A stretch of 64,000 bases of DNA from the IMG/VR virus record IMGVR_UViG_3300047089_000244, positions 1-64,000 of that record. One strand, written 5' to 3'. Under the pieces are notes generated by a model. It saw nothing but the letters and a program-made list of their open reading frames with translations, was not told the DNA's origin and made no database searches. This document shows positions 1 through 64,000 of the stretch, in pieces (positions within the stretch are counted from its first letter, which is position 1; the number at the start of each line of letters is the position of its first letter). A program made the translations under genes and the position numbers. Source of the stretch: a virus.

Positions 1-3000
1 GGACGTGTGACTAATGAGGACATTGTGAAGTACAAGGAGGGGATCAAGTTCACATCTGCTTGTCCACTTGGTCTCGTTCCAATGGGTCTACGTAAAGGCG
101 ACACTACGATGCTCAATTGGTACCTCGACAATCTAGGCGACAACTTTTGCATGGAGATCACGACGTATCCTGGCGACGCTCAATGGAGTGATAAGGATTC
201 TGAGGAGGGCGAATTCTATACCCCTCGATCTGTCAACGAACTGATTGTAGACACTGCCCAGGAGCGAGGCGTAGCGATCACATACGGAGATGATGGTCAC
301 TATGCTCGTCTGGATCAGTATGAGGAACACGACATGTATATTGCGGCGCAGACTCGACAGTCTATGTACACGCCTCTTGAGGATCGTTCGATGTGGCATC
401 CTCGGGGAGCGCTCTGCATTAAGGACGAGGAGACTGTGCGCGAGGCACTGCATTATCTGCCAGAAACAGTGGTAGACGAAGCAATAGCCAACACATATGA
501 GATTGGCGAAGCGGCAGATGCACACCTACCTGTCGTGGATCGTCCACACATGCCTGTGTTTATACCTGCCGATTGTCCGTGGCTTGATGATCCAGAGGAG
601 GATGTCGCTGAGATATTTACACGCCTTGTGATCGAAGGTATCGAACGCATCTACGGTGGAACAGATCGTGAACTCGAAGCAGTGGATAAAGCCATCCATG
701 AGATGAAGACTCTGATGGAGGACAACCTGGAGCATTACTTCTTGCTCGCGTGGGACGTGATCCAATTCTGTAAAATGGAAGAGATCAATGTAGGCCCCGG
801 AAGAGGATCTTCTGCTGGTTCTATCGTGGCATATGCCCTTGGCATCACCGACGCTGACCCGCTGCACTATGACTTGTACTTCGAGCGCTTCTGGAACAAG
901 GGACGCACCGAGGGATTCCCTGATATCGATACAGACTTCGCCAAGTCACGCCGTGGGGAGATCCTCGACTATCTACTCGCTCGTATTGGCGACAAGCAGG
1001 TCTGCTCGATCGGTACGATCACTCGCATGAAGCCTATCTCCGTGATCGAGAAGCTGGCGATGGCATGCGAGATAGATCACGGAGAAGCGGAGCACCTGAA
1101 GAAGATTGTGAAGCAGACCAAGGACATCGAGATTCACGGGCACGAACAGATCGGTTGGAGTCCGGAGTTTGAGCCCGGCAAGGTGATCTACGTTAATAGC
1201 TCCACGGAGATGAATCCCGAGGGTGATAAAGTAGGTGAGGAAATCCAGGATTGGGTTGGCGAAGACAAGAAGCGTGCTAAGTTCATTGAGATGTGCGAAC
1301 ACACATGCTCGCGTAACAGTAATTACGGCATTCATGCTTCAGGTATCGTCGTGGCGGATATAGATCTGTCTGATTATGCCCCCGCCTATCGTCGTGGAGG
1401 CAAGGACGGCTTCCCAGCTACGCAGTTTCCGATGACCGTGATCGATAAGATCAAACTTCTGAAGCTTGATGTGCTGGGGCTCAAGACGCTCGACACATTG
1501 GCTGAGTGGGACAAGCTCATGGCGGAGAAAGGGGTCACCACCAAGTGGTCCGGACTTGACCTTGAGGAGCATCCTGTGGAGATGTGGGATCAGATGACAG
1601 AGGGTTTTGTCTCTGGCGTTTTTCAGTGCGAGACATACGCGGGTAAGGATCTGGCTGAACGACTCAAACCGCACAGCATTGAAGAGCTTGGTGTGCTTGT
1701 GGCGCTGAATCGTCCAGGTCCGCAGCGTGATGGTGTACCGAACCGATATATCGCTCGTATGGAGGGACGCCGCGACGTTACCTATCCGCACCCAATGCTC
1801 GAAGAAATACTGAAACCAACATACGGGCTCTTTGTATACCAGGAGCAGATCATTCGATTCATGGGCGCGCTTGGATATACACTCGGTGACGCAGATGCCG
1901 TGCGCAAGATTCTTGGTAAGAAGCAACCGGAGAAGCTGAGTGAAATCTTTGAGGGTTTTAATGAGTGGGACGAAAATGGCTTTCTTGAAGTTGCAATGGA
2001 AAAAGGATTCACCAAGGCAGTTGCTACTGAAGTATGGAAAAGCATTGAGGGTTTCGCGAGCTATTCTTTCAACAAGAGCCACGCTATTTGTTATGCGATT
2101 ATCGGCTTCCGCTGCCTATACGCTAAGTACTACGGTCCGCAAGAGTTCTACATCGCCTGCATACGCACCGTAGATAAAACAAAGCGCGTTGAGTTAACCC
2201 CACAGTACATCAAGGAGGCCCGTCGGGCGGGGATCAAGGTACTTCCACCTGATATTCGTTACTCTAAGGCTGAAGTGGATGTTCATGATGGCAACATCTA
2301 TTTCGGATTCGGAGACGTGAAGGGCGTCGGTACAGGAGGAGAGTATCTCGTCAAACTACGCGACGAGGAGGGCTTCGACATCTCCACCCCCGAGGCATTT
2401 GAGGAGATGCTGATCTGTCATAACGATATAGCGCTGCAAAGCAAGAAGGTGGCGCTCAAGAATGGCGAACCTCTCCCGGCTGACTTCAAGTCACCAAAAC
2501 AACTGCTCAATGAAAAGAAGCTATCACTTATACATGCCGTGGGCGCATGGGATGATCTCGAAGGCACGGCTGTTGATCTAAAGACCAAGCAGCGCTGCGA
2601 GCTTGAGCTTCTGAACGTGATCCTCACGGACGATACCGAAGAGATCCTGGCGCAGCATGAAGAGGCACTGGATCGATGCGACTCCTGGGAAGTTGCCGTT
2701 ATGTCTTGGGATGAGCGAGAAGAAGATGGGCTTTTGGGTCACCTCGATTGGATCTATGAGGACACTGGAGAGGAAGTTCCTATGTCTAAGCGTTATCAGG
2801 ACTTCCGTCTACCTGGTATCATTACAGGTGTCAAGCCAACAAAGGTTAGAGCCAGTGGAAAGGCAATGGGCATCATCACAATGGAGTATGGTAGGCATGA
2901 GTTGTCCTTCGCCTGCTTCTCCAATAAGTGGCCCTCTAACAAATTTCTCTTCAAGCCACACAACGTCGGCATTTTTACAATCCGACAGTCCGCGCCAACT

Positions 3001-3051
3001 GATAAACGCGGCGAGGGATATCACTTCGAGTCAGGACATTTACTTAAATGA
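1..3051 (+). CDS. dnaE: DNA polymerase III alpha subunit (C-family), 5' partial
   Basis: Replicative C-family DNA polymerase of the phage. The frame is open to base 1, so the start and most of the N-terminal PHP domain lie outside the window; a GTG at 7 is an internal codon. Counting from that GTG, the remnant of the PHP domain (GDDGHYAR, like the TNDVHY block of bacterial DnaE) is at about residue 93. The palm signature GPGRGSSAGS follows at about 263, the catalytic PDIDTDF at about 305, and the third acidic motif LDVLGL at about 487. GPQRDGVPNRYIARM is a normal fingers motif. The C-terminus after about residue 850 is shorter than in bacterial DnaE, with no clear clamp-binding or tau-binding domain. 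The stop overlaps the next start (ATGA). Family assignment is secure. Confidence 0.95.
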   Translation, partial: GRVTNEDIVKYKEGIKFTSACPLGLVPMGLRKGDTTMLNWYLDNLGDNFCMEITTYPGDAQWSDKDSEEGEFYTPRSVNELIVDTAQERGVAITYGDDGHYARLDQYEEHDMYIAAQTRQSMYTPLEDRSMWHPRGALCIKDEETVREALHYLPETVVDEAIANTYEIGEAADAHLPVVDRPHMPVFIPADCPWLDDPEEDVAEIFTRLVIEGIERIYGGTDRELEAVDKAIHEMKTLMEDNLEHYFLLAWDVIQFCKMEEINVGPGRGSSAGSIVAYALGITDADPLHYDLYFERFWNKGRTEGFPDIDTDFAKSRRGEILDYLLARIGDKQVCSIGTITRMKPISVIEKLAMACEIDHGEAEHLKKIVKQTKDIEIHGHEQIGWSPEFEPGKVIYVNSSTEMNPEGDKVGEEIQDWVGEDKKRAKFIEMCEHTCSRNSNYGIHASGIVVADIDLSDYAPAYRRGGKDGFPATQFPMTVIDKIKLLKLDVLGLKTLDTLAEWDKLMAEKGVTTKWSGLDLEEHPVEMWDQMTEGFVSGVFQCETYAGKDLAERLKPHSIEELGVLVALNRPGPQRDGVPNRYIARMEGRRDVTYPHPMLEEILKPTYGLFVYQEQIIRFMGALGYTLGDADAVRKILGKKQPEKLSEIFEGFNEWDENGFLEVAMEKGFTKAVATEVWKSIEGFASYSFNKSHAICYAIIGFRCLYAKYYGPQEFYIACIRTVDKTKRVELTPQYIKEARRAGIKVLPPDIRYSKAEVDVHDGNIYFGFGDVKGVGTGGEYLVKLRDEEGFDISTPEAFEEMLICHNDIALQSKKVALKNGEPLPADFKSPKQLLNEKKLSLIHAVGAWDDLEGTAVDLKTKQRCELELLNVILTDDTEEILAQHEEALDRCDSWEVAVMSWDEREEDGLLGHLDWIYEDTGEEVPMSKRYQDFRLPGIITGVKPTKVRASGKAMGIITMEYGRHELSFACFSNKWPSNKFLFKPHNVGIFTIRQSAPTDKRGEGYHFESGHLLK

Positions 3052-3194
3052 CAGAATGTAAACACCGATGGATCAAGAATCCTATCGACTTCGAGGAAGT
3101 CCTCGAAGTTATCGATTGGTCACACGAGAACGATATACCAGTCAGGTTTCTACACATATGCAGTTTTTGCGATAAGGAAGCGCTTCTACGATGA
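3048..3194 (+). CDS. 48-residue zinc-ribbon-like protein
   Basis: Small gene that is tightly coupled at both ends: its ATG overlaps the polymerase stop (ATGA at 3048) and its TGA overlaps the recA-like start (ATGA at 3191). The peptide starts MTECKHRW and has a second pair, HICSFCDK, near residue 40, giving a C-x-H plus C-x2-C arrangement that could hold one zinc ion. No enzymatic motif is visible. The precise overlap on both sides supports translation. Function is unknown; a replication or recombination accessory role is only suggested by position. Confidence 0.75.
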   Translation: MTECKHRWIKNPIDFEEVLEVIDWSHENDIPVRFLHICSFCDKEALLR

Positions 3195-4282
3195 GCAAGC
3201 AAACACAACGCAAAAAGTTGGATATGATGAAGATCAGCGCTAACAAAGCCTATGGACCGCGCGCAGCGGCTTTCGGAAGCGAGCATTATGTTTTCAACGC
3301 TGTGTCCACTGGCTCTCTCATGCTGGATTACAAGCTCGGTACCGGCGGTGTCATCTATGGAGGGCTGGTCGAGGTCTTTGGGGCCAATGGTCTAGGGAAG
3401 AGCAGCGCTCTTCTCTATGGTACGCTCGCCAACGTGCAGAAGGAAGAAAAGCTTGCGGCGCTGATTGCGACGGAGCCTATCTTTGACAAGAAGTGGGCAG
3501 CGAAGCTAGGACTTGATCCTGACTTCCTTCTGCTTCTCCGGCCAGAAAATGCGCAAGAGGCATTCGATATGATGCGCGATCTGACATTCAATACCGATAT
3601 CGATTTCATCGGTATGGATTCCCTTGGCGCGTTGGGTAACGAATCAAGTCAAAAAGAGGGCGGCAGGCCAAAGGCATTCGGTATCTCTGGTGAGGTCACG
3701 TCTGGGCTCAACGACATCATGCCTCGGGTGTACAAGACCAATAAGGGGATCATGGTGATCAACCAACAGCGCCAGGCTGGGTCCGCTAATGGCAATACCT
3801 TCTATGAGTCGCCTGGTGGAGAGGCACTCAAGCACCATGCCTGGGTACGCATCCAAGTCAAGCCTGGGTCGAAGAAATACCAGGTCAAGATTGATGGGGA
3901 GGATGTGCTTGCCGGTCGAGAACTGAAGTGTACCTTCAAGAAGCCAAGCAAGGTATCGCATCTACTCGGCAAGTCCGCAGAGTTTGATTTCTATACCGTG
4001 GAACACGATGATTTCGAAAACCTAGTCGGCATCGATCAAGTGGGTGACTATGTGAAAGTCGCTAAGGTAACGGGCGTCTTCAAATCACAAGGATCATGGC
4101 TCGAACATCCGGTGTTCCCTAAAGGGAAAATACAGGGTATCCCTAAGGCTCGAAAATTCTTCGCTAAAGAGCCTGAGGCGATGGAGACTGTGCGCAATGA
4201 TGTGATGAGCGTTATGATCAAGCAAGAGCTTGAGGCACAAGAGAAGCCTTCAACAGATGAGCCCGAAAAGCAGGACGACTGA
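3191..4282 (+). CDS. recA: RecA/UvsX-like recombinase
   Basis: Strand-exchange ATPase of 363 residues. The Walker A motif GANGLGKSS lies at residues 64-72 and the Walker B segment IDFIGMDS at about 137-144, followed by the loop region RPKAFGISGEV and VINQQR, where RecA has its L1 and L2 DNA-binding loops. The family usually has a glutamine-containing allosteric switch, and the INQQRQ stretch fits. The N-terminal helix is short and the C-terminus ends in an acidic tail (STDEPEKQDD), as in bacterial RecA. It sits between the polymerase and several nucleases, which suggests recombination-dependent replication or repair. Start and stop both overlap neighbouring genes by a few bases. Confidence 0.93.
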   Translation: MSKQTQRKKLDMMKISANKAYGPRAAAFGSEHYVFNAVSTGSLMLDYKLGTGGVIYGGLVEVFGANGLGKSSALLYGTLANVQKEEKLAALIATEPIFDKKWAAKLGLDPDFLLLLRPENAQEAFDMMRDLTFNTDIDFIGMDSLGALGNESSQKEGGRPKAFGISGEVTSGLNDIMPRVYKTNKGIMVINQQRQAGSANGNTFYESPGGEALKHHAWVRIQVKPGSKKYQVKIDGEDVLAGRELKCTFKKPSKVSHLLGKSAEFDFYTVEHDDFENLVGIDQVGDYVKVAKVTGVFKSQGSWLEHPVFPKGKIQGIPKARKFFAKEPEAMETVRNDVMSVMIKQELEAQEKPSTDEPEKQDD

Positions 4283-4425
4283 TGCTTGGGATCAAGTTTT
4301 GGTACACGCCAGGCCCCAAAGGCTGCATGCGATGTGGTGCTCGCGAACGATTAGCCTCACCAGGATTTTTCACGATGAAATTATGGTGTGAAAAATGCCT
4401 CATTGAAACGGGGCGAGCGCGATAG
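4282..4425 (+). CDS. 47-residue zinc-ribbon protein
   Basis: Begins at the ATG of the TGATG overlap with the recombinase and ends at TAG 4423-4425. Two CxxC pairs (CMRC at residues 15-18 and CEKC at 36-39) are spaced like a treble-clef or zinc-ribbon finger, with a basic stretch between them. It ends exactly where the following nuclease frame becomes usable. It may be a separate small protein, or the N-terminal half of a zinc-ribbon/nuclease fusion made by -1 frameshifting (see the nuclease entry). No other function can be assigned. Confidence 0.7.
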   Translation: MLGIKFWYTPGPKGCMRCGARERLASPGFFTMKLWCEKCLIETGRAR

Positions 4426-4802
4426 CCCCTCGTGGTTCAAGTAAGCGCCTCTCGGTAGACCACGAGGAAGCGATTGCCAGGGCCTACGGGGGCATTCGCT
4501 CGCCCTCTTCGGGAGGAGCCGCCCACGACTACGGTGACGTAAGGTGTCCGAAGCTTTTGATAGAGTGTAAGGCTACCATGCAGGAAACCAAGCCTAAAGT
4601 CCTTAAAGAGTTCGAGAAGATCGCCGTGGAGGCATACGCGGAGGGACGTGAACCCGCTTTGGCGCTCCGCTACTTTGCTCCCGACAGCGCGCTAGCGAAT
4701 GTGGACGGCTGGGTGGATCTTATGGTCCGATCGGTGGGCGATGACCGGGCACGCGAGGAGCAGTATGTCTACGCCATGGGGATAGCTGATGCTGAAGCTT
4801 GA
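4422..4802 (+). CDS. PD-(D/E)XK junction-resolvase-like nuclease, atypical start
   Basis: The frame is open from 4407 to 4802 and encodes an Hjc/archaeal-resolvase-like nuclease. From the codon at 4422 the residues are an early acidic pair (HEEAIARAYGG, 14-24), a SPSSGG loop at 28-32, Asp39 in YGDV, and Glu48/Lys50 in LLIECKAT. This is the order of the PD-(D/E)XK active site. The only canonical start, TTG at 4557, lies after the first catalytic Asp and inside the motif, so it cannot be the functional start. The best candidate is ATA at 4422, which overlaps the previous TAG (ATAG), giving 126 residues. The alternatives are a -1 frameshift from the zinc-ribbon gene or a sequence error. Its 3' end overlaps the next gene by 14 bases. 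Confidence 0.75.
   Translation: MAPRGSSKRLSVDHEEAIARAYGGIRSPSSGGAAHDYGDVRCPKLLIECKATMQETKPKVLKEFEKIAVEAYAEGREPALALRYFAPDSALANVDGWVDLMVRSVGDDRAREEQYVYAMGIADAEA
4428..4467 (+). promoter_or_regulatory. 9-bp RNA hairpin at the nuclease start
   Basis: A perfect inverted repeat (CCTCGTGGT at 4428-4436, ACCACGAGG at 4459-4467) with a 22-base loop begins two bases after the stop of the zinc-ribbon gene, inside the first codons of the nuclease frame. It could control initiation at the unusual start or stimulate ribosomal frameshifting. It lacks a following T-run, so it is not a terminator. Confidence 0.5.
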
Positions 4803-5571
4803 CAAAAGTCAGATCACCCGCAACCTGGGTAAGAAGTACAAACTCGTTCCTTTCTTGGAGAAATCCCTCAGCGATTTCGATGAGCCGTGGGGATATCAAT
4901 ATGAGGAAAAGGAAAAGGACACCGCATGGCATCCATCGGGTCACTGTACCCCTCTCGCTACCGAGCTATGGGAGATAACCCAAGGGGTTGATACCTTTGG
5001 TCCCATTTCAGGGGCCTTGCGCAAGTCCTTCCAGGTAGGACACTTCTGGCATCAGCTACTCCAGCATATCGTTCTCCACAAGCTTGAGTTCTGTAAGCCC
5101 GAGGCCATCGAGCGCAGAGGTACTCGCATCTGGGGAACCGTAGAGGCCAGCGGCACGAAGACATTCACTAACAAAGACCTTTTCAAACCATTCTGTTGGG
5201 TGACCGGCTCTGGTGATATCGCTCCGGTAGAGGTACCGAAATGGAAAGGCATCGTGGACTTCAAGACCATGAGTTCACACCAGTTCAAACAAGCTGGGAT
5301 ACCAGAATGGGCGGCTGCTAAGTATGAGTGTCAAATCAATCTCTACATGGATTTCTTCGATGAGGGTGAGGCAATCATCGTGCCAATCAACAAGGACACT
5401 CCTCATGATATGAAGGAGTTCCTCTACAAGCGCAACCAACCCCTGATCGACATCATCTATGAGAAGCTTGAATTCGTGAGTGTCTGTCTAGAGGCGGACG
5501 AAGCTCCAACAAAGGCGGACGATGAGATGTTCAAGCTCGATCACCTGCTGACGGGGCCTGTATCAACATGA
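4789..5571 (+). CDS. Cas4/RecB-like PD-(D/E)XK exonuclease
   Basis: A 260-residue nuclease of the RecB/Cas4 fold. The catalytic core is visible as GSGDIAPVE (Asp about residue 143) followed by GIVDFKTM (DFK about 157-159), then the QxxxY helix YECQINLYM at about 181-189. A lone cysteine near residue 53 (PSGHCTPLA) is present, but I do not see the C-terminal cysteine triad that binds iron-sulfur in true Cas4. It is probably a DNA end-processing exonuclease that feeds the neighbouring RecA-like protein. There is no CRISPR array or cas1 in the window. The stop overlaps the RuvC-like start (ATGA). Confidence 0.85.
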   Translation: MLKLDKSQITRNLGKKYKLVPFLEKSLSDFDEPWGYQYEEKEKDTAWHPSGHCTPLATELWEITQGVDTFGPISGALRKSFQVGHFWHQLLQHIVLHKLEFCKPEAIERRGTRIWGTVEASGTKTFTNKDLFKPFCWVTGSGDIAPVEVPKWKGIVDFKTMSSHQFKQAGIPEWAAAKYECQINLYMDFFDEGEAIIVPINKDTPHDMKEFLYKRNQPLIDIIYEKLEFVSVCLEADEAPTKADDEMFKLDHLLTGPVST

Positions 5572-6179
5572 ACGTGCTGGCCATTGACCCCGGCGCGCTG
5601 CGTGCTGGATGGGCTATCCTTGGCAGCCCAGGAGATGATGGAAAGGCCACACATATAGCGTCGGGTGTCGTCCACCATCCGCGTCTACCAAAGCAACCAT
5701 TCCAGGAGTACCGCATGGAACTCACCGGGCACTGGGTCGAGGAGGCATTTGACCTACTCGAAGAGTACAAACCGGATATATTGATCTCCGAGACTGTACC
5801 TTCACGAGGTCCGGAGATCATGGATCAGTTGTACCTAGCCAACGTGCAAATTACCGTGCTGCATGCCATCGCCATGTCATATGGAGTGCCAGTGGTACAG
5901 GTATCGGCTCGATCAGTACAAGCAAAGATTGCATTGCGCAAGAAAGACGTGAAAGTAACAAAACCTCAGGTGCGCAATGGTGTATTGTTACAGTTTCCTG
6001 AATTGGAGACTCGTCTAAAGGGCAAAGGCAAGCAGATATTTGAGGAGAGTGATGCTATCGCTATTGGATTATATTTCTTTGGATGTTACACTCCTGCTAT
6101 AATTACAACAAATGGCCGTAGCAACAAAAAAGATAAACAAACCGACAGCACCAATTCCGCTGCATCGCATTCTTCGTGA
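5568..6179 (+). CDS. ruvC: RuvC-like Holliday junction resolvase
   Basis: A 203-residue RNase H-fold nuclease. Acidic catalytic residues appear in the canonical order: Asp7 in LAIDPG, Glu at about 75 in LISETVPS, and Asp at about 162 in ESDAIAIGL. Bacterial RuvC is 160-190 residues, so the length fits with a short polar C-terminal extension (RSNKKDKQTDS). The last 68 bases overlap the sigma-like gene in another frame, and the promoter of that gene lies inside this coding sequence. It probably resolves recombination intermediates or branched replicative DNA before packaging. Confidence 0.88.
   Translation: MNVLAIDPGALRAGWAILGSPGDDGKATHIASGVVHHPRLPKQPFQEYRMELTGHWVEEAFDLLEEYKPDILISETVPSRGPEIMDQLYLANVQITVLHAIAMSYGVPVVQVSARSVQAKIALRKKDVKVTKPQVRNGVLLQFPELETRLKGKGKQIFEESDAIAIGLYFFGCYTPAIITTNGRSNKKDKQTDSTNSAASHSS
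6095..6103 (+). promoter_or_regulatory. Extended -10 promoter of the sigma-like gene
   Basis: TGCTATAAT lies inside the ruvC-like coding sequence, with 8 bases between the box and the ATG at 6112. No good -35 is visible, as usual for extended -10 promoters. It predicts a leaderless or nearly leaderless mRNA. Confidence 0.6.
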
Positions 6180-6513
6180 GGTCCTAAGACATTACACGGA
6201 GTACCGAGAACTTGTAAACCAGGATGGGCGTTCGCACGTTCTCGATTACGGTTACTGGGTTTATAACGAGGATGGAACTAGGAAACAAAAAGAGCAGGTG
6301 TCTATCTCTTTCTGGGATTTACATCAGGGCCTTAAAGAGTTAGCCCCACGCAAGCGAGAGGCCATCTTCTACAACGTCATTCTTGACATGAAGCAGAAGG
6401 ATGTTGCGAAGATCATGGGTATAACTACTGTGAGTGTTGGTCAATATGTCGAGGCTGGTACGATCCAACTCGCCAAGCGTTACTTTTCAGAGATGGATGA
6501 TGGGGTATCTTAG
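6112..6513 (+). CDS. Sigma-70 region-4-like transcription factor
   Basis: A 133-residue protein whose C-terminal half resembles sigma region 4. LKELAPRKREAIFYNVIL is followed by a helix-turn-helix, MKQKDVAKIMGITTVSVG, at about residues 94-110, and a basic helix. The N-terminal half has no recognisable region 2, so it may be a reduced sigma, an anti-sigma-like co-activator, or a gp55-type late factor. It has its own extended -10 promoter inside the upstream gene. The window contains a second, distinct promoter class in front of virion operons, so this protein is the natural candidate for late transcription; that link is inference. Confidence 0.7.
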   Translation: MAVATKKINKPTAPIPLHRILREVLRHYTEYRELVNQDGRSHVLDYGYWVYNEDGTRKQKEQVSISFWDLHQGLKELAPRKREAIFYNVILDMKQKDVAKIMGITTVSVGQYVEAGTIQLAKRYFSEMDDGVS

Positions 6514-7150
6514 GTCCCCAAAATTCAACAAGGGCGCTACGTATTATCCACCCCAAGAACTAGTTGAACTGGAACACAAGAAAATGATTGAAGCAGAAGA
6601 GATGGAGGAGGACGAGGATCTCCTAGAAGATGAGGATGTTGAGCAGGTATTCAGCCCCGATGGAAAGTACTCGTCGGAAGAGCTAATAGCCTTTGCCGAC
6701 AAGCTGTTGCGCGAGGACTCAAACCGCGAGCTATGCCGCAAATGCAAGGATAAGGACGATAGCGGAGACTATCTTCCCTATGGTGAAGAGACGGGGATGA
6801 TCGAGTCCGTTCCCCAATACACATCAGACGGAGAGCCGCTGCTCGATGACGAGGAAAATCAATTGTATCTGGATTTCCCTGAATTGAAGTGCAAGAAGGG
6901 TCATCGTTGGTTCCAAGGGGAGGGACAACGCCGAGACATTCGAGGGCCTAATCCAATCCTCTTCGAGAGTCATTTGTATAACCGTAAACGACGCGAGATT
7001 TATGTTGAGGTTGGAACCCCCGATCCAGCCTTTACAATGGATCGAAAGGGACGCCCCACGCAAGGTATGTATAATCGTAGTCATCCTGAGGGACGCAAGA
7101 TCAACACTAAGTCACAGAGAGCTAAGAATGGCGCAAGCTACTACCGATAA
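6500..7150 (+). CDS. Acidic zinc-binding protein of unknown function (GTPDP family, copy 1)
   Basis: A 216-residue protein starting at ATG 6500 (6497 is equally possible). After MGYLRSPKFNKGATYY comes a strongly acidic stretch (EEMEEDEDLLEDEDVEQ), then a possible zinc site formed by LCRKCKDK and ELKCKKGHRW. The C-terminal 60 residues contain KRREIYVEVGTPDP, GMYNRSHPEGR and NGASYYR. The same three blocks occur in the gene at 42231, together with a matching EELIAFADKLLRED segment, so the two are paralogues. Function is unknown; the acidic region could mimic DNA or contact a basic partner. Confidence 0.75.
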   Translation: MGYLRSPKFNKGATYYPPQELVELEHKKMIEAEEMEEDEDLLEDEDVEQVFSPDGKYSSEELIAFADKLLREDSNRELCRKCKDKDDSGDYLPYGEETGMIESVPQYTSDGEPLLDDEENQLYLDFPELKCKKGHRWFQGEGQRRDIRGPNPILFESHLYNRKRREIYVEVGTPDPAFTMDRKGRPTQGMYNRSHPEGRKINTKSQRAKNGASYYR

Positions 7151-7415
7151 CACCATCACTATGACGCCGCAAAAATGGTACAACCTGATGATTCAGGCCG
7201 GTATCACTCGTGAGGACATGGAGCCTACGTGGGAAAACCACACGGAGAAGATCGTTGTTGCGCACTTGGTTGGTCCAACGATCATACCTCCACAAAAGAG
7301 AGACGATTTCTTGATTATCTTACCTCCGGGATTTGATCTACCTATGGATGAATGGTTAGAGGTCGAGAAGCTTTTTGGAATTGAACGTAAGGAGAAAGAT
7401 AATGGCGACGTATAA
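7128..7415 (+). CDS. Hypothetical protein, 95 residues
   Basis: Starts at ATG 7128 inside the end of the upstream gene (MAQATTDNTITMTPQKW); the longer reading from 7002 would run far into that gene and is unlikely. It contains a helical stretch (YNLMIQAGITREDME) and a hydrophobic central strand region (FLIILPPGFDLP). No motif is recognised. It overlaps the following gene by 14 bases, as expected for a tightly packed early operon. Confidence 0.6.
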   Translation: MAQATTDNTITMTPQKWYNLMIQAGITREDMEPTWENHTEKIVVAHLVGPTIIPPQKRDDFLIILPPGFDLPMDEWLEVEKLFGIERKEKDNGDV

Positions 7416-7638
7416 TATTTTGAAGGGATTGACGGTCGTTGGAAAGGTTGATCTGATTAAGAATTCAGGCAACGAGCACAAGAGCACATTGCGCATTGGC
7501 CAACTGGTAGGTAATCGAGCTTGCCGACGGGCTAATATTAACTATAACATCATCGTGGATCAGTGCTACGTCGATTGGGACCGCTTGGACAATGATCATG
7601 TGCTGGACCAACAGCCCTGGGGGCTGGAGCCACAGTAG
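7402..7638 (+). CDS. Hypothetical protein, 78 residues
   Basis: ATG at 7402 is preceded by a good ribosome binding site (AAGGAGA, 8 bases upstream), which decides this start over the upstream TTG/GTG options. The product (MATYNILKGLTVVGKVDL) looks like a small beta-rich domain with two cysteines (RACRR, VDQCYVDW). No family is recognised. Confidence 0.6.
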   Translation: MATYNILKGLTVVGKVDLIKNSGNEHKSTLRIGQLVGNRACRRANINYNIIVDQCYVDWDRLDNDHVLDQQPWGLEPQ

Positions 7639-7644
7639 ATCATT

Positions 7645-8433
7645 ATGGACGACGTAGAGGCACAAGAACTAGGGATATCCGACGACGAGCGCAAGAAGCG
7701 TAAACGTATCCTCGACCGTCGCTCTGGCGCTGATCTGAAAAAGCGTTGGGAGCAAGGTGATCGCGCTGAACTAGAGGATAAAGAACGTGATATAGCTCCA
7801 CCAATTGTCATTGAGCCTCGATGCCATGTATGCCAAAGTTCTTACCGTGAATTTATTGAGGAATCCTTAGTTAAAGGTCATTCTTATGAACGTATTGCAA
7901 AGCGCATCCCGCCTGATGAGAGCGGAAAGAAAATTGACAGGCGTTCGATTTCTCATCACTTCAAGGAGCACATGGATCTTCAACGTACGGCGATCCGCGA
8001 AGAACTTGAGGAGGAGGCCAAAGCTCTCCAGCAGAATGTAGAGCAAGGTGCGCTCGGAGCAAAAACTGATCGCGGGATCTTAAAGGTGCTGGTGGCCAAA
8101 GGGTTCGATGATGTTATTAGGGGTGTCTCGACTGTTGAACCCAAGGACCTCATCCAGATCATCAAGCTCTTAAACGAACTCAACAACAACGCATCGACAA
8201 CACGCGCAGAGGAGAACGAGATAGCTCTGCGTACCTTCGTCCGCGCTATTGAAAACGTATGCTCACCTGAGACGATCAAGATGATTGTAACCGAGGCAGA
8301 ACGCATCCGCAATATAGACGACGTAGAGTTTGCTATGGAAGGGGTTATCATACGCGATGATCGCCAGGCAACCCAGACAGCGCCGTTAGAGCTAGAGGCT
8401 AGTGCTATAGTAGAGATTACTGATGGCGTTTGA
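7645..8433 (+). CDS. HTH DNA-binding protein with CxxC knuckle (possible terminase small subunit)
   Basis: A 262-residue protein. The N-terminus is highly charged. Residues about 58-110 form CHVCQSSYREFIEESLVKG, then SYERIAKRIPP and RRSISHHFKEHM, a pattern common in phage and actinobacterial HTH proteins in which a zinc knuckle precedes a resolvase-type HTH. The rest is helical (LIQIIKLLNELNNN) and may oligomerise. Small terminase subunits can look like this, but no large terminase is near, so a regulatory or DNA-recognition role is equally possible. Confidence 0.6.
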   Translation: MDDVEAQELGISDDERKKRKRILDRRSGADLKKRWEQGDRAELEDKERDIAPPIVIEPRCHVCQSSYREFIEESLVKGHSYERIAKRIPPDESGKKIDRRSISHHFKEHMDLQRTAIREELEEEAKALQQNVEQGALGAKTDRGILKVLVAKGFDDVIRGVSTVEPKDLIQIIKLLNELNNNASTTRAEENEIALRTFVRAIENVCSPETIKMIVTEAERIRNIDDVEFAMEGVIIRDDRQATQTAPLELEASAIVEITDGV

Positions 8434-8611
8434 TAAGTGCGACTGGTGCGGCACAAGGCACCAAATCAAGACGGGCAAATTCGGAGAGATCGAGTACAAG
8501 ACGTGTCCATGGGTTCCGAGCGATGCGACCTTCTTCTATACTGGGATCAAGGACCCTGATGAAGAGAGCGCGATACGAGCTTCTTACCGAGGACCTTCTC
8601 GACAAGATTGA
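8423..8611 (+). CDS. 62-residue zinc-ribbon-like protein
   Basis: Begins MAFDKCDWCGTRHQI and has a third cysteine in EYKTCPWVP, consistent with a small zinc finger. The ATG overlaps the upstream stop by 11 bases. A TGCTATAGT extended -10 sequence at 8403-8411 could drive it with a very short leader. It overlaps the helicase start by 53 bases in a different frame. The cysteine pattern rather than homology supports it; function is unknown. Confidence 0.5.
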   Translation: MAFDKCDWCGTRHQIKTGKFGEIEYKTCPWVPSDATFFYTGIKDPDEESAIRASYRGPSRQD

Positions 8612-10520
8612 GGGGTCCCCTCGCGCCGATCAGGAGGAGTGGCTCTTCCTGTCTGAAAGCGACGAGTTCAAAGGGCGCTGGGAGGTCACAGGACTCTGGC
8701 CTGACTGGTTCTTTGACTTCGAGAAGATCGTAGGTCATTATCGTACCGTATCCCCGGCCAAGTTGGAGGAGTTCCTATCGTTTGCTGCGGACAGCGGCTA
8801 CAGGGTCGTCTTCACAGACCCTCCAGAGGCCATCCTAGAGACATATGCGCGCTTGCGCGACCCTCCGCCATTCTCTCTCAACTCGTCCCTTGAGAACACC
8901 ATCAACGGGATGTTTCCGTGGCAGATCGAAGGCTTCAATAAGCTCGTGCGTGATGAATCGCTTGATGCCGGGCTCGTGATCTGGGATACAGGGACAGGCA
9001 AGACCGCTTTCATTGCCTCGGCGCTCAAGTGGCATCAGGTAGAGGGTCACCCATACGATTTGGGTCTGGTCATCGTCAAGAAGAATAACAAGATCGACAC
9101 GCAACGCAAGCTCAAAGCTTTAGCCGACTTTGATTCGTTCGTGGTGCAAGGTGCACCCAAGAAACGCGATCAGGTCTACGCTGAAGTATCGGAGGCTCTA
9201 GAGGGAAATCAAAAACCAATCCTCGTCACTAACTATGAGAGCTTCCGCCAAGATGATGAGATGTTCAAGTGGCTGATGGAAGACCGTGACTGTCTCGCCT
9301 TCTGGGATGAGATGCCTACACGTCTAAGTAATCGTACCACACAGGTCTATGAGACTGTACAAAAGTGTTTATGGCGTACCTTCCAACCGCGCAATGGGGA
9401 GCCTGTAGGCCGCCCTAAGTGGATGCGGCAATGGGAGCTTTCAGCTACCCCTATTGAGAACTCCCCTGAAGGGTTGTTCAATTGTGTGCGTTTGCTCAAA
9501 CCCCTTCTGCTCGGTACAGTAACCCAGTTCGACGCTAGCTACGTGATGAATCGTAACCCCGTCTCGCACAAGCCTGATCGATGGGGACGCCTCGATAAGC
9601 TAGAGGGCAAGATCGAGTTCATGACCCATCGCGCGAGCCTGGCAGACCCCGAAGTGGCCAAGTTGTTCCCAGACATCATGGAAGACCCACTCATCATCGA
9701 CTGGGACCCACGCGACCGTGCGATCTACGACATGCTTGCGAGTAACGCCGTGAAGATTCTCGAAGAAGAATCGGAGTCAGAGGAATTCAATATCCTGGCC
9801 CTCATCCAGGTCATGCAGATGCTCTGCGACGCCCCGTCGATGATCGGGCAGTCGGCGGAGAACCACAAGGAGTTTAAGAAGGTCGTTGCAGAACTAGGCG
9901 AGGATGAACTGCTGCCGAACATGGTAAAGGGTTCAGAGATTGCTGTACGCTTAGTAGAGACTCTCAAGAAAGCACCAACTGACGATCGTCATACCAAGTT
10001 TGAGACGCTCAGGGAAATCATCACCGAGAAACACCCCGATGAGAAAGTGCTAGTATACATGACGTGGGCTTCCTACGGATTCGAACCCGTCGAGGCGAAA
10101 CTAAAGGAATGGAATACCAACTATGTGGTCTATACCGGCACCGACAAACAACGTCAATACGCTAAGGATCAATTTAGGGCAGACTCGGACATCCGCGTCT
10201 TCCTCTCCAGTGATAAGGGATCAGATTCCATTGATCTCCCTGAGGCAGCGGTGGGAGTCAACTATAATCTCCCGTGGACATGGACCCGGAAGCGTCAGCG
10301 GCAAGGACGCAACAATCGAGTGGATTCTAGTCTAGACACAACATGGTGGTATGATCTGATCATGGCTAACAGCGTTGAGGAGCGCAAGCAGGAGATTATA
10401 GCTCAGAAGAAGGGCTACCATACCCAGCTTTTCGATGGCAAAGCGGCTGAGGATGCTATGGCTAGTAAGCTCTCTCGTGAGGATCTGGTCTGGATCTTGA
10501 CCGGGGCAAGAGAAACTTAG
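8559..10520 (+). CDS. SNF2-type DEAD/DEAH helicase
   Basis: Superfamily 2 ATPase of 653 residues starting at ATG 8559 (MKRARYELLTED). The reading from 8430 would add an arginine/serine-rich peptide that is only a shadow of the upstream zinc-ribbon gene. Motifs in order are FPWQIEGF (Q-like) at about 127, Walker A DTGTGKT at about 143-149, motif II FWDEMP at about 249, motif III SATPIENS at about 295, a conserved LVYMTW block near 500, and motif VI RQRQGRNNR at about 579. The spacing fits SNF2/DISARM-like translocases. It probably remodels DNA or protein-DNA complexes in replication. It is the last gene of the early operon and converges on the tail operon with overlapping stops. Confidence 0.9.
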   Translation: MKRARYELLTEDLLDKIEGSPRADQEEWLFLSESDEFKGRWEVTGLWPDWFFDFEKIVGHYRTVSPAKLEEFLSFAADSGYRVVFTDPPEAILETYARLRDPPPFSLNSSLENTINGMFPWQIEGFNKLVRDESLDAGLVIWDTGTGKTAFIASALKWHQVEGHPYDLGLVIVKKNNKIDTQRKLKALADFDSFVVQGAPKKRDQVYAEVSEALEGNQKPILVTNYESFRQDDEMFKWLMEDRDCLAFWDEMPTRLSNRTTQVYETVQKCLWRTFQPRNGEPVGRPKWMRQWELSATPIENSPEGLFNCVRLLKPLLLGTVTQFDASYVMNRNPVSHKPDRWGRLDKLEGKIEFMTHRASLADPEVAKLFPDIMEDPLIIDWDPRDRAIYDMLASNAVKILEEESESEEFNILALIQVMQMLCDAPSMIGQSAENHKEFKKVVAELGEDELLPNMVKGSEIAVRLVETLKKAPTDDRHTKFETLREIITEKHPDEKVLVYMTWASYGFEPVEAKLKEWNTNYVVYTGTDKQRQYAKDQFRADSDIRVFLSSDKGSDSIDLPEAAVGVNYNLPWTWTRKRQRQGRNNRVDSSLDTTWWYDLIMANSVEERKQEIIAQKKGYHTQLFDGKAAEDAMASKLSREDLVWILTGARET

Positions 10521-11377
10521 TGTGGCGATTTGCCCAAGAGCGATAGCGCCGACGCCAATACACGACGGTAGTGACCTTTGATCTGTCCACCTGAATCCGT
10601 TGAGAGAGCTTTATCACGTACTGTGGAAAAGCGATGGGCGTTTTGTTTTGATACATCTGATGAAGTCGCCGTGTCTGTGGTGTGACGAGCAATGTTTCGT
10701 GTGCGAATAGACATATCATGTGATAGACTTGTATCGGTGGTCGATCGGTAGAAATGCGTCTGAACCGTTGCTCGGTCACTTGATAGAGCTTTCTCCGTCT
10801 CTTCACGGACTGGTTTACCCCCTCGCGCGATCCAAATGCGAGTTGGTGTACCCTCTATGGACAGTGCAAAGTCTCCTGATCCTTCTGCGAACTGTTTTTT
10901 CGGTGGCGTTTCTGTGTTCTGCCCACGAATACGTGTGTAGATATATCCAAAGTCTACAATCAGTAGGCTGAGCGCCTTCGAGGTGGAGAACTCTCTACCC
11001 AGTGAGTCGAGGACTGTCAGGCTAATAGCCGTAGTCGGATCTGGGACCTCATAGGTGTGTGTGACGATGGGACCATGGCCTGTATGTCCATCACCAAAGT
11101 CCCAAAAGTACTCTAGGATCGAAATTCCTGGTGGTGCGATGACATGTGGCTGAACTTTGCTTTCGACCGTGTGAGCGGTACCAAAGAATTCAACCGCTAG
11201 AAAGACCGGAGTCGTACCCCAGGCATATCGTGCGTCGCTTCCTTTGTCACTCGGGAGTGGCGGATAGGGATACGTGTCGCCATCGTATGTGGCGATACCC
11301 GGCGGTCCTGTCTGTTCAAAGAAGAAGTCACATGTGACCGGGAGTGGCGGAGATGGTGGTTCTTGCAAGATGGACAT
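10517..11377 (-). CDS. Tail protein with PKD domain and 20-residue repeats
   Basis: A 286-residue protein at the distal end of the tail operon. After a proline-rich start it has a PKD-type domain (YFWDFGDGHTGHG and VTHTYEVPDP, about residues 90-130) that usually mediates protein or polysaccharide contacts. Residues about 195-286 contain four and a half tandem 20-residue repeats, each opening with a D(T/K)(A/S)LSxD-like box (EKALSSD, DTSLSHD, DTATSSD, DKALSTD). Such repeats are typical of fibrous, probably trimeric tail appendages. The start overlaps the upstream stop. A role in host recognition is inferred. Confidence 0.7.
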   Translation of the reverse strand: MSILQEPPSPPLPVTCDFFFEQTGPPGIATYDGDTYPYPPLPSDKGSDARYAWGTTPVFLAVEFFGTAHTVESKVQPHVIAPPGISILEYFWDFGDGHTGHGPIVTHTYEVPDPTTAISLTVLDSLGREFSTSKALSLLIVDFGYIYTRIRGQNTETPPKKQFAEGSGDFALSIEGTPTRIWIARGGKPVREETEKALSSDRATVQTHFYRSTTDTSLSHDMSIRTRNIARHTTDTATSSDVSKQNAHRFSTVRDKALSTDSGGQIKGHYRRVLASALSLLGKSPH

Positions 11378-13866
11378 TAGAAGACCGTGACTGTATGAGT
11401 AGCTTGGTTACGTAGACCATTACGATCGATCGCCACAAGCGTGACGTAATACGTTCCTTCGAGCGCATAGTTGTGTTCGGTGATCAATTGGTTACCTGCG
11501 GAGAAATTACCATCGCCAAAATTCCATTCGCGAAAGACAATAGCCCCTGTACCTTCTGTCGATTCATCCGTGAATTTGAAGTTTTTCACAGAGAGCGGTG
11601 TGATTTTGAATGCTGCGGACGGTGGTATCTTACCTGTGAGTCGTTCCTCTGGCCACACGAGACGACCTAAGCTCGCATAGCGAGGTATGATCTTTGGAGT
11701 CTTGATGGTAGCGTTTTGACGTAGCGCGCGGGCGCGTAGCTGTAGATCCTTGCCACGAGGAGAGAGAAGAATCCCCTTGCGATTAACGTTAACGATCTCG
11801 CGGAAGTCTGTCCAAGGGGCATAGTTGCTATTCCACGGATCACTCACGACAGAGCGCGCGCTCCATTGTACTGAACGCTCGAAGATCGAGACGTTATCGA
11901 TCCACCAAGAGGATGCAGTCAAAGTCGGCTGAAGGATCTGCACGTAGTATTTGCCAGTCTGTACGATCTCGTTCATCGGTAGGCGCAGAGTAACCTCTTG
12001 CCACTGGTTCGTTTCAAGTTCAGGCATTGATAGAGGAATAACAGTACCTTCTTCACTTACAAGCTGTGCTGAGATATTACCAAGCATCTCTTGGTCTAAG
12101 GTGGTGTATCCTTTGCTTGGAAAGAAAGGCGGAAATTTATGGTGACCAGGGAAAGATGCTTGGTGTTTGTTTTCTACTGTTTCGACTGTACGTGGCTCAC
12201 CTGAAAACCACAGAAAGAAACGAATCTCCGCTTGAGTAAAGTCAATGAACTCGATTAGATCCGTCGTGATCCCGACATCTTTTTCTGTTCCGTTGGTATC
12301 AATGCGAAAACTTTCCCCGCTGAGTGTGCGTGACTTGTCACGCGATAGAACTACCCCTTTGGACCCTTCCGGTGTAATGTCAAAGCCTTGATTCCACAGT
12401 TCTTCATTACCTGTGAAATTTGCGAATAACTGTGCGCCATTTACTGGAGTAAAACTCGTTAGTGGAGTGGACTTATATTCTGCATAGACGACACTACGCG
12501 GACGAATCGAATGAACGTATGCATCATTATCTGCAAGTAGAGCTTTCCAGCCTACGCGACCTTGCCGTCGGCGAAATACCCCATCGTCTTCAATCAATGT
12601 TGAATCGAAGAAGGGTTCTTGCACCACTGATTTATCTTTATTCAGTGCAAATATACGCACGCGAGCCCCTGAGTCTTCAAGCGAGCAGATCATCAGATAT
12701 TCAGTGTTATTATTCATGGCTGGTACTTTGGGAAAAATATATCCAGGTAATACCGAATTAGTCATGATCAACTTGGTTTTACCTTCGCCCCATTTTAGTG
12801 TAAAAGTAATCCAACTTTGCTCTACGGGATTGGCAACGGGTAAACGCTCCAAATCTTTCATCTGCTCTAAATGGTCAAAGCGAGACATAGGCTGTTTGTC
12901 AAATTCACCTACGGTGCGCGATACGAACTCTTCAGTACCGAGGTCGGGCTGTGGGTGTCCATCTAGCTGTGACTGCGTGACTCCAATGAGATCAAGTTGA
13001 GTCTGAAAGATCAACGGCTCCTCGCGAAGATAGAGAACGACTTCGTTTTGCACAGTTTGTGATCCTGGGTTGATGACGATCCCAAACTCTGTATCTACGG
13101 GACGAGGATCGTTATAGCCAGGGAGGAGATCAGACTTCCAGAGGATACCCTGATTAAGAATCGGTCCGCTTGCGGTGTCACCATTGAGAGGCGTAGGCTT
13201 ACGCAAGATTCCGTTCCAGTTGTCAAAGTCCACGGTTGATACGACCCATCCTGGTTTACCTTCAGCGGGAGCAAGCTTGAGCTTGATTCCCATAACATAT
13301 ACGGTACCCGTTTTACCTGTGTTGCAAACGATCTTGAGACGAACTCCTGTAATTGCTCCAAGATTGATTTCATTCTGCTTTAGTTTAGAACGTTCGATGA
13401 CGAATTGACTGTTACCTTCAATCATCGCTTTGAGACTTTCTGCTAAAGAGACAACGGCTGTCAATTTAGTATTAGCGCAATGACCTTCTGGATCGGATGT
13501 AATTTCAATCTTACTCTGGGTTGTGTTAATGGATGCAAGTGGGAATTTAGGCAATGCAAAAGTGAAATAATCGCTATCTATGAATCCAGTAAGCAGATCA
13601 ACAGGATGAGACGGTGTGATTGATTCTGATTCTGTGGTTCCTTCAGCAAGCAAGGAGAGTGCCGGATAACGCGCAACAGCAGACAGATATCCAAACGTAC
13701 CTACACTCCAATTCTCTCCAGAATTAGACACAAATGTACGTAAATCAACGTGGCGTTGAAACGCTAATTGTTCTTTGGTTTCCGCTTCGTAGGAATCGTA
13801 ATAGATCCACGCGCGCTCCGTAAACTCCTCACTAAGAGGAACATTTGATCTTTCGTGTTCAAGCAT
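11377..13866 (-). CDS. Large distal tail protein with C-terminal PKD domain
   Basis: An 829-residue beta-rich protein. The middle has repeated jelly-roll-like segments (for example the stretches ending SFRIDTNGTEKDVG and YYVQILQPTLTASSWWIDNVSI), which resemble carbohydrate-binding modules. The last 80 residues form a PKD domain (FREWNFGDGNFSAGN, then YYVTLVAIDRNG). No enzymatic motif is visible. It lies between two other adhesin-like genes, and the three together probably form fibres or decorations at the baseplate. The assignment as a tail protein rests on position and domain type. Confidence 0.65.
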   Translation of the reverse strand: MLEHERSNVPLSEEFTERAWIYYDSYEAETKEQLAFQRHVDLRTFVSNSGENWSVGTFGYLSAVARYPALSLLAEGTTESESITPSHPVDLLTGFIDSDYFTFALPKFPLASINTTQSKIEITSDPEGHCANTKLTAVVSLAESLKAMIEGNSQFVIERSKLKQNEINLGAITGVRLKIVCNTGKTGTVYVMGIKLKLAPAEGKPGWVVSTVDFDNWNGILRKPTPLNGDTASGPILNQGILWKSDLLPGYNDPRPVDTEFGIVINPGSQTVQNEVVLYLREEPLIFQTQLDLIGVTQSQLDGHPQPDLGTEEFVSRTVGEFDKQPMSRFDHLEQMKDLERLPVANPVEQSWITFTLKWGEGKTKLIMTNSVLPGYIFPKVPAMNNNTEYLMICSLEDSGARVRIFALNKDKSVVQEPFFDSTLIEDDGVFRRRQGRVGWKALLADNDAYVHSIRPRSVVYAEYKSTPLTSFTPVNGAQLFANFTGNEELWNQGFDITPEGSKGVVLSRDKSRTLSGESFRIDTNGTEKDVGITTDLIEFIDFTQAEIRFFLWFSGEPRTVETVENKHQASFPGHHKFPPFFPSKGYTTLDQEMLGNISAQLVSEEGTVIPLSMPELETNQWQEVTLRLPMNEIVQTGKYYVQILQPTLTASSWWIDNVSIFERSVQWSARSVVSDPWNSNYAPWTDFREIVNVNRKGILLSPRGKDLQLRARALRQNATIKTPKIIPRYASLGRLVWPEERLTGKIPPSAAFKITPLSVKNFKFTDESTEGTGAIVFREWNFGDGNFSAGNQLITEHNYALEGTYYVTLVAIDRNGLRNQATHTVTVF

Positions 13867-13877
13867 TGGAGTTCATT

Positions 13878-16256
13878 TTAGTAAGTAAACCAAACCGATT
13901 CTTCACCGTAGACGACACCATCGTTTTCAACGGGGAAAGTTTCAACGTTGAAATCACTACGTTCGGTATTTATGTCATCGGTACCGGCCTCAACGTAGAT
14001 GTTTGTATCAGCAGTCACCGAGAACTGACTGCGCAGAAAGGCTAGTTCTTTGAGCCCTGCAAAATATGCACGGTCATTTTCAAAGAGCGCATTAAGTTCC
14101 TTATATTCGTGACGACAAGTGACCCAGAAATACAGGACGGGAATTGATTCGTCTAGGACGACAGCTTGGCGATCTAGACCTGAGACTGCGATAGTCGTGT
14201 TATTCCGAAATTGAGGTTCACCCTCGACCGGGTAGCTAGGTGCATTGTTGGCGTTTGTAGCTGCGCGTGCTCCAAGAAGAGTGAGCGGATTAGCCCGCGC
14301 TGCCGGTGGCTTGAGATATGTGTTGAGTGTTGTTTCGATGCGTCGTAGTGTTTCTGGATCAACGCGATTTGATGCCGGTGGTGCGATAGATGGCGTCGGT
14401 GTTGGATGTTCAGGGGAGGACGGTCCCTGAATCAGGTCTTCTAGCAATGGCTTGTAGCCTAGTTCGAGCGCATCGTATACAACACCGACACGCTTAGAGG
14501 TGAAGGCGGGAAGCGAAAGTTCTGCGAGGAATGGTGTCGCCACCCAATCGGGGAAGAGTTTATAACCCGTGGGCTTTTGGTAATCACCTGGTTCGTATGG
14601 ACGTGCCTGAAGGTGGCTAAACTCAATCTTGATGAACTTGGCTGTGATTGGTTCTGGTAATACATAAGTCGTCTTGACAGAAGTCACGAAAGACTGCGGG
14701 ATATGAACCCAGAGCTTCTGTTCCCACTCTTCTTCTGTCATTTCGCCACCTTCTGGTGTTCCAGTGAGATCATTGGTGTAGTAGATGTTGAATGCCACGC
14801 CTGGTGTAATCGGGTCGAGCACAACGCTATCGATGACCACCGGATCGACAGAGAGTTTAGGTTCAGTCAATTCGATTGATCCAGAACGACCCCTCTGGTT
14901 TTCCCACTTAGCGCTTGGGCTATCGCCATCGATGTAAGGGGCGGCTTTTGTTCCTGCGTTCGCCATGACGGCATCAATATAGAAAGTACGCGCTACCGTC
15001 TCGCTCGCAAGGGTACGTACTGACATGGTTGTGAGGCCGCTCGCGATAGGAGTCAGCGTGACTGAAAATCTTTGCCATTCGGAGCTTACGGTTATGACTT
15101 CTTCGGCTTTACCAACTGTCGCATCCCCGATTTCAAGTACCAGGGAGAATTTGCCGACTTTGCTACGGACCCAGGTTGAGACTGTAATCGGTTTAGCAAG
15201 TCCCACCGAGACCTGAGAGTATGCTCCTTCTGGTTCATGAAATCGTCCGGCAACGTGAGCTACAGTAGCCACTTCAAGTGAGTTGAGACCGCGCACAGCT
15301 TCGATTAAATTGACAACCCGTAACGTTGCTTGCGTTTCCCAGGTATCGAAGAAGAGTGTGGCCGCAAGCTTCTGTCGAGCTTCGAATCCAGCTTCGCCTT
15401 CTTTGCCTTTGATTACTTCTTTGGCCGGTCGGGCAGGGATCGTATCATCTTCCCTGAAATCAGGAGTGGGCTGCCAATTGAATGCTCCTTTGCCTACTAC
15501 GTCGTACTCGAAGCTCGGATCAAGCATCGTGTTAATGACCCCATAGATTGGAGTCGATGGAAAGACCCGTAGATCAGAGTAGTGGCTAGTAACTGCAAAC
15601 TTGGACGGCTGCGGGGCTGAAAGCCAGAATCCTGAATTGGTGTTCTCGCCTACCGGAGCCTGCGCGCTAGAGTGGATTGCCACAGAACGATAGGGATCTC
15701 CCAGGAAGTCTGTACCGGCGTCTGCTGACAATCCAAGGAGTCGGAAGGCAAACGACGCTGGTGGCGCGAGAAGGGCTTTACCGTTGCTCTGAAGGGCTTC
15801 TACAAACCCCGGCAGAGGGTTAGGCTGCGCATAGTAGACTTTTTCGATCCCCGATACGATCTGGAACCCGATGCGTAGCTCAGAGACGTTGGTGGTCATG
15901 CTTACATCGACTGGGATTTCTCGGTCTAGGATGACATCGATCCAGATTCGTTCTCCTTCAGCTTGTGCACCTGTTACTGTACCTTTGGCAAGGACCTCCC
16001 AAGCGGTATTACCAAAATTGTGTTGTTCGATCGTGTAGTTCAACGTAGCCGTGGATGCGGCTTCTTTAGCAATTGCAGCAAGAAGCTGAAAACCGGAAAT
16101 GCCAGGGAAACGAGTCTGTCCCGATTTAACACCACGTAAATAGTCTTCCGGTAGGCGGAACTCCTGGTAGTAGAAGCTATTGCCGGGTGTAATCGACGCC
16201 GTTACGACGTTTTGATCGATCACAACTCCGCTATATTCGGCGCATACGTTGCTCAT
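13878..16256 (-). CDS. Large distal tail protein with carbohydrate-binding-like domain
   Basis: A 792-residue protein starting at ATG 16256 (MSNVCAEYS; a GTG one codon upstream is less likely). It is beta-rich; residues about 340-460 (ITVSTWVRSKVG, WQRFSVTLTPI, TFYIDAVMANAG) look like a CBM4/9-type jelly roll. Other segments resemble tail-fibre stalks. The C-terminus ends VVYGEESVWFTY. It is the first gene after a plus-strand interruption and has its own candidate late promoter (CATAAT, five bases before the ATG). Probably part of the receptor-binding apparatus. Confidence 0.65.
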   Translation of the reverse strand: MSNVCAEYSGVVIDQNVVTASITPGNSFYYQEFRLPEDYLRGVKSGQTRFPGISGFQLLAAIAKEAASTATLNYTIEQHNFGNTAWEVLAKGTVTGAQAEGERIWIDVILDREIPVDVSMTTNVSELRIGFQIVSGIEKVYYAQPNPLPGFVEALQSNGKALLAPPASFAFRLLGLSADAGTDFLGDPYRSVAIHSSAQAPVGENTNSGFWLSAPQPSKFAVTSHYSDLRVFPSTPIYGVINTMLDPSFEYDVVGKGAFNWQPTPDFREDDTIPARPAKEVIKGKEGEAGFEARQKLAATLFFDTWETQATLRVVNLIEAVRGLNSLEVATVAHVAGRFHEPEGAYSQVSVGLAKPITVSTWVRSKVGKFSLVLEIGDATVGKAEEVITVSSEWQRFSVTLTPIASGLTTMSVRTLASETVARTFYIDAVMANAGTKAAPYIDGDSPSAKWENQRGRSGSIELTEPKLSVDPVVIDSVVLDPITPGVAFNIYYTNDLTGTPEGGEMTEEEWEQKLWVHIPQSFVTSVKTTYVLPEPITAKFIKIEFSHLQARPYEPGDYQKPTGYKLFPDWVATPFLAELSLPAFTSKRVGVVYDALELGYKPLLEDLIQGPSSPEHPTPTPSIAPPASNRVDPETLRRIETTLNTYLKPPAARANPLTLLGARAATNANNAPSYPVEGEPQFRNNTTIAVSGLDRQAVVLDESIPVLYFWVTCRHEYKELNALFENDRAYFAGLKELAFLRSQFSVTADTNIYVEAGTDDINTERSDFNVETFPVENDGVVYGEESVWFTY

Positions 16257-16261
16257 CACCG

Positions 16262-16267
16262 ATTATG
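16262..16267 (-). promoter_or_regulatory. Candidate late promoter box CATAAT
   Basis: On the minus strand CATAAT ends five bases before the ATG at 16256. The same box recurs in front of other first genes of virion operons (see findings). Confidence 0.5.
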
Positions 16268-16288
16268 GTCCCGAAGTCCTCTGTCGTG

Positions 16289-16297
16289 TGTTATAAT
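16289..16297 (+). promoter_or_regulatory. Extended -10 promoter, leaderless type
   Basis: TGTTATAAT ends seven bases before the ATG at 16305, so transcription would start at or next to the A of the start codon. Confidence 0.7.
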
Positions 16298-16304
16298 GCA
16301 GAGC

Positions 16305-16580
16305 ATGGAGACAATTGATAAAGCCAAAGAGCAACTTGCAGCACAAGTGAAGGTGCTCAAACTAGAGCCCGGTGACATTCTTGTGGCAAAACTAGGAATT
16401 GCCAATATGGGCGAGGGCCTACCCCCGTGGATTCCGATGCTTGCCGAGCTTGAGTCCGTGCGTGATGATCTGTTATTGGTTGTTCCTAAGGATGTGCGAG
16501 TGCTTATTCACCACATGGGTCTTGAATTTGAAACCATACGTAACCTCTCTGAGGCAGATCGCGTTCTCGTAGAATCTTAA
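16305..16580 (+). CDS. Hypothetical 91-residue protein, plus-strand insert in the tail operon
   Basis: Starts METIDKAKEQLAAQVKVL at ATG 16305, placed exactly downstream of an extended -10 box; the in-frame ATG at 16296 overlaps the box and would not be on the mRNA. It is a compact alpha/beta protein with a hydrophobic core (DDLLLVVPKDVRVLIHH). No family is recognised. It is transcribed against the surrounding tail genes from its own promoter, so it is probably expressed at a different time, like a moron gene. Confidence 0.65.
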   Translation: METIDKAKEQLAAQVKVLKLEPGDILVAKLGIANMGEGLPPWIPMLAELESVRDDLLLVVPKDVRVLIHHMGLEFETIRNLSEADRVLVES

Positions 16581-16585
16581 GTGAT

Positions 16586-18547
16586 TCAAGGGGCAACGTT
16601 ACGTCCGATACGCAGATTGCGTACCTCGGCGCTGTACGGGAATGGCAGACCTTCCGTAGGACGGGTGAACTCAAAGCGAATGAACCGCGTGTAGATCATG
16701 GCGCTCAAGGATGTGCTGATGTTCATCGTGATAAGCGACCACTGATTGATGTTCTTGGCTTCATAAGATGTGCTTTGAGTAGACGGTGCTTCACGTTCAT
16801 TGACTAGAGTCACAGGAATAAACCTACGTGCTGGCGCTGCATCGAGCAAGTCATAGCTCACTGAGATTTTGAATGGCTTCTGTGATGATTCAAACGAGAT
16901 GAAATTGACCGCTTGCACGGTACCGAGATCGATCTCTAAGAAGTCTGATCCCGCAAGTCGCTCTAGGGATGACCAAAAGGGTGCGGTTTCAGATGGCGCT
17001 CCTTGGATCTGAGCGAGATTCTGATAGATAGCAGGGTAGATGGAGTTGACGAGGGGTTCTGGGCCTACTTTAGTTGTCAGTGGTTCCGGAGGATTGACAG
17101 CGGCATCGATGGCTTTGAATTCCTCTCTCGGGCTCTGGAAAGTAGCGAGGAATGGATACTGCGCTTGCTGCGCAGCCGAGTAAATACCAATATGTTCATC
17201 TTTGTAGTTGTCTAGTTCTTCTAGATGTTCATTGCCTACCTCGGTGTAAGCCACTGCCGCAGCGACATTATGGAAGTTGACGTAATTAGCATGTTGTCCG
17301 TTGATCGCTACAGGAGCCTCATTCTCTATGCCTGGTTCGATCCAGGTGGTTGAACTTACAGGAGGCCACGGCAGACCCCTCTTACCTGTCACGTAGCGTA
17401 GAACTTCAATGAATTCTGAATCAGCAAAGGAGGCGTTAGGGATCTGACGCTTAGTTAGACCAGGAGCTTTGCCCGGTGTGAGGATACAAGTAACAGGCTT
17501 GATATTGTCAATAGCGACCTGGGCAAAATACCAATCTTCCGTTGGGATCACGGCTTCCTCGCCGTCTGCGGAGACTCCTACTTGATCGACAGCTACTTCG
17601 ATCTCAATTAGATGCCCTTCGTTATCGGCGAGAGAGTTTTGTGTGATTAGGAACTGTGGCATTGGCTTATCAGCCAGTTCATTGGTGAAACTAATAACAA
17701 GGGGGTTGCCAGGGAAAGGGCCACCTGTGACAGATACGTTTCGATTACCAATAACTGGAAGAGCTTCCAGCGCGAGTGTGAGTTCTTCGAAGTCAACGTT
17801 AAAGGGTAGTGCATACGTCGTACTGGTGTTCTGAATTTCTTCGCCTTTTCGACCTGGACCTAAAGGCATAGTGAGCTTGAACGTGCCCGTGATAGCATTG
17901 CCTTCCTCGATCGAGATCGTTTGCTGTGCGCTTTGTGGATGTTCCTGGCGTGGTAAGAGGATGATCTCTTCCGTTGATTTAGTCAGGCCGATCGGTTCGA
18001 TGCCGAGAGGGTCGTCAGAGAAACCGTCATATAGGCTATGATAGTTCTCTACGATTTCGACTGCACGATTAAGAGCCGACTTGGCTGCCAGAGTAATACC
18101 AAGTAATGTGCCACCAGCACGCACAGCCTTGAGGTAGTTAATCGCTCGGTTCTTGTAGGACGAATCCGATTCCTGGATTTTCTCCCACTGTTCATTGCTT
18201 AAGAGCCCTTCAGTGTCGTCGGTGTATGTCTCAAATGCTAGGCGGGCGAAGGAGAATGGTTCTGCGTAGAAGGCGTCTAGTTCGGTAGTGCGCAGGCCAT
18301 TGGCTTCGATGTTTAAGCGAGCTTCGAGGAAGTTCTGCTTGAGGGTCCCCACGCCAGCCGGACCCAGTAGCGTGTACATGAGCGCAACCAGATTCGAGTC
18401 GAGCGACTTGTTGTACAGCGTTTCAGGGAAAGCATCGAGATAACTGATAGGGTGTTTCGGGCCTCCTAATGGCTCGATGAAGACCTGCTGGTTGATGACA
18501 GTCGTGATGTCCGGTGTTTCGACCGTTGTGCCAAGAGGTTCAGACAT
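16586..18547 (-). CDS. Baseplate/tail protein (gpI-like position) with discoidin-like C-terminus
   Basis: A 653-residue protein encoded directly after the baseplate J gene, where P2-like phages carry gpI. The N-terminal 130 residues (TLYNKSLDSNLVALMYTLLG, then ARLAFETYTDD) are helical and could attach to the baseplate. The C-terminal 140 residues (FLEIDLGTVQAVNFISFESS, then FIRFEFTRP) have the look of an F5/8 type C (discoidin) carbohydrate-binding domain. The start overlaps the preceding stop as TAATG. It likely connects the baseplate to adhesins. Confidence 0.65.
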   Translation of the reverse strand: MSEPLGTTVETPDITTVINQQVFIEPLGGPKHPISYLDAFPETLYNKSLDSNLVALMYTLLGPAGVGTLKQNFLEARLNIEANGLRTTELDAFYAEPFSFARLAFETYTDDTEGLLSNEQWEKIQESDSSYKNRAINYLKAVRAGGTLLGITLAAKSALNRAVEIVENYHSLYDGFSDDPLGIEPIGLTKSTEEIILLPRQEHPQSAQQTISIEEGNAITGTFKLTMPLGPGRKGEEIQNTSTTYALPFNVDFEELTLALEALPVIGNRNVSVTGGPFPGNPLVISFTNELADKPMPQFLITQNSLADNEGHLIEIEVAVDQVGVSADGEEAVIPTEDWYFAQVAIDNIKPVTCILTPGKAPGLTKRQIPNASFADSEFIEVLRYVTGKRGLPWPPVSSTTWIEPGIENEAPVAINGQHANYVNFHNVAAAVAYTEVGNEHLEELDNYKDEHIGIYSAAQQAQYPFLATFQSPREEFKAIDAAVNPPEPLTTKVGPEPLVNSIYPAIYQNLAQIQGAPSETAPFWSSLERLAGSDFLEIDLGTVQAVNFISFESSQKPFKISVSYDLLDAAPARRFIPVTLVNEREAPSTQSTSYEAKNINQWSLITMNISTSLSAMIYTRFIRFEFTRPTEGLPFPYSAEVRNLRIGRNVAP

Positions 18548-18738
18548 TATGCCTTCTCTAGTGCGAAAGGACAGTCCGCCATCGTGTGTGTGTCTGAGAT
18601 GTAGACATAGGTACTCCAGCCTTCGCGGGTCTGCTTGCCGATGTCGGGGTCATCCAACTGTGTGCGTCGAATGAGACGATCAGGTCCAGCGCTAAGCGGA
18701 TCGGTAGCGATCAGATCGATATGTGTTGAATCAATCAT
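18547..18738 (-). CDS. Small 63-residue baseplate-operon protein
   Basis: Begins MIDSTHIDLIATDP and lies between baseplate J and the gpI-position gene, coupled to the latter by TAATG. The sequence contains GWSTYVYISDTH, suggesting a small beta structure. No family is recognised. Its conserved position in a translationally coupled operon is the main support. Confidence 0.6.
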   Translation of the reverse strand: MIDSTHIDLIATDPLSAGPDRLIRRTQLDDPDIGKQTREGWSTYVYISDTHTMADCPFALEKA

Positions 18739-18741
18739 GGT

Positions 18742-21441
18742 TTAAGCCTTCTCCCACACGTTCTGCGCTCGTGACTTGATGATTAGGCCAGGTACGGTAT
18801 CTCCTTCCTGCGTTCCGGTTGGCAGCGCGGGCAACTCGTCATCACGCAGGAAGAAGTCAGAATCAAAGGTATATTCACCGCCAGCAAATGGTTTGTCTGC
18901 TGGGGCGAGTGGGTAGAATACGGTCGGAAGTGCCTTCAAAGGAGCACCACTTTGTTTACCCACTTTCTGGTATTCAATACGGAAAGATCGAATAGATTCA
19001 GTTACGTTCGTAGATACCCTGATATCCTCGCTCACTTTTACCGTTTCAGGACTTATGACTTTATTGATCTGTGCTTCAAGAATTGCGGCGGTGGTGCCTT
19101 CTTCAATTGGTTTGATTTCTTCAGTTTTTTCTGCTCCGGCTGGACCATACACAAGCTGATAAGCACCGCGTTCTGGATGACCCACAATATAAAGAGCTTG
19201 AATCTCCTTTTCAGTTTTATTACCCCATCGAATACGATCGAGAGTGACGCCCTCTAGAGGCTTACCATTGATGTCAGTTTGCCATACGCGAATGAGATTC
19301 GGATCATTCGGTACATCATTTGACCAGCGCACGTTCTGTACCCCGGCGACATTATGGATCTGCTGAAGTAAATCAGAGAGCCGGATGACGCTACCAAAGA
19401 ACTGATCAGCAAAGAACGTTTCGATAGCTTCATGGATCGCGTTGTTGACAGTAGATGGAGTAGCCTGTGGCGCATAGACTACAGTGATGTCAAGCTTGAA
19501 GTAACGAACGCGCGCCTTGTGCGCAAGCAAATCTGTGGTGACTTGCCTGCTGGCCTCTAGAGCGGCTTGTAAATCTTCGATGTTCTGATCGTAGAAATAT
19601 GGCTCGACTTCAACTGTTTCCGGGCTTTCCAGTTCGCTAAATCGCTTACCCGTGTATTCAGGCTCTTCTTTTCCTGGGTTTGGAATACCTTCTTCGGGTT
19701 TACCCAAGTCAGCAGGAATTGTAGCGCTCCACTCAATGCCATCTCGTGCTCTGATTGTACCGCCATAACCCGAGACATCATGTACAAGCCAATAGTGATG
19801 TCCCCGGTAGTATTTATTTTCACCAATTGTGATCTGCGCTGGGATACCTAGCACGGGCAATGCAAATAGCGTTGTGAGAATATTACCTTCAAGCGGTCGC
19901 TTGGTTGGTTCTCCATCTCGTCGGTAGTTCTCGTAGTAGTACATACTCGTCGGGTTATCTACGAACGCCTGTGAGTTGCCCGCTAATGGTGCTGTGAAAA
20001 TCGTGGATGTGGACTGTTCGTTTGTACCGTCAATGTAGACATCGACTGCATTAGTGACATTGTGCAAAATACTATTGCGTGATGCCAAAGACGTGTAGGC
20101 ATATTCGAAGAGAATAACGTCATTTGGCGATAAAGCCTGAATGGCTTCTTCGCTGCCAAGGTAGACATTGGTAAAGGTAACGTTTGGCTGATTTTTACCA
20201 GTGATGTTAGTGCGCGGGTCTACACCCACACCATCGATCATGGCACGCAGCGTGTCACCTTGGAGCAATGGAGGGTAGTTAAAGTTGAAGTCCACACCTT
20301 CACGGAAGAAGAATTTACTGATACCAGATGTGGTATCGGAGATGAAGACTGGAAGCCCTTTCCAAATTTCCTTGGCAAACGGATTCGTGGATAGGGCGGT
20401 TGTCCATTTAGTGACGAGCGTTTCGTAGTATGGTTTCCATTCACCGACAAATACCCAGCCACCTTCAACGGTGCTAGCAAGTGCTTTGGAGACGACGATT
20501 TCTGTAGGTGATTTGATTTCTGCGATAGTACCGGAAACTGCCAAGATTGGACTATCTTCAGATTTGAAGACCTCAACTGGGTCGCCTACTTTGATCCCTA
20601 TAGTAGATGGAATCGTGACAACATTACTGCCATTTACACCAGAGCCACGTACCATAAGCGGGTATGGATATCCACCATAAGATTCCCCTCCACCAAAGGG
20701 GTAGGAGGTCTGATCTGTGCCCGCCGGTACCTGGATGTACTCTTGGTATTTGGAGATTGGCCCGATGACGTTAGCCTTGGTGCTGAAGGCAGTCGCTACG
20801 CATAGCGCAAGGAACTGGTCTTCGGTGCCTGCGAGGTTACGGAAGACGGTGTTCTTAAAGCGCGTCTTGAGGCTATTGTCATCTTCCTGATCGTTACCTC
20901 CGGTAGTAGCCGCAGGATTCGTAACAGATGTGATTCCCAGAACAGGCGCAAACGACATAATCGTGATTGCTTCGGCTGGCACATCACCAATCGAACCAGG
21001 AGTTTTTGCCTTGATCGGAACAAGCCCTGTTTCAGATTCTCCTACATGCAGGGTGATTGTTGAAGTTGTAACGAATTCGGGTAGGATACCATCGGTAGCT
21101 GTCGAAATATGAGACTTTAGAATCACTCCGGACGGGATAACGATATTCACCGTAGCGGGGGTATTGCGTTTGAACTTGACGAAGCCTGTGGCTAGGGTTG
21201 CTTTTTGCCGTTCGAAACCAAAGAGCGACATGAAATTAGTAAGATTCGAACCGAACTTACTATCCACATTGAGCGCTTCTTGAAGTCCCACGAGATCAAT
21301 AGAGTTTTCAGCGATGGCTCCCGATACCGTATCGAAGACAAGACGCTCAGGGGTGCCTACTTCGGCAGAGATGGTAGGCTTGAGCAGACGAATCTGCGCA
21401 ACCATCTGTTCTGCTATCTGGGTTTGAGTTAGAACGGGCAT
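18742..21441 (-). CDS. Baseplate J-like wedge protein
   Basis: An 899-residue protein of the baseplate J/gp6-like family. Characteristic segments are the N-terminal helix and GAIAENSIDLVGLQEALN (about 35-52), GFVKFKRNTPATVNIVIPSG (about 86-105), GSIGDVPAEAIT, and NPAATTGGNDQEDDNSLKTR (about 180-200), which is the family hallmark. The protein is about twice as long as P2 gpJ; extra beta-rich domains follow and a C-terminal region contains an insertion around residues 760-850. It forms the baseplate wedge with the neighbouring gp25-like protein and is strong evidence for a contractile tail. Confidence 0.9.
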   Translation of the reverse strand: MPVLTQTQIAEQMVAQIRLLKPTISAEVGTPERLVFDTVSGAIAENSIDLVGLQEALNVDSKFGSNLTNFMSLFGFERQKATLATGFVKFKRNTPATVNIVIPSGVILKSHISTATDGILPEFVTTSTITLHVGESETGLVPIKAKTPGSIGDVPAEAITIMSFAPVLGITSVTNPAATTGGNDQEDDNSLKTRFKNTVFRNLAGTEDQFLALCVATAFSTKANVIGPISKYQEYIQVPAGTDQTSYPFGGGESYGGYPYPLMVRGSGVNGSNVVTIPSTIGIKVGDPVEVFKSEDSPILAVSGTIAEIKSPTEIVVSKALASTVEGGWVFVGEWKPYYETLVTKWTTALSTNPFAKEIWKGLPVFISDTTSGISKFFFREGVDFNFNYPPLLQGDTLRAMIDGVGVDPRTNITGKNQPNVTFTNVYLGSEEAIQALSPNDVILFEYAYTSLASRNSILHNVTNAVDVYIDGTNEQSTSTIFTAPLAGNSQAFVDNPTSMYYYENYRRDGEPTKRPLEGNILTTLFALPVLGIPAQITIGENKYYRGHHYWLVHDVSGYGGTIRARDGIEWSATIPADLGKPEEGIPNPGKEEPEYTGKRFSELESPETVEVEPYFYDQNIEDLQAALEASRQVTTDLLAHKARVRYFKLDITVVYAPQATPSTVNNAIHEAIETFFADQFFGSVIRLSDLLQQIHNVAGVQNVRWSNDVPNDPNLIRVWQTDINGKPLEGVTLDRIRWGNKTEKEIQALYIVGHPERGAYQLVYGPAGAEKTEEIKPIEEGTTAAILEAQINKVISPETVKVSEDIRVSTNVTESIRSFRIEYQKVGKQSGAPLKALPTVFYPLAPADKPFAGGEYTFDSDFFLRDDELPALPTGTQEGDTVPGLIIKSRAQNVWEKA

Positions 21442-21893
21442 TATGCACTCACCGGGATACTTATTTCGATAGTGTCATTGCCGATTTCAAGGGAAAGATT
21501 GCAGAGCAAGTGGTCTTCGGCGGAAACGAAGTTGAGGCTAACAACCCGGAGTAGAATCTCCTCGGGGGTTAACGTAGGCTTGCCGAATTTGATTGCGTCG
21601 TCTTCGTTTCGTGCGATTTGCTGAGCCTGATAGTTTTGGCAGATACGTAGTAGCTCAGAGCGTACAACAGCAGCGGCGTGATTAAAATCTCTTGTGCCGA
21701 TGACGGTGGTTTCTGGGTTGATTAGGTCTTCCTCTAAGATCGAACCAAATTCTGGGTGAAGTTCCTCGAATCCGAGTGGTGTCAAAATGGCACACACGAG
21801 ATCCTGTTGTAGCTTAGCCGCGTTTACAACGGTACCCAAAGAGGTTCCGCTCAATCCAAGATCGCCATTTTTGAGTTCAAGTGAGAAGGACAT
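21441..21893 (-). CDS. gp25-like baseplate wedge protein
   Basis: A 150-residue protein of the gp25/gpW family, which has a lysozyme-like fold without enzymatic activity and nucleates sheath polymerisation on the baseplate. The family pattern is visible as LQQDLVCAILTPLGFEELHPEFGS (about 28-51), then RDFNHAAAVVRSELLRICQNY (about 68-88) and LRVVSLNFVSAEDHLLC. Order and adjacency with baseplate J match other contractile phages. Confidence 0.85.
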   Translation of the reverse strand: MSFSLELKNGDLGLSGTSLGTVVNAAKLQQDLVCAILTPLGFEELHPEFGSILEEDLINPETTVIGTRDFNHAAAVVRSELLRICQNYQAQQIARNEDDAIKFGKPTLTPEEILLRVVSLNFVSAEDHLLCNLSLEIGNDTIEISIPVSA

Positions 21894-21911
21894 TCGTCTA
21901 TTACTATACCG

Positions 21912-23432
21912 TTATGCGCTAGGGAAGAATGCGTATGCAACAGATTTCAATTCTTCCGTACCGGCGGCTTTGACCTCCCATGTGGTTTCCTTAGGGATGA
22001 TGAATGTCATTGGTACAACCGAGCCGTGGTATTCGATTTCCGCCACTTCCGTTCCTCCAATGAAGACATGCGAAGGGTTCTGTTCTTTAGTGGAGATGAT
22101 GGCTAGCGTGATGAACTGGTTACTAGGCGTATACGCTGTGTTATAGAAGAATTTTCCTGATGGTTTGAAGTATTTTTCGATTCCAAAGATGTTACTTTGT
22201 ATTCTAGTGAGCTTACCATTTTCGTTTAGTAAAAGTCGCCCACTCGATGCGCTGATAATAGCGTCCCCAGGTTCAGCTACAATCGATTGGGGAACAAATA
22301 GTTCCCACGGAGCACCTGGATCAGTAGGCTTAACACATAATTTCGGTTCGATTATCCATACAAATTCATCAGATACTTCGCCCCCTTTCCCTTTGACTGT
22401 AATTTTGACTGTAAAATGTCCGACATGTTTTGGGGTTCCGGTAATTTTTCCTGTGGAGGAATTGATAGACAGTCCTTCGGGCAACCCGGTGGCTTGGTAT
22501 TCTTCTGTATTGGTGGCCACGATTGTCAGTGAAACCGTTTCGCCTACATGATTGTCTTGAGTCCCTGGATTTGTCAAAACGGGTGGTTCTTTAGACGGAG
22601 CCGAAAGAGCAAGTAATTCTGGTGTTTTGCCTTCGAGGATAGATCCTAATGACAACCATTCCGGTTCTTCAATTTTAGTGGCAATTGATATACGAGCAAT
22701 ATATCCTTTTTTGGGTCCTTCGCGCCAACAGAGACAATAAAGATAGGTGGAGTCGATAGAGATCCCATGTGTTTCGCCTATTGTTTCAAACCATTCTTCT
22801 GGTTCAGTCCCGTCGATCTTAGCGCGAAAAATAAATCCTTCACCTGTATTGACGTAAATGTGTGTTGAATCAAGAACAATCTGTTCGGGGGTTCTTGTGA
22901 GTTTAATCCATTCTACTTCAACTTCAGTCCCATCAAGCTTCGCGCGACCGATGGCCTCATTGAATCCTTTAGGTCTGCCGATCCAATAAATATGAGTGGC
23001 GTCAACAGTGATGCCCCTGATTTTATTTTGATTTTCAGTAACTACAAGTTTTTCAGTTTTTTCAGTACCATCGAGGTTGGCACGTCCAATTTCGTTAGAT
23101 GATCCTTCTCCCGATTGCGTTTTAGCCCAATAGATATGAGTTTCATCGACGGTGATTTGAACTTCATAACCTGATTTCCCGGCCCATGTGATCCATTCTT
23201 TTTCAACTCCAGTCCCATCAAGCTTCGCGCGATTGATTGAAGGAGTTGGCGAACCACCAATTTGATTACTGGACCAATAAATATGAGTAGCACTTGTGGC
23301 GATACTCGTAACCCGTTCAGTGAGTGCTTTGATAAATTCGAATTCGGGTGCTGTTGGACCAGGATATAACGAACGTGACAACTCACCTTTGAGTTCACTA
23401 AATTGCTCCCAGAAATAGAAATATTGACTCAT
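21912..23432 (-). CDS. Baseplate-associated beta-propeller and Ig-like protein
   Basis: A 506-residue protein. Residues about 40-270 contain five propeller-like repeats with the cores ATHIYWSSN, ETHIYWAKT, ATHIYWIGR, STHIYVNTG and STYLYCLC, most followed by R-A-K/N-L/I-DGT and a WI/EW end; this is the YWTD/DUF5050 pattern. Residues about 285-350 are a putative Ig domain (LPEGLSINSSTGKITGTPK). The C-terminal 130 residues are another beta domain. The gene is inserted between the OB-fold-like gene and gp25. A receptor-binding or glycan-binding role is inferred. It overlaps the upstream gene by four bases. Confidence 0.75.
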   Translation of the reverse strand: MSQYFYFWEQFSELKGELSRSLYPGPTAPEFEFIKALTERVTSIATSATHIYWSSNQIGGSPTPSINRAKLDGTGVEKEWITWAGKSGYEVQITVDETHIYWAKTQSGEGSSNEIGRANLDGTEKTEKLVVTENQNKIRGITVDATHIYWIGRPKGFNEAIGRAKLDGTEVEVEWIKLTRTPEQIVLDSTHIYVNTGEGFIFRAKIDGTEPEEWFETIGETHGISIDSTYLYCLCWREGPKKGYIARISIATKIEEPEWLSLGSILEGKTPELLALSAPSKEPPVLTNPGTQDNHVGETVSLTIVATNTEEYQATGLPEGLSINSSTGKITGTPKHVGHFTVKITVKGKGGEVSDEFVWIIEPKLCVKPTDPGAPWELFVPQSIVAEPGDAIISASSGRLLLNENGKLTRIQSNIFGIEKYFKPSGKFFYNTAYTPSNQFITLAIISTKEQNPSHVFIGGTEVAEIEYHGSVVPMTFIIPKETTWEVKAAGTEELKSVAYAFFPSA

Positions 23433-23758
23433 GATGTCTTCTTGTAAAATTTGTTTGATTCTTCAGGGTATTCTACGATGGTCCCTTTAGCATATGCTTG
23501 ATCGCATTCGAAAATAGGATATGGATTCGGGACACTCTGAGGCTCATAAATACTGTCCAAATACCACGATCCATTTTCTTCACTTACCATCCATCTCTCG
23601 CCAGGAATAGGCCAACGAAATGTAGGAGTATAATTATAGGCATTGATGGTGATAACCTCACCATTTCTTGTTTCAGCTTCGATCAGACGTGTAGCTGGAT
23701 TACAAGTGATGATCTTGACTCCGCGTTTTGGTTGTATATTTACGTGATTACTTAACAT
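23429..23758 (-). CDS. Small OB-fold-like baseplate/spike protein
   Basis: A 109-residue protein with a strand-rich core (RLIEAETRNGEVITINAY, then FRWPIPGERWMVSEENGSWY) that fits the OB fold of gpV/gp5-type spike or hub-adaptor proteins. The position immediately after the hub gene supports this. It is too short to contain the spike beta-helix, so a separate tip protein or a fold variant is possible. ATGA overlap with the propeller gene. Confidence 0.5.
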   Translation of the reverse strand: MLSNHVNIQPKRGVKIITCNPATRLIEAETRNGEVITINAYNYTPTFRWPIPGERWMVSEENGSWYLDSIYEPQSVPNPYPIFECDQAYAKGTIVEYPEESNKFYKKTS

Positions 23759-26652
23759 TAGAACGGAGTTTTCTGTAGTGCATTATTTCCACCAAAGGCT
23801 TTGCTATTTTCAGCATTCGTTTTTAGATTTGTCTTGATTGGAATAGCTGGGCGTTGTGGAGGCGCAGTAGCTTTTGCCTTTGTTTCATCACGTAGCGGCT
23901 CGATCAAAGCATCTACCATATTCGGGGGAAGTATTTGGGTATTGGTGGTCGGTTCTCCATTAACGTAGAGAACTGATGGCGCTGTAAGCTGAGCGACTGT
24001 TTGGTATCCGTTGGTAGTGTCCCAAGTGTGCGTGACCGATTCGATGAACATCTGCATACCATGCTCAGGGAAGCCCACCTTGCCACCGGGGAATAACTCG
24101 GGCATAAAGGTGAAAGTAAATGGCGTTTCAAATTGTCGGGACCAACCAAGGAGAAACTGCTGGTAGGCAAGTAGGCACTCATAGATCGTGCTAGTGACCA
24201 GAGGGTATTCCTCCTTGAGCACGCGCGGACCATACCGTCGGAGGAATTCAACTGCCTCCTTACTGTTCATCAAAGCGGATACGCCTGGACGCTTTTGATT
24301 AATTTTTTCTTGTTCGGTATTGTACAGGATGCCTTCGGAGTCCATCGCTTCGAAGATCGTCATGACTCCGGCCTTCTGCTCAATCACTAGAGGGTTGCTT
24401 GTTGGGCTAGCGGGATAGATGGGGTTGCCGAGAGAGAAGACATGTGTGACGAGATTATTATCGCTTAGATCGATTCCTCCATCGATGATCTCAATGTCGT
24501 AAATGAGCCAGTACGCATCGTGGTGACCGAATTCACCGAAATAGTCTGGGTAGAATGCGTAGAAGTCTCCGTTCGGTAGCGACTGGAAGCTGCGCAATGA
24601 AGCCTGGCAGACCTGCTGAACGAAGTTCATGAGTTTCTGCGAATTCATGAGCGCCTTCTGCCCACCAAAGATTTGAGCCTCGGCACGTTCGATGGCTCCA
24701 GGCAAGCTGATGTTCGAGGCGAATGCTGCTGCCGTAGCTTGACTCAGGATAGAATTTGTAGGTGATCCTGAGCCTTCTTCTCCTTTGGCCTTCCCTTCGG
24801 TTTCCCCTTCCGTACCAGCAAGAGCCGGAGGAGGTTTTCCCGTGTATGGTTCTTCGAGTTGTTTGGTGCTCAGGTGCATCGATTCATAAGAGCCGCTTGC
24901 AGAAGGCCATTCGCTTTCATGTTCGCCGCCCCATCCTGCACCTCCTTTAGAATTCTTGTTCCATCCAGTGCTGAAGTAACGACCATTGATGGTCATCCAC
25001 TCGTGTTTAGAGTTCCAATAAATCGTGACCCCTTTACCCTTGGGACCTGGACCCGGTTCGCCGATGTGGCCATAAATATGACCCATTTCACCAGAAGTAC
25101 CGAAAGATGATCCTGTAGGTACAAATCCTCCGGCAGCGAGTACAGCTAAAACAGAACCGGAACAATCGAAACCATTGACTAGAGATCCCCCTGACTCGTG
25201 TTCGGTACCCATGCTGGGTGTACCGACATGTGGATGTCCTCCGCCGAGTGCATACGGGTATTCCCTGTTGCTAATTTCTGAGGCGCGAGAGTCCATGGCG
25301 TCGAACCGGGTCCTTTGACCATTGCCACCCTTGCCTTTGGTTTCCTGCGAATTGCGTTGTGTTTCTTCTGGATTTTCTTCACCAAGACCTTCTTTGAGCG
25401 GGGGTTTAGATGTGGGCGGGTACTGTGAAATGAGACGCTTAGCTTTAGCAAGGTTGGCAGCCCAGTCTTCCTTGTAAGCTTCTTTGCCTGGCTGTTGTGT
25501 CTGGACTGCCCATTCTTCCCAGTTGCCTTCGATCTTGAGATTGGGTTTTTCGACGGAGCGCATGACCGCAGCCTTACAAAATGCTTCAGTCGCCTTAGCA
25601 GTGTCGCGTGCGTCCTCTGGGTAATGGACTTTGATGCCAGGGTAAGGTTCGCCCGATGTGAATTGAAACCAACCCGTAGCTTTAGCGCTATTGAACGATG
25701 TGATCTCCTTCTGGTTAAAACTACACTCGCTCAACGATGTGCCAACAACAAATTCAGGTGGTAGATTGTGACGAGTTGCGATTTCGTTCATCGTTTCCAC
25801 AACCTCCTTGACATTGGTTAAATTACCAGTTGGTTGGTTTTTACCTTCACCTCCGCCTGGTCCTCCCCCTTTTCCATGAGAACTAATCCCGATTGCTGCG
25901 GCCCAGAATAGGTTGATCTCTTCCTGCGCCTTTTTATCATTTTGTTCGAAATCATTCCATAGCCTGTTAATTAACTTAGGTACCGAGGCAGGTACGTCCT
26001 CGATCCAAATCTTCTCATCTTGCCAATCGCCGATGAAAAAGAGGATGGCCCAAAGTAGATTGGCAAATGAGCCATCATTGGTCGCGTATTGCCCACCTTT
26101 TTCAACACCAAAGGGAACACCGTTTGGACTATTCTTGAATCCTTCTTGACCTGCCTTCGCTGCCCATTTGTCTGCCAGTTCAGTGCCCTGTCCACCTTCG
26201 ATCCCCCCGGTGGTAGGACCGATGACCTCGCCTTCAGCACCTTTAGTTGGATTCCAACCGAAGTGTTCAAGTAGACTGAGTGTATACGGCTGTGCAAGCT
26301 GGTACCAGGTGTAAAGGAGTTTCTTTAGTGTGCAGGATGCTTCAAGCGTAATTGGCCCTGGACGCATTTGATAATACGGAGACTTATCTATAAAGCCAGT
26401 AAAGACCTGCACAGGATGACCTGGTGTACGCTCCAGGAAAATTGTGATCGGGTCCATTGGATGAAATGCTACTTCGCCGGGCCGAGTAAAGATTCGATCT
26501 GGATTGCGAAGTGTAAGCTTGGCCGTTGATACTTGATTGATCAATCGATTAATCTCACCGCCAATCACATAGTCTGTCAGGTCCATAATTTCTTCGCGTG
26601 TGTTCTTCACAAAGGCATAACACTTGGGTGAATAGACTAGCCTCTGAGCCAT
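23758..26652 (-). CDS. Baseplate hub protein with two peptidoglycan hydrolase domains
   Basis: A 964-residue protein. The ends match gpD/gp27-type hubs: N-terminal LTDYVIGGEINRLINQVSTA and FLERTPGHPVQVFTGFIDK, C-terminal FIESVTHTWDTTNGYQTVAQL. Two domains are inserted in the middle. The first, about residues 290-380 (HNLPPEFVVGTSLSECSF, then KATGWFQF), resembles a lytic transglycosylase with the catalytic Glu in SLSECSF. The second, about 455-585, has YPYALGGGHPHVG, FDCSGSVLAV (Cys nucleophile) and VTIYWNSKHEWMTINGRYF (His), an NlpC/P60-type peptidase of a form common in actinobacteria. Together they should open the cell wall during injection. Gly/Glu linkers separate the domains. Confidence 0.85.
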   Translation of the reverse strand: MAQRLVYSPKCYAFVKNTREEIMDLTDYVIGGEINRLINQVSTAKLTLRNPDRIFTRPGEVAFHPMDPITIFLERTPGHPVQVFTGFIDKSPYYQMRPGPITLEASCTLKKLLYTWYQLAQPYTLSLLEHFGWNPTKGAEGEVIGPTTGGIEGGQGTELADKWAAKAGQEGFKNSPNGVPFGVEKGGQYATNDGSFANLLWAILFFIGDWQDEKIWIEDVPASVPKLINRLWNDFEQNDKKAQEEINLFWAAAIGISSHGKGGGPGGGEGKNQPTGNLTNVKEVVETMNEIATRHNLPPEFVVGTSLSECSFNQKEITSFNSAKATGWFQFTSGEPYPGIKVHYPEDARDTAKATEAFCKAAVMRSVEKPNLKIEGNWEEWAVQTQQPGKEAYKEDWAANLAKAKRLISQYPPTSKPPLKEGLGEENPEETQRNSQETKGKGGNGQRTRFDAMDSRASEISNREYPYALGGGHPHVGTPSMGTEHESGGSLVNGFDCSGSVLAVLAAGGFVPTGSSFGTSGEMGHIYGHIGEPGPGPKGKGVTIYWNSKHEWMTINGRYFSTGWNKNSKGGAGWGGEHESEWPSASGSYESMHLSTKQLEEPYTGKPPPALAGTEGETEGKAKGEEGSGSPTNSILSQATAAAFASNISLPGAIERAEAQIFGGQKALMNSQKLMNFVQQVCQASLRSFQSLPNGDFYAFYPDYFGEFGHHDAYWLIYDIEIIDGGIDLSDNNLVTHVFSLGNPIYPASPTSNPLVIEQKAGVMTIFEAMDSEGILYNTEQEKINQKRPGVSALMNSKEAVEFLRRYGPRVLKEEYPLVTSTIYECLLAYQQFLLGWSRQFETPFTFTFMPELFPGGKVGFPEHGMQMFIESVTHTWDTTNGYQTVAQLTAPSVLYVNGEPTTNTQILPPNMVDALIEPLRDETKAKATAPPQRPAIPIKTNLKTNAENSKAFGGNNALQKTPF

Positions 26653-27428
26653 TAGAAGCCACCTGCTCCAGGGAGTTTTGAAACGAGTTCAACTTTGGGT
26701 GTTGGGGATGGTTCTGGTGTCGGCGATGGTTGACTTTTAGGCTTAGAATTAGTAGCCGTTTCTTGCTTGCGATAGGTCGGTTGATAAGGTGTTGTAAGAC
26801 CTTCGAGAATGCTGACCCAACTTGACTGTTCGTTTTCAAACACACTCGCTGCAATATCCTCATAGATTCCATCAAACGATTGTGAGATAGCGAAGTTAAA
26901 ACTAAAGACCGGAGCGTATTCACCTTTCTTGTACTTTCGTTCGATACGAGGGATAAATCCTTGTGCGCAGGTGCGTTTGTGTGGACCCCTCATGATTGGG
27001 TTATTGACTCTGATGCCCCCGCCCTTGACCTCTAGCTGGGTGGTGTTGTTGGCAGCATTACCTACGGCCTTCTTCTGGGCTTGGTGAACAAACTCAACTA
27101 GGACTCCATAATCTCCTTGATCGAGGCATTGAGCCTTGACTTTGAGTGACGGCAACACGATATTGTGTGCATAGAAATCGCGTGTGTAACGACCCTGAGA
27201 GGTAGTGCCACTAATACCTACGTCTAGACTCAATTCCAAGACGAAGAAAAGGACCTTTGAAACTCCATCACAAAGCACTCCGTCGGCGCGTGAGAAAGCT
27301 GCGGTACGACGGCTTTCGCTGATGCGTGTTGCGCGAATATCGTACGCTTGCTCAGTCTCGGGCACCACGCCAGCCCAAGACGTGGGTACATAAATTGGCA
27401 ACGAAGCGCTGTTGAATTCGGCGGGCAT
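26652..27428 (-). CDS. Tail protein between tape measure and hub
   Basis: A 258-residue protein starting at ATG 27428 (MPAEFNSASLPIYVP); the open frame extends further upstream but only as an Arg/Ser-rich shadow of the previous gene. Central part is beta-rich (FFVLELSLDVGISG, YGVLVEFVHQ), and the C-terminus has a Pro/Ser/Thr linker (SQPSPTPEPSPTPK). The position suggests a distal tail or tube-initiator protein, but no family is recognised. Confidence 0.6.
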   Translation of the reverse strand: MPAEFNSASLPIYVPTSWAGVVPETEQAYDIRATRISESRRTAAFSRADGVLCDGVSKVLFFVLELSLDVGISGTTSQGRYTRDFYAHNIVLPSLKVKAQCLDQGDYGVLVEFVHQAQKKAVGNAANNTTQLEVKGGGIRVNNPIMRGPHKRTCAQGFIPRIERKYKKGEYAPVFSFNFAISQSFDGIYEDIAASVFENEQSSWVSILEGLTTPYQPTYRKQETATNSKPKSQPSPTPEPSPTPKVELVSKLPGAGGF

Positions 27429-27453
27429 TCTATCGATTAAGCTACGTTGCCTT

Positions 27454-28227
27454 CTATTTGTTGCTTTTGATCTTGGAGCCCGGCAGCGTCGTCTTGACGG
27501 TTTCTCCAGCACCTTCGTTACCGAAGTTCGGCTTGGCCCCCACTGCCGTCTCCGTTTGAAAGAAAGTTTCATTAAGATAGGACGGCAACAGAGAGTTGTA
27601 GTAGTCGCCAATCTTAGTAACACCTTGTGCCGCCTTCTTGGCAGTGTCTTCCACGAACTTATCGCCGAGAAACGTGCCTGGTGCGATAAATGGATTCTGA
27701 GCAGGATCGCCAGACTCCGGAGAGATAACACCTTTAAGTGAAAACTGTTCTTTATTGACGAGTTCTTGAACGATGAGATTTTGAAGCTTGCTGACATCTG
27801 GTGTCTTGTCAACGACATGTGCTTTCATTTGCCATTTGGGCGCTACCGTCTCAGTGGCGTACATAAAGCCAGGGGCTTGGAGTGGTTGAATTTCAAAACG
27901 CCATCCACGATGTGCATACTCCATGATCATCGGCACCTGTGAGAATTTATCTGCACTGGCAGCAGCACTTCCTTGTGTGGCTATTGTAAAGTACTCCATG
28001 AAGAAGCCGTAAATTTCCTCCACGTCTTCATATTGTTGAACAGTACCTTCGATGGTTATATCATCAATGTAAACGCTGAGAATCTGTACGACTTCACCGC
28101 CGTAAGTGGGAAATTCAGCAACATTTAGAGCATAGCTCCATCCGATTTCATCTGCACCTGTGGTTATTATTAGAGGTTTGCCACCATTTACTAATTCATG
28201 ATGAAAGAGCAATTGTGTAGCAGACAT
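27454..28227 (-). CDS. Tail protein downstream of the tape measure gene
   Basis: A 257-residue protein. The first 140 residues (EIGWSYALNVAEFPTYGG, EVVQILSVYIDDITIEGTV) look like a two-layer beta domain related to tube or tube-initiator proteins, followed by a polar tail (GAGETVKTTLPGSKIKSNK). The start overlaps the tape measure stop. A role at the tube/baseplate junction is inferred from order only. Confidence 0.6.
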   Translation of the reverse strand: MSATQLLFHHELVNGGKPLIITTGADEIGWSYALNVAEFPTYGGEVVQILSVYIDDITIEGTVQQYEDVEEIYGFFMEYFTIATQGSAAASADKFSQVPMIMEYAHRGWRFEIQPLQAPGFMYATETVAPKWQMKAHVVDKTPDVSKLQNLIVQELVNKEQFSLKGVISPESGDPAQNPFIAPGTFLGDKFVEDTAKKAAQGVTKIGDYYNSLLPSYLNETFFQTETAVGAKPNFGNEGAGETVKTTLPGSKIKSNK

Positions 28228-30503
28228 TAGTGACCCCCAGTCGGTTCATTGCGCTGGGCCTTTTCAGATGCCCTTAGCATTGATGCGTTTAGAGGAATTT
28301 CGCCTGCGGAATTTGGCTGTGCGGCCTTGCTAGCTGTTGAGGTACCGCCCGCATTCTGTTCAGCATTTGCATTAGCAGATGGGAACTTCAACTTAAAGAA
28401 TGCCTTAGCTGGTCCGGCTAATTCAATTTTAGCATTTTCTTCGTTTTGCTTTTCGATACTCACCTTATTGAGATTTTCAAGTGCTTTCGAGATATCTCCT
28501 GATTGCTTCCATAGGTCGTCCTTTTTGATCTTCGACAGTTCCTCTGGTTTCAACCCTGCTGCTGAAGCTGTGGCATATAGACCTTTGGACCCTCCCAATT
28601 CCTTTTCAATCAAACCCCTCTGATGTTGATTGAGTGCACCAGACTTTGCAGCAGTATCACCTGCCGACTGAAGAGCTTTTTTGAGTGAATCCCTTTCTTC
28701 GTGGATGGTGTCTCTAATTTGTTCGGCCATCGCTGGATAACCTTCTGATTCTTGCTTCTTAGCTTCGCCTTCCAGTTTGGCGATATGAGCTTCCTTCCCG
28801 TGCCCAATGGCTATAGCCCGGTGAGCCTTAGCACCCTGGGTAGAATGATACTTGTTCCAGTTTTCCATTTCATAACGATGCTTTTGGATGGTTGACGCCT
28901 CTCCCATTCCTCCTTGAACAGCTTCGAGTTTAGGACCGATTTCTTTCAGCCGTTTAGCTTGTTCAGCAGTAATGCTCGGTTCGAGCATGTGAATATAGCC
29001 GCCTTCCTTTTCGGCGGCCGTCTCAGTTACTTCCCATTTGCCCGTGACCTTATTCAGGTTACGTGTATCCGACTGCTTTGGTACGTAGCCCGAGACTTTC
29101 TTGACGGTTTCCCAAGCATTGAGCGCAGCGGCGTTGCCAGACATTCCTTGGATCTCCCAAGGCATTATCCCTTTAGAAAGTGCCTGGACTTGACCAAACT
29201 GTCCTTCATTGATCCCTTGAACAAGAAGCGGATTCATTTTGGTGGACTTTGCGATTTCACCATATGCGGTGAGCCCGTGGATCATAGTCGATCCTCCTGA
29301 GACGCTCTTGGCCATGAACTCCTGAGCTTTGACCGCTTCGGCTTCAAGTGTTTGGTGGGTCATCTTCGCAGTTTCCGCTAGCTGTTCGATACCTTGTGTT
29401 AGTTCACCGATATTACCTGAACCCAACTTGAGTGCACTAGTAAATTCAGCAAGGACCTCGGGATTTTTGAACCCCTTCTTCATAAGTGGTTCCATAGCTA
29501 ATGCCAAATTCTCTTGTTCGCCACCTACCGTAAGTCCTAACATACCTCCGCTACGTTGGTTAGACCAACCTTGCTGACCCAAAGCTTGACGTAGAGAATT
29601 GGCTTCTCCGATGCCAATACCTGTTCCTCCGATGGCTGCTTCGGCAGCATTGGTTATTGTGCCCAAACCCTGTTTACCAGCCGGACTTGTGAAAGCGGCT
29701 ATCGGGTTAGGAATGCCGAAGTAGTGACTTGCGCCAAGTAAGCCGCCGCCCAAACCTTCTCCCTGCGGCGAATAACCCAAAGATGCGCCTGCGTTTGATG
29801 CACCAAAGCCTATATCCATGAGAGGACGCAAAGCGCGCTGATGCAGAATGTTTAATGGAACAGCGGCTTCAGAAAGACTTGCAAATTTACCTGAAATTTG
29901 CCCTGCTGCCATTGAACCCTGACCTGCGAGCCATTGACCTGCGTCCATAGGCGAGCGGCCTGCTTCTTGCTCGCCTTCGGCATATTGACCGTATTTTTTG
30001 ATCGCAAATTTCCCAGATACCTGCGACGCCAATTTGAGGACTGTATCCAACTGCCAATCACCGAACTGCGGGATACGGATTTGTTCTTCCTCAAGCCTTT
30101 GGGCTTCGACGTTTGTCTTACCTGCGATGGGGCTCGGGCCTCTACCTGGACCTGTAGAGGTGCTCAGCGACGTGCCTGGACGAAGCGCAGGGCCACCTGT
30201 TGATTCATCCCACTGGGTGCGTGGTTCCCCGGCAAGGGATGCATCAGGACCTAACCTTCCTGGCTCGCTTGTACCAATACGCCCTCCGGGGCCAGCTTGC
30301 GAAATGAATTTGCGAATGGTGTCTGATGGTTCAAGTGCTTCTAGACCATTATCAGCCGCTAGTTTCTTCTGAGCAAGGGCCAACTCCATTGTGGGTGCGG
30401 CAAGTGCCTCGACGTGACGGTCGAGGCTTTCGAGCGCCTGCTGAAGCTTTTCAGACGCAACCCGTTGCATACGGACGGGATCGAGATCATCTCCTGTAGC
30501 CAT
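28227..30503 (-). CDS. Tape measure-like protein
   Basis: A 758-residue, Ala/Gly/Gln-rich, largely helical protein located downstream of the tail assembly chaperones, the standard place for the tape measure. N-terminal heptad-like segments (KLQQALESLDRHVEAL) and repeated Gly-Ala hydrophobic stretches (ITNAAEAAIGGTGIGIGEA) are typical. No enzymatic domain is visible. If the usual 1.5 angstrom per residue applies, it predicts a tail tube of roughly 110 nm. A CGTAAT late-promoter-like box lies seven bases before the ATG. Confidence 0.75.
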   Translation of the reverse strand: MATGDDLDPVRMQRVASEKLQQALESLDRHVEALAAPTMELALAQKKLAADNGLEALEPSDTIRKFISQAGPGGRIGTSEPGRLGPDASLAGEPRTQWDESTGGPALRPGTSLSTSTGPGRGPSPIAGKTNVEAQRLEEEQIRIPQFGDWQLDTVLKLASQVSGKFAIKKYGQYAEGEQEAGRSPMDAGQWLAGQGSMAAGQISGKFASLSEAAVPLNILHQRALRPLMDIGFGASNAGASLGYSPQGEGLGGGLLGASHYFGIPNPIAAFTSPAGKQGLGTITNAAEAAIGGTGIGIGEANSLRQALGQQGWSNQRSGGMLGLTVGGEQENLALAMEPLMKKGFKNPEVLAEFTSALKLGSGNIGELTQGIEQLAETAKMTHQTLEAEAVKAQEFMAKSVSGGSTMIHGLTAYGEIAKSTKMNPLLVQGINEGQFGQVQALSKGIMPWEIQGMSGNAAALNAWETVKKVSGYVPKQSDTRNLNKVTGKWEVTETAAEKEGGYIHMLEPSITAEQAKRLKEIGPKLEAVQGGMGEASTIQKHRYEMENWNKYHSTQGAKAHRAIAIGHGKEAHIAKLEGEAKKQESEGYPAMAEQIRDTIHEERDSLKKALQSAGDTAAKSGALNQHQRGLIEKELGGSKGLYATASAAGLKPEELSKIKKDDLWKQSGDISKALENLNKVSIEKQNEENAKIELAGPAKAFFKLKFPSANANAEQNAGGTSTASKAAQPNSAGEIPLNASMLRASEKAQRNEPTGGH

Positions 30504-30510
30504 GCTACTG

Positions 30511-30516
30511 ATTACG
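30511..30516 (-). promoter_or_regulatory. Candidate late promoter box CGTAAT
   Basis: CGTAAT on the minus strand ends seven bases before the tape measure ATG at 30503, just after a plus-strand gene interrupts the tail operon. Confidence 0.35.
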
Positions 30517-30562
30517 CTGCGTTCGACTCTATTCTCTCAAGCTAGACTTATGCTGCATGATC

Positions 30563-30571
30563 TGCTATACT
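30563..30571 (+). promoter_or_regulatory. Extended -10 promoter, leaderless type
   Basis: TGCTATACT ends six bases before the ATG at 30578; a -35-like TAGACT at 30543-30548 is 17 bases upstream of the -10 hexamer. Confidence 0.7.
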
Positions 30572-30577
30572 ACGTAT

Positions 30578-30781
30578 ATGAGCTATCCGGGACTTATCTT
30601 CGTTTGGACGATTATGGTGCTGTTGGTTTGGGGATCGGGGTGGTGTGTCCTCATGACCGGCCGCGCGGGCAATGGAGCCAAAGACAAAGGAATCGAGGGG
30701 TTCTACCGTAGGCTCTTACGTTCGTGGGCAGCCTTGTGGGTTGCGGTATGGTTGGTCCTGAGCATTGCTAGCCTCGCTTAG
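30578..30781 (+). CDS. 67-residue two-helix membrane protein
   Basis: Starts MSYPGLIFVWTIMVLLVWG at ATG 30578. Two hydrophobic segments (about residues 5-28 and 50-66) are separated by a basic loop (GRAGNGAKDKGIEGFYRR). Size and topology would fit a small holin, antiholin or superinfection-exclusion protein, but there is no direct evidence. It is transcribed opposite to the tail genes from a leaderless-type promoter, and its stop overlaps the stop of the chaperone frameshift product. Confidence 0.65.
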   Translation: MSYPGLIFVWTIMVLLVWGSGWCVLMTGRAGNGAKDKGIEGFYRRLLRSWAALWVAVWLVLSIASLA

Positions 30782-31056
30782 GCAGGCGCGGGAGCATAGC
30801 CATCGCCCTCCCATTCACGGATCATCTCCTCGAAATCCTCCTCAGAAGTTGGGTAGCGGATGATCGTACCGGGACCCTCAGGCACCAAATCTTTGCCGTA
30901 TAGCTCCTTCCACATATCGGGGTTGGAGATGAACATCGAGCGTTCAAGATCGACTTGATCGTTGTCTTTCTCGATTCGATTTTCCTCGTCATGCAGACAC
31001 ATGACAAGCTCAGCTTGAAGATCGTTTAGAGCGGGGTATCCGAATTGATCACTGCG
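30778..31056 (-). CDS. Tail assembly chaperone, -1 frameshift extension (gpT-like)
   Basis: This frame has no credible independent start but is open from the slippery site TTTGGGC to the stop at 30778. A -1 shift after codon 169 of the upstream gene joins 92 residues (RSDQFGYPALNDLQAEL to WEGDGYAPAPA) to it, giving a 261-residue fusion. The extension is acidic and contains a short WKELYG and ISNPDMW motif, like gpGT fusions. An internal ATG at 31002 could make a 74-residue protein but has no ribosome binding site of note. The arrangement just before the tape measure gene is standard. Confidence 0.75.
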   Translation of the reverse strand, partial: RSDQFGYPALNDLQAELVMCLHDEENRIEKDNDQVDLERSMFISNPDMWKELYGKDLVPEGPGTIIRYPTSEEDFEEMIREWEGDGYAPAPA

Positions 31057-31562
31057 CCCAAAGTATCCGGCACGATCAAGGAATCGGGCAAGGGCGGCGA
31101 AGGGACCCGGTTCCTCTCGGAGAAATCCTGTAACTCTCGAATGCCATCAAGGGCTTCCTGCTCCAATTCGAGATAGCGAGCGTAAAGAAACGAGAGCGTG
31201 GGCTGATACCACTTTTGCGTGACATAATTCAACCGTGCTTTAGCGAAGCTATCTAGATCAGGACCAGCCTTAGGACAAAACTCGCTCTCCCCGTCCACGG
31301 ACGAAAGGCTTAGTCCGACTTGCGCATTCGCCCAGACCTCACCCTCAGAAATGGTGCCGCGCCACGGGTGGATCGCGATTGATACCGCAGCCTTCTCAGA
31401 AGGATAAAGTGTACGTAGCGAAAACCTATGTCCACAGAACTCGACCTCTTTCTCTATGTGGCCAAGAAACGTGAGTCCACGAACAGCAAGTCGTATCTGA
31501 TCTGAGAAGAGTGAGAACGGATCGACGCGCGAGTCCTCTGGGGGTGCTGCTTGATCTGACAT
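31026..31562 (-). CDS. Tail assembly chaperone (gpG-like)
   Basis: A 178-residue protein (MSDQAAPPEDSRVDPF). The middle (FCGHRFSLRTLYPSEKAA and LSFLYARYLELEQEALDGI) resembles the gpG-type chaperones that coat the tape measure before tube assembly. Proline-rich C-terminus (SPPLPDSLIVPDTL) precedes the slippery site. A strong ribosome binding site (AGGAGG) is just upstream of the ATG. It is made both alone and as the frameshift fusion. Confidence 0.78.
   Translation of the reverse strand: MSDQAAPPEDSRVDPFSLFSDQIRLAVRGLTFLGHIEKEVEFCGHRFSLRTLYPSEKAAVSIAIHPWRGTISEGEVWANAQVGLSLSSVDGESEFCPKAGPDLDSFAKARLNYVTQKWYQPTLSFLYARYLELEQEALDGIRELQDFSERNRVPSPPLPDSLIVPDTLGAVINSDTPL
31056..31062 (-). other. -1 programmed frameshift site TTTGGGC
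   Basis: Heptamer T TTG GGC in the frame of the chaperone gene, a canonical X XXY YYZ slip site. The -1 frame is open from here to 30778 and the zero frame stops at 31026. Confidence 0.75.
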
Positions 31563-31598
31563 AATACCTCCTGTGCCCTTTCAAGGGCCTTGACTAAC

Positions 31599-32270
31599 TT
31601 ACAGCGGATTGTCGCGGACCTTGAATGCGAGCGATGGGTTACCGTTACGGGTTACATAGCGGAAGTTCACTGTGATCTGCTTCAACACTTCCATTGTTCC
31701 GATGGCAATTTGCTCGCCGTCCTGCACATTGGTGATAACGCACCCGTGGTACTCCTCCGTATATGGAGTGATCGGAGAACCCGCAGGTCCCGAAGCTCCA
31801 AGCGGACGGATGATCTTAACGATTTGAGTCTTTGCCGGTTCAGATTGAGCCTGGCGAATGAAGATGTCTACGATGTCAACTGCGCCCATGAAGATTCCGC
31901 CGTTGTTCGGGCCAGTTAGTTTGAAATTGGTGCTCTGGTTTTCGGGAGTTTCGGAACCAAAGGGACCATTCTTGGCACCAAGGCTTAGCCCTAGGCGATC
32001 CCAGACCTTGGACGCTGTTCCGCCGCTACCGAATAGCTCAAACATGTTGAGTACGATCTGACCCGGCCCTGCTGCGGCAGGTGTGATGATCTCGATGGGG
32101 TAGGGCTCATCCAATGGCTGGATGGCTGACATGCCTCCACCGACCGGCTGAGGGGATGTATAGGATGCCTGCTGGCAGAACGTAATGGGTTGACCACCGA
32201 ACGTGAAGATCGTGAAGCCTGAACCACCTACGCGGACTCTTGAAGTGAATGTCGGATCTGTAGACGCCAT
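31599..32270 (-). CDS. Tail tube protein
   Basis: A 223-residue protein directly after the sheath gene, the usual position of the tube in contractile phages. Strand-rich sequence (YPIEIITPAAAGPGQIVLNMFE, GCVITNVQDGEQIAIGTMEVL, QITVNFRYV) fits the tube fold. The start MASTDPTFTSRV is preceded by only a few bases after the sheath stop. Assigned from gene order plus composition. Confidence 0.75.
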   Translation of the reverse strand: MASTDPTFTSRVRVGGSGFTIFTFGGQPITFCQQASYTSPQPVGGGMSAIQPLDEPYPIEIITPAAAGPGQIVLNMFELFGSGGTASKVWDRLGLSLGAKNGPFGSETPENQSTNFKLTGPNNGGIFMGAVDIVDIFIRQAQSEPAKTQIVKIIRPLGASGPAGSPITPYTEEYHGCVITNVQDGEQIAIGTMEVLKQITVNFRYVTRNGNPSLAFKVRDNPL

Positions 32271-32276
32271 TAGCTA

Positions 32277-34046
32277 TTACCCGAGCGATCCGTTCTGTGA
32301 ATTTTCAGTAATCGTGACGGTGTTGCTTGAAAGGTCGAGCGCGAACACGATATCGATGTAGTTGAGAGTGAAGGCTGGGCGATATGAGTAGCTCGCTGTA
32401 ATAGTGGTTGGTTCGAGTGATGCGATCTGTACGACAGGGGTCTTGAAGTCCACGAGGTCGCCTGCTGACTGGAGTGCACTGAGTACACCAACGATGGCAG
32501 AACGTACAATGATTGGCGAGTTACCATCAGCGATGATCTGACCGATGATCTGGTTTTCGAGCGTCTCTTTGACGGATTCAACCATCAAGAACTTGGCACG
32601 AACCACCGATACCTCAGAGCGAGATGCACCATGGCCGGTGTCGAGTGAAATCGCGTGGCGACACTGGATTTGCCCACTTCGGACCTGCTCAATGACCATG
32701 AGCCCTTCGCCACCGTCTTCGTTCTTCTGTGCTGGAGTCCTGAGATCGCGGACTTTAGTGAAGCCGGTAATACCCTTGCGAGTTAGTGACGAAGCAACTG
32801 GACGAGAGGCTAGCGCTCCCGCCACTGCTGCGGCCATGTACTGGCCTCCAATGTTGGCTTCGCCTCCTTCGGGGAGGGAGATGCTGAAGTTACCACCGTT
32901 GATCAAGATGTTCTGTGCCGCAAGCTTGCCTCCGGCGTACGCGCGAACATTACGGGCATGCGACCAGAGGGTTGTCTCTAGAGCTTCTCCGGTAGTAGAA
33001 TCCTCACCAAAGACTCCGTAGATGAACTGCTCTTCGACCTCTCGATATTGCTCGTAACCGAGTACGGCGCTGATGATCGAGTTCATCGAGCCATCTTTGA
33101 CTTCTTTCTGCGCCTGACCAACGACGGGCACAATGAGATCAATAGCTTCAACTAGGTTGAGGGCTTTGAGAGTGCCTTCCCATGTTTTCGCTTCAGAGTT
33201 TTGTTTCGCAGTTGGCTGTTCTGCGTTGATGATAAAACCGTTTGCGTTGTATTCTGGTTCTGTGCCGCTGCTCAGAGCGAAGAGCGGCTGAAGAATGAGA
33301 TTACCTGCGCCGCTTTCGAATGCCTTCTGCGCAGCAAGGCTGAGCGGCGATGTATATTCACCTTGTCCGTTCTTTTCAAGTGCATTTCCAAAGCGATTCT
33401 GGACTTCATTAAAGTTGAAGAGACGGATCGGATTGTAATAACCCGCCGGAACGTAGGTGTAGGTTACATTGACAAGCTGGTTGGCTTTGATCAGACCGCC
33501 ATTAATGCGTATGACGGCACCGATTTCTTTGTCCACTTTGTATGCGCCAACGCCTTCTTTGTATTCCTTGAAGCCCTTACCTTCATTTTCACCTTCGGCA
33601 GGATTCGTTGCGCTGTAGACTGAAACAACCGATTCAAGTTTTGATCCAGGGAGAGAAGCCAAGAACGGAAGCGGTGTCGGTTCCAGTTCGAAGACGAGTG
33701 TAGTTTCTTCGGTTTTCGTTGCTTCTAGACTGAGTTCGACTTCGGTTTCGCTAGGAACAGCGGTGACTGTGGTTTTTGCAGGAATACCTGAACCAGTTAC
33801 AGTCGAACCGACTGAGATCAATTCTTTGGCTTTTTCAAGCCCGGTGACGGTTTTCGATGCAGATTTGATTTTTGCTTTTTTGGCTTCATATGCTCCGCCA
33901 CCCAAACGTACTTGATCAGTTCGTGTTTGGTGACCTAGAGTTAGGCCAACAAGCACCACTTCAGAGGATGAAGAAATGAGCGGGACAACCTGCGGGGCGA
34001 CTGCCTCCGTGATATTGACGCCAGGTGGTACGTACGGTTGAGCCAT
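32277..34046 (-). CDS. Tail sheath protein
   Basis: A 589-residue contractile sheath subunit. The N-terminus MAQPYVPPGVNITEAVAPQ and the C-terminal insertion-domain region (GSGQ-like VRSGQIQCRHAISLDTG, VVRAKFLMVESVKETLENQIIG) are typical. Residues about 58-118 hold an inserted beta module (LISVGSTVTGSGIPAKTTV, then VELSLEATKTEETTLVFE), which also occurs in the next two upstream genes. A possible AATAAC box lies seven bases before the ATG. Strong evidence that the virion is a myovirus. Confidence 0.9.
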   Translation of the reverse strand: MAQPYVPPGVNITEAVAPQVVPLISSSSEVVLVGLTLGHQTRTDQVRLGGGAYEAKKAKIKSASKTVTGLEKAKELISVGSTVTGSGIPAKTTVTAVPSETEVELSLEATKTEETTLVFELEPTPLPFLASLPGSKLESVVSVYSATNPAEGENEGKGFKEYKEGVGAYKVDKEIGAVIRINGGLIKANQLVNVTYTYVPAGYYNPIRLFNFNEVQNRFGNALEKNGQGEYTSPLSLAAQKAFESGAGNLILQPLFALSSGTEPEYNANGFIINAEQPTAKQNSEAKTWEGTLKALNLVEAIDLIVPVVGQAQKEVKDGSMNSIISAVLGYEQYREVEEQFIYGVFGEDSTTGEALETTLWSHARNVRAYAGGKLAAQNILINGGNFSISLPEGGEANIGGQYMAAAVAGALASRPVASSLTRKGITGFTKVRDLRTPAQKNEDGGEGLMVIEQVRSGQIQCRHAISLDTGHGASRSEVSVVRAKFLMVESVKETLENQIIGQIIADGNSPIIVRSAIVGVLSALQSAGDLVDFKTPVVQIASLEPTTITASYSYRPAFTLNYIDIVFALDLSSNTVTITENSQNGSLG

Positions 34047-34083
34047 TCTATAGGTTATTGCCTAGGAGGGCGGCGATAGTAAG

Positions 34084-35172
34084 CTACAGCTTGCGCGGTT
34101 CGAGTTTTGCCTGGAACGTCTGTTGCGCATCAAAGGCTCGACGCCTTTCACCAAAGATGGGTGGGAAGTTATAATAGTCTTCGTTTGGTACTTTGCCTTC
34201 GGGGAATTCGTCAGGATCAACTTCACCATGCTGGCCTTCAGGTGTAGATGAAATTCCTGTCGTACTCCATGGGTAAAGCTTGACGCGCTTAACCAGACCA
34301 AGGGTGCCCTTGTGTCCTTTCGGCGTGATGCTATAGAACTCACCAATGATCGGGACACGATACTCTGCACGATAGACCCAGGTATCCTCTGGCATCCATG
34401 GTGCGATTTCCTCGCGGTCGCCGTAACCTGAGAGTAAATCAGTATTGACAGCGATGAAATGCCAATCTGAGTAGGGGCTGAGCCCGATCGTGTCATAGAT
34501 ACGTTCCTGAAAAGACTTACCCTCTTCCCCAACGACGCCCATTTGTACGACTTCAACTAGGGCATCAGCTATCTTGTCACGGTCAGGAGAGTTGAGGCCA
34601 TAAATCTCTAGCGCCACATCGCCATGGTAGATACTGTGATGATACTCAATGAACTTTTCGTTAATACTGAGTTCGCCTCGAAGCGATAGAGTTGTTTCAC
34701 GAGTTTCAAATGCGTTCTTATTGATCAAAACACTAGACTCGCTGGTAATCCTAATGACGATAGCATTTTTCGGTATGCCATTACCTTTGACTTCAGTGAT
34801 TCCTGGAAAGAGATCCTGAGTTGTAGCGAGCCCAGTGATTTCACCAGAGCCTTCTGTAATATGGCCGGTGCCTTTGAGTTCAATTACATCGGTTTCAGGA
34901 CCCCACTCCATATGTCCGACACCTGCGTTCTTAAGTTGCTGCTCGTAGAACTTAACGACAATAGACGGAAAGTTGGCGCGCGTTGTTTGGTAGTCCGGAC
35001 CGATTTTCGTTTTATGCAAGGTCGGGTCTTCGTAAAGTTCAAAACCGTTCTGGAGCGCCTCAGTTATCGTGCGCTTCAGGAAAGTCTTATACTGAAGTGT
35101 CTGTTGTGCGAGGTACCTCGGTTTGACGGTACGTGGATTAGGGACGACTGATTGTTGATCCTTTTGAGCCAT
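34084..35172 (-). CDS. Neck/tail completion protein with GIP beta module
   Basis: A 362-residue protein between the sheath and a second neck gene. It contains a module at about residues 95-165 (PGITEVKGNGIPKNAIVIRI, then ETTLSLRGE) homologous to that of the sheath. The flanking sequence (FIEYHHSIYHGDVALEIYG, DALVEVVQMGVVGE) is compatible with a tail terminator or neck protein. No defined family; the role is inferred from gene order. Confidence 0.6.
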   Translation of the reverse strand: MAQKDQQSVVPNPRTVKPRYLAQQTLQYKTFLKRTITEALQNGFELYEDPTLHKTKIGPDYQTTRANFPSIVVKFYEQQLKNAGVGHMEWGPETDVIELKGTGHITEGSGEITGLATTQDLFPGITEVKGNGIPKNAIVIRITSESSVLINKNAFETRETTLSLRGELSINEKFIEYHHSIYHGDVALEIYGLNSPDRDKIADALVEVVQMGVVGEEGKSFQERIYDTIGLSPYSDWHFIAVNTDLLSGYGDREEIAPWMPEDTWVYRAEYRVPIIGEFYSITPKGHKGTLGLVKRVKLYPWSTTGISSTPEGQHGEVDPDEFPEGKVPNEDYYNFPPIFGERRRAFDAQQTFQAKLEPRKL

Positions 35173-35939
35173 TAGCGATCAGTCTCAACTTTGTAAATAG
35201 GATCAGTTTCCGGCACCTTATTCGCTTCACACTGCTGACCAACGAGATGACGATTGCCTCCAGCCGTCATGTTGAGTGTATCTAGCTCGCGCCGCCCATA
35301 CCCATCGCGTTGAAGAGCCGCTGCTCCACGCATTGTGATTGGTGCAACCATCTTGAGTTGATAGCGCTCAAATGTCTGGAGGATATTCTCCGAGGAATTG
35401 ATTTCGCAAGTGATGAGAAGATCGTTATCAGCAACTTGTGGATACCATGGAAGCTGGAGACGTGCTTGCTGTGTCCTGATGAGGGCACCCTCCTCCGTGA
35501 GCTTATATCGATCTTCTGGAGCATCAGGAAGGATGACATAGGTCAAGTAGCCAGGACCAAAGCCACGATAGAGCGGAGCGGCTTCCCATTCGGGTTCTGG
35601 TTCTTCTCGGATGATGAGTTCTGCTGGTTCTGTTTCGGTAGCAGGTTTGATCCACTCACCACGGGGAGCCTTTTCGACTGAGACGTAGCCGATACCGTAG
35701 GAAAGTTGGTCGTCATGAATCGGTTGTTGATAGATCGTGTCAAGTCCCACGCTCGGTTCTGCGATACCTTTTTCCACGTCCTCGATCGTGTACATATGCT
35801 TGATCAAGACTGGCGTTCCCATGCGGCGCATCGTTTCCAGCGAGAGACGACGACGACGCAGGATATCTTGAGGTACACCGCTATCGCCAAGATAACGGAT
35901 TACATTTTTGTAGATAGGTTTGAGAAGTGCGCTCGGCAT
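35172..35939 (-). CDS. Neck/head-tail connector protein
   Basis: A 255-residue protein starting at ATG 35939 (MPSALLKPIYKNV), coupled to the preceding small gene by TAATG; the longer frame is a shadow. N-terminal part is helical and basic (ILRRRRLSLETMRRMG), followed by beta strands (LTYVILPDAPEDRYKL, DNDLLITCEINSSEN). It resembles neck or head-completion proteins in size and position. Specific family is not recognised. Confidence 0.6.
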   Translation of the reverse strand: MPSALLKPIYKNVIRYLGDSGVPQDILRRRRLSLETMRRMGTPVLIKHMYTIEDVEKGIAEPSVGLDTIYQQPIHDDQLSYGIGYVSVEKAPRGEWIKPATETEPAELIIREEPEPEWEAAPLYRGFGPGYLTYVILPDAPEDRYKLTEEGALIRTQQARLQLPWYPQVADNDLLITCEINSSENILQTFERYQLKMVAPITMRGAAALQRDGYGRRELDTLNMTAGGNRHLVGQQCEANKVPETDPIYKVETDR

Positions 35940-36109
35940 TAGATCACCGGGAGCCAGCCATAGCCATGACGCCAACACCACAGGCGACAGAGCCAATAGC
36001 CCAGGCGTCCACGGGGAGCTAGGTAGAGGCACGTTTCATCGCGAGTCACTTGCCAGCGCCCGTGATCGCACCAGAGTGCGGGTTTGATTGTTGGGCCGAT
36101 GTGTTCCAT
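35939..36109 (-). CDS. 56-residue Trp/Cys-rich protein
   Basis: ATG at 36109 has a plausible ribosome binding site (AAGAGG) and the TAA overlaps the next start as TAATG, so translational coupling supports it. The peptide (MEHIGPTIKPALWCDHGRW, then CRLWCWRHGYGW) is rich in Trp, Cys and His and may bind a metal ion. No homologue is recognised. Confidence 0.55.
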   Translation of the reverse strand: MEHIGPTIKPALWCDHGRWQVTRDETCLYLAPRGRLGYWLCRLWCWRHGYGWLPVI

Positions 36110-36122
36110 CAGTCTCGACCTC

Positions 36123-37238
36123 TTAAAAGAACCCGCGCCCGACGTTTTGCGTACGCCATGTGCCGTTGAAAAAGAGTCGTCCAGCCTTCGAACCGACCAG
36201 AAGCGCAGAATGACCCAGGTTGAGTTCTTGACGCTTGTAGAGGCGTACCATAGAGATCCAATCTTCGCGCTCTGTTGCATATGCTGTCTGCCATGCCTGT
36301 GCGTAGCGCGTGCGATCCTCGTAAGCAATCTGTGCGCCCTGTGGCACTGGTTGCTCAATGTAAGAGCGGACCATATGCAAGAGGACCTTACACATAACAC
36401 CCTTGGAGAGCAAAGGCATGAGTGGATTGATTTCGCCGTTACCAAGAGGTCGCGCGAAGTACGAGATCGAATACTGCGTCGGTGGCATTTGAACATTAAT
36501 GTCGAGCAGAGCTTCGGGGATGAAGCGTTCGATTTTTTTGACATCAAAGTGAGAGAGTGTGTAATCGCGTAAGATCGGACCACCCTCTACGGAGTCGTAC
36601 ATGTCCTCAAATCGCAACCAGACTTCTTCAGCAACAAGCTGTGGTTCAGTTGGTGGTGGAATATTGAAAGGATCGACAACAGAGAAGTTAACCATAACCG
36701 ACTTGACCTCTTGCGTGACTAACGTAAATTGTGCTTGCACGAGATATTGACCGGACTGTTCCGTGTTGGTCCATTGTAGATAGCCTTGCCCATCTTCTTC
36801 GATTTCACCAGGCCACTGGCTACCTTCGAATTCGAGTTCTATTTCTTCTGATTCGACGCCCGGTGCTTTGATGAGTGATTCGTAGTCGATTAGGATTGCC
36901 GTGCTGCTTAGGATCTTCGCCACCGTAGCTCCAGCCACAATATTGTTACCTCGTACAAGGGTCTTGCCAGGAATCAAACCTATAGTTGATGCGATCCCGC
37001 TAATTTCGAATCCTTTATTTCCTGGTACGTTTGGTTCTGGCTTATGAATGACGCCTTTGGATTTTTTGAGCGTGGCGGGATTACCAGCCAAGATTCCGTT
37101 GGGCTGCTGGATCGTGAATTCGACCCCTGCAATATCTTCCTGTGGAACAACGCCTTCGCGTTCTCGCAGAGCAGCATAAAGCTCAGCCGTATCAGAACGG
37201 TTGATAGGGTTCAACTGATAACGCACGCCGAGACTCAT
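36123..37238 (-). CDS. First neck gene of the tail operon, with GIP-like beta module
   Basis: A 371-residue protein starting MSLGVRYQLNPINRS at ATG 37238; the in-frame extension to 37292 lies upstream of the candidate late promoter and is rejected. Residues about 75-150 hold a beta module (GLIPGKTLVRGNNIVAGATV, then EIELEFEG) related to those of the sheath and its neighbour. The C-terminal half (WLRFEDMYDSVEGGPILRDY, VCKVLLHMVRSY-like helix) may bind the head-tail interface. CATAAT lies four bases before the ATG, so this gene probably starts the late tail transcript. Confidence 0.6.
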   Translation of the reverse strand: MSLGVRYQLNPINRSDTAELYAALREREGVVPQEDIAGVEFTIQQPNGILAGNPATLKKSKGVIHKPEPNVPGNKGFEISGIASTIGLIPGKTLVRGNNIVAGATVAKILSSTAILIDYESLIKAPGVESEEIELEFEGSQWPGEIEEDGQGYLQWTNTEQSGQYLVQAQFTLVTQEVKSVMVNFSVVDPFNIPPPTEPQLVAEEVWLRFEDMYDSVEGGPILRDYTLSHFDVKKIERFIPEALLDINVQMPPTQYSISYFARPLGNGEINPLMPLLSKGVMCKVLLHMVRSYIEQPVPQGAQIAYEDRTRYAQAWQTAYATEREDWISMVRLYKRQELNLGHSALLVGSKAGRLFFNGTWRTQNVGRGFF

Positions 37239-37242
37239 ACAA

Positions 37243-37248
37243 ATTATG
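37243..37248 (-). promoter_or_regulatory. Candidate late promoter box CATAAT
   Basis: CATAAT ends four bases before the ATG at 37238, at the point where the minus-strand tail operon and the plus-strand small genes diverge. Confidence 0.5.
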
Positions 37249-37257
37249 TCTCCGTTC

Positions 37258-37266
37258 TGGTAAACT
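37258..37266 (+). promoter_or_regulatory. Extended -10 promoter, leaderless type
   Basis: TGGTAAACT ends seven bases before the ATG at 37274, divergent from the late promoter box a few bases away. Confidence 0.55.
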
Positions 37267-37273
37267 ACAGAGC

Positions 37274-37357
37274 ATGAATGCTGCTGAAGCACGTAAGGGG
37301 CGTCAAATAGAACAAAAACGCGCTTGGCGTGATCGGGCTCTTTCTGGAGGCTCTTGA
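37274..37357 (+). CDS. 27-residue leaderless micro-protein
   Basis: MNAAEARKGRQIEQKRAWR and eight more residues, ending SGGS. It is very basic. The ATG is at the leaderless distance from the -10 box, and its TGA is part of the -35 element (TTGACT, 37354-37359) of the next promoter. Expression is predicted only from this geometry. Confidence 0.4.
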   Translation: MNAAEARKGRQIEQKRAWRDRALSGGS

Positions 37358-37383
37358 CTTTCGTGGCTATGATCTGCTAAGCT
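37354..37383 (+). promoter_or_regulatory. Promoter TTGACT / TAAGCT (18-base spacer)
   Basis: TTGACT at 37354-37359 and TAAGCT at 37378-37383, the latter preceded by TGC. The following gene starts about 30 bases later with a ribosome binding site, so this one is not leaderless. The surrounding GATCTGCTA sequence also occurs at the promoter at 30563. Confidence 0.6.
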
Positions 37384-37419
37384 ACGCATATCATCTGTTT
37401 CATGAATGAAAGGAATCGC

Positions 37420-37644
37420 ATGCTTGACCAGCAACAGCCATATGCCGTAGGAGATTTGGTTCTCCATGATGAAGGAGAGTCCATAAGTGACTATCTGTAT
37501 CATCCTGAGAGGATTCCCCAAGGCCACATTACTCAAGTAATCCCCCACACGACATATACGTATGTCCTTGATTGGAAAGACGAAGCGGCGGATACTTATG
37601 AGTATGCACACGAGAAGCTTCTTCCTCCACCACCAACTCGATAA
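37420..37644 (+). CDS. Hypothetical 74-residue protein
   Basis: ATG 37420 is preceded by AAAGGA at a good distance; the upstream in-frame ATG at 37402 lacks one. The sequence (YAVGDLVLHDEGESISDYL, then HITQVIPHTTYTYVLDWK) looks like a small SH3-like barrel with a Pro-rich C-terminus (LLPPPPTR). A terminator-like hairpin follows 25 bases later. Function is unknown. Confidence 0.6.
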   Translation: MLDQQQPYAVGDLVLHDEGESISDYLYHPERIPQGHITQVIPHTTYTYVLDWKDEAADTYEYAHEKLLPPPPTR

Positions 37645-37668
37645 TCTCCTAAAACGTAAACTGCTTAG

Positions 37669-37690
37669 AACCCGCCAAGTGCGGGTTCTT
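37669..37690 (+). terminator. Rho-independent terminator
   Basis: Stem AACCCGC / GCGGGTT (37669-37675 and 37681-37687) with a five-base loop, followed by CTTTG. It lies just upstream of, and touches, the promoter of the next gene. Confidence 0.6.
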
Positions 37691-37699
37691 TGCTATACT
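37691..37699 (+). promoter_or_regulatory. Extended -10 promoter, leaderless type
   Basis: TGCTATACT ends seven bases before the ATG at 37707. The T-tract of the preceding terminator runs directly into it. Confidence 0.7.
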
Positions 37700-37706
37700 C
37701 ATCCAC

Positions 37707-38144
37707 ATGTACAGTCACGTCGCCGTCTTTGAGCTTGACGGAACCTTCTTGGGCTACGCCGTCAAGGAGGCTAATAACCGTACTCTCCAGTCCACGCATC
37801 TCTATGCCGAGGATGAGGGCGAGGATCTTGCCAAGCGTATTGCCGAGTTGAATGAGTCGCAGACCGTCCTTGCAGCGTGGCCGGATGCTCGTGATCCAGA
37901 TGTCCAAGCCCTCGTCAATGATCCATCCTTTCAGCCCATCGAGATGAGCGATGAGGAGGTTGTAGACACAGATAACAGCTATATCGTCTATCTCAAAGAT
38001 GCCGAGGGAGAAGACACCTTCGAGATTGATCGAGAAGCATCAGTGCTCCAGTACAAGATTGCCCAGGTCCCCGTGCGTCCCTCAGACGTGATGGCTCGCA
38101 CAAAGAAGGCTTGCGAGGTAGTTGCGCGTAGGCGCTCTAGCTGA
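37707..38144 (+). CDS. Hypothetical 145-residue protein
   Basis: Leaderless-type gene. The N-terminal third (MYSHVAVFELDGTFLGYAV) is a beta-hairpin-like start; the middle is acidic (MSDEEVVDTDNSYIVYLKDAEGEDTFEID) and the end basic (KKACEVVARRRSS). No family is recognised. Its stop codon TGA lies within the extended -10 box of the next gene, which shows how tightly promoters and genes are packed here. Confidence 0.65.
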   Translation: MYSHVAVFELDGTFLGYAVKEANNRTLQSTHLYAEDEGEDLAKRIAELNESQTVLAAWPDARDPDVQALVNDPSFQPIEMSDEEVVDTDNSYIVYLKDAEGEDTFEIDREASVLQYKIAQVPVRPSDVMARTKKACEVVARRRSS

Positions 38145-38150
38145 TATACT
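38142..38150 (+). promoter_or_regulatory. Extended -10 promoter, leaderless type
   Basis: TGATATACT; the TGA is also the stop codon of the upstream gene. It ends seven bases before the ATG at 38158. Confidence 0.65.
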
Positions 38151-38157
38151 CAAAGCT

Positions 38158-38379
38158 ATGCCAATGAGGTTCGACATACTTAGGAACCCCGAACACGGGA
38201 CGTACTGGTGGAAGCTCCAAGCGCCGCCCGAGCACGGGTACATCTGCCAAAGCTCGAAGGTCGCCTACTCGACCTTCACTGAAGCCGCGCAGGATGCTCG
38301 GCGTTTTCGACGTATCATGGGTATCAAAGCTGTCGTGCCTCGTCAACTAAGCATACCTCGCAAGGCACGACTCTCATGA
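38158..38379 (+). CDS. Hypothetical 73-residue basic protein
   Basis: Starts MPMRFDILRNPEHGTYWWK at the leaderless ATG. Resembles a small single-domain protein with a DUF1508-like look (FDILRNPEHGTYWWKL, then SSKVAYSTFTEAAQDARRF), although only part of that pattern is present. The stop overlaps the phosphatase start by four bases (ATGA), so the two are co-translated. Confidence 0.6.
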   Translation: MPMRFDILRNPEHGTYWWKLQAPPEHGYICQSSKVAYSTFTEAAQDARRFRRIMGIKAVVPRQLSIPRKARLS

Positions 38380-39236
38380 AGCGCACACTAGTAATCGGTG
38401 ACTGCCATGGACACCTGGATCGCCTAGAAGCTTTGCTTAAGCAAGAGGATCTTCTAGATGAGTGCCCGGACAGTGGAGCCATTCGTATCAATCGTTTCGA
38501 TAATGAGGTTGTGCAGCTAGGAGATCTCGGTCATTACGGAGCCGACACGCAGGCTCGTGATCGTGCGATCTGGACTCATGCGCCCGAGTGGCTCGATCAA
38601 ATCATCTGGGGCAATCATGACCGTGCCATAATCGATGGTCGTCACTTCTTTGGAGGCTACCAAAAGCCATTCCCAGAGACAGTTGAAGCCATAAAGAAAG
38701 CGGTTAAGGATGGCCAGCTACAACTTTCGCATGAGGCGCATGGCTTCCTTCTCACGCACGCAGGGCTACATGCCTCTTACAAGTACAACAAGGCACCTCA
38801 TGGCGACGCAGCGGCCATCTCTGCATGGCTCAATGCTCTTGAGGGAGTAGACAGCCAAGATGAAGATTTCCTTGCCATCAGAGATGCAATAAGCACCTCT
38901 AGAGGCGGTCGCTCGACCAATGGAGGGATTCTATGGCGTGATGCCTCTGAGAGCCTGTACAAGCCTGTGAGGCAAGTCTTTGGGCATTCTTCCAAGGAGA
39001 AGGTGCGCACATACCAGACCGGCAAGACAGGCGATTCCTTCTGCGTAGATGTGGGCAATCAGTTCAACGGACGCCTCGCAGCCATTTGGCTGCCCGAGGA
39101 GACGGTCGTAGAAGTCAAGCTGGATAATGACCAGGCTACTCGTGATGCCGAAGATGCAATGAGGAAGCGCCAAGAAGAGATGCGTAACGACCCTTTCTGG
39201 GCTGAGGATGGACCCTGGCGTAATCTAGTGGTCTAA
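38376..39236 (+). CDS. Calcineurin-like metallophosphatase
   Basis: A 286-residue phosphoesterase with the dinuclear metal motifs of the PPP/lambda phosphatase family: GDCHGH (Asp9, His11), QLGDLGHYG (Asp about 50), WGNHDRAI (Asn/His about 88-89), LLTHAGLH and VFGHSSKE. Family members are protein Ser/Thr phosphatases or nucleotide phosphatases. The C-terminal 40 residues are a charged helix (RDAEDAMRKRQEEMRND) not needed for catalysis. It may dephosphorylate host proteins or tetraphosphates; the substrate cannot be read from sequence. Confidence 0.88.
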   Translation: MKRTLVIGDCHGHLDRLEALLKQEDLLDECPDSGAIRINRFDNEVVQLGDLGHYGADTQARDRAIWTHAPEWLDQIIWGNHDRAIIDGRHFFGGYQKPFPETVEAIKKAVKDGQLQLSHEAHGFLLTHAGLHASYKYNKAPHGDAAAISAWLNALEGVDSQDEDFLAIRDAISTSRGGRSTNGGILWRDASESLYKPVRQVFGHSSKEKVRTYQTGKTGDSFCVDVGNQFNGRLAAIWLPEETVVEVKLDNDQATRDAEDAMRKRQEEMRNDPFWAEDGPWRNLVV

Positions 39237-39514
39237 TGCCCCTCTACGAATATCGCTGTCCTGAATGCAGGGCTCCCTTCAATCTTCGAATTCCAATAAC
39301 TGAGGTCGAGGCCAGTTTCCCGTGTCCAAGTTGCGGACATTCGGCAGATCGTGTATACTCCGCACCAGCCATCAGCTTCAAGGGCTCTGGCTTTTATAAC
39401 ACGGACTACAAGAATAAGAAACATCACGGAGCAAAGGACGATCACTCTACCCCGCAGGAAACCAAGGAGAAAGCTGATGCAGGTCAAAGCAGTACTCCCG
39501 ACAAATCTACTTGA
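39236..39514 (+). CDS. FmdB-family zinc-ribbon protein
   Basis: A 92-residue protein. MPLYEYRCPECRAPFNLRI and FPCPSCGHSADRVYS give two CxxC pairs of the FmdB/CxxC_CxxC_SSSS family, followed by the family hallmark FKGSGFYNTDYKNKK and a polar tail. These proteins are widespread in Actinomycetota and are believed to be regulators, but the function is poorly defined. The start overlaps the phosphatase stop (TAATG). Confidence 0.85.
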   Translation: MPLYEYRCPECRAPFNLRIPITEVEASFPCPSCGHSADRVYSAPAISFKGSGFYNTDYKNKKHHGAKDDHSTPQETKEKADAGQSSTPDKST

Positions 39515-39800
39515 TGGCGAGGTCCAGCTTGTGCGCTGGAGGATTCCCAAGCGCGCGATATTCCCTCTCGTCTTGCTGTTGATTGCTCTAGTTGGGATCT
39601 TCTCGCCGCTCTTCAACCTCAACGACCTCCATGGTATTCCGTCAGCTAAGCTTTATGCACAGCATATCTATTTCGATGGCATCGCTGATGCTGGAGGCTT
39701 TTACGCAGCGACGTTCTGCAAACATTGGTATCACCGTATCCCCATTGCTATCGGTATCGCGCTTGTGACTACTCTGGCGCTTGTTACACTGGTCGGATAA
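39477..39800 (+). CDS. 107-residue membrane protein with two helices
   Basis: ATG 39477 has a strong ribosome binding site (AAGGAG) inside the end of the FmdB gene. Hydrophobic segments at about residues 28-48 (IFPLVLLLIALVGIFSPLF) and 85-106 (IPIAIGIALVTTLALVTLVG) flank a periplasm-like loop with aromatic and cysteine residues. It could be a holin-like or envelope protein. The next gene, also membrane-spanning, starts at the overlapping TAATG. Confidence 0.6.
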   Translation: MQVKAVLPTNLLDGEVQLVRWRIPKRAIFPLVLLLIALVGIFSPLFNLNDLHGIPSAKLYAQHIYFDGIADAGGFYAATFCKHWYHRIPIAIGIALVTTLALVTLVG

Positions 39801-39985
39801 TGATTCTTGTAGACCTGGGTATTGGCACGCTTTCATCCTTTGTCGGTAGCTTCATTGCTATTGTGGTGGTTCTCCACTGGGACCTTGAGGGTTGGTGGCA
39901 ACAGAGACGGCTAGAGCATGGTAAGAAGCTTGATCAACGATCATTGGAGGCGGCTAGGAAGCATGGCTACAAAACGGGATACTAA
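39800..39985 (+). CDS. 61-residue single-helix membrane protein
   Basis: Starts MILVDLGIGTLSSFVGSF at the TAATG overlap. One N-terminal transmembrane helix is followed by a basic amphipathic tail (WWQQRRLEHGKKLDQRSL). With the preceding two-helix protein it may form a membrane pair, but there is no direct evidence for lysis function. Confidence 0.6.
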   Translation: MILVDLGIGTLSSFVGSFIAIVVVLHWDLEGWWQQRRLEHGKKLDQRSLEAARKHGYKTGY

Positions 39986-40181
39986 AAAGAAATTAGAAAA
40001 GGAACGATATAAAGCAGCCGAAGATGTTTGCTGGACACTCATTCTCATGATGGCTTTTGGCGGGTTGGATCTGCCCGACATCGAGCGCGAGTGGCTTGGT
40101 GAACGCATGCAGAAGTGGTCGGATATATCCGATGAGTACGAAGCGCTAGTCGCTAAAGATCAGTCGGCTGTTGCTACGTAG
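39963..40181 (+). CDS. Hypothetical 72-residue protein
   Basis: ATG 39963 (MATKRDTKKKLEKERYK) with TAGGA upstream. It has a basic N-terminus, a hydrophobic middle (CWTLILMMAFGGLDLPDIE) and an acidic helix. It overlaps the previous gene by 23 bases and converges with the minus-strand gene at 40160 (22-base overlap of the two 3' ends). Function is unknown. Confidence 0.55.
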   Translation: MATKRDTKKKLEKERYKAAEDVCWTLILMMAFGGLDLPDIEREWLGERMQKWSDISDEYEALVAKDQSAVAT

Positions 40182-40426
40182 ACCTGTTCGATCGTAACCG
40201 TATCGATAGGCTGGTCTCTTGAGTTGCGCAGGACAGCCTTCGGACCATGCTTCGCCTCCTCGACCGCTCGCGCGGACCAGTAGCGCACATTGTCCATCAA
40301 TCCGAACACGAGTCTAGAGTCCATATGAGCATTCCATTCGCGAATTTCTCTCATCTCGTCAGTCTCAACGATAGGCTCAGGCGGCTTACACCGCTTGAGT
40401 CCTACCCATATCAGTGGAAACCGCAT
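40160..40426 (-). CDS. Hypothetical 88-residue protein after the 41307 gene
   Basis: MRFPLIWVGLKRCKPPEP start, coupled to the upstream gene by overlapping stop/start (TAATG at 40426). Contains TDEMREIREWNAHMDSRLV and a C-terminal strand (IDTVTIEQVYVATAD). No family is recognised. It is the last gene of a short minus-strand virion-type operon. Confidence 0.6.
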   Translation of the reverse strand: MRFPLIWVGLKRCKPPEPIVETDEMREIREWNAHMDSRLVFGLMDNVRYWSARAVEEAKHGPKAVLRNSRDQPIDTVTIEQVYVATAD

Positions 40427-41307
40427 TATGCGCTCCTAGTCGGCTCAACCGATACCGTGAGTCCCAGAACATCCTCAGGGCGACCCTGACGGCCTTTGAT
40501 ACGCGCAAGCTTGTCAGCTACGGCAGCCCTGGCATTATCAGTTAGAGGACCCTGTGAAATTATGGCTGGATTGCCGCCGGTTGGAACGAAGTTCAACACT
40601 TGCTCTGCTTGTTGTGGGAGTTGGTTTGGGCGTAAGATACCACCCAGCGGAGCTTTCGGCTTAGCATTCGGATCGATGTAACCGACCACGACACCCTGCT
40701 TGTTGTACTCTGTCTCAACGGTTAGCTTCTTGATGGGCTCACCCACTTCATTGGTGATCATCGCCAATGTAGTATTGCTCTTTCGGATGTTGTGAGTTTG
40801 CCCTGCTAGGACTCTCTTTGCAGTACCATCACCGATGACCTCAACACGGCCAAGGTTCTGACGAAGGATATGGTCGTTCTCGTCCCCTGGCTCAAGTGGG
40901 AATATATCGCCACGGACACCGCGAGGTTTTAGCTCGATGCGTCGAATGCCATCCTTTTGATTCTGGCGCTGTAGCCTGAGAGAGAATGGTGACGTATAAA
41001 GGTTACGTACCCATTTGGGTCCTGCGGCGTCCTCTTCGGCAATTACCTCGGCCTCAGCTTGACCGGCCTCAAGGACCGCTTCCTCGGCCTTGACCTGCTT
41101 TGCAATCCACTCTCCTACGGGCTTGGCCAGATCATCTGGGATAGGAAGGCCCAGATCCTTGAGGCTGACATATGTCTCTACCAACCGCGCCCAACGGGGG
41201 CTGTTGTAATCCAGCGTCTCTGGAGTATCGGTTTGCTTCGATGCTGCTGGTTTGCGAGCGCGCGTTTTGGTTGCTTTGCGCTTTGCGGGTGCTTTTGTTG
41301 TTGCCAT
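40426..41307 (-). CDS. Putative virion protein with basic Lys/Ala N-terminus
   Basis: A 293-residue protein starting MATTKAPAKRKATKTRARK, a histone-H1-like basic tail, with AAGGAGG eight bases upstream. The middle (SPFSLRLQRQNQKDGIRRIELKPRGVRGDIFPL) is beta-rich, and the rest has a repeated hydrophobic pattern and a disordered Pro/Gln linker. It has a late-type promoter box with a leader of about 60 bases. Possibly a structural or DNA-associated head protein; no family is recognised. Confidence 0.55.
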   Translation of the reverse strand: MATTKAPAKRKATKTRARKPAASKQTDTPETLDYNSPRWARLVETYVSLKDLGLPIPDDLAKPVGEWIAKQVKAEEAVLEAGQAEAEVIAEEDAAGPKWVRNLYTSPFSLRLQRQNQKDGIRRIELKPRGVRGDIFPLEPGDENDHILRQNLGRVEVIGDGTAKRVLAGQTHNIRKSNTTLAMITNEVGEPIKKLTVETEYNKQGVVVGYIDPNAKPKAPLGGILRPNQLPQQAEQVLNFVPTGGNPAIISQGPLTDNARAAVADKLARIKGRQGRPEDVLGLTVSVEPTRSA

Positions 41308-41370
41308 CTTGGGCCTCCTTGGTGTCTATATGTGAACGGATCTTGTACTGCGGTACTTCACTCATTTATT

Positions 41371-41376
41371 ATTACG
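41371..41376 (-). promoter_or_regulatory. Candidate late promoter box CGTAAT
   Basis: CGTAAT on the minus strand ends five bases before an ATG at 41365; the likely real gene starts at 41307 with a good ribosome binding site, so the mRNA would have a leader. Confidence 0.4.
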
Positions 41377-41419
41377 ATAGAGGGCACGCAAAATCAGGTA
41401 AGCGCAAGGGTAATAAGTG

Positions 41420-42190
41420 ATGGCAAATATCACTCCACAGGGGCATTATCTTGGATGGAAGCGCCCACTTCCTGGTCGAGGAGCAGTTGATCTTCTTCCA
41501 CCTGCTGATACAACAAATCTAACGATCCTTCCACAGGTCGATCCTCGTTCCAAGATGCCACCAGCTTTAAATCAGCTAGCACTAGGTTCATGCACAGCTA
41601 ACGCTACGGCACGTTGTTTTCGTTACGACACGATTATGGACGGCAAGGATTGCGGAGAGCTTTCGCGTTTATGGATTTACTATTTCGAGCGCGCTATCGA
41701 GCATACACTTGACCAAGGAGATTGCGGAGCAGAGGGACACGATGCATTCACAGTGGCAAAACATAAGATCCCTAACGAGACTCTCTGGCCATATGACATT
41801 TCGAAGTTCGAACAGAAACCACCAAATGTCCAACCACGGGCCTACAAGTTAACAAAGCCGGTACATGCTGTTCCTCAGACCGAGGAAGCCTTCAAGCGGG
41901 TTCTATCTGCTAATCAGACCATTGCATATGGATTTACCGTATATCGCTCATTCGAGGAACAATGGGCAACGACTGGCGTTATGCCAGAACCCAATCCATC
42001 AGAAGAAGTCCTTGGGGGACACGAGAATCTCCTCTGCGGCTATCTTGAGGCATATCCTGACCATTTCCTCAGTCTCAATTCATGGGGTACAGAATGGGGT
42101 ATCTTCGGCGGGTACTTCTTATTCCCTAAGGCGACGTTGCTTGATCCGAACATGGCCACTGATTTCCGTACCATTGTACGTGCATCCTGA
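41420..42190 (+). CDS. Papain-like (C1A) cysteine peptidase
   Basis: A 256-residue enzyme with AAGGG nine bases before ATG 41420. The catalytic set is clear: oxyanion Gln52 and nucleophile Cys58 in NQLALGSCTANA, His201 in LGGHENLLCGY, and Asn220 in SLNSWGTEWG. The surrounding blocks (LSRLWIYYFERAI, ETLWPYDISKF, AYGFTVYRSFEEQW) match full-length bacterial C1A peptidases without prodomain. It has no signal peptide, so it should act in the cytoplasm. It is rare in phages. It may mature virion proteins, as it lies between head genes, or cleave host proteins. Confidence 0.93.
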   Translation: MANITPQGHYLGWKRPLPGRGAVDLLPPADTTNLTILPQVDPRSKMPPALNQLALGSCTANATARCFRYDTIMDGKDCGELSRLWIYYFERAIEHTLDQGDCGAEGHDAFTVAKHKIPNETLWPYDISKFEQKPPNVQPRAYKLTKPVHAVPQTEEAFKRVLSANQTIAYGFTVYRSFEEQWATTGVMPEPNPSEEVLGGHENLLCGYLEAYPDHFLSLNSWGTEWGIFGGYFLFPKATLLDPNMATDFRTIVRAS

Positions 42191-42217
42191 GCAAGAACGT
42201 TTGAAGAAGCCTTGAGC

Positions 42218-42223
42218 TATACT
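42218..42223 (+). promoter_or_regulatory. -10 promoter box TATACT, leaderless type
   Basis: TATACT ends seven bases before the ATG at 42231; there is no TGN extension and no clear -35. Confidence 0.55.
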
Positions 42224-42230
42224 GTCTGGC

Positions 42231-42908
42231 ATGGGATACGATCCTCATGCATCAGGGCTTTTGACAGGAGGCGGGGCGCGCCGCTTCAAAGCCCGTGCCA
42301 ATGTCATTAGAGGCGAGAACCTAAAGCACTTCCCAAACGTTCATATATCTGACGTGTGGTCTATCAAGAGAGAAATCCCAGACTTCGATCCTGCGTTGGA
42401 ATTCGAGTACACCCGGCGCGAGCTACTGTTGCTGGCGGAGAAGATCCTGCTAGAAGATCAGAAGCCTCCATACGAGGAGCCAGCATGGCTCAATGGGCCT
42501 ACTATGAATGATCGGATCAAGCGCGAGATATATTGCTCAGCAGGAACGCCCGATCCATCCATCGTAGAAGGTATGTACTGGCGTACACATCCCCAAGGCA
42601 GGCCATGGTTATCAGAGGACGAACGCCGAGGCTCAGGGGCTAGTTTCTACGGAACCAAAAGGACAAGTAAGGAAGCTATTCCTGCGCCACCCAAGCGAGT
42701 TCTCAAAAAGTGTCGCTTCAAAGGATGTTCCGAGGATGCGCGCGTAAAGGGTCTGTGCTACGCACATCGCGGCCAAGAGAGATTGGGTATATCTCTACGG
42801 CCCATCAAACGTCACGTTGGTCTCTCCAAGTTTGCTCTCCGCGAGAAAGATATGATTGATCGTGCAGAGGCAAAGAAAAGGACCCCCGAAGGGGTCCTTT
42901 CCAATTGA
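42231..42908 (+). CDS. GTPDP-family protein (copy 2) with C-terminal zinc finger
   Basis: A 225-residue leaderless-type gene. Residues about 60-78 (YTRRELLLLAEKILLED), 100-130 (KREIYCSAGTPDP, GMYWRTHPQGR) and 137-145 (GSGASFYG) match the gene at 6500. The C-terminal part adds a finger KKCRFKGCSEDARVKGLCYAH (CxxxxC...CxxH) followed by a basic tail, which suggests nucleic-acid binding. The last codons form the stem of a terminator. Function is unknown; the paralogue pair suggests a phage-specific regulatory or structural role. Confidence 0.7.
   Translation: MGYDPHASGLLTGGGARRFKARANVIRGENLKHFPNVHISDVWSIKREIPDFDPALEFEYTRRELLLLAEKILLEDQKPPYEEPAWLNGPTMNDRIKREIYCSAGTPDPSIVEGMYWRTHPQGRPWLSEDERRGSGASFYGTKRTSKEAIPAPPKRVLKKCRFKGCSEDARVKGLCYAHRGQERLGISLRPIKRHVGLSKFALREKDMIDRAEAKKRTPEGVLSN
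42877..42900. terminator. Bidirectional rho-independent terminator
   Basis: Perfect 10-bp stem AAAGGACCCC (42877-42886) / GGGGTCCTTT (42891-42900) with a CGAA tetraloop. It is A/T-flanked on both strands, so it can stop the plus-strand zinc-finger gene and the minus-strand capsid operon. It is encoded within the C-terminal codons of the former. Confidence 0.85.
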
Positions 42909-42921
42909 ACTTGAGTTAGGC

Positions 42922-44040
42922 TTACAAGCGCCATTCTCCAGTACCAGACACGACACCTTCGCCTGTTCCCAGGCCAGAGATGTTGAGCTTTTCTGGTGCA
43001 GCGTTGCTGCTTGCCTTGACGATGCGGGACAGTCCGCGAGGGTTAAGGATGAGCATTCCTACAAGCTCGTCCATGACCCAACCCTTCCAGAACTGCTCGA
43101 CCTGGTGGTTCTCCTCTACGTCGAGAGAGTACATGACAGGGAAGACCCCGATGAACTCCGGCTCGGCTGCGAGGAAGACCTCACCCTGAGGGATGATGAT
43201 CGAACGCTGGATCTGGAACTCGCCGAAGCTCGTGATGCGGCCTCCTGCGAATACCTCGTCCTTGAACCTGAAGCCTGTGACGTTCAGATCCCAGTTGTAG
43301 AGATCGCGAATGTCAGCCGGGTGGGCTAGCACACGACGTGCCTCTAGCTGGTTGATTTCGATCTGCGAAACAGCGTTGTAGAAGTCGGCAGGCTCCAGAG
43401 GGTTACCTTCGCCCAACAGAACGGTGTGTTCGTTGACGTTGGCTTCCGGACCTGATGCTACTCCTACTGCGCGACCGCCGGTCGGTGCAAGTCCTACTGG
43501 ACCTTCACCATCCTGTGCAGCCTCGATTGCTTCGCCGAGTCCGACAATAGCCTGCTCCAGGAGCAAGACGAGACGTGCGTCCTCTTGCTTCTGAATGGCC
43601 TGGCGAGACTCATCCTGGGCGAATTCGACTGCGTTCACACGGAGGTAATACAAATCCTCCTTGCGGATGCGTGGGAAGGTGGCGAGCCTGAAGAGGCTCG
43701 GGAATGCCTGCCTACCCTCGAATGGTGTGATCTTGACCTCTGCGTCAGTGCTGTTCAGCACGTACGCGCGGCCGAGGTCATCCAGAATGTCGTACGGCAT
43801 GAGGGGTCCTCGCTCCAGCGTGTCCTCTACAAGGACGTTGCGGACGATTCCCTCATAACGCAGGCGGATCTGAATAGGACCGATCATGCCCTGGCCGATG
43901 CGGCGCATAGCGTTACCCTTATCTGCAAGGATAGCTTCTAGACGACCGATCTTCTGTTTCTTGGAGAGCTTTGGAAGATCTTTTAGCTTCTCCTCGTAGT
44001 CAGCGGATGCCACTACTTGTCGTTGAAAGTTTTCGTACAT
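42922..44040 (-). CDS. Major capsid protein
   Basis: A 372-residue protein. N-terminal helices (YEEKLKDLPKLSKKQKIGRL) precede an HK97-like body. Typical segments are PLMPYDILDDLGRAYVLN, ALSQIEINQLEARRVLAHP-like (AVSQIEINQLEARRVLAHP), FGEFQIQRSIIIPQGEVFL and FVSEPEFIGVFPVMYSLDV-like strands, and VEQFWKGWVMDELVGMLIL. It resembles the large group of myovirus capsid proteins that lack a cleaved delta domain of the usual kind. It is the last gene before a strong terminator and follows decoration and protease genes, as expected for a head operon. A ribosome binding site (AGGAG) precedes the ATG. Confidence 0.85.
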   Translation of the reverse strand: MYENFQRQVVASADYEEKLKDLPKLSKKQKIGRLEAILADKGNAMRRIGQGMIGPIQIRLRYEGIVRNVLVEDTLERGPLMPYDILDDLGRAYVLNSTDAEVKITPFEGRQAFPSLFRLATFPRIRKEDLYYLRVNAVEFAQDESRQAIQKQEDARLVLLLEQAIVGLGEAIEAAQDGEGPVGLAPTGGRAVGVASGPEANVNEHTVLLGEGNPLEPADFYNAVSQIEINQLEARRVLAHPADIRDLYNWDLNVTGFRFKDEVFAGGRITSFGEFQIQRSIIIPQGEVFLAAEPEFIGVFPVMYSLDVEENHQVEQFWKGWVMDELVGMLILNPRGLSRIVKASSNAAPEKLNISGLGTGEGVVSGTGEWRL

Positions 44041-44052
44041 TTCAGTGGCTCC

Positions 44053-44673
44053 TTATACCAGTAGCTTGAATCGCAGAACGCTTGGTTCATATGCAATGAC
44101 TTCAGCGATCTTGGTTTTGTTTTCGCCTGCGGTTACGGTTAGGCGACCGTCTTTACCTACATACAAATAGACGGGCAGTCCTTCTTTGTTCTTGGACGCA
44201 ACTTCCGTGGCAACTTCTGATGGGTTGAACCCAGGAGCAAGCAGATCGTACTGCGAGTCTGGACCCTGCCAAGCGGAAATGTTGCTGGTGTTCTTAACAC
44301 CATCGAACGTACCTCCAACCCACTGGCCAAGGAGGCCGAAAGGAGAAGCTTCTTTGACACCGGCATCGCCGATAGCATAGTTTTCTCCAGCGGTCTTGAA
44401 AAGAACAAGTCCTGGGGTCAAGGAATTTTCGAACGTAAAGGCTGTACCAGTTCGCGTGAACGGGCTAGCTGCTGCTGCCCCTGTAGCGACGACTGCCTTT
44501 TCGTCAGTTGATAGCGGAACGCGAATCCCGCCAGTGGTGGTACGCAGAGATGGGTCTAGGTAACCAGACGTAGGCGTAGCCTGAGTCTGTCCCTGAACAA
44601 CACGCAGAAGTCGTTTCTGACTCGTAATGTTGATGTTGGACGCATCACTGCCGGTAGGATAGATAATCTCCAT
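44053..44673 (-). CDS. Head decoration-like protein
   Basis: A 206-residue beta-rich protein immediately upstream of the major capsid gene. The C-terminal 60 residues (EGLPVYLYVGKDGRLTVTA, IAEVIAYEPSVLRFKLLV) have strand periodicity like decoration proteins, and the middle is Ala/Gly-rich. Ribosome binding site AAGGAAAA before ATG 44673. Decoration or stabilising function is inferred from order and composition. Confidence 0.6.
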   Translation of the reverse strand: MEIIYPTGSDASNINITSQKRLLRVVQGQTQATPTSGYLDPSLRTTTGGIRVPLSTDEKAVVATGAAAASPFTRTGTAFTFENSLTPGLVLFKTAGENYAIGDAGVKEASPFGLLGQWVGGTFDGVKNTSNISAWQGPDSQYDLLAPGFNPSEVATEVASKNKEGLPVYLYVGKDGRLTVTAGENKTKIAEVIAYEPSVLRFKLLV

Positions 44674-44736
44674 GTGATGATTTTCCTTTTTGTGAAGCGT
44701 CCACGATTGGTAGCTTCATTCATTCTTACGACGGCG

Positions 44737-44742
44737 GTTATG
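44737..44742 (-). promoter_or_regulatory. Candidate late promoter box CATAAC of the capsid operon
   Basis: CATAAC on the minus strand lies about 64 bases before the ATG at 44673. It would give a leadered, ribosome-binding-site-dependent mRNA for the decoration and capsid genes. Confidence 0.35.
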
Positions 44743-44759
44743 AAAAAGTAAGTAGCAAA

Positions 44760-44861
44760 TTACTTATTTGCATTTTTACGTCTAAACGGTGCGAGTACCC
44801 ATGCCACAGGTCGCAAGATCAGAAAGAGTACTCGCCAGCCCCACCAATTATCTTCGTTCAT
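44760..44861 (-). CDS. 33-residue membrane micro-protein candidate
   Basis: Begins MNEDNWWGWRVLFLILRPV two bases after the stop of the prohead protease and ends FRRKNANK. It has one hydrophobic segment with Trp-rich and basic flanks, typical of phage membrane micro-proteins. There is no strong ribosome binding site; translation could be coupled to the upstream stop. No homologue is recognised. Confidence 0.4.
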   Translation of the reverse strand: MNEDNWWGWRVLFLILRPVAWVLAPFRRKNANK

Positions 44862-44863
44862 AC

Positions 44864-47383
44864 TTAGCGTCCAAAGAGAGCGGAATCAGCAACGTCCTCG
44901 GAAATTACCTCGGACTCCGACTCATCGCTAGAGATCACGCTGTCGAAACGCTTCGTAGAGGCAGTTGCCTTACCAAATGCTCCGGGCATACGTGTGACTC
45001 CTGATGTGCGCTGAGCAGCAATCTTCTTCGTTCCCGCTGTCTTGACGCGAGAGAGCATGTCCATCTGGGCACTGATCTCCTCATCGGTCTGCGGCGATAG
45101 CTCTGCTAGGCGCTCATACTTGGCGTCTTTCTCGATTAAACCGAGATCGACTTCCATGTCTGCAAGCTTGAGTGACGCGACAAAGTGCGATGTAAATCCA
45201 TCAAACTGTGTCTCGCTGACCTCGGTGGTAACTGGGTCCTGCTGACGCAGCACCTTGTTGCCGTCTGTGCCAGTCCACTGACTTGTCGGACCAGAGTTGT
45301 TCTCTGGAGTAGCTGTAGGCTGGAGAACATCGACGCGCTCGCCGAATTTCTCTGCGACAGGCTGTACGCCCTTGACGGCAGTACCGCCAGAGAGTCCAGG
45401 CTGGTCGTAGAACGGCTTGGCATCGTATGCCTGGCGAACAGATGAATCCTTGTTCTGGTTACCTTCAAGGCTCTCATTGGTCACGCTGTCACTGATACCT
45501 TTCTGAGTTCCATCGGAATCTCCGAATGTAGAAGTCGGTCCGCTATCCTCGACAGTCTTGGTTGCGTCGAATCCCGAGTCGTCTGATGTCTCAGATGCGG
45601 TCGGTAGACTCTCCGTCTTTTCAGCGCCAACGTCTGTAACTCCGGTTGAACCTACGCCGGTAACGTCTACCTGTGCGTCGGCTGTGGATGCTGCCTCGTT
45701 GCTTGGCTCAATGACCCCACCGACGCCAGTGGCGTCTACCCGCACATCAGGCGCAGCCTCCGGGCCAGTTGGACCATCAGCGGTCTTCTGTGTGCTCATG
45801 GTATCTCCTGTATGGTTTTGCTTAGCTGCCTCGATGAGGTCTTGTGCATTGCGCATCGCTGCTGTGACCGGCTTCTGCGGATTCTTGACTACGGTTGTCG
45901 TAGCAGGATCGTTCGTAGCTGGGGTTGTACCTGGAAGTAGTGGCTTCTCAAACTGCTTAATTCGAGCAGCCACCTTCGGGTTTAGCTTTGGTTGCCAACG
46001 CATGTCACCCATTACACTTGCGGATGCACCTCGATTTCTAGTCTGTAGGAAGCTACCCGGCTGCTTGGCGTGTGGGGCTGGTCCTCCTGGGGGCGGCATT
46101 GGCTGCGCTTCTCCACCAGGTACGGGCTGTGACGGCTGTGCTCCTTGAGCCATCTCATTGTCTTGCTGTACCTCAGCATTACTACCTTGTTGCATGTCGC
46201 CCTGTAGCTCTCTAGCCTTAGTGAGATCCGGGTTATCCATGCCCTTAGGTGGCTCGACGTATCCACATACGTCACATGTCTCTCCGTCCATCTGCTCACC
46301 ACAGACTGGACACTTGTGCTCCTGGCGCATAGTGTCAACCTCTTCAGGTGCAGTGGTCTCAAAGGATTGAGGGAGTGGGTTCTCTGCTGTGTGAATAGAA
46401 GAGTCCTTGCCTTTATGCTTGTTGCGCGTGGCATAGTAAACCTCCTCGCCCTTCTCATCACCATATTGCTTTTTCATAGCCTCGAATGCCTCTTTTGCGG
46501 CACCAGGCTTTCCACCAAAGTAGGAATCATCACCTGGATCAGGTGATCCCTTCATGAATCCACTTGATTTGTTCAAACCCTCATCCTCGACGCTGGCACG
46601 GATTTCACGAGCAAGGGCTGTCTCATCAGCGGGATCGAAGACGGCGCTGATCTCAAAGAAGTGAATGCCGTAGCAGTTCTCATATGACTTGCGTGAGATT
46701 CGTTTGCCATCGGCTGTCTTGAAATCATGGTGTGCACCCTTCATCAAGATGTGCGAGCAATACTCATCTGGATTGGTTGCCTCATGACCGCAGTGAGAGC
46801 ACTTAGACTTCTCTACGTCGCAGCCCATTGAGAAGCCATCGATGTCGCCATTACGAGCAGCCTTGGCATATACCGGGAAGCTCTTGGCATCGATCTCTAT
46901 GAGTAACTCGATCTCAGTTGGCGGAGCATGCTCAGGATCGAGGCTTGCACTGGTCCAGTAGTCGTCGGTACCTGCAACCTTGCTCCCTGGTAGCACGCGG
47001 AGCTTGGAATCTACGACGACGCCACGGGCTCGTCCTGGATCGCTGTTGTTGTGATCGATGAAGTTAGGCTTGCCCATGAAGGTGGCGAAGCCGTATTTGC
47101 TGCTACCTTCTGACGCCTCGACCGTGAAGCCGGTTGAGGACTGCTTAGCATGGCGCTCAAAGATGTCTGGACCGCCAGCAAGCTCGACTGAAGGCCAGCC
47201 ATCGTTGTTCTTGTTGACGCGAGAGGAGATGGCCCTCAGACGCACGTACATGTAGCCGTCGTCGGTACGGTAGTCGTGGAAGTCGCTCAGCCTATCGAGG
47301 CTGGCCATATGCCTACGAGTGGGGGAGCCCTTGACCTCAAGGACCTCGGCATCTTCGAAGGTCGCAAACTTGGTGAAGCTCAT
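44864..47383 (-). CDS. Prohead maturation protease with scaffold-like C-terminus
   Basis: An 839-residue protein. Residues about 1-260 form the protease (FIDHNNSDPGRARGVV with the likely catalytic His, GDIDGFSMGCDVE with the Ser, and FFEISAVFDPADETAL), interrupted at about 190-210 by a zinc-knuckle insertion (CSHCGHEATNPDEYC). A linker and a second zinc ribbon (HKCPVCGEQMDGETCDVCGY, about 345-365) precede a long disordered region rich in Gln, Pro, Thr and Asp that could be the internal scaffold, and a helical C-terminus. Fusion of protease and scaffold is known in some phages. A CATAAC box lies seven bases before the ATG, opposite to the promoter of the secreted protein. Confidence 0.82.
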   Translation of the reverse strand: MSFTKFATFEDAEVLEVKGSPTRRHMASLDRLSDFHDYRTDDGYMYVRLRAISSRVNKNNDGWPSVELAGGPDIFERHAKQSSTGFTVEASEGSSKYGFATFMGKPNFIDHNNSDPGRARGVVVDSKLRVLPGSKVAGTDDYWTSASLDPEHAPPTEIELLIEIDAKSFPVYAKAARNGDIDGFSMGCDVEKSKCSHCGHEATNPDEYCSHILMKGAHHDFKTADGKRISRKSYENCYGIHFFEISAVFDPADETALAREIRASVEDEGLNKSSGFMKGSPDPGDDSYFGGKPGAAKEAFEAMKKQYGDEKGEEVYYATRNKHKGKDSSIHTAENPLPQSFETTAPEEVDTMRQEHKCPVCGEQMDGETCDVCGYVEPPKGMDNPDLTKARELQGDMQQGSNAEVQQDNEMAQGAQPSQPVPGGEAQPMPPPGGPAPHAKQPGSFLQTRNRGASASVMGDMRWQPKLNPKVAARIKQFEKPLLPGTTPATNDPATTTVVKNPQKPVTAAMRNAQDLIEAAKQNHTGDTMSTQKTADGPTGPEAAPDVRVDATGVGGVIEPSNEAASTADAQVDVTGVGSTGVTDVGAEKTESLPTASETSDDSGFDATKTVEDSGPTSTFGDSDGTQKGISDSVTNESLEGNQNKDSSVRQAYDAKPFYDQPGLSGGTAVKGVQPVAEKFGERVDVLQPTATPENNSGPTSQWTGTDGNKVLRQQDPVTTEVSETQFDGFTSHFVASLKLADMEVDLGLIEKDAKYERLAELSPQTDEEISAQMDMLSRVKTAGTKKIAAQRTSGVTRMPGAFGKATASTKRFDSVISSDESESEVISEDVADSALFGR

Positions 47384-47390
47384 CTCATCA

Positions 47391-47396
47391 GTTATG
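47391..47396 (-). promoter_or_regulatory. Candidate late promoter box CATAAC
   Basis: CATAAC ends seven bases before the ATG at 47383, at a divergent junction with the plus-strand secreted protein gene. Confidence 0.45.
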
Positions 47397-47431
47397 CCGC
47401 AGAAGGAACACTAGAACAAGCGTCCAGAGCC

Positions 47432-47460
47432 TTGATATGACTTATGATATGTGATATGCT
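47432..47460 (+). promoter_or_regulatory. Promoter TTGATA / TGATATGCT, leaderless type
   Basis: -35 TTGATA at 47432-47437, 17-base spacer, -10 TATGCT at 47455-47460 preceded by TGA. It ends six bases before the ATG at 47467. Confidence 0.7.
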
Positions 47461-47466
47461 ACAGGC

Positions 47467-48057
47467 ATGAAAACTTTACGAAGCATCTCGACTGCCGTTC
47501 TGCTTTGTCTTATTCTGGCCGCTCCGGCGGCTGCGGATGAACTCTCGCTCTCGACACCTTCAGTATTTTCGGGCGAAACCGTCTCCTATACCATCAAGGT
47601 GGAAGAACATCCTGGCACATCATTCATTGCCATGGTTCGGCTAACCAATGATCCAACCTGTCTGCTCGAAAAAAGCACAAAACAGAACATCCTTAGCACG
47701 GCCTCTTTTACCAAACCCACGACTGAAACTCGTCTTTTGACAGGGTTGTACGAAGCTTTTGGAACCTATCAAGTATGCGAGTACTTTCTCAATGAAAATG
47801 AAAAAGAAAACGCTAAACCTCAAATCATCAAAACGTTTGAAGTAGTAGCTCATCCTGTTCCGCCTACACCTACAGTGCCGGTAGCACCTGTCTCAACTCC
47901 GGCACCTGTTACTGCAATTCCTTCAGCGATAGTACCGCATGTGACTGTTCTCACGGCGGCACAGAAGCTCCGTGCTGCGCTCAAGAAGTGCAAGCACCAG
48001 AAGAACAAGCGTAAGCGTGTGAAGTGCGAACGAGCGGCTAAGAAGGTGCGCCACTAA
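47467..48057 (+). CDS. Secreted protein with basic Cys-Lys C-terminus
   Basis: A 196-residue protein with a classical signal peptide (MKTLRSISTAVLLCLILAAP, cleavage probably after AAADE region). An Ig-like or CARDB-type domain follows (SVFSGETVSYTIKVEEHPG, two cysteines in DPTCLLEK and YQVCEYFL), then a proline/valine-rich linker. The tail LRAALKKCKHQKNKRKRVKC with a second Cys and more Lys/Arg is a type of C-terminus I associate with exported proteins of Thermoleophilia. It has its own leaderless promoter, opposite to the head operon, so it looks like a moron gene that alters the host surface. Confidence 0.75.
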   Translation: MKTLRSISTAVLLCLILAAPAAADELSLSTPSVFSGETVSYTIKVEEHPGTSFIAMVRLTNDPTCLLEKSTKQNILSTASFTKPTTETRLLTGLYEAFGTYQVCEYFLNENEKENAKPQIIKTFEVVAHPVPPTPTVPVAPVSTPAPVTAIPSAIVPHVTVLTAAQKLRAALKKCKHQKNKRKRVKCERAAKKVRH

Positions 48058-48266
48058 CCACCGTTGATGTACTGCGGTACATCAAGCTCGCTAGCGAGTC
48101 CAACGAGTAAAGCCTCAGAATCGTACGTTAGTGTCTTGAGCGTCTGCTTGCAGGCGCTCTCGCGCTTTTCATCTAGGCCCCATGACTCGATCAGACCACA
48201 GAGGCGACCGCGCAAACGATTCATCTCGGCATGGATGTTGTCCTCAACCTCGGTCCTTCTTGACAT
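48054..48266 (-). CDS. Hypothetical 70-residue protein
   Basis: MSRRTEVEDNIHAEMNRLRG, with GGGAGG just upstream of ATG 48266. Helical, with two cysteines (GRLCGLIESWGL and SACKQTL). It converges with the secreted protein gene, with a four-base overlap of the stops. It sits in the head operon and might be a small scaffold or head-associated factor; no family is recognised. Confidence 0.55.
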   Translation of the reverse strand: MSRRTEVEDNIHAEMNRLRGRLCGLIESWGLDEKRESACKQTLKTLTYDSEALLVGLASELDVPQYINGG

Positions 48267-48293
48267 GATTCCTCCCGTCTATGACGGCTTGAC

Positions 48294-49139
48294 TTAGTAG
48301 GCTGAGATAAGAGCTTTGGCGATGCGGTGACCTGTGCGCTCATCGGTCCAGACCTTCGCCTGCTTGACCTTGAACCCAGTGCCATAAGCAACTTCTTGGA
48401 GTTCTGCATCCACGTCCGCTGCTGAATAGTGGTCAGGGACTCGTTCTTCAACCTCGAAGGTTGCCATAGCGCCAGCCAAAGTCTCCCATGGGTGCTCCTT
48501 AGCGCGCTGAACGATTGGGTTGTCAGGGTATACGCTTGAGAATGCAGGAGCGCCAACTGGAGTTTGTCCCGGAGGTACCTCGCCTGGCTTGAGAGCCTTC
48601 TCGTGGTGTACCTCTTCAGGTGCCGGAGGCGCTCCCGCTCCTGGAGGTCCATCTGGCCCCGGAGGACCTACTGGTGGTTCTTCGCCCGGTACAGGGCTTT
48701 CTGCGCCCCCTGAGAGGTCAGGAATACCGAGAGCTACTGCGATCTGCTGCACGATGTCAAAGAGTGCCTGGATCTTGTGCTCCTCGCCGCCCTTGCCATG
48801 CTCGTCCCCATCCTTACTCGGAGGACCTTCGCCATCTCCGCTATCGCTGTCGCCACCATCATCATCGCCCGGCTTGTCCTCCTTAGGCGGTCCCTCGTCC
48901 TCTGGCTTGGTGTCTCCTGGACCCTCGCTCTTTGGACCTGGGGCATCGTCTGTTTCGTCGGCAGGTCCCCCAAATGGGTTATCTGCAACGTGGATAGCCG
49001 CGACCCAGTGACCGTCTAGCTCTTCAACGGTAATATCATCAGCGCCCTGAGGAAACTGAGGACTCGTCTTAGCAGCCTCAACAGCCGCCTCGCGAGTCAT
49101 TGTGCTGACCTTTGGACCTGTTGCGAAAATGATTGCCAT
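48294..49139 (-). CDS. Low-complexity virion-type protein
   Basis: A 281-residue protein with three parts. A small N-terminal domain (MREAAVEAAKTSPQFPQGAD-like, TVEELDGHWVAAIHVA) is followed by about 110 residues almost entirely of Asp, Glu, Gly, Pro and Lys (KPGDDDGGDSDSGDGEGPP). A C-terminal domain (FEVEERVPDHYSAADVDAEL, VWTDERTGHRIAKALI) follows. It may be a scaffold or head-internal protein, since scaffolds are often acidic and disordered. The function is inferred from position. Confidence 0.55.
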   Translation of the reverse strand: MAIIFATGPKVSTMTREAAVEAAKTSPQFPQGADDITVEELDGHWVAAIHVADNPFGGPADETDDAPGPKSEGPGDTKPEDEGPPKEDKPGDDDGGDSDSGDGEGPPSKDGDEHGKGGEEHKIQALFDIVQQIAVALGIPDLSGGAESPVPGEEPPVGPPGPDGPPGAGAPPAPEEVHHEKALKPGEVPPGQTPVGAPAFSSVYPDNPIVQRAKEHPWETLAGAMATFEVEERVPDHYSAADVDAELQEVAYGTGFKVKQAKVWTDERTGHRIAKALISAY

Positions 49140-49175
49140 CGACTCTTACCTTTCAGTTCTAGCTCGTTTGTATGC

Positions 49176-49409
49176 TTACTGGCCTATTGGCGCGGAACCA
49201 GGGACCTGAACGATTGTTGGGGCTGCTCCCGATGGGCGCTCTTGACTGTGTGCTGGAGCACGACCTGAACGAATCTCTGATAGCGTGTACTGTCGAGGTT
49301 GTTCAATTGGCTTATGGCAGGTAGGACATGTTGTCCCGAACCCTCCATTGATTCCACACATGCTGCACTCATACTGAGGCTCCTGCGGTGTTTGTTGCTC
49401 ATCTGACAT
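49176..49409 (-). CDS. 77-residue zinc-ribbon protein
   Basis: ATG 49409 (MSDEQQTPQEPQYECSMCG) preceded by AAGGAG. Two CxxC pairs (CSMC and CPTC) form one zinc ribbon, followed by a flexible Pro/Ala/Gln tail. It follows the giant zinc-ribbon protein gene by 10 bases and resembles one of its ribbons, so it may be a small relative or partner. Confidence 0.6.
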   Translation of the reverse strand: MSDEQQTPQEPQYECSMCGINGGFGTTCPTCHKPIEQPRQYTLSEIRSGRAPAHSQERPSGAAPTIVQVPGSAPIGQ

Positions 49410-49419
49410 TTGTTTCTCC

Positions 49420-52400
49420 TTAGATTCCAAGGAACAAGTCCGCATCGCGTACTCGTTCTGGGTTTGTCTTACTTTCGTAATCGTCTCTCACTCTGTAGTG
49501 AGTACCTTCCAAGTCCAGCATGTCGCTATTGCGCGCCATACCATCCTCATCTATTAGTTCACGTTGCTCCCTCGGAGTAAAGTGCTTTCCTGCAACTCGT
49601 TCTTTACGTGCTGTTCTCTCATTTTGTAAATGCTCGTGTACGGCACGTAGACGCTCATCCTTTTCAGCGATGTCGGAAATGTTCCTAGACTGCACGGCAG
49701 CGCGAGACATCTCGGTACGACGTGGCGAGAAGTCCTCAGCATCTCCGTCTTCATGCAACCACTCTGCCGAAGGGTTCGTCCACTCCTCGCGCTGTGCTAC
49801 ACCCAAATGTGAATAGTCGTCCTTTTCCTCGGTCACCCAGTCGTGGCCGCAGCGGAAGCAACTATGTTCCGTTGCCTCGGCCGTGATCATTGCCGATGTG
49901 AATTCGCGGTGACCGCAGCGTGGGCAGTCAGGATCAACACTTGATTGAGCAGCCATCTGCGGCTCACTAGCAGCTTGCTCGTCTGTTGTCTGACCCGATG
50001 GTGGCACCTGTGCATGACCTGGAGCCTGAGAACCAGGAGGTGGTTCGTTGTTTCGATCATCGGCCGTCTGTTCGACAGGTTCAAATGAAAGCTGTTGTAG
50101 CTCCATATCTTGCTTTGAGATTGGTGTGCTTGATGTGAGCATGTTTGGATCATGCTGGCTAGGATCGTTGGCATATGTGCCAAGGAGTGTCACATCAAGT
50201 CCATCTGGCTTTACACGCTCAACACGAATAAGATCCGGAAGTGAGAAGGATGGATTGATCATCTGATACTGTTGACCAGCCTTCAAAGGAGCACCTGTGC
50301 TGTCCTTCCAGGTCAAAGATGAATCTTCATCTCCTCCTTGATCTTGTTGTCCTTCTTGTTCTGCCGCAGGCACACCAATTGGATTAGCCTGTTCGTTGGC
50401 TTGTCCGCCATGCTGACGCTCATCTCGTAGAGCCGTCTTGGCGATGCTGGTTTGTCCGTAGTTCTCGTCCGAGAGTACGTTATTCAACTTCCAGACGTTT
50501 TGGCAGGAGTGACACTTGGCGTGATGATCTGCGTCTCCAATAATACCCGTCGTGGCAGAACCACATTGTGGACAACGTGGAGCGATGTTGTCGGCGGCTG
50601 TAAAGTCTGGCAGGAAGGATGACATCGGTTGCATCGGCTGCCCACCTGATTCTCCCGGAGCCATTCCTGGAACCGGCATGCCTCCTGGGGCCGCTGGCTG
50701 TGGAGCAGGTGGCTGGGTCTGCTCTTCTGGAGTAACGGTTGGGACGTTCATCGGGTTGCCCTGGACTTCAGAAAGGATCTTGGCGTATTCCGGGTTACCC
50801 GGATCGAGTGGCACATTCGGTACCTCGTCCACGCGACCCTCCTGAATGAGATATTGCTGGACAGCGGCGATCTGCTCTGGGGTTACGGGACCTTGGTGAT
50901 TGGCTGAATCAACGAGAGATGCTAGGAGATCGGTGTGCGCGAATGTCTGCGGATGTGGTGCCATGCTTGGTCCACCTGGAACAGGCTGTGCCTGTGGTGC
51001 TGCTGCGACACCGCATTGTGGGCAAGAACCATCGGTCTGCGTTACTCCCCCACAATTCGGGCAATGACCCTGCTGCTGCATACCACCTGGAGGAGTTTGT
51101 GATGAAGGTGCCTGTGGCTGCATACTCGGATTGAGCGCTGTTGGATCAAGCGCCTGCTGTTGTGCTTGTAGGTTACCTTGTTGCATCGGAGGCATGATGG
51201 CCTCATGCACAGTACCAGCATGTACGTGCTCTGGCTTTTTCTTGTTCTGCATGAATCGCTCGGCTGCCTCGGCGTCTGCACTATTAAGATATCCTGGATT
51301 CTCTGCCTCTAACATTTCGTGTAGTCCCTTTAACATAGGATCATCTGCTCCTGACTCGTCTGAATGGTAATACTTTTCAATCAGCGGCATGAGCATCTCC
51401 ATGCGCTGAATACCTGGGCTTTCCTCTGAGAATTGTCCTTGGCTTGGCTTGCCCATGTCCTTCCTGACTTCATCCTCCCCCGATGCACCTGAATCTTGTA
51501 GATTCGGGTTCATCGGATTTTCTGGACTTTTGTCCTGGTCGTTGAACTCCTTCTGGTCAACATCCTGTGGATCATCGTGTTTGACGCCAATGTCTGGAAC
51601 CGAAGATGGCGTTTCGTAATCGCTTTCTACAAAGGCCGCGAGTACATGAGTGAACTGTTGGAGCGGTCCAGAATACCCCCCTCCGCTTCCACCTTGCTGT
51701 GCCTGTCCTCCGCCGAGCGCGTTACCAGCCATACCAACCCCCTGATTGACGAGGCTACTGACTCCCTCAGCCTTAGCGACTCCACCGGCTCCGCTCATTG
51801 CTTTACTCATGAGACCACCGGCTGTGCTTGATCCATCGGCTACTGCTGCTCCAGCCCCCTCTGCGAGACCAGCACCAGCCGCCTCACCTCCTAGAAGAGC
51901 ACCGGCCTCACCTGCGTCGAGTGCGAGAGAAGCTCCTCCTGTCTCTGGAGCTAGAGCAAGACCGGCGACGGGTAGCGCAGCCTCACCTAGAGTTGACCAA
52001 AAGCTTGCTATATGAGAAGTCGCTTGATCAATCCCAGGGGTTGTCCGTGGTCCAGGCTGCTCAGGAATAGCGCCCGGTAATGGCTGAAGAGTATGTGGGT
52101 CAATACCAGGAGGTGGAGCTATCTCGCCGCTTTGGATTTTCGTGGCAAGATCGTGAATACCTGTTGACTCGCCATTTCGATGCTGAACTGCCTCAACGGC
52201 AATTGGTAAATGTGCAGGGTCATGTACAGCAACAACCATTGGCTTACCAAAGTCTGGCGATGAGCGAAATCCATATTTGGTAATGATCGGTCCGCCATGA
52301 CCTCGAACTGGGGTGCCATTAACATGTGCATCTAAGAAAGAAAGGATACTATTGCGATTAGTGTGTGCCCCGTGGAGCCCCATGTCGCTAGGTTGTACTA

Positions 52401-54915
52401 CAACAGAATATGGAGGACTCTGATTCTGAATGTCCTCCCAAGGATAGTGACGCTGATTATCTGCGACAGGCCACGGCTCTGTATTTTGAAGAGGTCCTTG
52501 ATCGAACTTAACATCAGCCTCTCGCGTCCAGAGAGACTCGTACGGTTCCATATTGTTAGTGCGTGAAGTGGTAGGCATCGTGTTACCAAAGGGGAACAAT
52601 TGTCCCTCTACATGTTTCAGGCGCGGATCAGCCTCAATAAAGGGGGCCGTCTTGTGACCTCCGGTAGCTATGATGCTCCCATCGGGGTCAATCTCAATCC
52701 CGGTATGCCAATCAACATGCTTTGGATCAATGCCTAGAGATTGAACATAATCGGGATGGGATTGAGGGCCAAGGGGATGCTGCAATCCATCCGTGTCGAA
52801 TTGATTTGGGTCATAGGTATTCCAAGTATGAGGCTCGCCACCAATCACGATTCCTCTACCCTTCATACCTGGAGTCCAATTAAGATTATTCTTCGGTGGC
52901 TCTGGCTCACCTATACCCAGGATGTCCTCCATTTCCCCTGAAATCTTCGCTCCCTGATGAACTGGTCCAAAACCAGTCCCCCTCTCAGGTAGAATTAAGC
53001 CCGGATATTGAGTTGATGGATGCAACAAAGCTTGTTGATTGGGTTGTGGACCCTCCATCTGGTATACATATTTCATCATCTTCTCTGATTGATTCTCGTT
53101 TCGTGGCTCATCACGATGAATCATCCATTGCTTGTTGCAGTGAGTGCAAAAAGCATCTTCGCTTATTGGGTCCGCCATGATCTCATTACCGCACTGAGGG
53201 CATTGAAGTCCTATTGGGTTGACAACTGCACTCGTCCACTCGGTCGGGAACACGTCTTTGCCAGGCTGGTCGAGACGCGGGTCCGGTCCCTTCGGCTGCT
53301 CCTGCTCGATCTTCCTCCAGGTGAGTCCCGGCTTGCTTCCTATCGGGCCATTCGGTACCTCGCCCATGGCCTGCTCGTACTGAGGGCGCATGATGTGCTG
53401 GACCTGCTCGGGCGGGTAGCCCTGGCCCACAAGCGCCTGGTGCATCGTCTCGGCGTATGGCGTCTCCAGGCCCTTCTGGATGCGGTTCAGTGTGTGCCAG
53501 CCGAGGTCGCGGATGGGTTCCTTCCAGTAGCCCTGCTGCGCGATCTCCGCTGCGTGCGGTTCGCCGTAGTCCTCCGGGTAGCGGTACTGACCGTAGCCCT
53601 GTTCGAGATGCTCGATGGGGACATGGATCGGGTTGTCGTAGGGTGAGCCACCCTCGTCCGGGACGCCATGGTGCTTCATCCAAGCGTCGAGCATCTTGTT
53701 CGTCTCGTCCATGTGTCCCGGCATGGCATGCGTGAGCCCTTCACCTTTGAGGCGCTGATCCTCTTCTTCGTACTTCATGCCCTCATCGCGTTCAGCGTGG
53801 ATGTTGTGATGGATCTCGTCCCAGTTCACCAGTTCGGGATCGATGAGATTCGGTGTGGTGTCCGACACGTCGGGTCCTCCAAACCAAGCCTCCATGATGT
53901 CTTTGTGCTGCGGACCCTTGTTGGCGACTTCTTCGTAATGGGGATCGGTACGCTCTGCCTCTGGGATTTCATTCCACTCGCGAGCATCCTCTAGCTTGCG
54001 TTTGTTTTCAGGCCCGATGATATGCTTGGTTGTCCAGTCTCGAATCTGCTCAGGGTTCCATCCCTCCTGGGCCATCCGGTCTTGCATTTCTGCGAGATGC
54101 TGATCATTATCGAGTATGAGCTTCGTGTGCCATGTCTCCCAATTGGTCCACCCGTGGTGATCTGCTGTCTTGATAGCGGCAAACATACGTTGCAAAAGAC
54201 TTGGCTGCTGAGGTCCATCGAAAGCATGCATCTCTGATCCACTTGGCTGATGAGGGACCTGAACTGGATTGATGTTATGGTGCATCGATGGAGTTTCGCT
54301 ACCGCAATGATCACATTGCGTGTGGCCATCTACGAATTCGAGCAGGTCGCCATTGCAATGCGGGCAGCGTCCTTGTAGTGTGTTAATAGGCCAATCAATG
54401 GCTGAGAGTAGGACATGACCGTGTGTGTATTCATCACGACCATGTGCCCCCGTATCGTATGGGTCCGTGTGCTCGGTGCCCATGATCGTTCCCTCTGTGA
54501 GTGGAGCACCTGGAATCTGCGGGCGTAGCTCAGCAGGACCCCCGCTCTGTTCAGAAGAGATCCCAGTCGGATCAATGAACGTACCACAGCGGGGGCACTG
54601 GATATCGCTCGTACGCATATGGCAGGTCGGACACTCTAGCTCGTCACCAATAAAGGTCGTCAGGATGGTATGTCCGCCTGGGGGAGCCAGGATACCCTCA
54701 CCATCAGGATTGCCCCCGGCGTCCTTACCAGTTGCCATGTCTACCATGTTGCGTAGTGTACCCTCGCTCTGGACAGGGTTAGGCTGCATACGAAATAGGC
54801 GCTTGCCACCGCAATCGGGACATGCACCACCCTGGATCTCACCACGAGGACTAATCTGAAAGTGATGACCGCAATCTTGGCACTGCGACAGTTCGGGATT
54901 AGAGAAATCAGGCAT
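49420..54915 (-). CDS. Giant virion-type protein with seven zinc ribbons
   Basis: An 1831-residue protein starting at ATG 54915 (MPDFSNPEL). Seven CxxC...CxxC ribbons are visible, three in the first 230 residues (CQDCGHHF/CPDCGG, CPTCHM/CPRCG, CPHCNG/CDHCG), one near 580 (CPQCGN/CTHCNK), and three in the last third (CPNCGG/CPQCG, CPQCGS/CHSCQN, CPRCGH/CFRCGH). Between are a GWTNWETWHTKLI domain near residue 255, seen in other large viruses, a hydrophobic Gly/Ala region (about 985-1085) that could cross a membrane, and Gln/Pro-rich linkers. It sits in the head operon with a late-type promoter. It may be an internal or ejected head protein; no portal signature was found. Confidence 0.6.
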   Translation of the reverse strand: MPDFSNPELSQCQDCGHHFQISPRGEIQGGACPDCGGKRLFRMQPNPVQSEGTLRNMVDMATGKDAGGNPDGEGILAPPGGHTILTTFIGDELECPTCHMRTSDIQCPRCGTFIDPTGISSEQSGGPAELRPQIPGAPLTEGTIMGTEHTDPYDTGAHGRDEYTHGHVLLSAIDWPINTLQGRCPHCNGDLLEFVDGHTQCDHCGSETPSMHHNINPVQVPHQPSGSEMHAFDGPQQPSLLQRMFAAIKTADHHGWTNWETWHTKLILDNDQHLAEMQDRMAQEGWNPEQIRDWTTKHIIGPENKRKLEDAREWNEIPEAERTDPHYEEVANKGPQHKDIMEAWFGGPDVSDTTPNLIDPELVNWDEIHHNIHAERDEGMKYEEEDQRLKGEGLTHAMPGHMDETNKMLDAWMKHHGVPDEGGSPYDNPIHVPIEHLEQGYGQYRYPEDYGEPHAAEIAQQGYWKEPIRDLGWHTLNRIQKGLETPYAETMHQALVGQGYPPEQVQHIMRPQYEQAMGEVPNGPIGSKPGLTWRKIEQEQPKGPDPRLDQPGKDVFPTEWTSAVVNPIGLQCPQCGNEIMADPISEDAFCTHCNKQWMIHRDEPRNENQSEKMMKYVYQMEGPQPNQQALLHPSTQYPGLILPERGTGFGPVHQGAKISGEMEDILGIGEPEPPKNNLNWTPGMKGRGIVIGGEPHTWNTYDPNQFDTDGLQHPLGPQSHPDYVQSLGIDPKHVDWHTGIEIDPDGSIIATGGHKTAPFIEADPRLKHVEGQLFPFGNTMPTTSRTNNMEPYESLWTREADVKFDQGPLQNTEPWPVADNQRHYPWEDIQNQSPPYSVVVQPSDMGLHGAHTNRNSILSFLDAHVNGTPVRGHGGPIITKYGFRSSPDFGKPMVVAVHDPAHLPIAVEAVQHRNGESTGIHDLATKIQSGEIAPPPGIDPHTLQPLPGAIPEQPGPRTTPGIDQATSHIASFWSTLGEAALPVAGLALAPETGGASLALDAGEAGALLGGEAAGAGLAEGAGAAVADGSSTAGGLMSKAMSGAGGVAKAEGVSSLVNQGVGMAGNALGGGQAQQGGSGGGYSGPLQQFTHVLAAFVESDYETPSSVPDIGVKHDDPQDVDQKEFNDQDKSPENPMNPNLQDSGASGEDEVRKDMGKPSQGQFSEESPGIQRMEMLMPLIEKYYHSDESGADDPMLKGLHEMLEAENPGYLNSADAEAAERFMQNKKKPEHVHAGTVHEAIMPPMQQGNLQAQQQALDPTALNPSMQPQAPSSQTPPGGMQQQGHCPNCGGVTQTDGSCPQCGVAAAPQAQPVPGGPSMAPHPQTFAHTDLLASLVDSANHQGPVTPEQIAAVQQYLIQEGRVDEVPNVPLDPGNPEYAKILSEVQGNPMNVPTVTPEEQTQPPAPQPAAPGGMPVPGMAPGESGGQPMQPMSSFLPDFTAADNIAPRCPQCGSATTGIIGDADHHAKCHSCQNVWKLNNVLSDENYGQTSIAKTALRDERQHGGQANEQANPIGVPAAEQEGQQDQGGDEDSSLTWKDSTGAPLKAGQQYQMINPSFSLPDLIRVERVKPDGLDVTLLGTYANDPSQHDPNMLTSSTPISKQDMELQQLSFEPVEQTADDRNNEPPPGSQAPGHAQVPPSGQTTDEQAASEPQMAAQSSVDPDCPRCGHREFTSAMITAEATEHSCFRCGHDWVTEEKDDYSHLGVAQREEWTNPSAEWLHEDGDAEDFSPRRTEMSRAAVQSRNISDIAEKDERLRAVHEHLQNERTARKERVAGKHFTPREQRELIDEDGMARNSDMLDLEGTHYRVRDDYESKTNPERVRDADLFLGI

Positions 54916-54920
54916 CAATC

Positions 54921-54926
54921 TTTATG
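54921..54926 (-). promoter_or_regulatory. Candidate late promoter box CATAAA
   Basis: CATAAA ends five bases before the ATG at 54915. Confidence 0.4.
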
Positions 54927-54987
54927 ACGCCGATGGACGGGGCTATGATGGGCCAAAGACTAAAGGGTAACTTTCTTCTGTGACTAA

Positions 54988-55992
54988 TCAAACCACTGTG
55001 ACGAATCCAAATTCTCCTAAGATTTCTGCCAATTCTTTCGGAGTTACGGTAACTCCCGTAACCGATTTTCGTTTCGACCCCGATTCTTTATCAAATATGC
55101 GAAATGTGCCACCCCCAGAAAGCAAAGTCAACGAAGGAGCACTAAAATCTCCAAGGATGAGAGGGGTTTCGGTTGAAGAGTTAGCTATGTATAGCTTATT
55201 TGATCCTTCCTCATTACGCCCAGCTTCATATCCGATGAAGACGCTGGCGTTCCCTTTGTTTTTTAGTCCGGTACCCCAACCCACGGCAGTGTTGTGTTCG
55301 CTTTTCAATGTTTCTCGAAGGGCGTTCATACCAACAACCGTATTGCGCGATCCTTCTTTATTTTTTTCTAGTGTGTGGACCCCGACACTGGTATTTTCTT
55401 CTGCTTCTTTGTTTCCACTTATTTGTGCTTCAAACCCGATTGCCGTATTAGCTGCGCCGATTTCGTTAGCTATGAGTGCCCTAGCGCCTACGGCAGTATT
55501 TTCATCTCCAATTGTAGTATTCTTCGCTGCTTGAAAGCCAACAGCGGTATTCGTGCCGACGCCGGTGTTTTTTTCTAGTGCTTCTACACCTATTCCCGTG
55601 TTTTCACTACCAGTTTCAGTGGATCGAAGAGCGCGGTAGCCGTAAGCGGTGTTAGAAGTGGAAGTGACCGTTTTCGATAAAGCTTCGTGTCCAGCGACGG
55701 TGTTCTTTTCTTTGGCCGGTTCGGTAACGCCCCCTCCTCCACCGCCTTCTCCTGCTTTTGCTACTAGACTCCACCATTCACCAAGTTCGCTCGGTTTATG
55801 ATTTTTGTTAGTTGCTTTGAGGCTCGCGTATGTGCTGCCACCTTCTTCCGTGGCATCTCCTTTGGCATATGTAGTCGCACTTGACCACGCACCTCGGAAA
55901 TTGAATTCTCCAGTAGGTCCTGTTGCACCCGTTTTACCTTCTTTACCTTCTTGAAACTGAAGTGCCCAAAGGTTACTAGTCGCCGACGCCAT
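54988..55992 (-). CDS. Trimeric-adhesin-like fibre protein (YadA-head repeats)
   Basis: A 334-residue protein. The N-terminus has a short collagen-like stretch (GKEGKTGATGPTGEFNFRG) and a carbohydrate-binding-like segment (WSSATTYAKGDATEEGG). Residues about 105-275 are left-handed beta-roll repeats of about 14-16 residues with NTAxGxxA(L) cores (NTAYGYRALRS, NTGIGVEALEK, NTAVGFQAAKN, NTAVGARALIA, NTAIGFEAQIS, NTSVGVHTLEK, NTVVGMNALRE, NTAVGWGTGLK), like the YadA head. The C-terminus is a small globular domain. It is a trimeric receptor-binding fibre candidate. It is coupled to the gene at 55992. Confidence 0.75.
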   Translation of the reverse strand: MASATSNLWALQFQEGKEGKTGATGPTGEFNFRGAWSSATTYAKGDATEEGGSTYASLKATNKNHKPSELGEWWSLVAKAGEGGGGGGVTEPAKEKNTVAGHEALSKTVTSTSNTAYGYRALRSTETGSENTGIGVEALEKNTGVGTNTAVGFQAAKNTTIGDENTAVGARALIANEIGAANTAIGFEAQISGNKEAEENTSVGVHTLEKNKEGSRNTVVGMNALRETLKSEHNTAVGWGTGLKNKGNASVFIGYEAGRNEEGSNKLYIANSSTETPLILGDFSAPSLTLLSGGGTFRIFDKESGSKRKSVTGVTVTPKELAEILGEFGFVTVV

Positions 55993-56399
55993 TAGACGCG
56001 GCCCTTCTCCTGAGCACGAGCAAAGACACGGAACACTTTCTGTTCAACTTCGCCGTTGGTGTAGACCAATCGAAAGTAAGGCGCGAGGGCAAAGATTTGA
56101 AACCCTTCGTTTTCTTTCGCTTTGAGAGTAATTGTTGTGATAGCATCCCAGTGCGCTTTTTCAATCGCCTTTTCTTCATTTTCATGATTTTGTGGATAGT
56201 CAAAGCTTTGTTGGATTTCAAGTTTGCCTGCTTGATCTGCGTAAACCGAACCTGTAACAAATTCAGCGAAGTCAGTTTGTGTAGGTTGCCCGGTCCAAAC
56301 TTCTTTGGCTTTCAATGGTGGAAAGTTCTGCACGCCGGGATAGCCCTCAGCATTCGTAGAAGGTGCTGCTTCAGTGTCGTAGACGCTATAATGTGCCAT
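55992..56399 (-). CDS. Hypothetical 135-residue beta-rich virion-type protein
   Basis: Starts MAHYSVYDTEAAPSTNAEG. The strands (GKLEIQQSFDYPQNHE, FQIFALAPYFRLVYTNGEV, QKVFRVFARAQ) suggest a beta-sandwich, perhaps a fibre-associated or neck protein. The late-type box CATAAC is five bases before the ATG. It shares a TAATG overlap with the fibre gene. No family is recognised. Confidence 0.55.
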   Translation of the reverse strand: MAHYSVYDTEAAPSTNAEGYPGVQNFPPLKAKEVWTGQPTQTDFAEFVTGSVYADQAGKLEIQQSFDYPQNHENEEKAIEKAHWDAITTITLKAKENEGFQIFALAPYFRLVYTNGEVEQKVFRVFARAQEKGRV

Positions 56400-56404
56400 C
56401 GCTT

Positions 56405-56410
56405 GTTATG
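56405..56410 (-). promoter_or_regulatory. Candidate late promoter box CATAAC
   Basis: CATAAC ends five bases before the ATG at 56399, divergent from the leaderless promoter at 56446. Confidence 0.5.
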
Positions 56411-56445
56411 AGCGAGAAGCAGAAGGTTTGTAAGCGCAACATCGC

Positions 56446-56451
56446 TACACT
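56446..56451 (+). promoter_or_regulatory. -10 promoter box TACACT, leaderless type
   Basis: TACACT ends six bases before the ATG at 56458; no TGN extension and no clear -35. Confidence 0.5.
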
Positions 56452-56457
56452 GGACTC

Positions 56458-56655
56458 ATGGACCGAACTGGATACCTGCCTCGCTTCCATCCTCTGATCT
56501 GTGATCACCAAGGCGTGATGGCTTGGTGGATCTGCGATGGACACGCTGATACAGAACATAGCGAGGCAATGCCCTACATCGATGAACCTTGCGTGGATGA
56601 GGATGAGGCGAGGGAGCTTGCTATACTCCTCAACGAGGAATATGAACAGGAGTAG
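56458..56655 (+). CDS. Hypothetical 65-residue protein
   Basis: Leaderless-type ATG (MDRTGYLPRFHPLICDHQG). Contains WWICDGHADTEHSEAMPYIDE, with histidines and cysteines that could bind a metal, and an acidic helix (EDEARELAILLNEEYEQE). The following gene starts three bases after the stop with an AGGAGT ribosome binding site. Function is unknown. Confidence 0.6.
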   Translation: MDRTGYLPRFHPLICDHQGVMAWWICDGHADTEHSEAMPYIDEPCVDEDEARELAILLNEEYEQE

Positions 56656-56658
56656 AAC

Positions 56659-57051
56659 ATGTCTGTAGTCGTGAAGTACAATTCAAACAACAGCGGCGGT
56701 AGTTGGTGGTTATCCCCTGAAAATTGGGAGGCGCTAGCTGAGGCTGGCTGGAATGTCCATTGGTGTTCACCGGCTGATAATCGGCCATATAGTGCTTACG
56801 ATGAACCCCTCAAGCCATGTCCAAAACAAGAGGGCGCGACCTGGTTAGGCGCTGTTGCTACTTCAGCAGCTAAGGAATTCGATAACCCAAAGGATGCCAT
56901 CCCTGAGTTTGAGCGTGTTACGGGACAAGACGCATCAGATATTGGATGCAACTGCTGTGGTCCTCCGCACGAATTCGAATACAAAGACGAGGATGGCGGG
57001 ATTCATTACGCCTCGGCTCATGTAACAGAAACGAGCATTGGCTTTGCCTAG
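56659..57051 (+). CDS. Hypothetical 130-residue protein
   Basis: Begins MSVVVKYNSNNSGGSWWLS with AGGAGT upstream. Contains WEALAEAGWNVHWC and a cysteine cluster IGCNCCGPPHEFEYKDEDG. The sequence resembles small phage proteins with a WxLxxxDWxALxxAGW pattern, but no function is known. Overlaps the next gene by 14 bases. Confidence 0.6.
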   Translation: MSVVVKYNSNNSGGSWWLSPENWEALAEAGWNVHWCSPADNRPYSAYDEPLKPCPKQEGATWLGAVATSAAKEFDNPKDAIPEFERVTGQDASDIGCNCCGPPHEFEYKDEDGGIHYASAHVTETSIGFA

Positions 57052-57640
57052 GACGGCTCTGATAGCAGTTGATGTTCAGAATGATTATCTGCCCGAGGGG
57101 CCACTTGGCTCCCCCGACAGTGATCGCATTATTGAACCGCTAGTTGAGTACGCGACATTGGCTGCTGATGTCGTGATCTTATCTCGGAATCTACATCCAC
57201 CTGATCATCTATCCTTTAGTGATTCCAAAGCCTTTAGCGCTTCGATGCATCGCCCATGGCCCGCAAACTGCATCAAGGGGACTTCGGGTGCTAGGATTGT
57301 TTCGGATTTAGCGGCTATTGCTGCAAAAGCAGAGAACTATGTAATCACTAAGGGACTCGCCAAAGATCAAGGCGGCTACTCTGCCTTTGAAGGCGGAACA
57401 CTTCGTCCGCTTGAAAGTCTTGAGGATATTCTTCGATACGAGAAGATTACGCATATAGCTATAGGGGGCTACTGGCTTGATCAATGCGTAGCTCAGACAG
57501 CCTTCGATGCTAGTGCTCTTGGTTACTCAACGGCTATCGAGATGACCTGTACTTTGCCATATCCAGAGTTTACGCCTGATTCTCCAGAACGTAAAGAAAC
57601 ATTCGAACGACTTGCACGGGCAGGAGTAATCTGCGTCTAA
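57038..57640 (+). CDS. Isochorismatase-fold hydrolase (nicotinamidase-like)
   Basis: A 200-residue cysteine hydrolase. It starts at TTG 57038, since no ATG lies before the first motif. The triad is visible: Asp12 in AVDVQNDYLP, Lys about 104 in YVITKGLAKDQ, and Cys about 150 in YWLDQCVAQTAFDA; GYSAFEG is also conserved. PncA-type enzymes bind a metal through Asp and His in QDWHP and WPDHC; here the matching positions read RNLHPPDHLSF and RPWPANCIKGT, so two ligands look substituted by Asn. The fold is secure. Nicotinamide is a possible, unproven substrate. Confidence 0.8.
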   Translation: MALPRTALIAVDVQNDYLPEGPLGSPDSDRIIEPLVEYATLAADVVILSRNLHPPDHLSFSDSKAFSASMHRPWPANCIKGTSGARIVSDLAAIAAKAENYVITKGLAKDQGGYSAFEGGTLRPLESLEDILRYEKITHIAIGGYWLDQCVAQTAFDASALGYSTAIEMTCTLPYPEFTPDSPERKETFERLARAGVICV

Positions 57641-57969
57641 TGCCCTCTATAGGTGAGACAAACCCATATGCGATTTCTCTCGTGCTTCATCAACATGACC
57701 GTCTTGGTTGGCGCGTTCACATGACTCCTAATGGGATCGATGGAGGTTATCCCGTTTCGATCAAACAAGCTGAGGAGCTTGCGCGTACAGCGACAGACAT
57801 TATCGATATCGCCGCGACACAAGATGATAGTGTGACGACTCCCTATATGATCGTGCGCAATGGTACGACCGTTCTACGCGACGCTCTGGAGAAAGAGTTA
57901 GCGGACTCCGAGGCCAAGGCTGCTAATATAGCATCTCTACGCCGCTCGCTCGCAGAAATGACTGAGTAA
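57640..57969 (+). CDS. Hypothetical 109-residue protein
   Basis: Starts MPSIGETNPYAISLVLHQH at the TAATG overlap with the hydrolase. Two halves: a beta part (GWRVHMTPNGIDGGYPV) and a coiled-coil-like C-terminus (LRDALEKELADSEAKAANI). No family is recognised. Confidence 0.6.
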   Translation: MPSIGETNPYAISLVLHQHDRLGWRVHMTPNGIDGGYPVSIKQAEELARTATDIIDIAATQDDSVTTPYMIVRNGTTVLRDALEKELADSEAKAANIASLRRSLAEMTE

Positions 57970-58166
57970 TGGATATTTTCAACCCAACAGATACGCCCAA
58001 GGATATTGCCATCTCACGCGCGATCGAACAGGCCGTTGAGATGTTCATTCTTGGGAGCCATACAAGAGCAGATCATTACTTTGACATGGCCGAAGCATTT
58101 GCACAATCGCCTGAGGAGTTATTCGCTCCCACTATTCAATCCAACAAGGAGACACATGTTCTTTGA
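57969..58166 (+). CDS. Hypothetical 65-residue acidic protein
   Basis: ATG 57969 overlaps the TAA of the previous gene (TAATG). Helical (AISRAIEQAVEMFILGSHT), ends NKETHVL. Its 3' end overlaps the start of the next gene by 11 bases and contains that gene's ribosome binding site AAGGAG. Function is unknown. Confidence 0.55.
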   Translation: MDIFNPTDTPKDIAISRAIEQAVEMFILGSHTRADHYFDMAEAFAQSPEELFAPTIQSNKETHVL

Positions 58167-58482
58167 CGTTACGACGCAAGCCTTTGAGATCCAGATTGTC
58201 CCAGTACCGGACGATGAGGGACCTCATGTGATCTTGCAGATGCTTCTCGGTCTCACCATTCCCGGCCCTCAAGGACAGAAAGGCATTCTACCTGCCGGAG
58301 CCATCAAAGTCCCAATCGGTCGTGAGATGGCGATCAACAAGGCCAAGGAATTGCTGGAGATTGCCGAAGCTCTCCCGGAGCCCAAGCCCGAGAGCGATTT
58401 GATCATCGCGGGCAACATGGATCAAGCAAAGCAGGTTGCCGACATAGACGACGCTATACGTAGCGGGACCATCCCCGAGTAG
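58156..58482 (+). CDS. Hypothetical 108-residue protein
   Basis: ATG 58156 (MFFDVTTQAFEIQIVPVPD) is set by AAGGAG five bases upstream; the longer open frame upstream is only a shadow. A beta core with PRANVHIVLQ-like character (GPHVILQMLLGLTIPGPQG, then AGAIKVPIGREMAINKAKE) is followed by an acidic tail. No family is recognised. Confidence 0.55.
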   Translation: MFFDVTTQAFEIQIVPVPDDEGPHVILQMLLGLTIPGPQGQKGILPAGAIKVPIGREMAINKAKELLEIAEALPEPKPESDLIIAGNMDQAKQVADIDDAIRSGTIPE

Positions 58483-58483
58483 C

Positions 58484-59089
58484 ATGGCTGTCCTCTCAGA
58501 CCGTGACATTCGACGGAGGCTCCGGGAGCACAAGCCCGGAGTCTTCGTTACTCACGATGGGTATCCTCGCGATCTCGGCATCTCGCCTTGCGAGGATCAT
58601 CAGATCCAGCCAGCCAGCATCGATTTGACGTTAGCCGACGAATGGCGCATATATCCAGGGTCAGGTGATTGGATACCTCCGCTAGACATACCGATCGATA
58701 TGGATGCCGCCAAGAGTATCGAGACGGAGAAGATCATCGCGGATGAGTTTCTGCTTCGCCCGCATCAGTTACTCTTATGCTCGACACAGGAGTACGTGGA
58801 CATCCCGTACGACATCCAAGCTCAAGTGCATGGCAAGTCTTCGCTTGGTCGGCTTGGACTTCTTGTCCACGTCACGGCCGGGTTCATCGATCCAGGCTTC
58901 AAAGGGAAAATCACCTTGGAGATGTACAACCTGAACAACAGGTCTATCCTCTTGCGCGCGGGCAAATCAATCTGTCAGCTATCGATGACCCAACTTACGC
59001 ATCCCGCCGAGTTCCCGTACGGTCATGAGAAACTCAACTCGAAGTACCAGGACCAGCGCGAAGTGGTCGGCTCGCGTTACGATGGATGA
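58484..59089 (+). CDS. dcd: dCTP deaminase (Dcd/DUT family)
   Basis: A 201-residue trimeric nucleotide hydrolase of the dUTPase fold. Conserved blocks are LSDRDIRRRL at the N-terminus, IQPASIDLTL (about 41-50), VHGKSSLGRLGL (phosphate loop, about 112-123), and VTAGFIDPGFKGKITLEMYN with the catalytic Glu (about 127-146); the C-terminus KYQDQREVVGSRYDG closes the active site. The GxSSLGRLGL form is typical of Dcd rather than dUTPase; mono- versus bifunctional activity cannot be settled here. It supplies dUMP for dTMP synthesis. Confidence 0.92.
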   Translation: MAVLSDRDIRRRLREHKPGVFVTHDGYPRDLGISPCEDHQIQPASIDLTLADEWRIYPGSGDWIPPLDIPIDMDAAKSIETEKIIADEFLLRPHQLLLCSTQEYVDIPYDIQAQVHGKSSLGRLGLLVHVTAGFIDPGFKGKITLEMYNLNNRSILLRAGKSICQLSMTQLTHPAEFPYGHEKLNSKYQDQREVVGSRYDG

Positions 59090-59091
59090 TC

Positions 59092-59100
59092 TGATACACT
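59092..59100 (+). promoter_or_regulatory. Extended -10 promoter, leaderless type
   Basis: TGATACACT ends six bases before the ATG at 59107. Confidence 0.6.
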
Positions 59101-59106
59101 CGCGGT

Positions 59107-59388
59107 ATGATCCTTGAGATCGAATACGAGCAGGCTCTTCAAGGGATCGGTCCGACCCTAGAAGCGGTCGCACATGAACGCGAAAAGCAACTGAAAAAGT
59201 GGGGTACCCAGGACCACGATCCCAAGATGTGGCTGGCTATACTCGGTGAGGAGTACGGCGAGGTCTGCAAGGAGGTTGCGGAGACCCACGTCAAAGACTT
59301 CGACCGTGACGCATACCGTAAAGAGTGTCTACATACGGCTGCCGTGGCTCTGGCTATGGTCCAGTGCATTGACGACGGGATCGCTTGA
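59107..59388 (+). CDS. MazG-like NTP pyrophosphohydrolase
   Basis: A 93-residue all-alpha protein with the signature HEREKQLKKWGTQDHDPKMW, then LGEEYGEVCKEV (the ExxE metal motif) and YRKECLHTAAVALAMVQC. This matches a group of phage MazG-like enzymes thought to hydrolyse NTPs or alarmone-related nucleotides. The gene has its own leaderless-type promoter and ends where the promoter of the non-coding RNA begins. Confidence 0.78.
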   Translation: MILEIEYEQALQGIGPTLEAVAHEREKQLKKWGTQDHDPKMWLAILGEEYGEVCKEVAETHVKDFDRDAYRKECLHTAAVALAMVQCIDDGIA

Positions 59389-59413
59389 CTTTGCTTCTAG
59401 TATGCTCTATACT
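59385..59413 (+). promoter_or_regulatory. Promoter TTGACT / TATACT of the non-coding RNA
   Basis: TTGACT at 59385-59390, 17-base spacer, TATACT at 59408-59413. This is the best sigma-70-type promoter in the window. The predicted start is about 59419-59421. Confidence 0.75.
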
Positions 59414-59418
59414 ATGCG

Positions 59419-59570
59419 TACGCACACCAAATATACCTCATAAACCCCGCCACGAACCGTAAGCGCTACATGCCAGGATTACCGTGGTACCGGGGGAGGA
59501 ACGGCTAAAGGTGCGTAGCTGAGTCGGGACCGCTCGACAAAGCCGATGAGCCGCCTTCGGGCGGCTTTTC
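59419..59570 (+). ncRNA. Candidate structured phage RNA
   Basis: No convincing coding sequence lies here; a nine-codon frame at 59414 starts before the predicted transcript. The RNA would start near 59420 and end at the terminator at 59549-59570, about 150 bases. Pairings I can see: TACGCAC 59419-59425 with GTGCGTA 59511-59517; CCTC 59436-59439 with GAGG 59496-59499; CCCCG 59445-59449 with CGGGG 59491-59495; CCACG 59450-59454 with CGTGG 59483-59487. Together they form a long bulged arm closed by the 5' end. An alternative CGGCT 59502-59506 / AGCCG 59541-59545 pairing exists. It lacks a T-loop and acceptor, so it is not a tRNA. Function is unknown. Confidence 0.65.
59549..59570 (+). terminator. 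Rho-independent terminator with UUCG loop
   Basis: Stem AGCCGCC / GGCGGCT (59549-59555 and 59560-59566) with a TTCG tetraloop, followed by TTTC. Confidence 0.88.
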
Positions 59571-59578
59571 TCGTTCTC

Positions 59579-59606
59579 TTGACTTCGTAGCATAAGCTGG
59601 TATACT
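59579..59606 (+). promoter_or_regulatory. Promoter TTGACT / TGGTATACT, leaderless type
   Basis: -35 TTGACT at 59579-59584, 16-base spacer, -10 TATACT at 59601-59606 preceded by TGG. It ends six bases before the ATG at 59613 and starts only nine bases after the terminator of the RNA. Confidence 0.75.
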
Positions 59607-59612
59607 ATGTCT

Positions 59613-61055
59613 ATGACCTCCTCTAAGACGTTTCCTCCCACACCTGAGCAGCAAGCCGCGCTCGACGCCTTCGTCACCGGCCAGAACATGGTGATCGAGG
59701 CTGGCGCAGGCACCGGCAAGACTACCACCCTGCGCCTCCTGGCCGAGTCCACCGATAACCAGGGCATCTACGTCGTCTACAACAAGGCTGCGCAGACAGA
59801 TGCGGCATCCTCCTTCCCCACTAACGTTCAGGTCCGCACCGCCCACTCACTGGCCTTCGGTGCGGTCAAGAATGGCAAGAAGGGGGGCCTCATGGGCCGC
59901 CTGAACGGGAACCGCCTCCCGAGTAAGGCGTGCGTCAACATCCTGGACATCCCCGCTGGGTTCCAAGCTGACGAAGATCATTTCATCCCCGACTGGATCA
60001 TCGCTCGCTCCGCCCTCGACGCCGTAGGACGCTTCTGCAACAGCGCTGACGATGAGGTCAACGAGTACCACGTCCCTAAAATCGACGGGCTAGAGGATCA
60101 GCGCTCCTACAAACAGTACGTGGTCACCTACGCGAAGAAGGCATGGGACGACCTCAACAGTCTCTCCGGCAAGCTCCAGTTCAAGCACGACCACTACCTC
60201 AAGATTTGGGCGCTGTCGCGTCCGACTCTTCGCTGCGACTTCGTGATGCTGGACGAGGCGCAGGACGCCAACCCCGTCATTGCCAAGGTGGTCGAGGACC
60301 AGGAGATGCAGCAAGTCATGGTCGGCGATCGCTGCCAAGCTATCTACGGGTGGCGCGGGGCAGTAGACGCGATGAGCGACTTCGATGCCGAAAATCGCAT
60401 GATCCTCTCGCAGAGCTTCCGCTTTGGTCCGGCTGTCGCCGAGCAGGCCAACAAGTTCCTTGACCTGCTAGATGCCCCGCTGCGCCTTAGCGGGTTCGAG
60501 AAGATTGCCTCGACGGTCGGAATCGTCCAAGAGCCCGATGCAATCCTCTGCCGCACAAATGCTTCGGTCATCGAGAACGCGATGAGCGCACAGGCCGGTG
60601 GTAAGCGTGTCGCAATCGTCGGCGGAACACGCGAGATCGAGGAGTTCACCAAGGCAGCACGCGACCTGATGGAAGGCAGTAGTGTCAGCCATCGGGATCT
60701 GGTAGCCTTCAAGTCCTGGAACGAGGTCGTCGCCTACGCCAAAAGCGAGGAGGGGCGCGATCTGCGCGTCATGGTCAGTTTGATCGAGAACTACAGCGTT
60801 GAGGCGATCCTGTCGGTCTGTCAGGCGAGCGTCAATGAGAGTTCCGCCGACATCATCGTCTCGACGGCCCACAAGGCCAAGGGACGCGAGTGGGACCACG
60901 TTCGCATCAGCAACGATTTCACGGCTCCCGAGGAAGGCGAGGTGCCCTCGCGTCCGGAGCTTATGCTAGCCTATGTAGCCGTGACAAGGGCGAAAATCAC
61001 ACTTGACCAAGGGGCACTCTCCTGGGTCAACGACTACATCAAGGTGGCAGCATGA
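59613..61055 (+). CDS. UvrD/PcrA-like superfamily 1 helicase
   Basis: A 480-residue helicase starting MTSSKTFPPTPEQQAALDAF at ATG 59613; the ATG at 59607 touches the -10 box. Motifs: TPEQQAAL (Q motif), AGAGTGKT (Walker A, about 30-37), LDEAQD (about 213-218), GDRCQAIYGWRGA (motif III), QSFRFG (about 267-272), TAHKAKGREWDHV (about 418-430), AYVAVTRA (about 453-460). It is shorter than UvrD (about 720), lacking much of the 1B/2B subdomains. Base composition is visibly more GC-rich, with C/G-ending codons, than in the flanking genes, suggesting recent acquisition. Role in replication or repair. Confidence 0.9.
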   Translation: MTSSKTFPPTPEQQAALDAFVTGQNMVIEAGAGTGKTTTLRLLAESTDNQGIYVVYNKAAQTDAASSFPTNVQVRTAHSLAFGAVKNGKKGGLMGRLNGNRLPSKACVNILDIPAGFQADEDHFIPDWIIARSALDAVGRFCNSADDEVNEYHVPKIDGLEDQRSYKQYVVTYAKKAWDDLNSLSGKLQFKHDHYLKIWALSRPTLRCDFVMLDEAQDANPVIAKVVEDQEMQQVMVGDRCQAIYGWRGAVDAMSDFDAENRMILSQSFRFGPAVAEQANKFLDLLDAPLRLSGFEKIASTVGIVQEPDAILCRTNASVIENAMSAQAGGKRVAIVGGTREIEEFTKAARDLMEGSSVSHRDLVAFKSWNEVVAYAKSEEGRDLRVMVSLIENYSVEAILSVCQASVNESSADIIVSTAHKAKGREWDHVRISNDFTAPEEGEVPSRPELMLAYVAVTRAKITLDQGALSWVNDYIKVAA

Positions 61056-61201
61056 CCGAAGAAGAGCAGGTATTCCAGAAGCTCATCAAGGCCGCTCGCA
61101 ACTCATTGGAGCGAGCAGCGAAAGGCCACAACGATCATTGGCAGCCTCTTAGTGATGCACTCGATGAGGCTCAAGAGTATGAGACAGAGGTGACAGAGTA
61201 A
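61052..61201 (+). CDS. 49-residue acidic helical protein
   Basis: Fitted exactly between two genes: its ATG overlaps the helicase stop (ATGA at 61052) and its TAA overlaps the next start (TAATG at 61201). The sequence MTEEEQVFQKLIKAARNSL continues to a C-terminal EAQEYETEVTE and forms one long helical hairpin. Too short for family recognition. Confidence 0.65.
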   Translation: MTEEEQVFQKLIKAARNSLERAAKGHNDHWQPLSDALDEAQEYETEVTE

Positions 61202-61944
61202 TGACGATCGAGAGCAAACCATTCCTGGGTCGCTGCAAGGAATGCGACTACGCGGTCTTCGCAGCAGCGGAGGACATCGCTAAGGTCGAGGACCTGAGGC
61301 AGGTTACGGCCGGTGGCGCGGCGACTATGGTTCAAGGTCACTATGGCGTCCTTGCACGCTGCCCAGACAACCACAGAGTCTTTCCGCTCAAGCGAATTGA
61401 AGGAACCTTTAGTGAAGATTTCAAATGCGACTCGCGGTGTCTCAATGCCAAAGCTCGCAAGTGTACTTGTTCGTGCGGAGGCATGAACCACGGTCGCGGG
61501 CATGCTGTCCAGATCCAGCCCGCGACCGCTCAACCTAAGGCACAGGTGGTTACCGGGATGTCTCTCTATAAAGATGATCCTAATTGGGATATCGCGCGTC
61601 ACGAACAGGAACAACAAAAGTTCGCCAGCGAACTATCTGAAGAGGCCCAATTCACCAAACAGCATCTAGGCAAGGAGGGAGAGAAAATCTTCTTTGAAGC
61701 CAAGCTCCTGCGTAGAGTCGAGTCCGATCACTCAACGCTCTATGCATTCATGACTGAGGTTCGGACTCCTATCACGGGAGTACTTCTCGGCCTAGCGGAG
61801 ATCAAATGGTGGAAGCCAGACTTCGTGGATGACCCCGGCTATGAGATTGGTGAGGTCTACAAGCTCAAGGCCAAGGTCAAGCGCCTGGAGGATGACCCGA
61901 AATGGGGCAAGTCAACTCTCGTAACGTATTTAGAAGAGGTCTAA
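61201..61944 (+). CDS. Zinc-ribbon protein with OB-like C-terminal half
   Basis: A 247-residue protein. The N-terminal half has LGRCKECDYAVFA, VLARCPDNHRVFPL, and KCDSRCLNAKARKC followed by TCSCGGMNHGRGHA, the cysteine-rich CxCxCGGxNHG pattern found in many phage and actinobacterial proteins. The C-terminal half (IFFEAKLLRRVESDHSTLYAF, GEVYKLKAKVKRLEDD) resembles a small nucleic-acid-binding barrel. Probably a DNA/RNA-binding accessory; function is not established. Confidence 0.65.
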   Translation: MTIESKPFLGRCKECDYAVFAAAEDIAKVEDLRQVTAGGAATMVQGHYGVLARCPDNHRVFPLKRIEGTFSEDFKCDSRCLNAKARKCTCSCGGMNHGRGHAVQIQPATAQPKAQVVTGMSLYKDDPNWDIARHEQEQQKFASELSEEAQFTKQHLGKEGEKIFFEAKLLRRVESDHSTLYAFMTEVRTPITGVLLGLAEIKWWKPDFVDDPGYEIGEVYKLKAKVKRLEDDPKWGKSTLVTYLEEV

Positions 61945-61962
61945 AGGAATGGTGAAGATCTG

Positions 61963-62166
61963 ATGGTGAAATACTCATTCTACATCAAAGGCAAGCGCAA
62001 AGAAGTCCATGCTCCAATCCTCAAGTTCGTGATCATCTTGTTACTCATCTTGTTCGTGATCGTCTCAATGCCGTTACATCTCGTTTGTTGGTTCTTTGGC
62101 CTGCGGGGATTCTACCATAAGGCCGACAAAAGCTACCAATTCCAAAACCCATTCAGGAGGGTCTGA
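61963..62166 (+). CDS. 67-residue single-helix membrane protein
   Basis: A basic N-terminus (MVKYSFYIKGKRKEV) precedes one hydrophobic helix (LKFVIILLLILFVIVSMPL) and an amphipathic tail (FYHKADKSYQFQNPFRRV). The sequence near the end carries the AGGAGG ribosome binding site for the next gene. Function is unknown. Confidence 0.6.
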   Translation: MVKYSFYIKGKRKEVHAPILKFVIILLLILFVIVSMPLHLVCWFFGLRGFYHKADKSYQFQNPFRRV

Positions 62167-62168
62167 GC

Positions 62169-62375
62169 ATGGCGGGTAGAACGATACACGAATTGAACCT
62201 AACGCGCAAAGGCCGTACAGGTTCGCTAACGAAGAACAGGCGCAAGAAACGCGGGATCAAGTCTCGCCTAACCGGAAAGAGCATCGTTCCACAGGGGTCG
62301 AGACCTCCCCAGACATCCAGGTCTGACCGAGAGCCCATACATCTGCTAGACTGGGGATATGGAAACCATGAATGA
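62169..62375 (+). CDS. 68-residue highly basic protein
   Basis: MAGRTIHELNLTRKGRTGS, then KNRRKKRGIKSRLTGKS. Strong ribosome binding site AGGAGG eight bases upstream. Probably binds nucleic acid. Overlaps the next gene by 17 bases, and the promoter of that gene lies inside this coding sequence. Confidence 0.55.
   Translation: MAGRTIHELNLTRKGRTGSLTKNRRKKRGIKSRLTGKSIVPQGSRPPQTSRSDREPIHLLDWGYGNHE
62344..62352 (+). promoter_or_regulatory. Extended -10 promoter, leaderless type
   Basis: TGCTAGACT ends six bases before the ATG at 62359. Confidence 0.55.
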
Positions 62376-62658
62376 TCTACAACCAAAGATAGTCCCTGAC
62401 GATGATCCTACTGATGAGCAGCTACAGCTTGCTTTCAAACGGGCGTGTCGAGAGTTCGGGGACTGCGTAGCAGACTACGAAAGCGACGAGTTCAAAAGTG
62501 AGTTCCACGAGCAACTTGAGCGTATCCTCAATGAAGAGGCGATATCAGGCTTGATCGATAAGGGGCTCATCACGAGCGTTGTTCGAGAGGACGGAGAGAT
62601 TGGCTATAGCGTCACTCCCGTCGGACAACAGATCACCGAAATGAGCAAGGATCGATGA
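62359..62658 (+). CDS. Hypothetical 99-residue acidic protein
   Basis: Leaderless ATG 62359 (METMNDLQPKIVPDDDPTD). Helical N-terminal half (LQLAFKRACREFGDCVADY), C-terminal winged-helix-like tail (GLIDKGLITSVVREDGEIGYSVTPVGQQI), which resembles a small DNA-binding or protein-interaction domain. Function is unknown; overlap of four bases with the next gene (ATGA). Confidence 0.6.
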   Translation: METMNDLQPKIVPDDDPTDEQLQLAFKRACREFGDCVADYESDEFKSEFHEQLERILNEEAISGLIDKGLITSVVREDGEIGYSVTPVGQQITEMSKDR

Positions 62659-62855
62659 ACATACGCATCTGCCCGACGTGTGGGGAGACGCAGCATCTTG
62701 AAGATTACGGACGCAGAGGAGCCCTATTTATCCACAGCGCAACTGGCCAGATGACATGTCCATCACAAACACAGGAATACGACGATGGCAAAGGAATTGA
62801 CGGACGCACACAAGCAAAAAATGCAGGAGGGCAAACATCGCAAAGCCAAGATTGA
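62655..62855 (+). CDS. 66-residue zinc-finger protein
   Basis: MNIRICPTCGETQHLEDYG with one CxxC pair and a lone cysteine (GQMTCPSQ), then a Gln/Asp-rich tail. The last 71 bases overlap the next gene in another frame. The first ATG overlaps the preceding stop (ATGA). Function is unknown. Confidence 0.5.
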   Translation: MNIRICPTCGETQHLEDYGRRGALFIHSATGQMTCPSQTQEYDDGKGIDGRTQAKNAGGQTSQSQD

Positions 62856-63024
62856 GCGCGAACAGAAAATCCAGGAACGCATCGAAGGCAAGCGTTGCCA
62901 GTGCGGTATCAAGCCCTCGATGAATGATGTTGAACTGAGGGCGCTCTACCCCGGTTGTTGTGATCCATCACACGTTTGTCCGGTGCTCGATGGTGTAATG
63001 AGAAGTATCTATACTTACGTATAA
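62785..63024 (+). CDS. 79-residue cysteine-rich protein
   Basis: MAKELTDAHKQKMQEGKHR, a basic helix, followed by KRCQCGIKPSMND and LYPGCCDPSHVCPVLDG, four cysteines and a histidine that could form a zinc finger. It overlaps the previous gene by 71 bases. The stop falls at the -10 box of the endonuclease gene. Function is unknown. Confidence 0.5.
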   Translation: MAKELTDAHKQKMQEGKHRKAKIEREQKIQERIEGKRCQCGIKPSMNDVELRALYPGCCDPSHVCPVLDGVMRSIYTYV

Positions 63025-63025
63025 T
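63020..63025 (+). promoter_or_regulatory. -10 promoter box TATAAT, leaderless type
   Basis: Perfect TATAAT at 63020-63025, overlapping the stop of the preceding gene, seven bases before the ATG at 63033. Confidence 0.65.
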
Positions 63026-63032
63026 GAAAGAT

Positions 63033-63356
63033 ATGACGGATACAGAAGTAGCGTGGCTTGCGGGATTGTTAGAGGGAGAGGGCACTTTCTTTCTTCATAA
63101 TGTACGGCTTCATTATTGTTATCCAGCTATGCATATCGCTATGATTGATTATGATATAATTGAGCGCGTATCGTTGATCCTTGGACGCAAAATCCAAATC
63201 CCTAAGAAACGACAACCTCACCACAAACAGCAATACAAGATTGCTATTGCTGGCGTGGATGCAGAAAAACTCATGCGCATCATACGACCATACATGGGTA
63301 AACGCCGAGGAACAAAAATCGATAACTTACTAAAAATGTCGAAAGGAATAGTCTAA
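63033..63356 (+). CDS. Small LAGLIDADG-type homing endonuclease
   Basis: A 107-residue protein starting at the leaderless ATG 63033 (the ATG at 63024 overlaps the -10 box). WLAGLLEGEGTFF at residues 8-20 is a LAGLIDADG motif with the catalytic acid at Glu16. Later blocks (HIAMIDYDIIERVSLILGR, KQQYKIAIAGVDAEKLM) fit the alpha-beta-beta-alpha fold. One motif per chain implies a homodimer. It is free-standing; no intron or split gene is seen next to it. Likely an intergenic mobile element of phage genomes. Confidence 0.8.
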   Translation: MTDTEVAWLAGLLEGEGTFFLHNVRLHYCYPAMHIAMIDYDIIERVSLILGRKIQIPKKRQPHHKQQYKIAIAGVDAEKLMRIIRPYMGKRRGTKIDNLLKMSKGIV

Positions 63357-63547
63357 TGCAACGGGTGGTAGTGAGTAGTAGCACAGGACGCCTCTACACC
63401 TACGAAACCGACTTTGATGTTTCGGAGGGCGATACGGTGCTTCTGCCACCGGGCATGTCAGGCGAGCCTTGGGAGGGTACCGTCACATCGTGCGTGACCA
63501 AATATACAGGACCCTGCAAGCAGATCCTTGAAGTAATAGAAGACTAG
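63356..63547 (+). CDS. 63-residue SH3-like protein
   Basis: MQRVVVSSSTGRLYTYETD at the TAATG overlap. The pattern FDVSEGDTVLLPPGMSGEP followed by GTVTSCVTKYTG resembles a small SH3-like barrel, as in PriA or KOW-type domains. Function is unknown. Confidence 0.55.
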   Translation: MQRVVVSSSTGRLYTYETDFDVSEGDTVLLPPGMSGEPWEGTVTSCVTKYTGPCKQILEVIED

Positions 63548-63548
63548 C

Positions 63549-63989
63549 ATGCCCACCTATGCCCAAATGCGAGAGGTCCCGCCGCCCGGTGTTCCCGATA
63601 CCGCTAAATACGGAACCGGCAAGACCTCCGCTATTCCCGAGGACATCAAGCGCCTGCTAGACCCAGGTAAGAACACAGATCCGGACCCCGGTCCAATCCA
63701 GTGGCTCTGGGTCTATGACCCTGTGGAGAACGTCGTCCATATCACCCACAACGAGGGTCGTCATCCGGCATATCGCATCACGCATAAGGACCATCACCCT
63801 GAGATCACGCACGAGAGTTCCCTGCGAGGATTCGCCTTCAAGATCAAGGGCGGTTGGCGCATCGTGGATCGCGCAAGCAAAGAGATCGATGATCCGTACA
63901 TCACGCACCTAGTGGTCGAGAAGCTCGAAGGTGAGCCTGATCCTCAGCCAGGGGGGCATCCTCGCTATCATGGATTACCCCATGTCTAA
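63549..63989 (+). CDS. Hypothetical 146-residue protein
   Basis: MPTYAQMREVPPPGVPDTA, with a proline-rich lead and a compact domain (WLWVYDPVENVVHITHNEG, then GFAFKIKGGWRIVDRASKE). The domain resembles a family found in actinobacteriophages, but I cannot assign a function. His-rich strands (THKDHHPEITH) could bind a metal. The gene is complete, ending at 63989. Confidence 0.55.
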   Translation: MPTYAQMREVPPPGVPDTAKYGTGKTSAIPEDIKRLLDPGKNTDPDPGPIQWLWVYDPVENVVHITHNEGRHPAYRITHKDHHPEITHESSLRGFAFKIKGGWRIVDRASKEIDDPYITHLVVEKLEGEPDPQPGGHPRYHGLPHV

Positions 63990-64000
63990 GATATCGATAC

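Follow-up and report, generated by a model that had tools for sequence, protein, structure and literature searches.

A candidate orphan small RNA unit ahead of the helicase gene in a large actinobacterial myovirus

Phage-encoded trans-acting small RNAs include PreS of lambda and VpdS of VP882 (reviewed in PMC12197685), and intergenic small RNAs occur in actinobacteria, for example in Mycobacterium tuberculosis (PMC3207917). The small RNAs of actinobacteria-infecting phages are little known, and we found no described small RNA of cluster-C relatives in the literature searched. Actinobacteria are generally held to lack Hfq, the RNA chaperone of the best-studied phage small RNAs. The locus considered here lies ahead of a helicase gene in a window of 64,000 bases (positions 1-64000 in a virus record of 169,966 bases) and resembles PreS and VpdS in being a short noncoding phage transcription unit, known in our case from sequence alone, but those two RNAs bind Hfq and are unrelated to it in sequence. 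With the small RNAs of M. tuberculosis it has in common that it is noncoding and lies between genes; unlike them it is phage-borne, and two patterns retrieved no homologue from GTDB contigs. We regard the unit as an orphan candidate for the phage small RNAs, a known kind; its defined extent of 190 bp and absence from one relative make it easy to delete and assay.

The major head protein of the record is ~55% identical to those of Mycobacterium phages Myrna and Phabba and Rhodococcus phage E3, a tail sheath gene was found, and 37 tRNA genes and a tmRNA gene occupy record positions 145163-157738 (an array at about 145-158 kb, outside the window). Cluster-C mycobacteriophages likewise carry a large tRNA set and a tmRNA (PMC4472892). 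The head protein identity, the tRNA/tmRNA array and the tail sheath gene together indicate that the source phage is a large actinobacterial myovirus related to the cluster-C mycobacteriophages. The unit and its neighbours are listed in Table 1. The gene upstream of the unit had been called MazG-like, a label that found no Pfam support and that the PHROG match does not supply.

Table 1. Positions in the window of the candidate small RNA unit, its predicted elements and the flanking genes.
Feature	Position	Strand	Basis or remark
Upstream gene, 93 aa, best PHROG 2831 (function unknown)	59107-59388	+	family searches
Promoter of the unit, TTGACT-17-TATACT, exact	59385-59413	+	same type as promoters of this phage's leaderless genes
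Predicted small RNA, about 150 nt	59420-59571	+	start placed by the -10-to-ATG spacing of 6-8 nt
Helix P1, 5' strand ACGCAC, pairs with 59511-59516	59420-59425	+	fold prediction; chance about 0.02
Predicted interior rod CCUC/GAGG, CCCCG/CGGGG, CCACG/CGUGG, 28-nt loop	59436-59499	+	no more stable than shuffles, z about -1
Helix P1, 3' strand GUGCGU	59511-59516	+	fold prediction
Short 3' hairpin GCU-GA-GUCGGG/CUCGAC-AA-AGC	59518-59543	+	z -2.1 and -2.85, moderately stable
Intrinsic terminator GAGCCGCC-UUCG-GGCGGCUU + UUUUCUCG, then TTCTCGTTCT	59548-59567	+	strongest of its stretch
Separate helicase promoter TTGACT-16-TATACT	59579-59606	+	begins 12 bases past the terminator
Downstream UvrD-like helicase gene	59613-61055	+	family searches

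The preliminary description had placed a near-consensus promoter (TTGACT, 17 bases, TATACT) and a UUCG-loop terminator at the two ends of the unit, and both were located. The promoter is exact and was correctly positioned, its -35 element overlapping the TGA codon at 59386-59388 that ends the upstream gene, and the terminator follows ~135-154 nt past it. The one-mismatch version of TTGACT-N17-TATACT occurs 2 times in the window vs 0.19 expected by chance. A looser generic promoter scan stayed at chance level (12 found vs 11.3 expected); the weight therefore falls on the exact promoter match and on its coupling to the terminator. On this reading of the sequence, the promoter-to-terminator stretch at 59385-59571 is very probably a real transcription unit.

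The 5' end of the predicted RNA was placed by comparison with other promoters of the same phage. In a scan of the whole record, strong promoters were followed by an ATG mostly 6-8 nt past the -10 box, and the strong promoters of this phage appear to drive leaderless mRNAs, with about 10-20 genes that appear leaderless. Sites of the leaderless type stand, for example, at 30578, 59613, 65694, 82223, 92091 and 119551, and similar sites are present in three related records (G006, G009 and G011). The helicase gene itself reads TATACT-ATGTCT-ATG, with a leaderless start at 59613. The unit reads TATACT-ATGCGT-ACG, so that ACG stands in place of the leaderless ATG, and the predicted RNA start falls downstream of the ATG at 59414. 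Applied to the unit, the spacing rule of this phage's leaderless genes puts the inferred RNA start at 59420, where ACGCAC opens and helix P1 has its first base.

No sense-strand ORF of at least 50 aa was found inside the unit, and its reading frames matched no Pfam or PHROG family and nothing in relatives; the antisense ORFs at 59438-59767 and 59505-59846 matched no family either. A single frame is open across 59419-59505, and the frame starting at the ACG closes after 7 codons. The earlier statement that the unit holds no plausible coding sequence thus stands, with room left for very short peptides.

The pairing that had been proposed between the 5' end and 59511-59517 is present (UACGCAC/GUGCGUA, 59419-59425 with 59511-59517), and an exact 6-nt match like P1 is expected with a probability of 0.02 when a 154-nt window is drawn at random from this genome. 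Compared with shuffles, the whole unit gave z = -3.26 (-2.8 in a repeat), where the genome's 154-nt windows reach -3.03 at the 1% level. Without the terminator the value was -1.65, and the 98-nt core alone gave -0.99 and -1.13, within a background of mean about -0.3 and sd 1.1. Since z comes near background once the terminator is removed, the extra fold stability stems mainly from the terminator and the 3' hairpin. The three further stems said to fold the interior are indeed predicted, but the stability of the core that they form is no better than that of shuffled sequence. A pseudoknot between CCGU (59457-59460) and ACGG (59501-59504), read by eye, is possible.

Searches for homologues were carried out at several levels. 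Against the 4227 Rfam families, with thresholds set at the gathering level and also more permissively, no covariance-model score lay at or above the gathering score, and the unit matches no Rfam family, riboswitches included. ARAGORN found no tRNA or tmRNA within the window, in agreement with the first reading, which did not recognise the RNA as either. Of the weak Rfam matches, isrK (RF01394), which has a terminator-like 3' hairpin in common with the unit, gave the lowest E-value, 1.8, with 12.8 bits vs a gathering score of 50, a match at the level of chance. A blastn search of 50,697 phage records returned only short, mostly terminator-like matches, and exact core and loop patterns run against IMG/VR and GTDB contigs (two patterns in GTDB) gave either none or three matches without likeness beyond the pattern itself. 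A covariance model whose alignment was this one sequence entered as two identical rows, and which is therefore weak for distant relatives, gave no match of weight over 42 related virus records, over the fetched loci (including the whole own genome, G006, G009 and G011) or over six named relatives and Saccharomonospora phage PIS 136. In the closest DNA relatives, G002 and G038, with about 74-78% identity, matching sequence ends at 52.3 and 52.9 kb, short of the site, and the helicase-bearing related records G009, G011, G013 and G026 have a different sequence ahead of the helicase gene. Among all collections searched, the unit is by these comparisons an orphan of which one sequence is known.

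The single relative that spans the site is G006, which has the same gene order without exactly the unit. In G006 the counterpart of the upstream gene has ...ATCGCTTGA as its end, directly followed by CCGTAGCCTAAGCTGGTATACTATG, which corresponds to the helicase promoter of the window. What separates the two phages here is a clean stretch of ~193 bases flanked by two copies of TCGCTTGA/TCTCTTGA, both belonging to -35 elements. Since G006 is without exactly the stretch between TCGCTTGA and TCTCTTGA, the unit behaves in this comparison as a discrete accessory cassette bounded by two -35 repeats, apparently exchanged promoter to promoter, and the exchange could have run in either direction, as a loss in G006 or as a gain in the phage of the window. 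Of the helicase gene, G006 itself keeps the promoter and some 16 codons (L099:13157-13278), with the break at the -35 element (TTGACA) of the next gene, and G009 carries a small leaderless gene of about 60 codons between the dCTP deaminase and helicase genes. These differences in G006 and G009 indicate that the slot ahead of the helicase gene is variable.

The explanation that we favour, with moderate confidence, is that the unit encodes a small phage RNA, about 150 nt long, with an accessory role and acting in trans. Its transcription would start at the unit's strong promoter of sigma-70/sigma-A type and end at the intrinsic terminator, both of which are seen as sequence, and would presumably yield no protein; comparison with one relative places the cassette in the variable slot that precedes the helicase gene. 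The RNA would most likely work either through a protein that it binds or through its 28-nt apical loop, which would pair with an RNA of the host or of the phage. The adjacent helicase gene is probably not controlled by the unit, because it has its own promoter behind the terminator. RNA pairing energies were calculated for phage targets, the 241 predicted phage gene starts, and the best value was reached by 23 of the 60 shuffles. Of the original proposal of an undescribed regulatory RNA, what holds is therefore the independent noncoding promoter-to-terminator unit outside any Rfam family; the regulatory part is plausible, and is weakened by the lack of a homologue, by a core fold that equals shuffles and by the lack of a significant phage target.

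The strongest rival, which we consider doubtful, takes the unit to be what is left of a small, leaderless gene for a protein, its start codon now ACG and its frame gone, that would be transcribed without any RNA function. That the ACG sits at the position of a leaderless ATG is what such a decayed gene would leave, and G006 keeps a similar remnant of its helicase gene, promoter and about 16 codons, while G009 has a small leaderless gene of about 60 codons between dCTP deaminase and helicase; the chance-level stability of the core fold agrees with it as well. Decay nevertheless leaves unexplained why P1 begins at the exact predicted RNA start and why a stable 3' hairpin is present, and it has to contend with frames that match no protein family and no relatives and with an ACG frame that closes after 7 codons. 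Translation of a very short peptide, such as MPGLPWYRGRNG (12 codons, ATG near 59470), or from a non-standard start in the surrounding open frame, is very improbable: the frame is open across 59419-59505, but the ATG near 59470 has no Shine-Dalgarno sequence and is not at the leaderless position, and no relatives of the peptide were found.

Control in cis, in which the RNA would act as a leader or attenuator that senses a signal and allows read-through into the helicase gene, or would insulate that gene from upstream transcription, is unlikely. The order of structured RNA, terminator and gene is typical of such an element, but in an attenuator the terminator stands between the gene and its only promoter, and here an equally strong helicase promoter, at 59579, lies behind the terminator and leads to a leaderless start. 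Relatives, moreover, carry the helicase gene without such a leader, and no riboswitch in Rfam was matched.

A second promoter-RNA-terminator unit lies outside the window at record positions 82021-82185 (L093:18021-18185; fold z = -4.44) and is followed, as in the studied unit, by the promoter of a leaderless gene. Its sequence and fold are unrelated to those of the studied unit and, unlike the latter, it is kept in G006 at 137798 (L101:3798-3912, about G006:137798-137912; z = -6.33), where the same upstream gene has a homologue, with a further ORF lying between this homologue and the unit. By eye, this intervening ORF (L101:3342-3812) resembles an HNH homing endonuclease; it is absent at that place in the phage of the window. 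The two copies have in common GAGCGCGAC...GGTCATC...ATAGAG and the same helix order, and their inner hairpin differs in sequence with the pairing kept (CUCU/AGAG vs CUCCCUA/UAGGGAG), which, coming from two sequences, is suggestive. That this unit is common to G006 shows that putative noncoding units of promoter-RNA-terminator layout are kept in this lineage. The 82-kb unit matched nothing in Rfam, in phage records or in further IMG/VR contigs, and its RNA likewise had no significant target among the predicted phage gene starts. Pairing of its GGUCAUC with leaderless starts of the form AUGACC was weakly enriched in one genome (p 0.04) and in none of three others, and was discarded. From its conservation, the 82-kb unit is a better candidate than the 59-kb unit for a new RNA family, and offers a handle for finding a true one. 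It is a speculative and rather improbable generalization that large actinobacterial myoviruses carry exchangeable promoter-to-promoter cassettes for structured regulatory RNAs absent from Rfam, of which the 59-kb and 82-kb units would be two, and which would act on leaderless mRNAs or on host RNA or protein independently of Hfq.

At the head of the tRNA array, at record position 156641 (minus strand) and at G006:36638 (minus strand), we observed a promoter and a leaderless ORF of about 20 codons (MVYLSPKQN... and MMYLSPKLN...), and in both phages a similar hairpin region precedes the terminator there.
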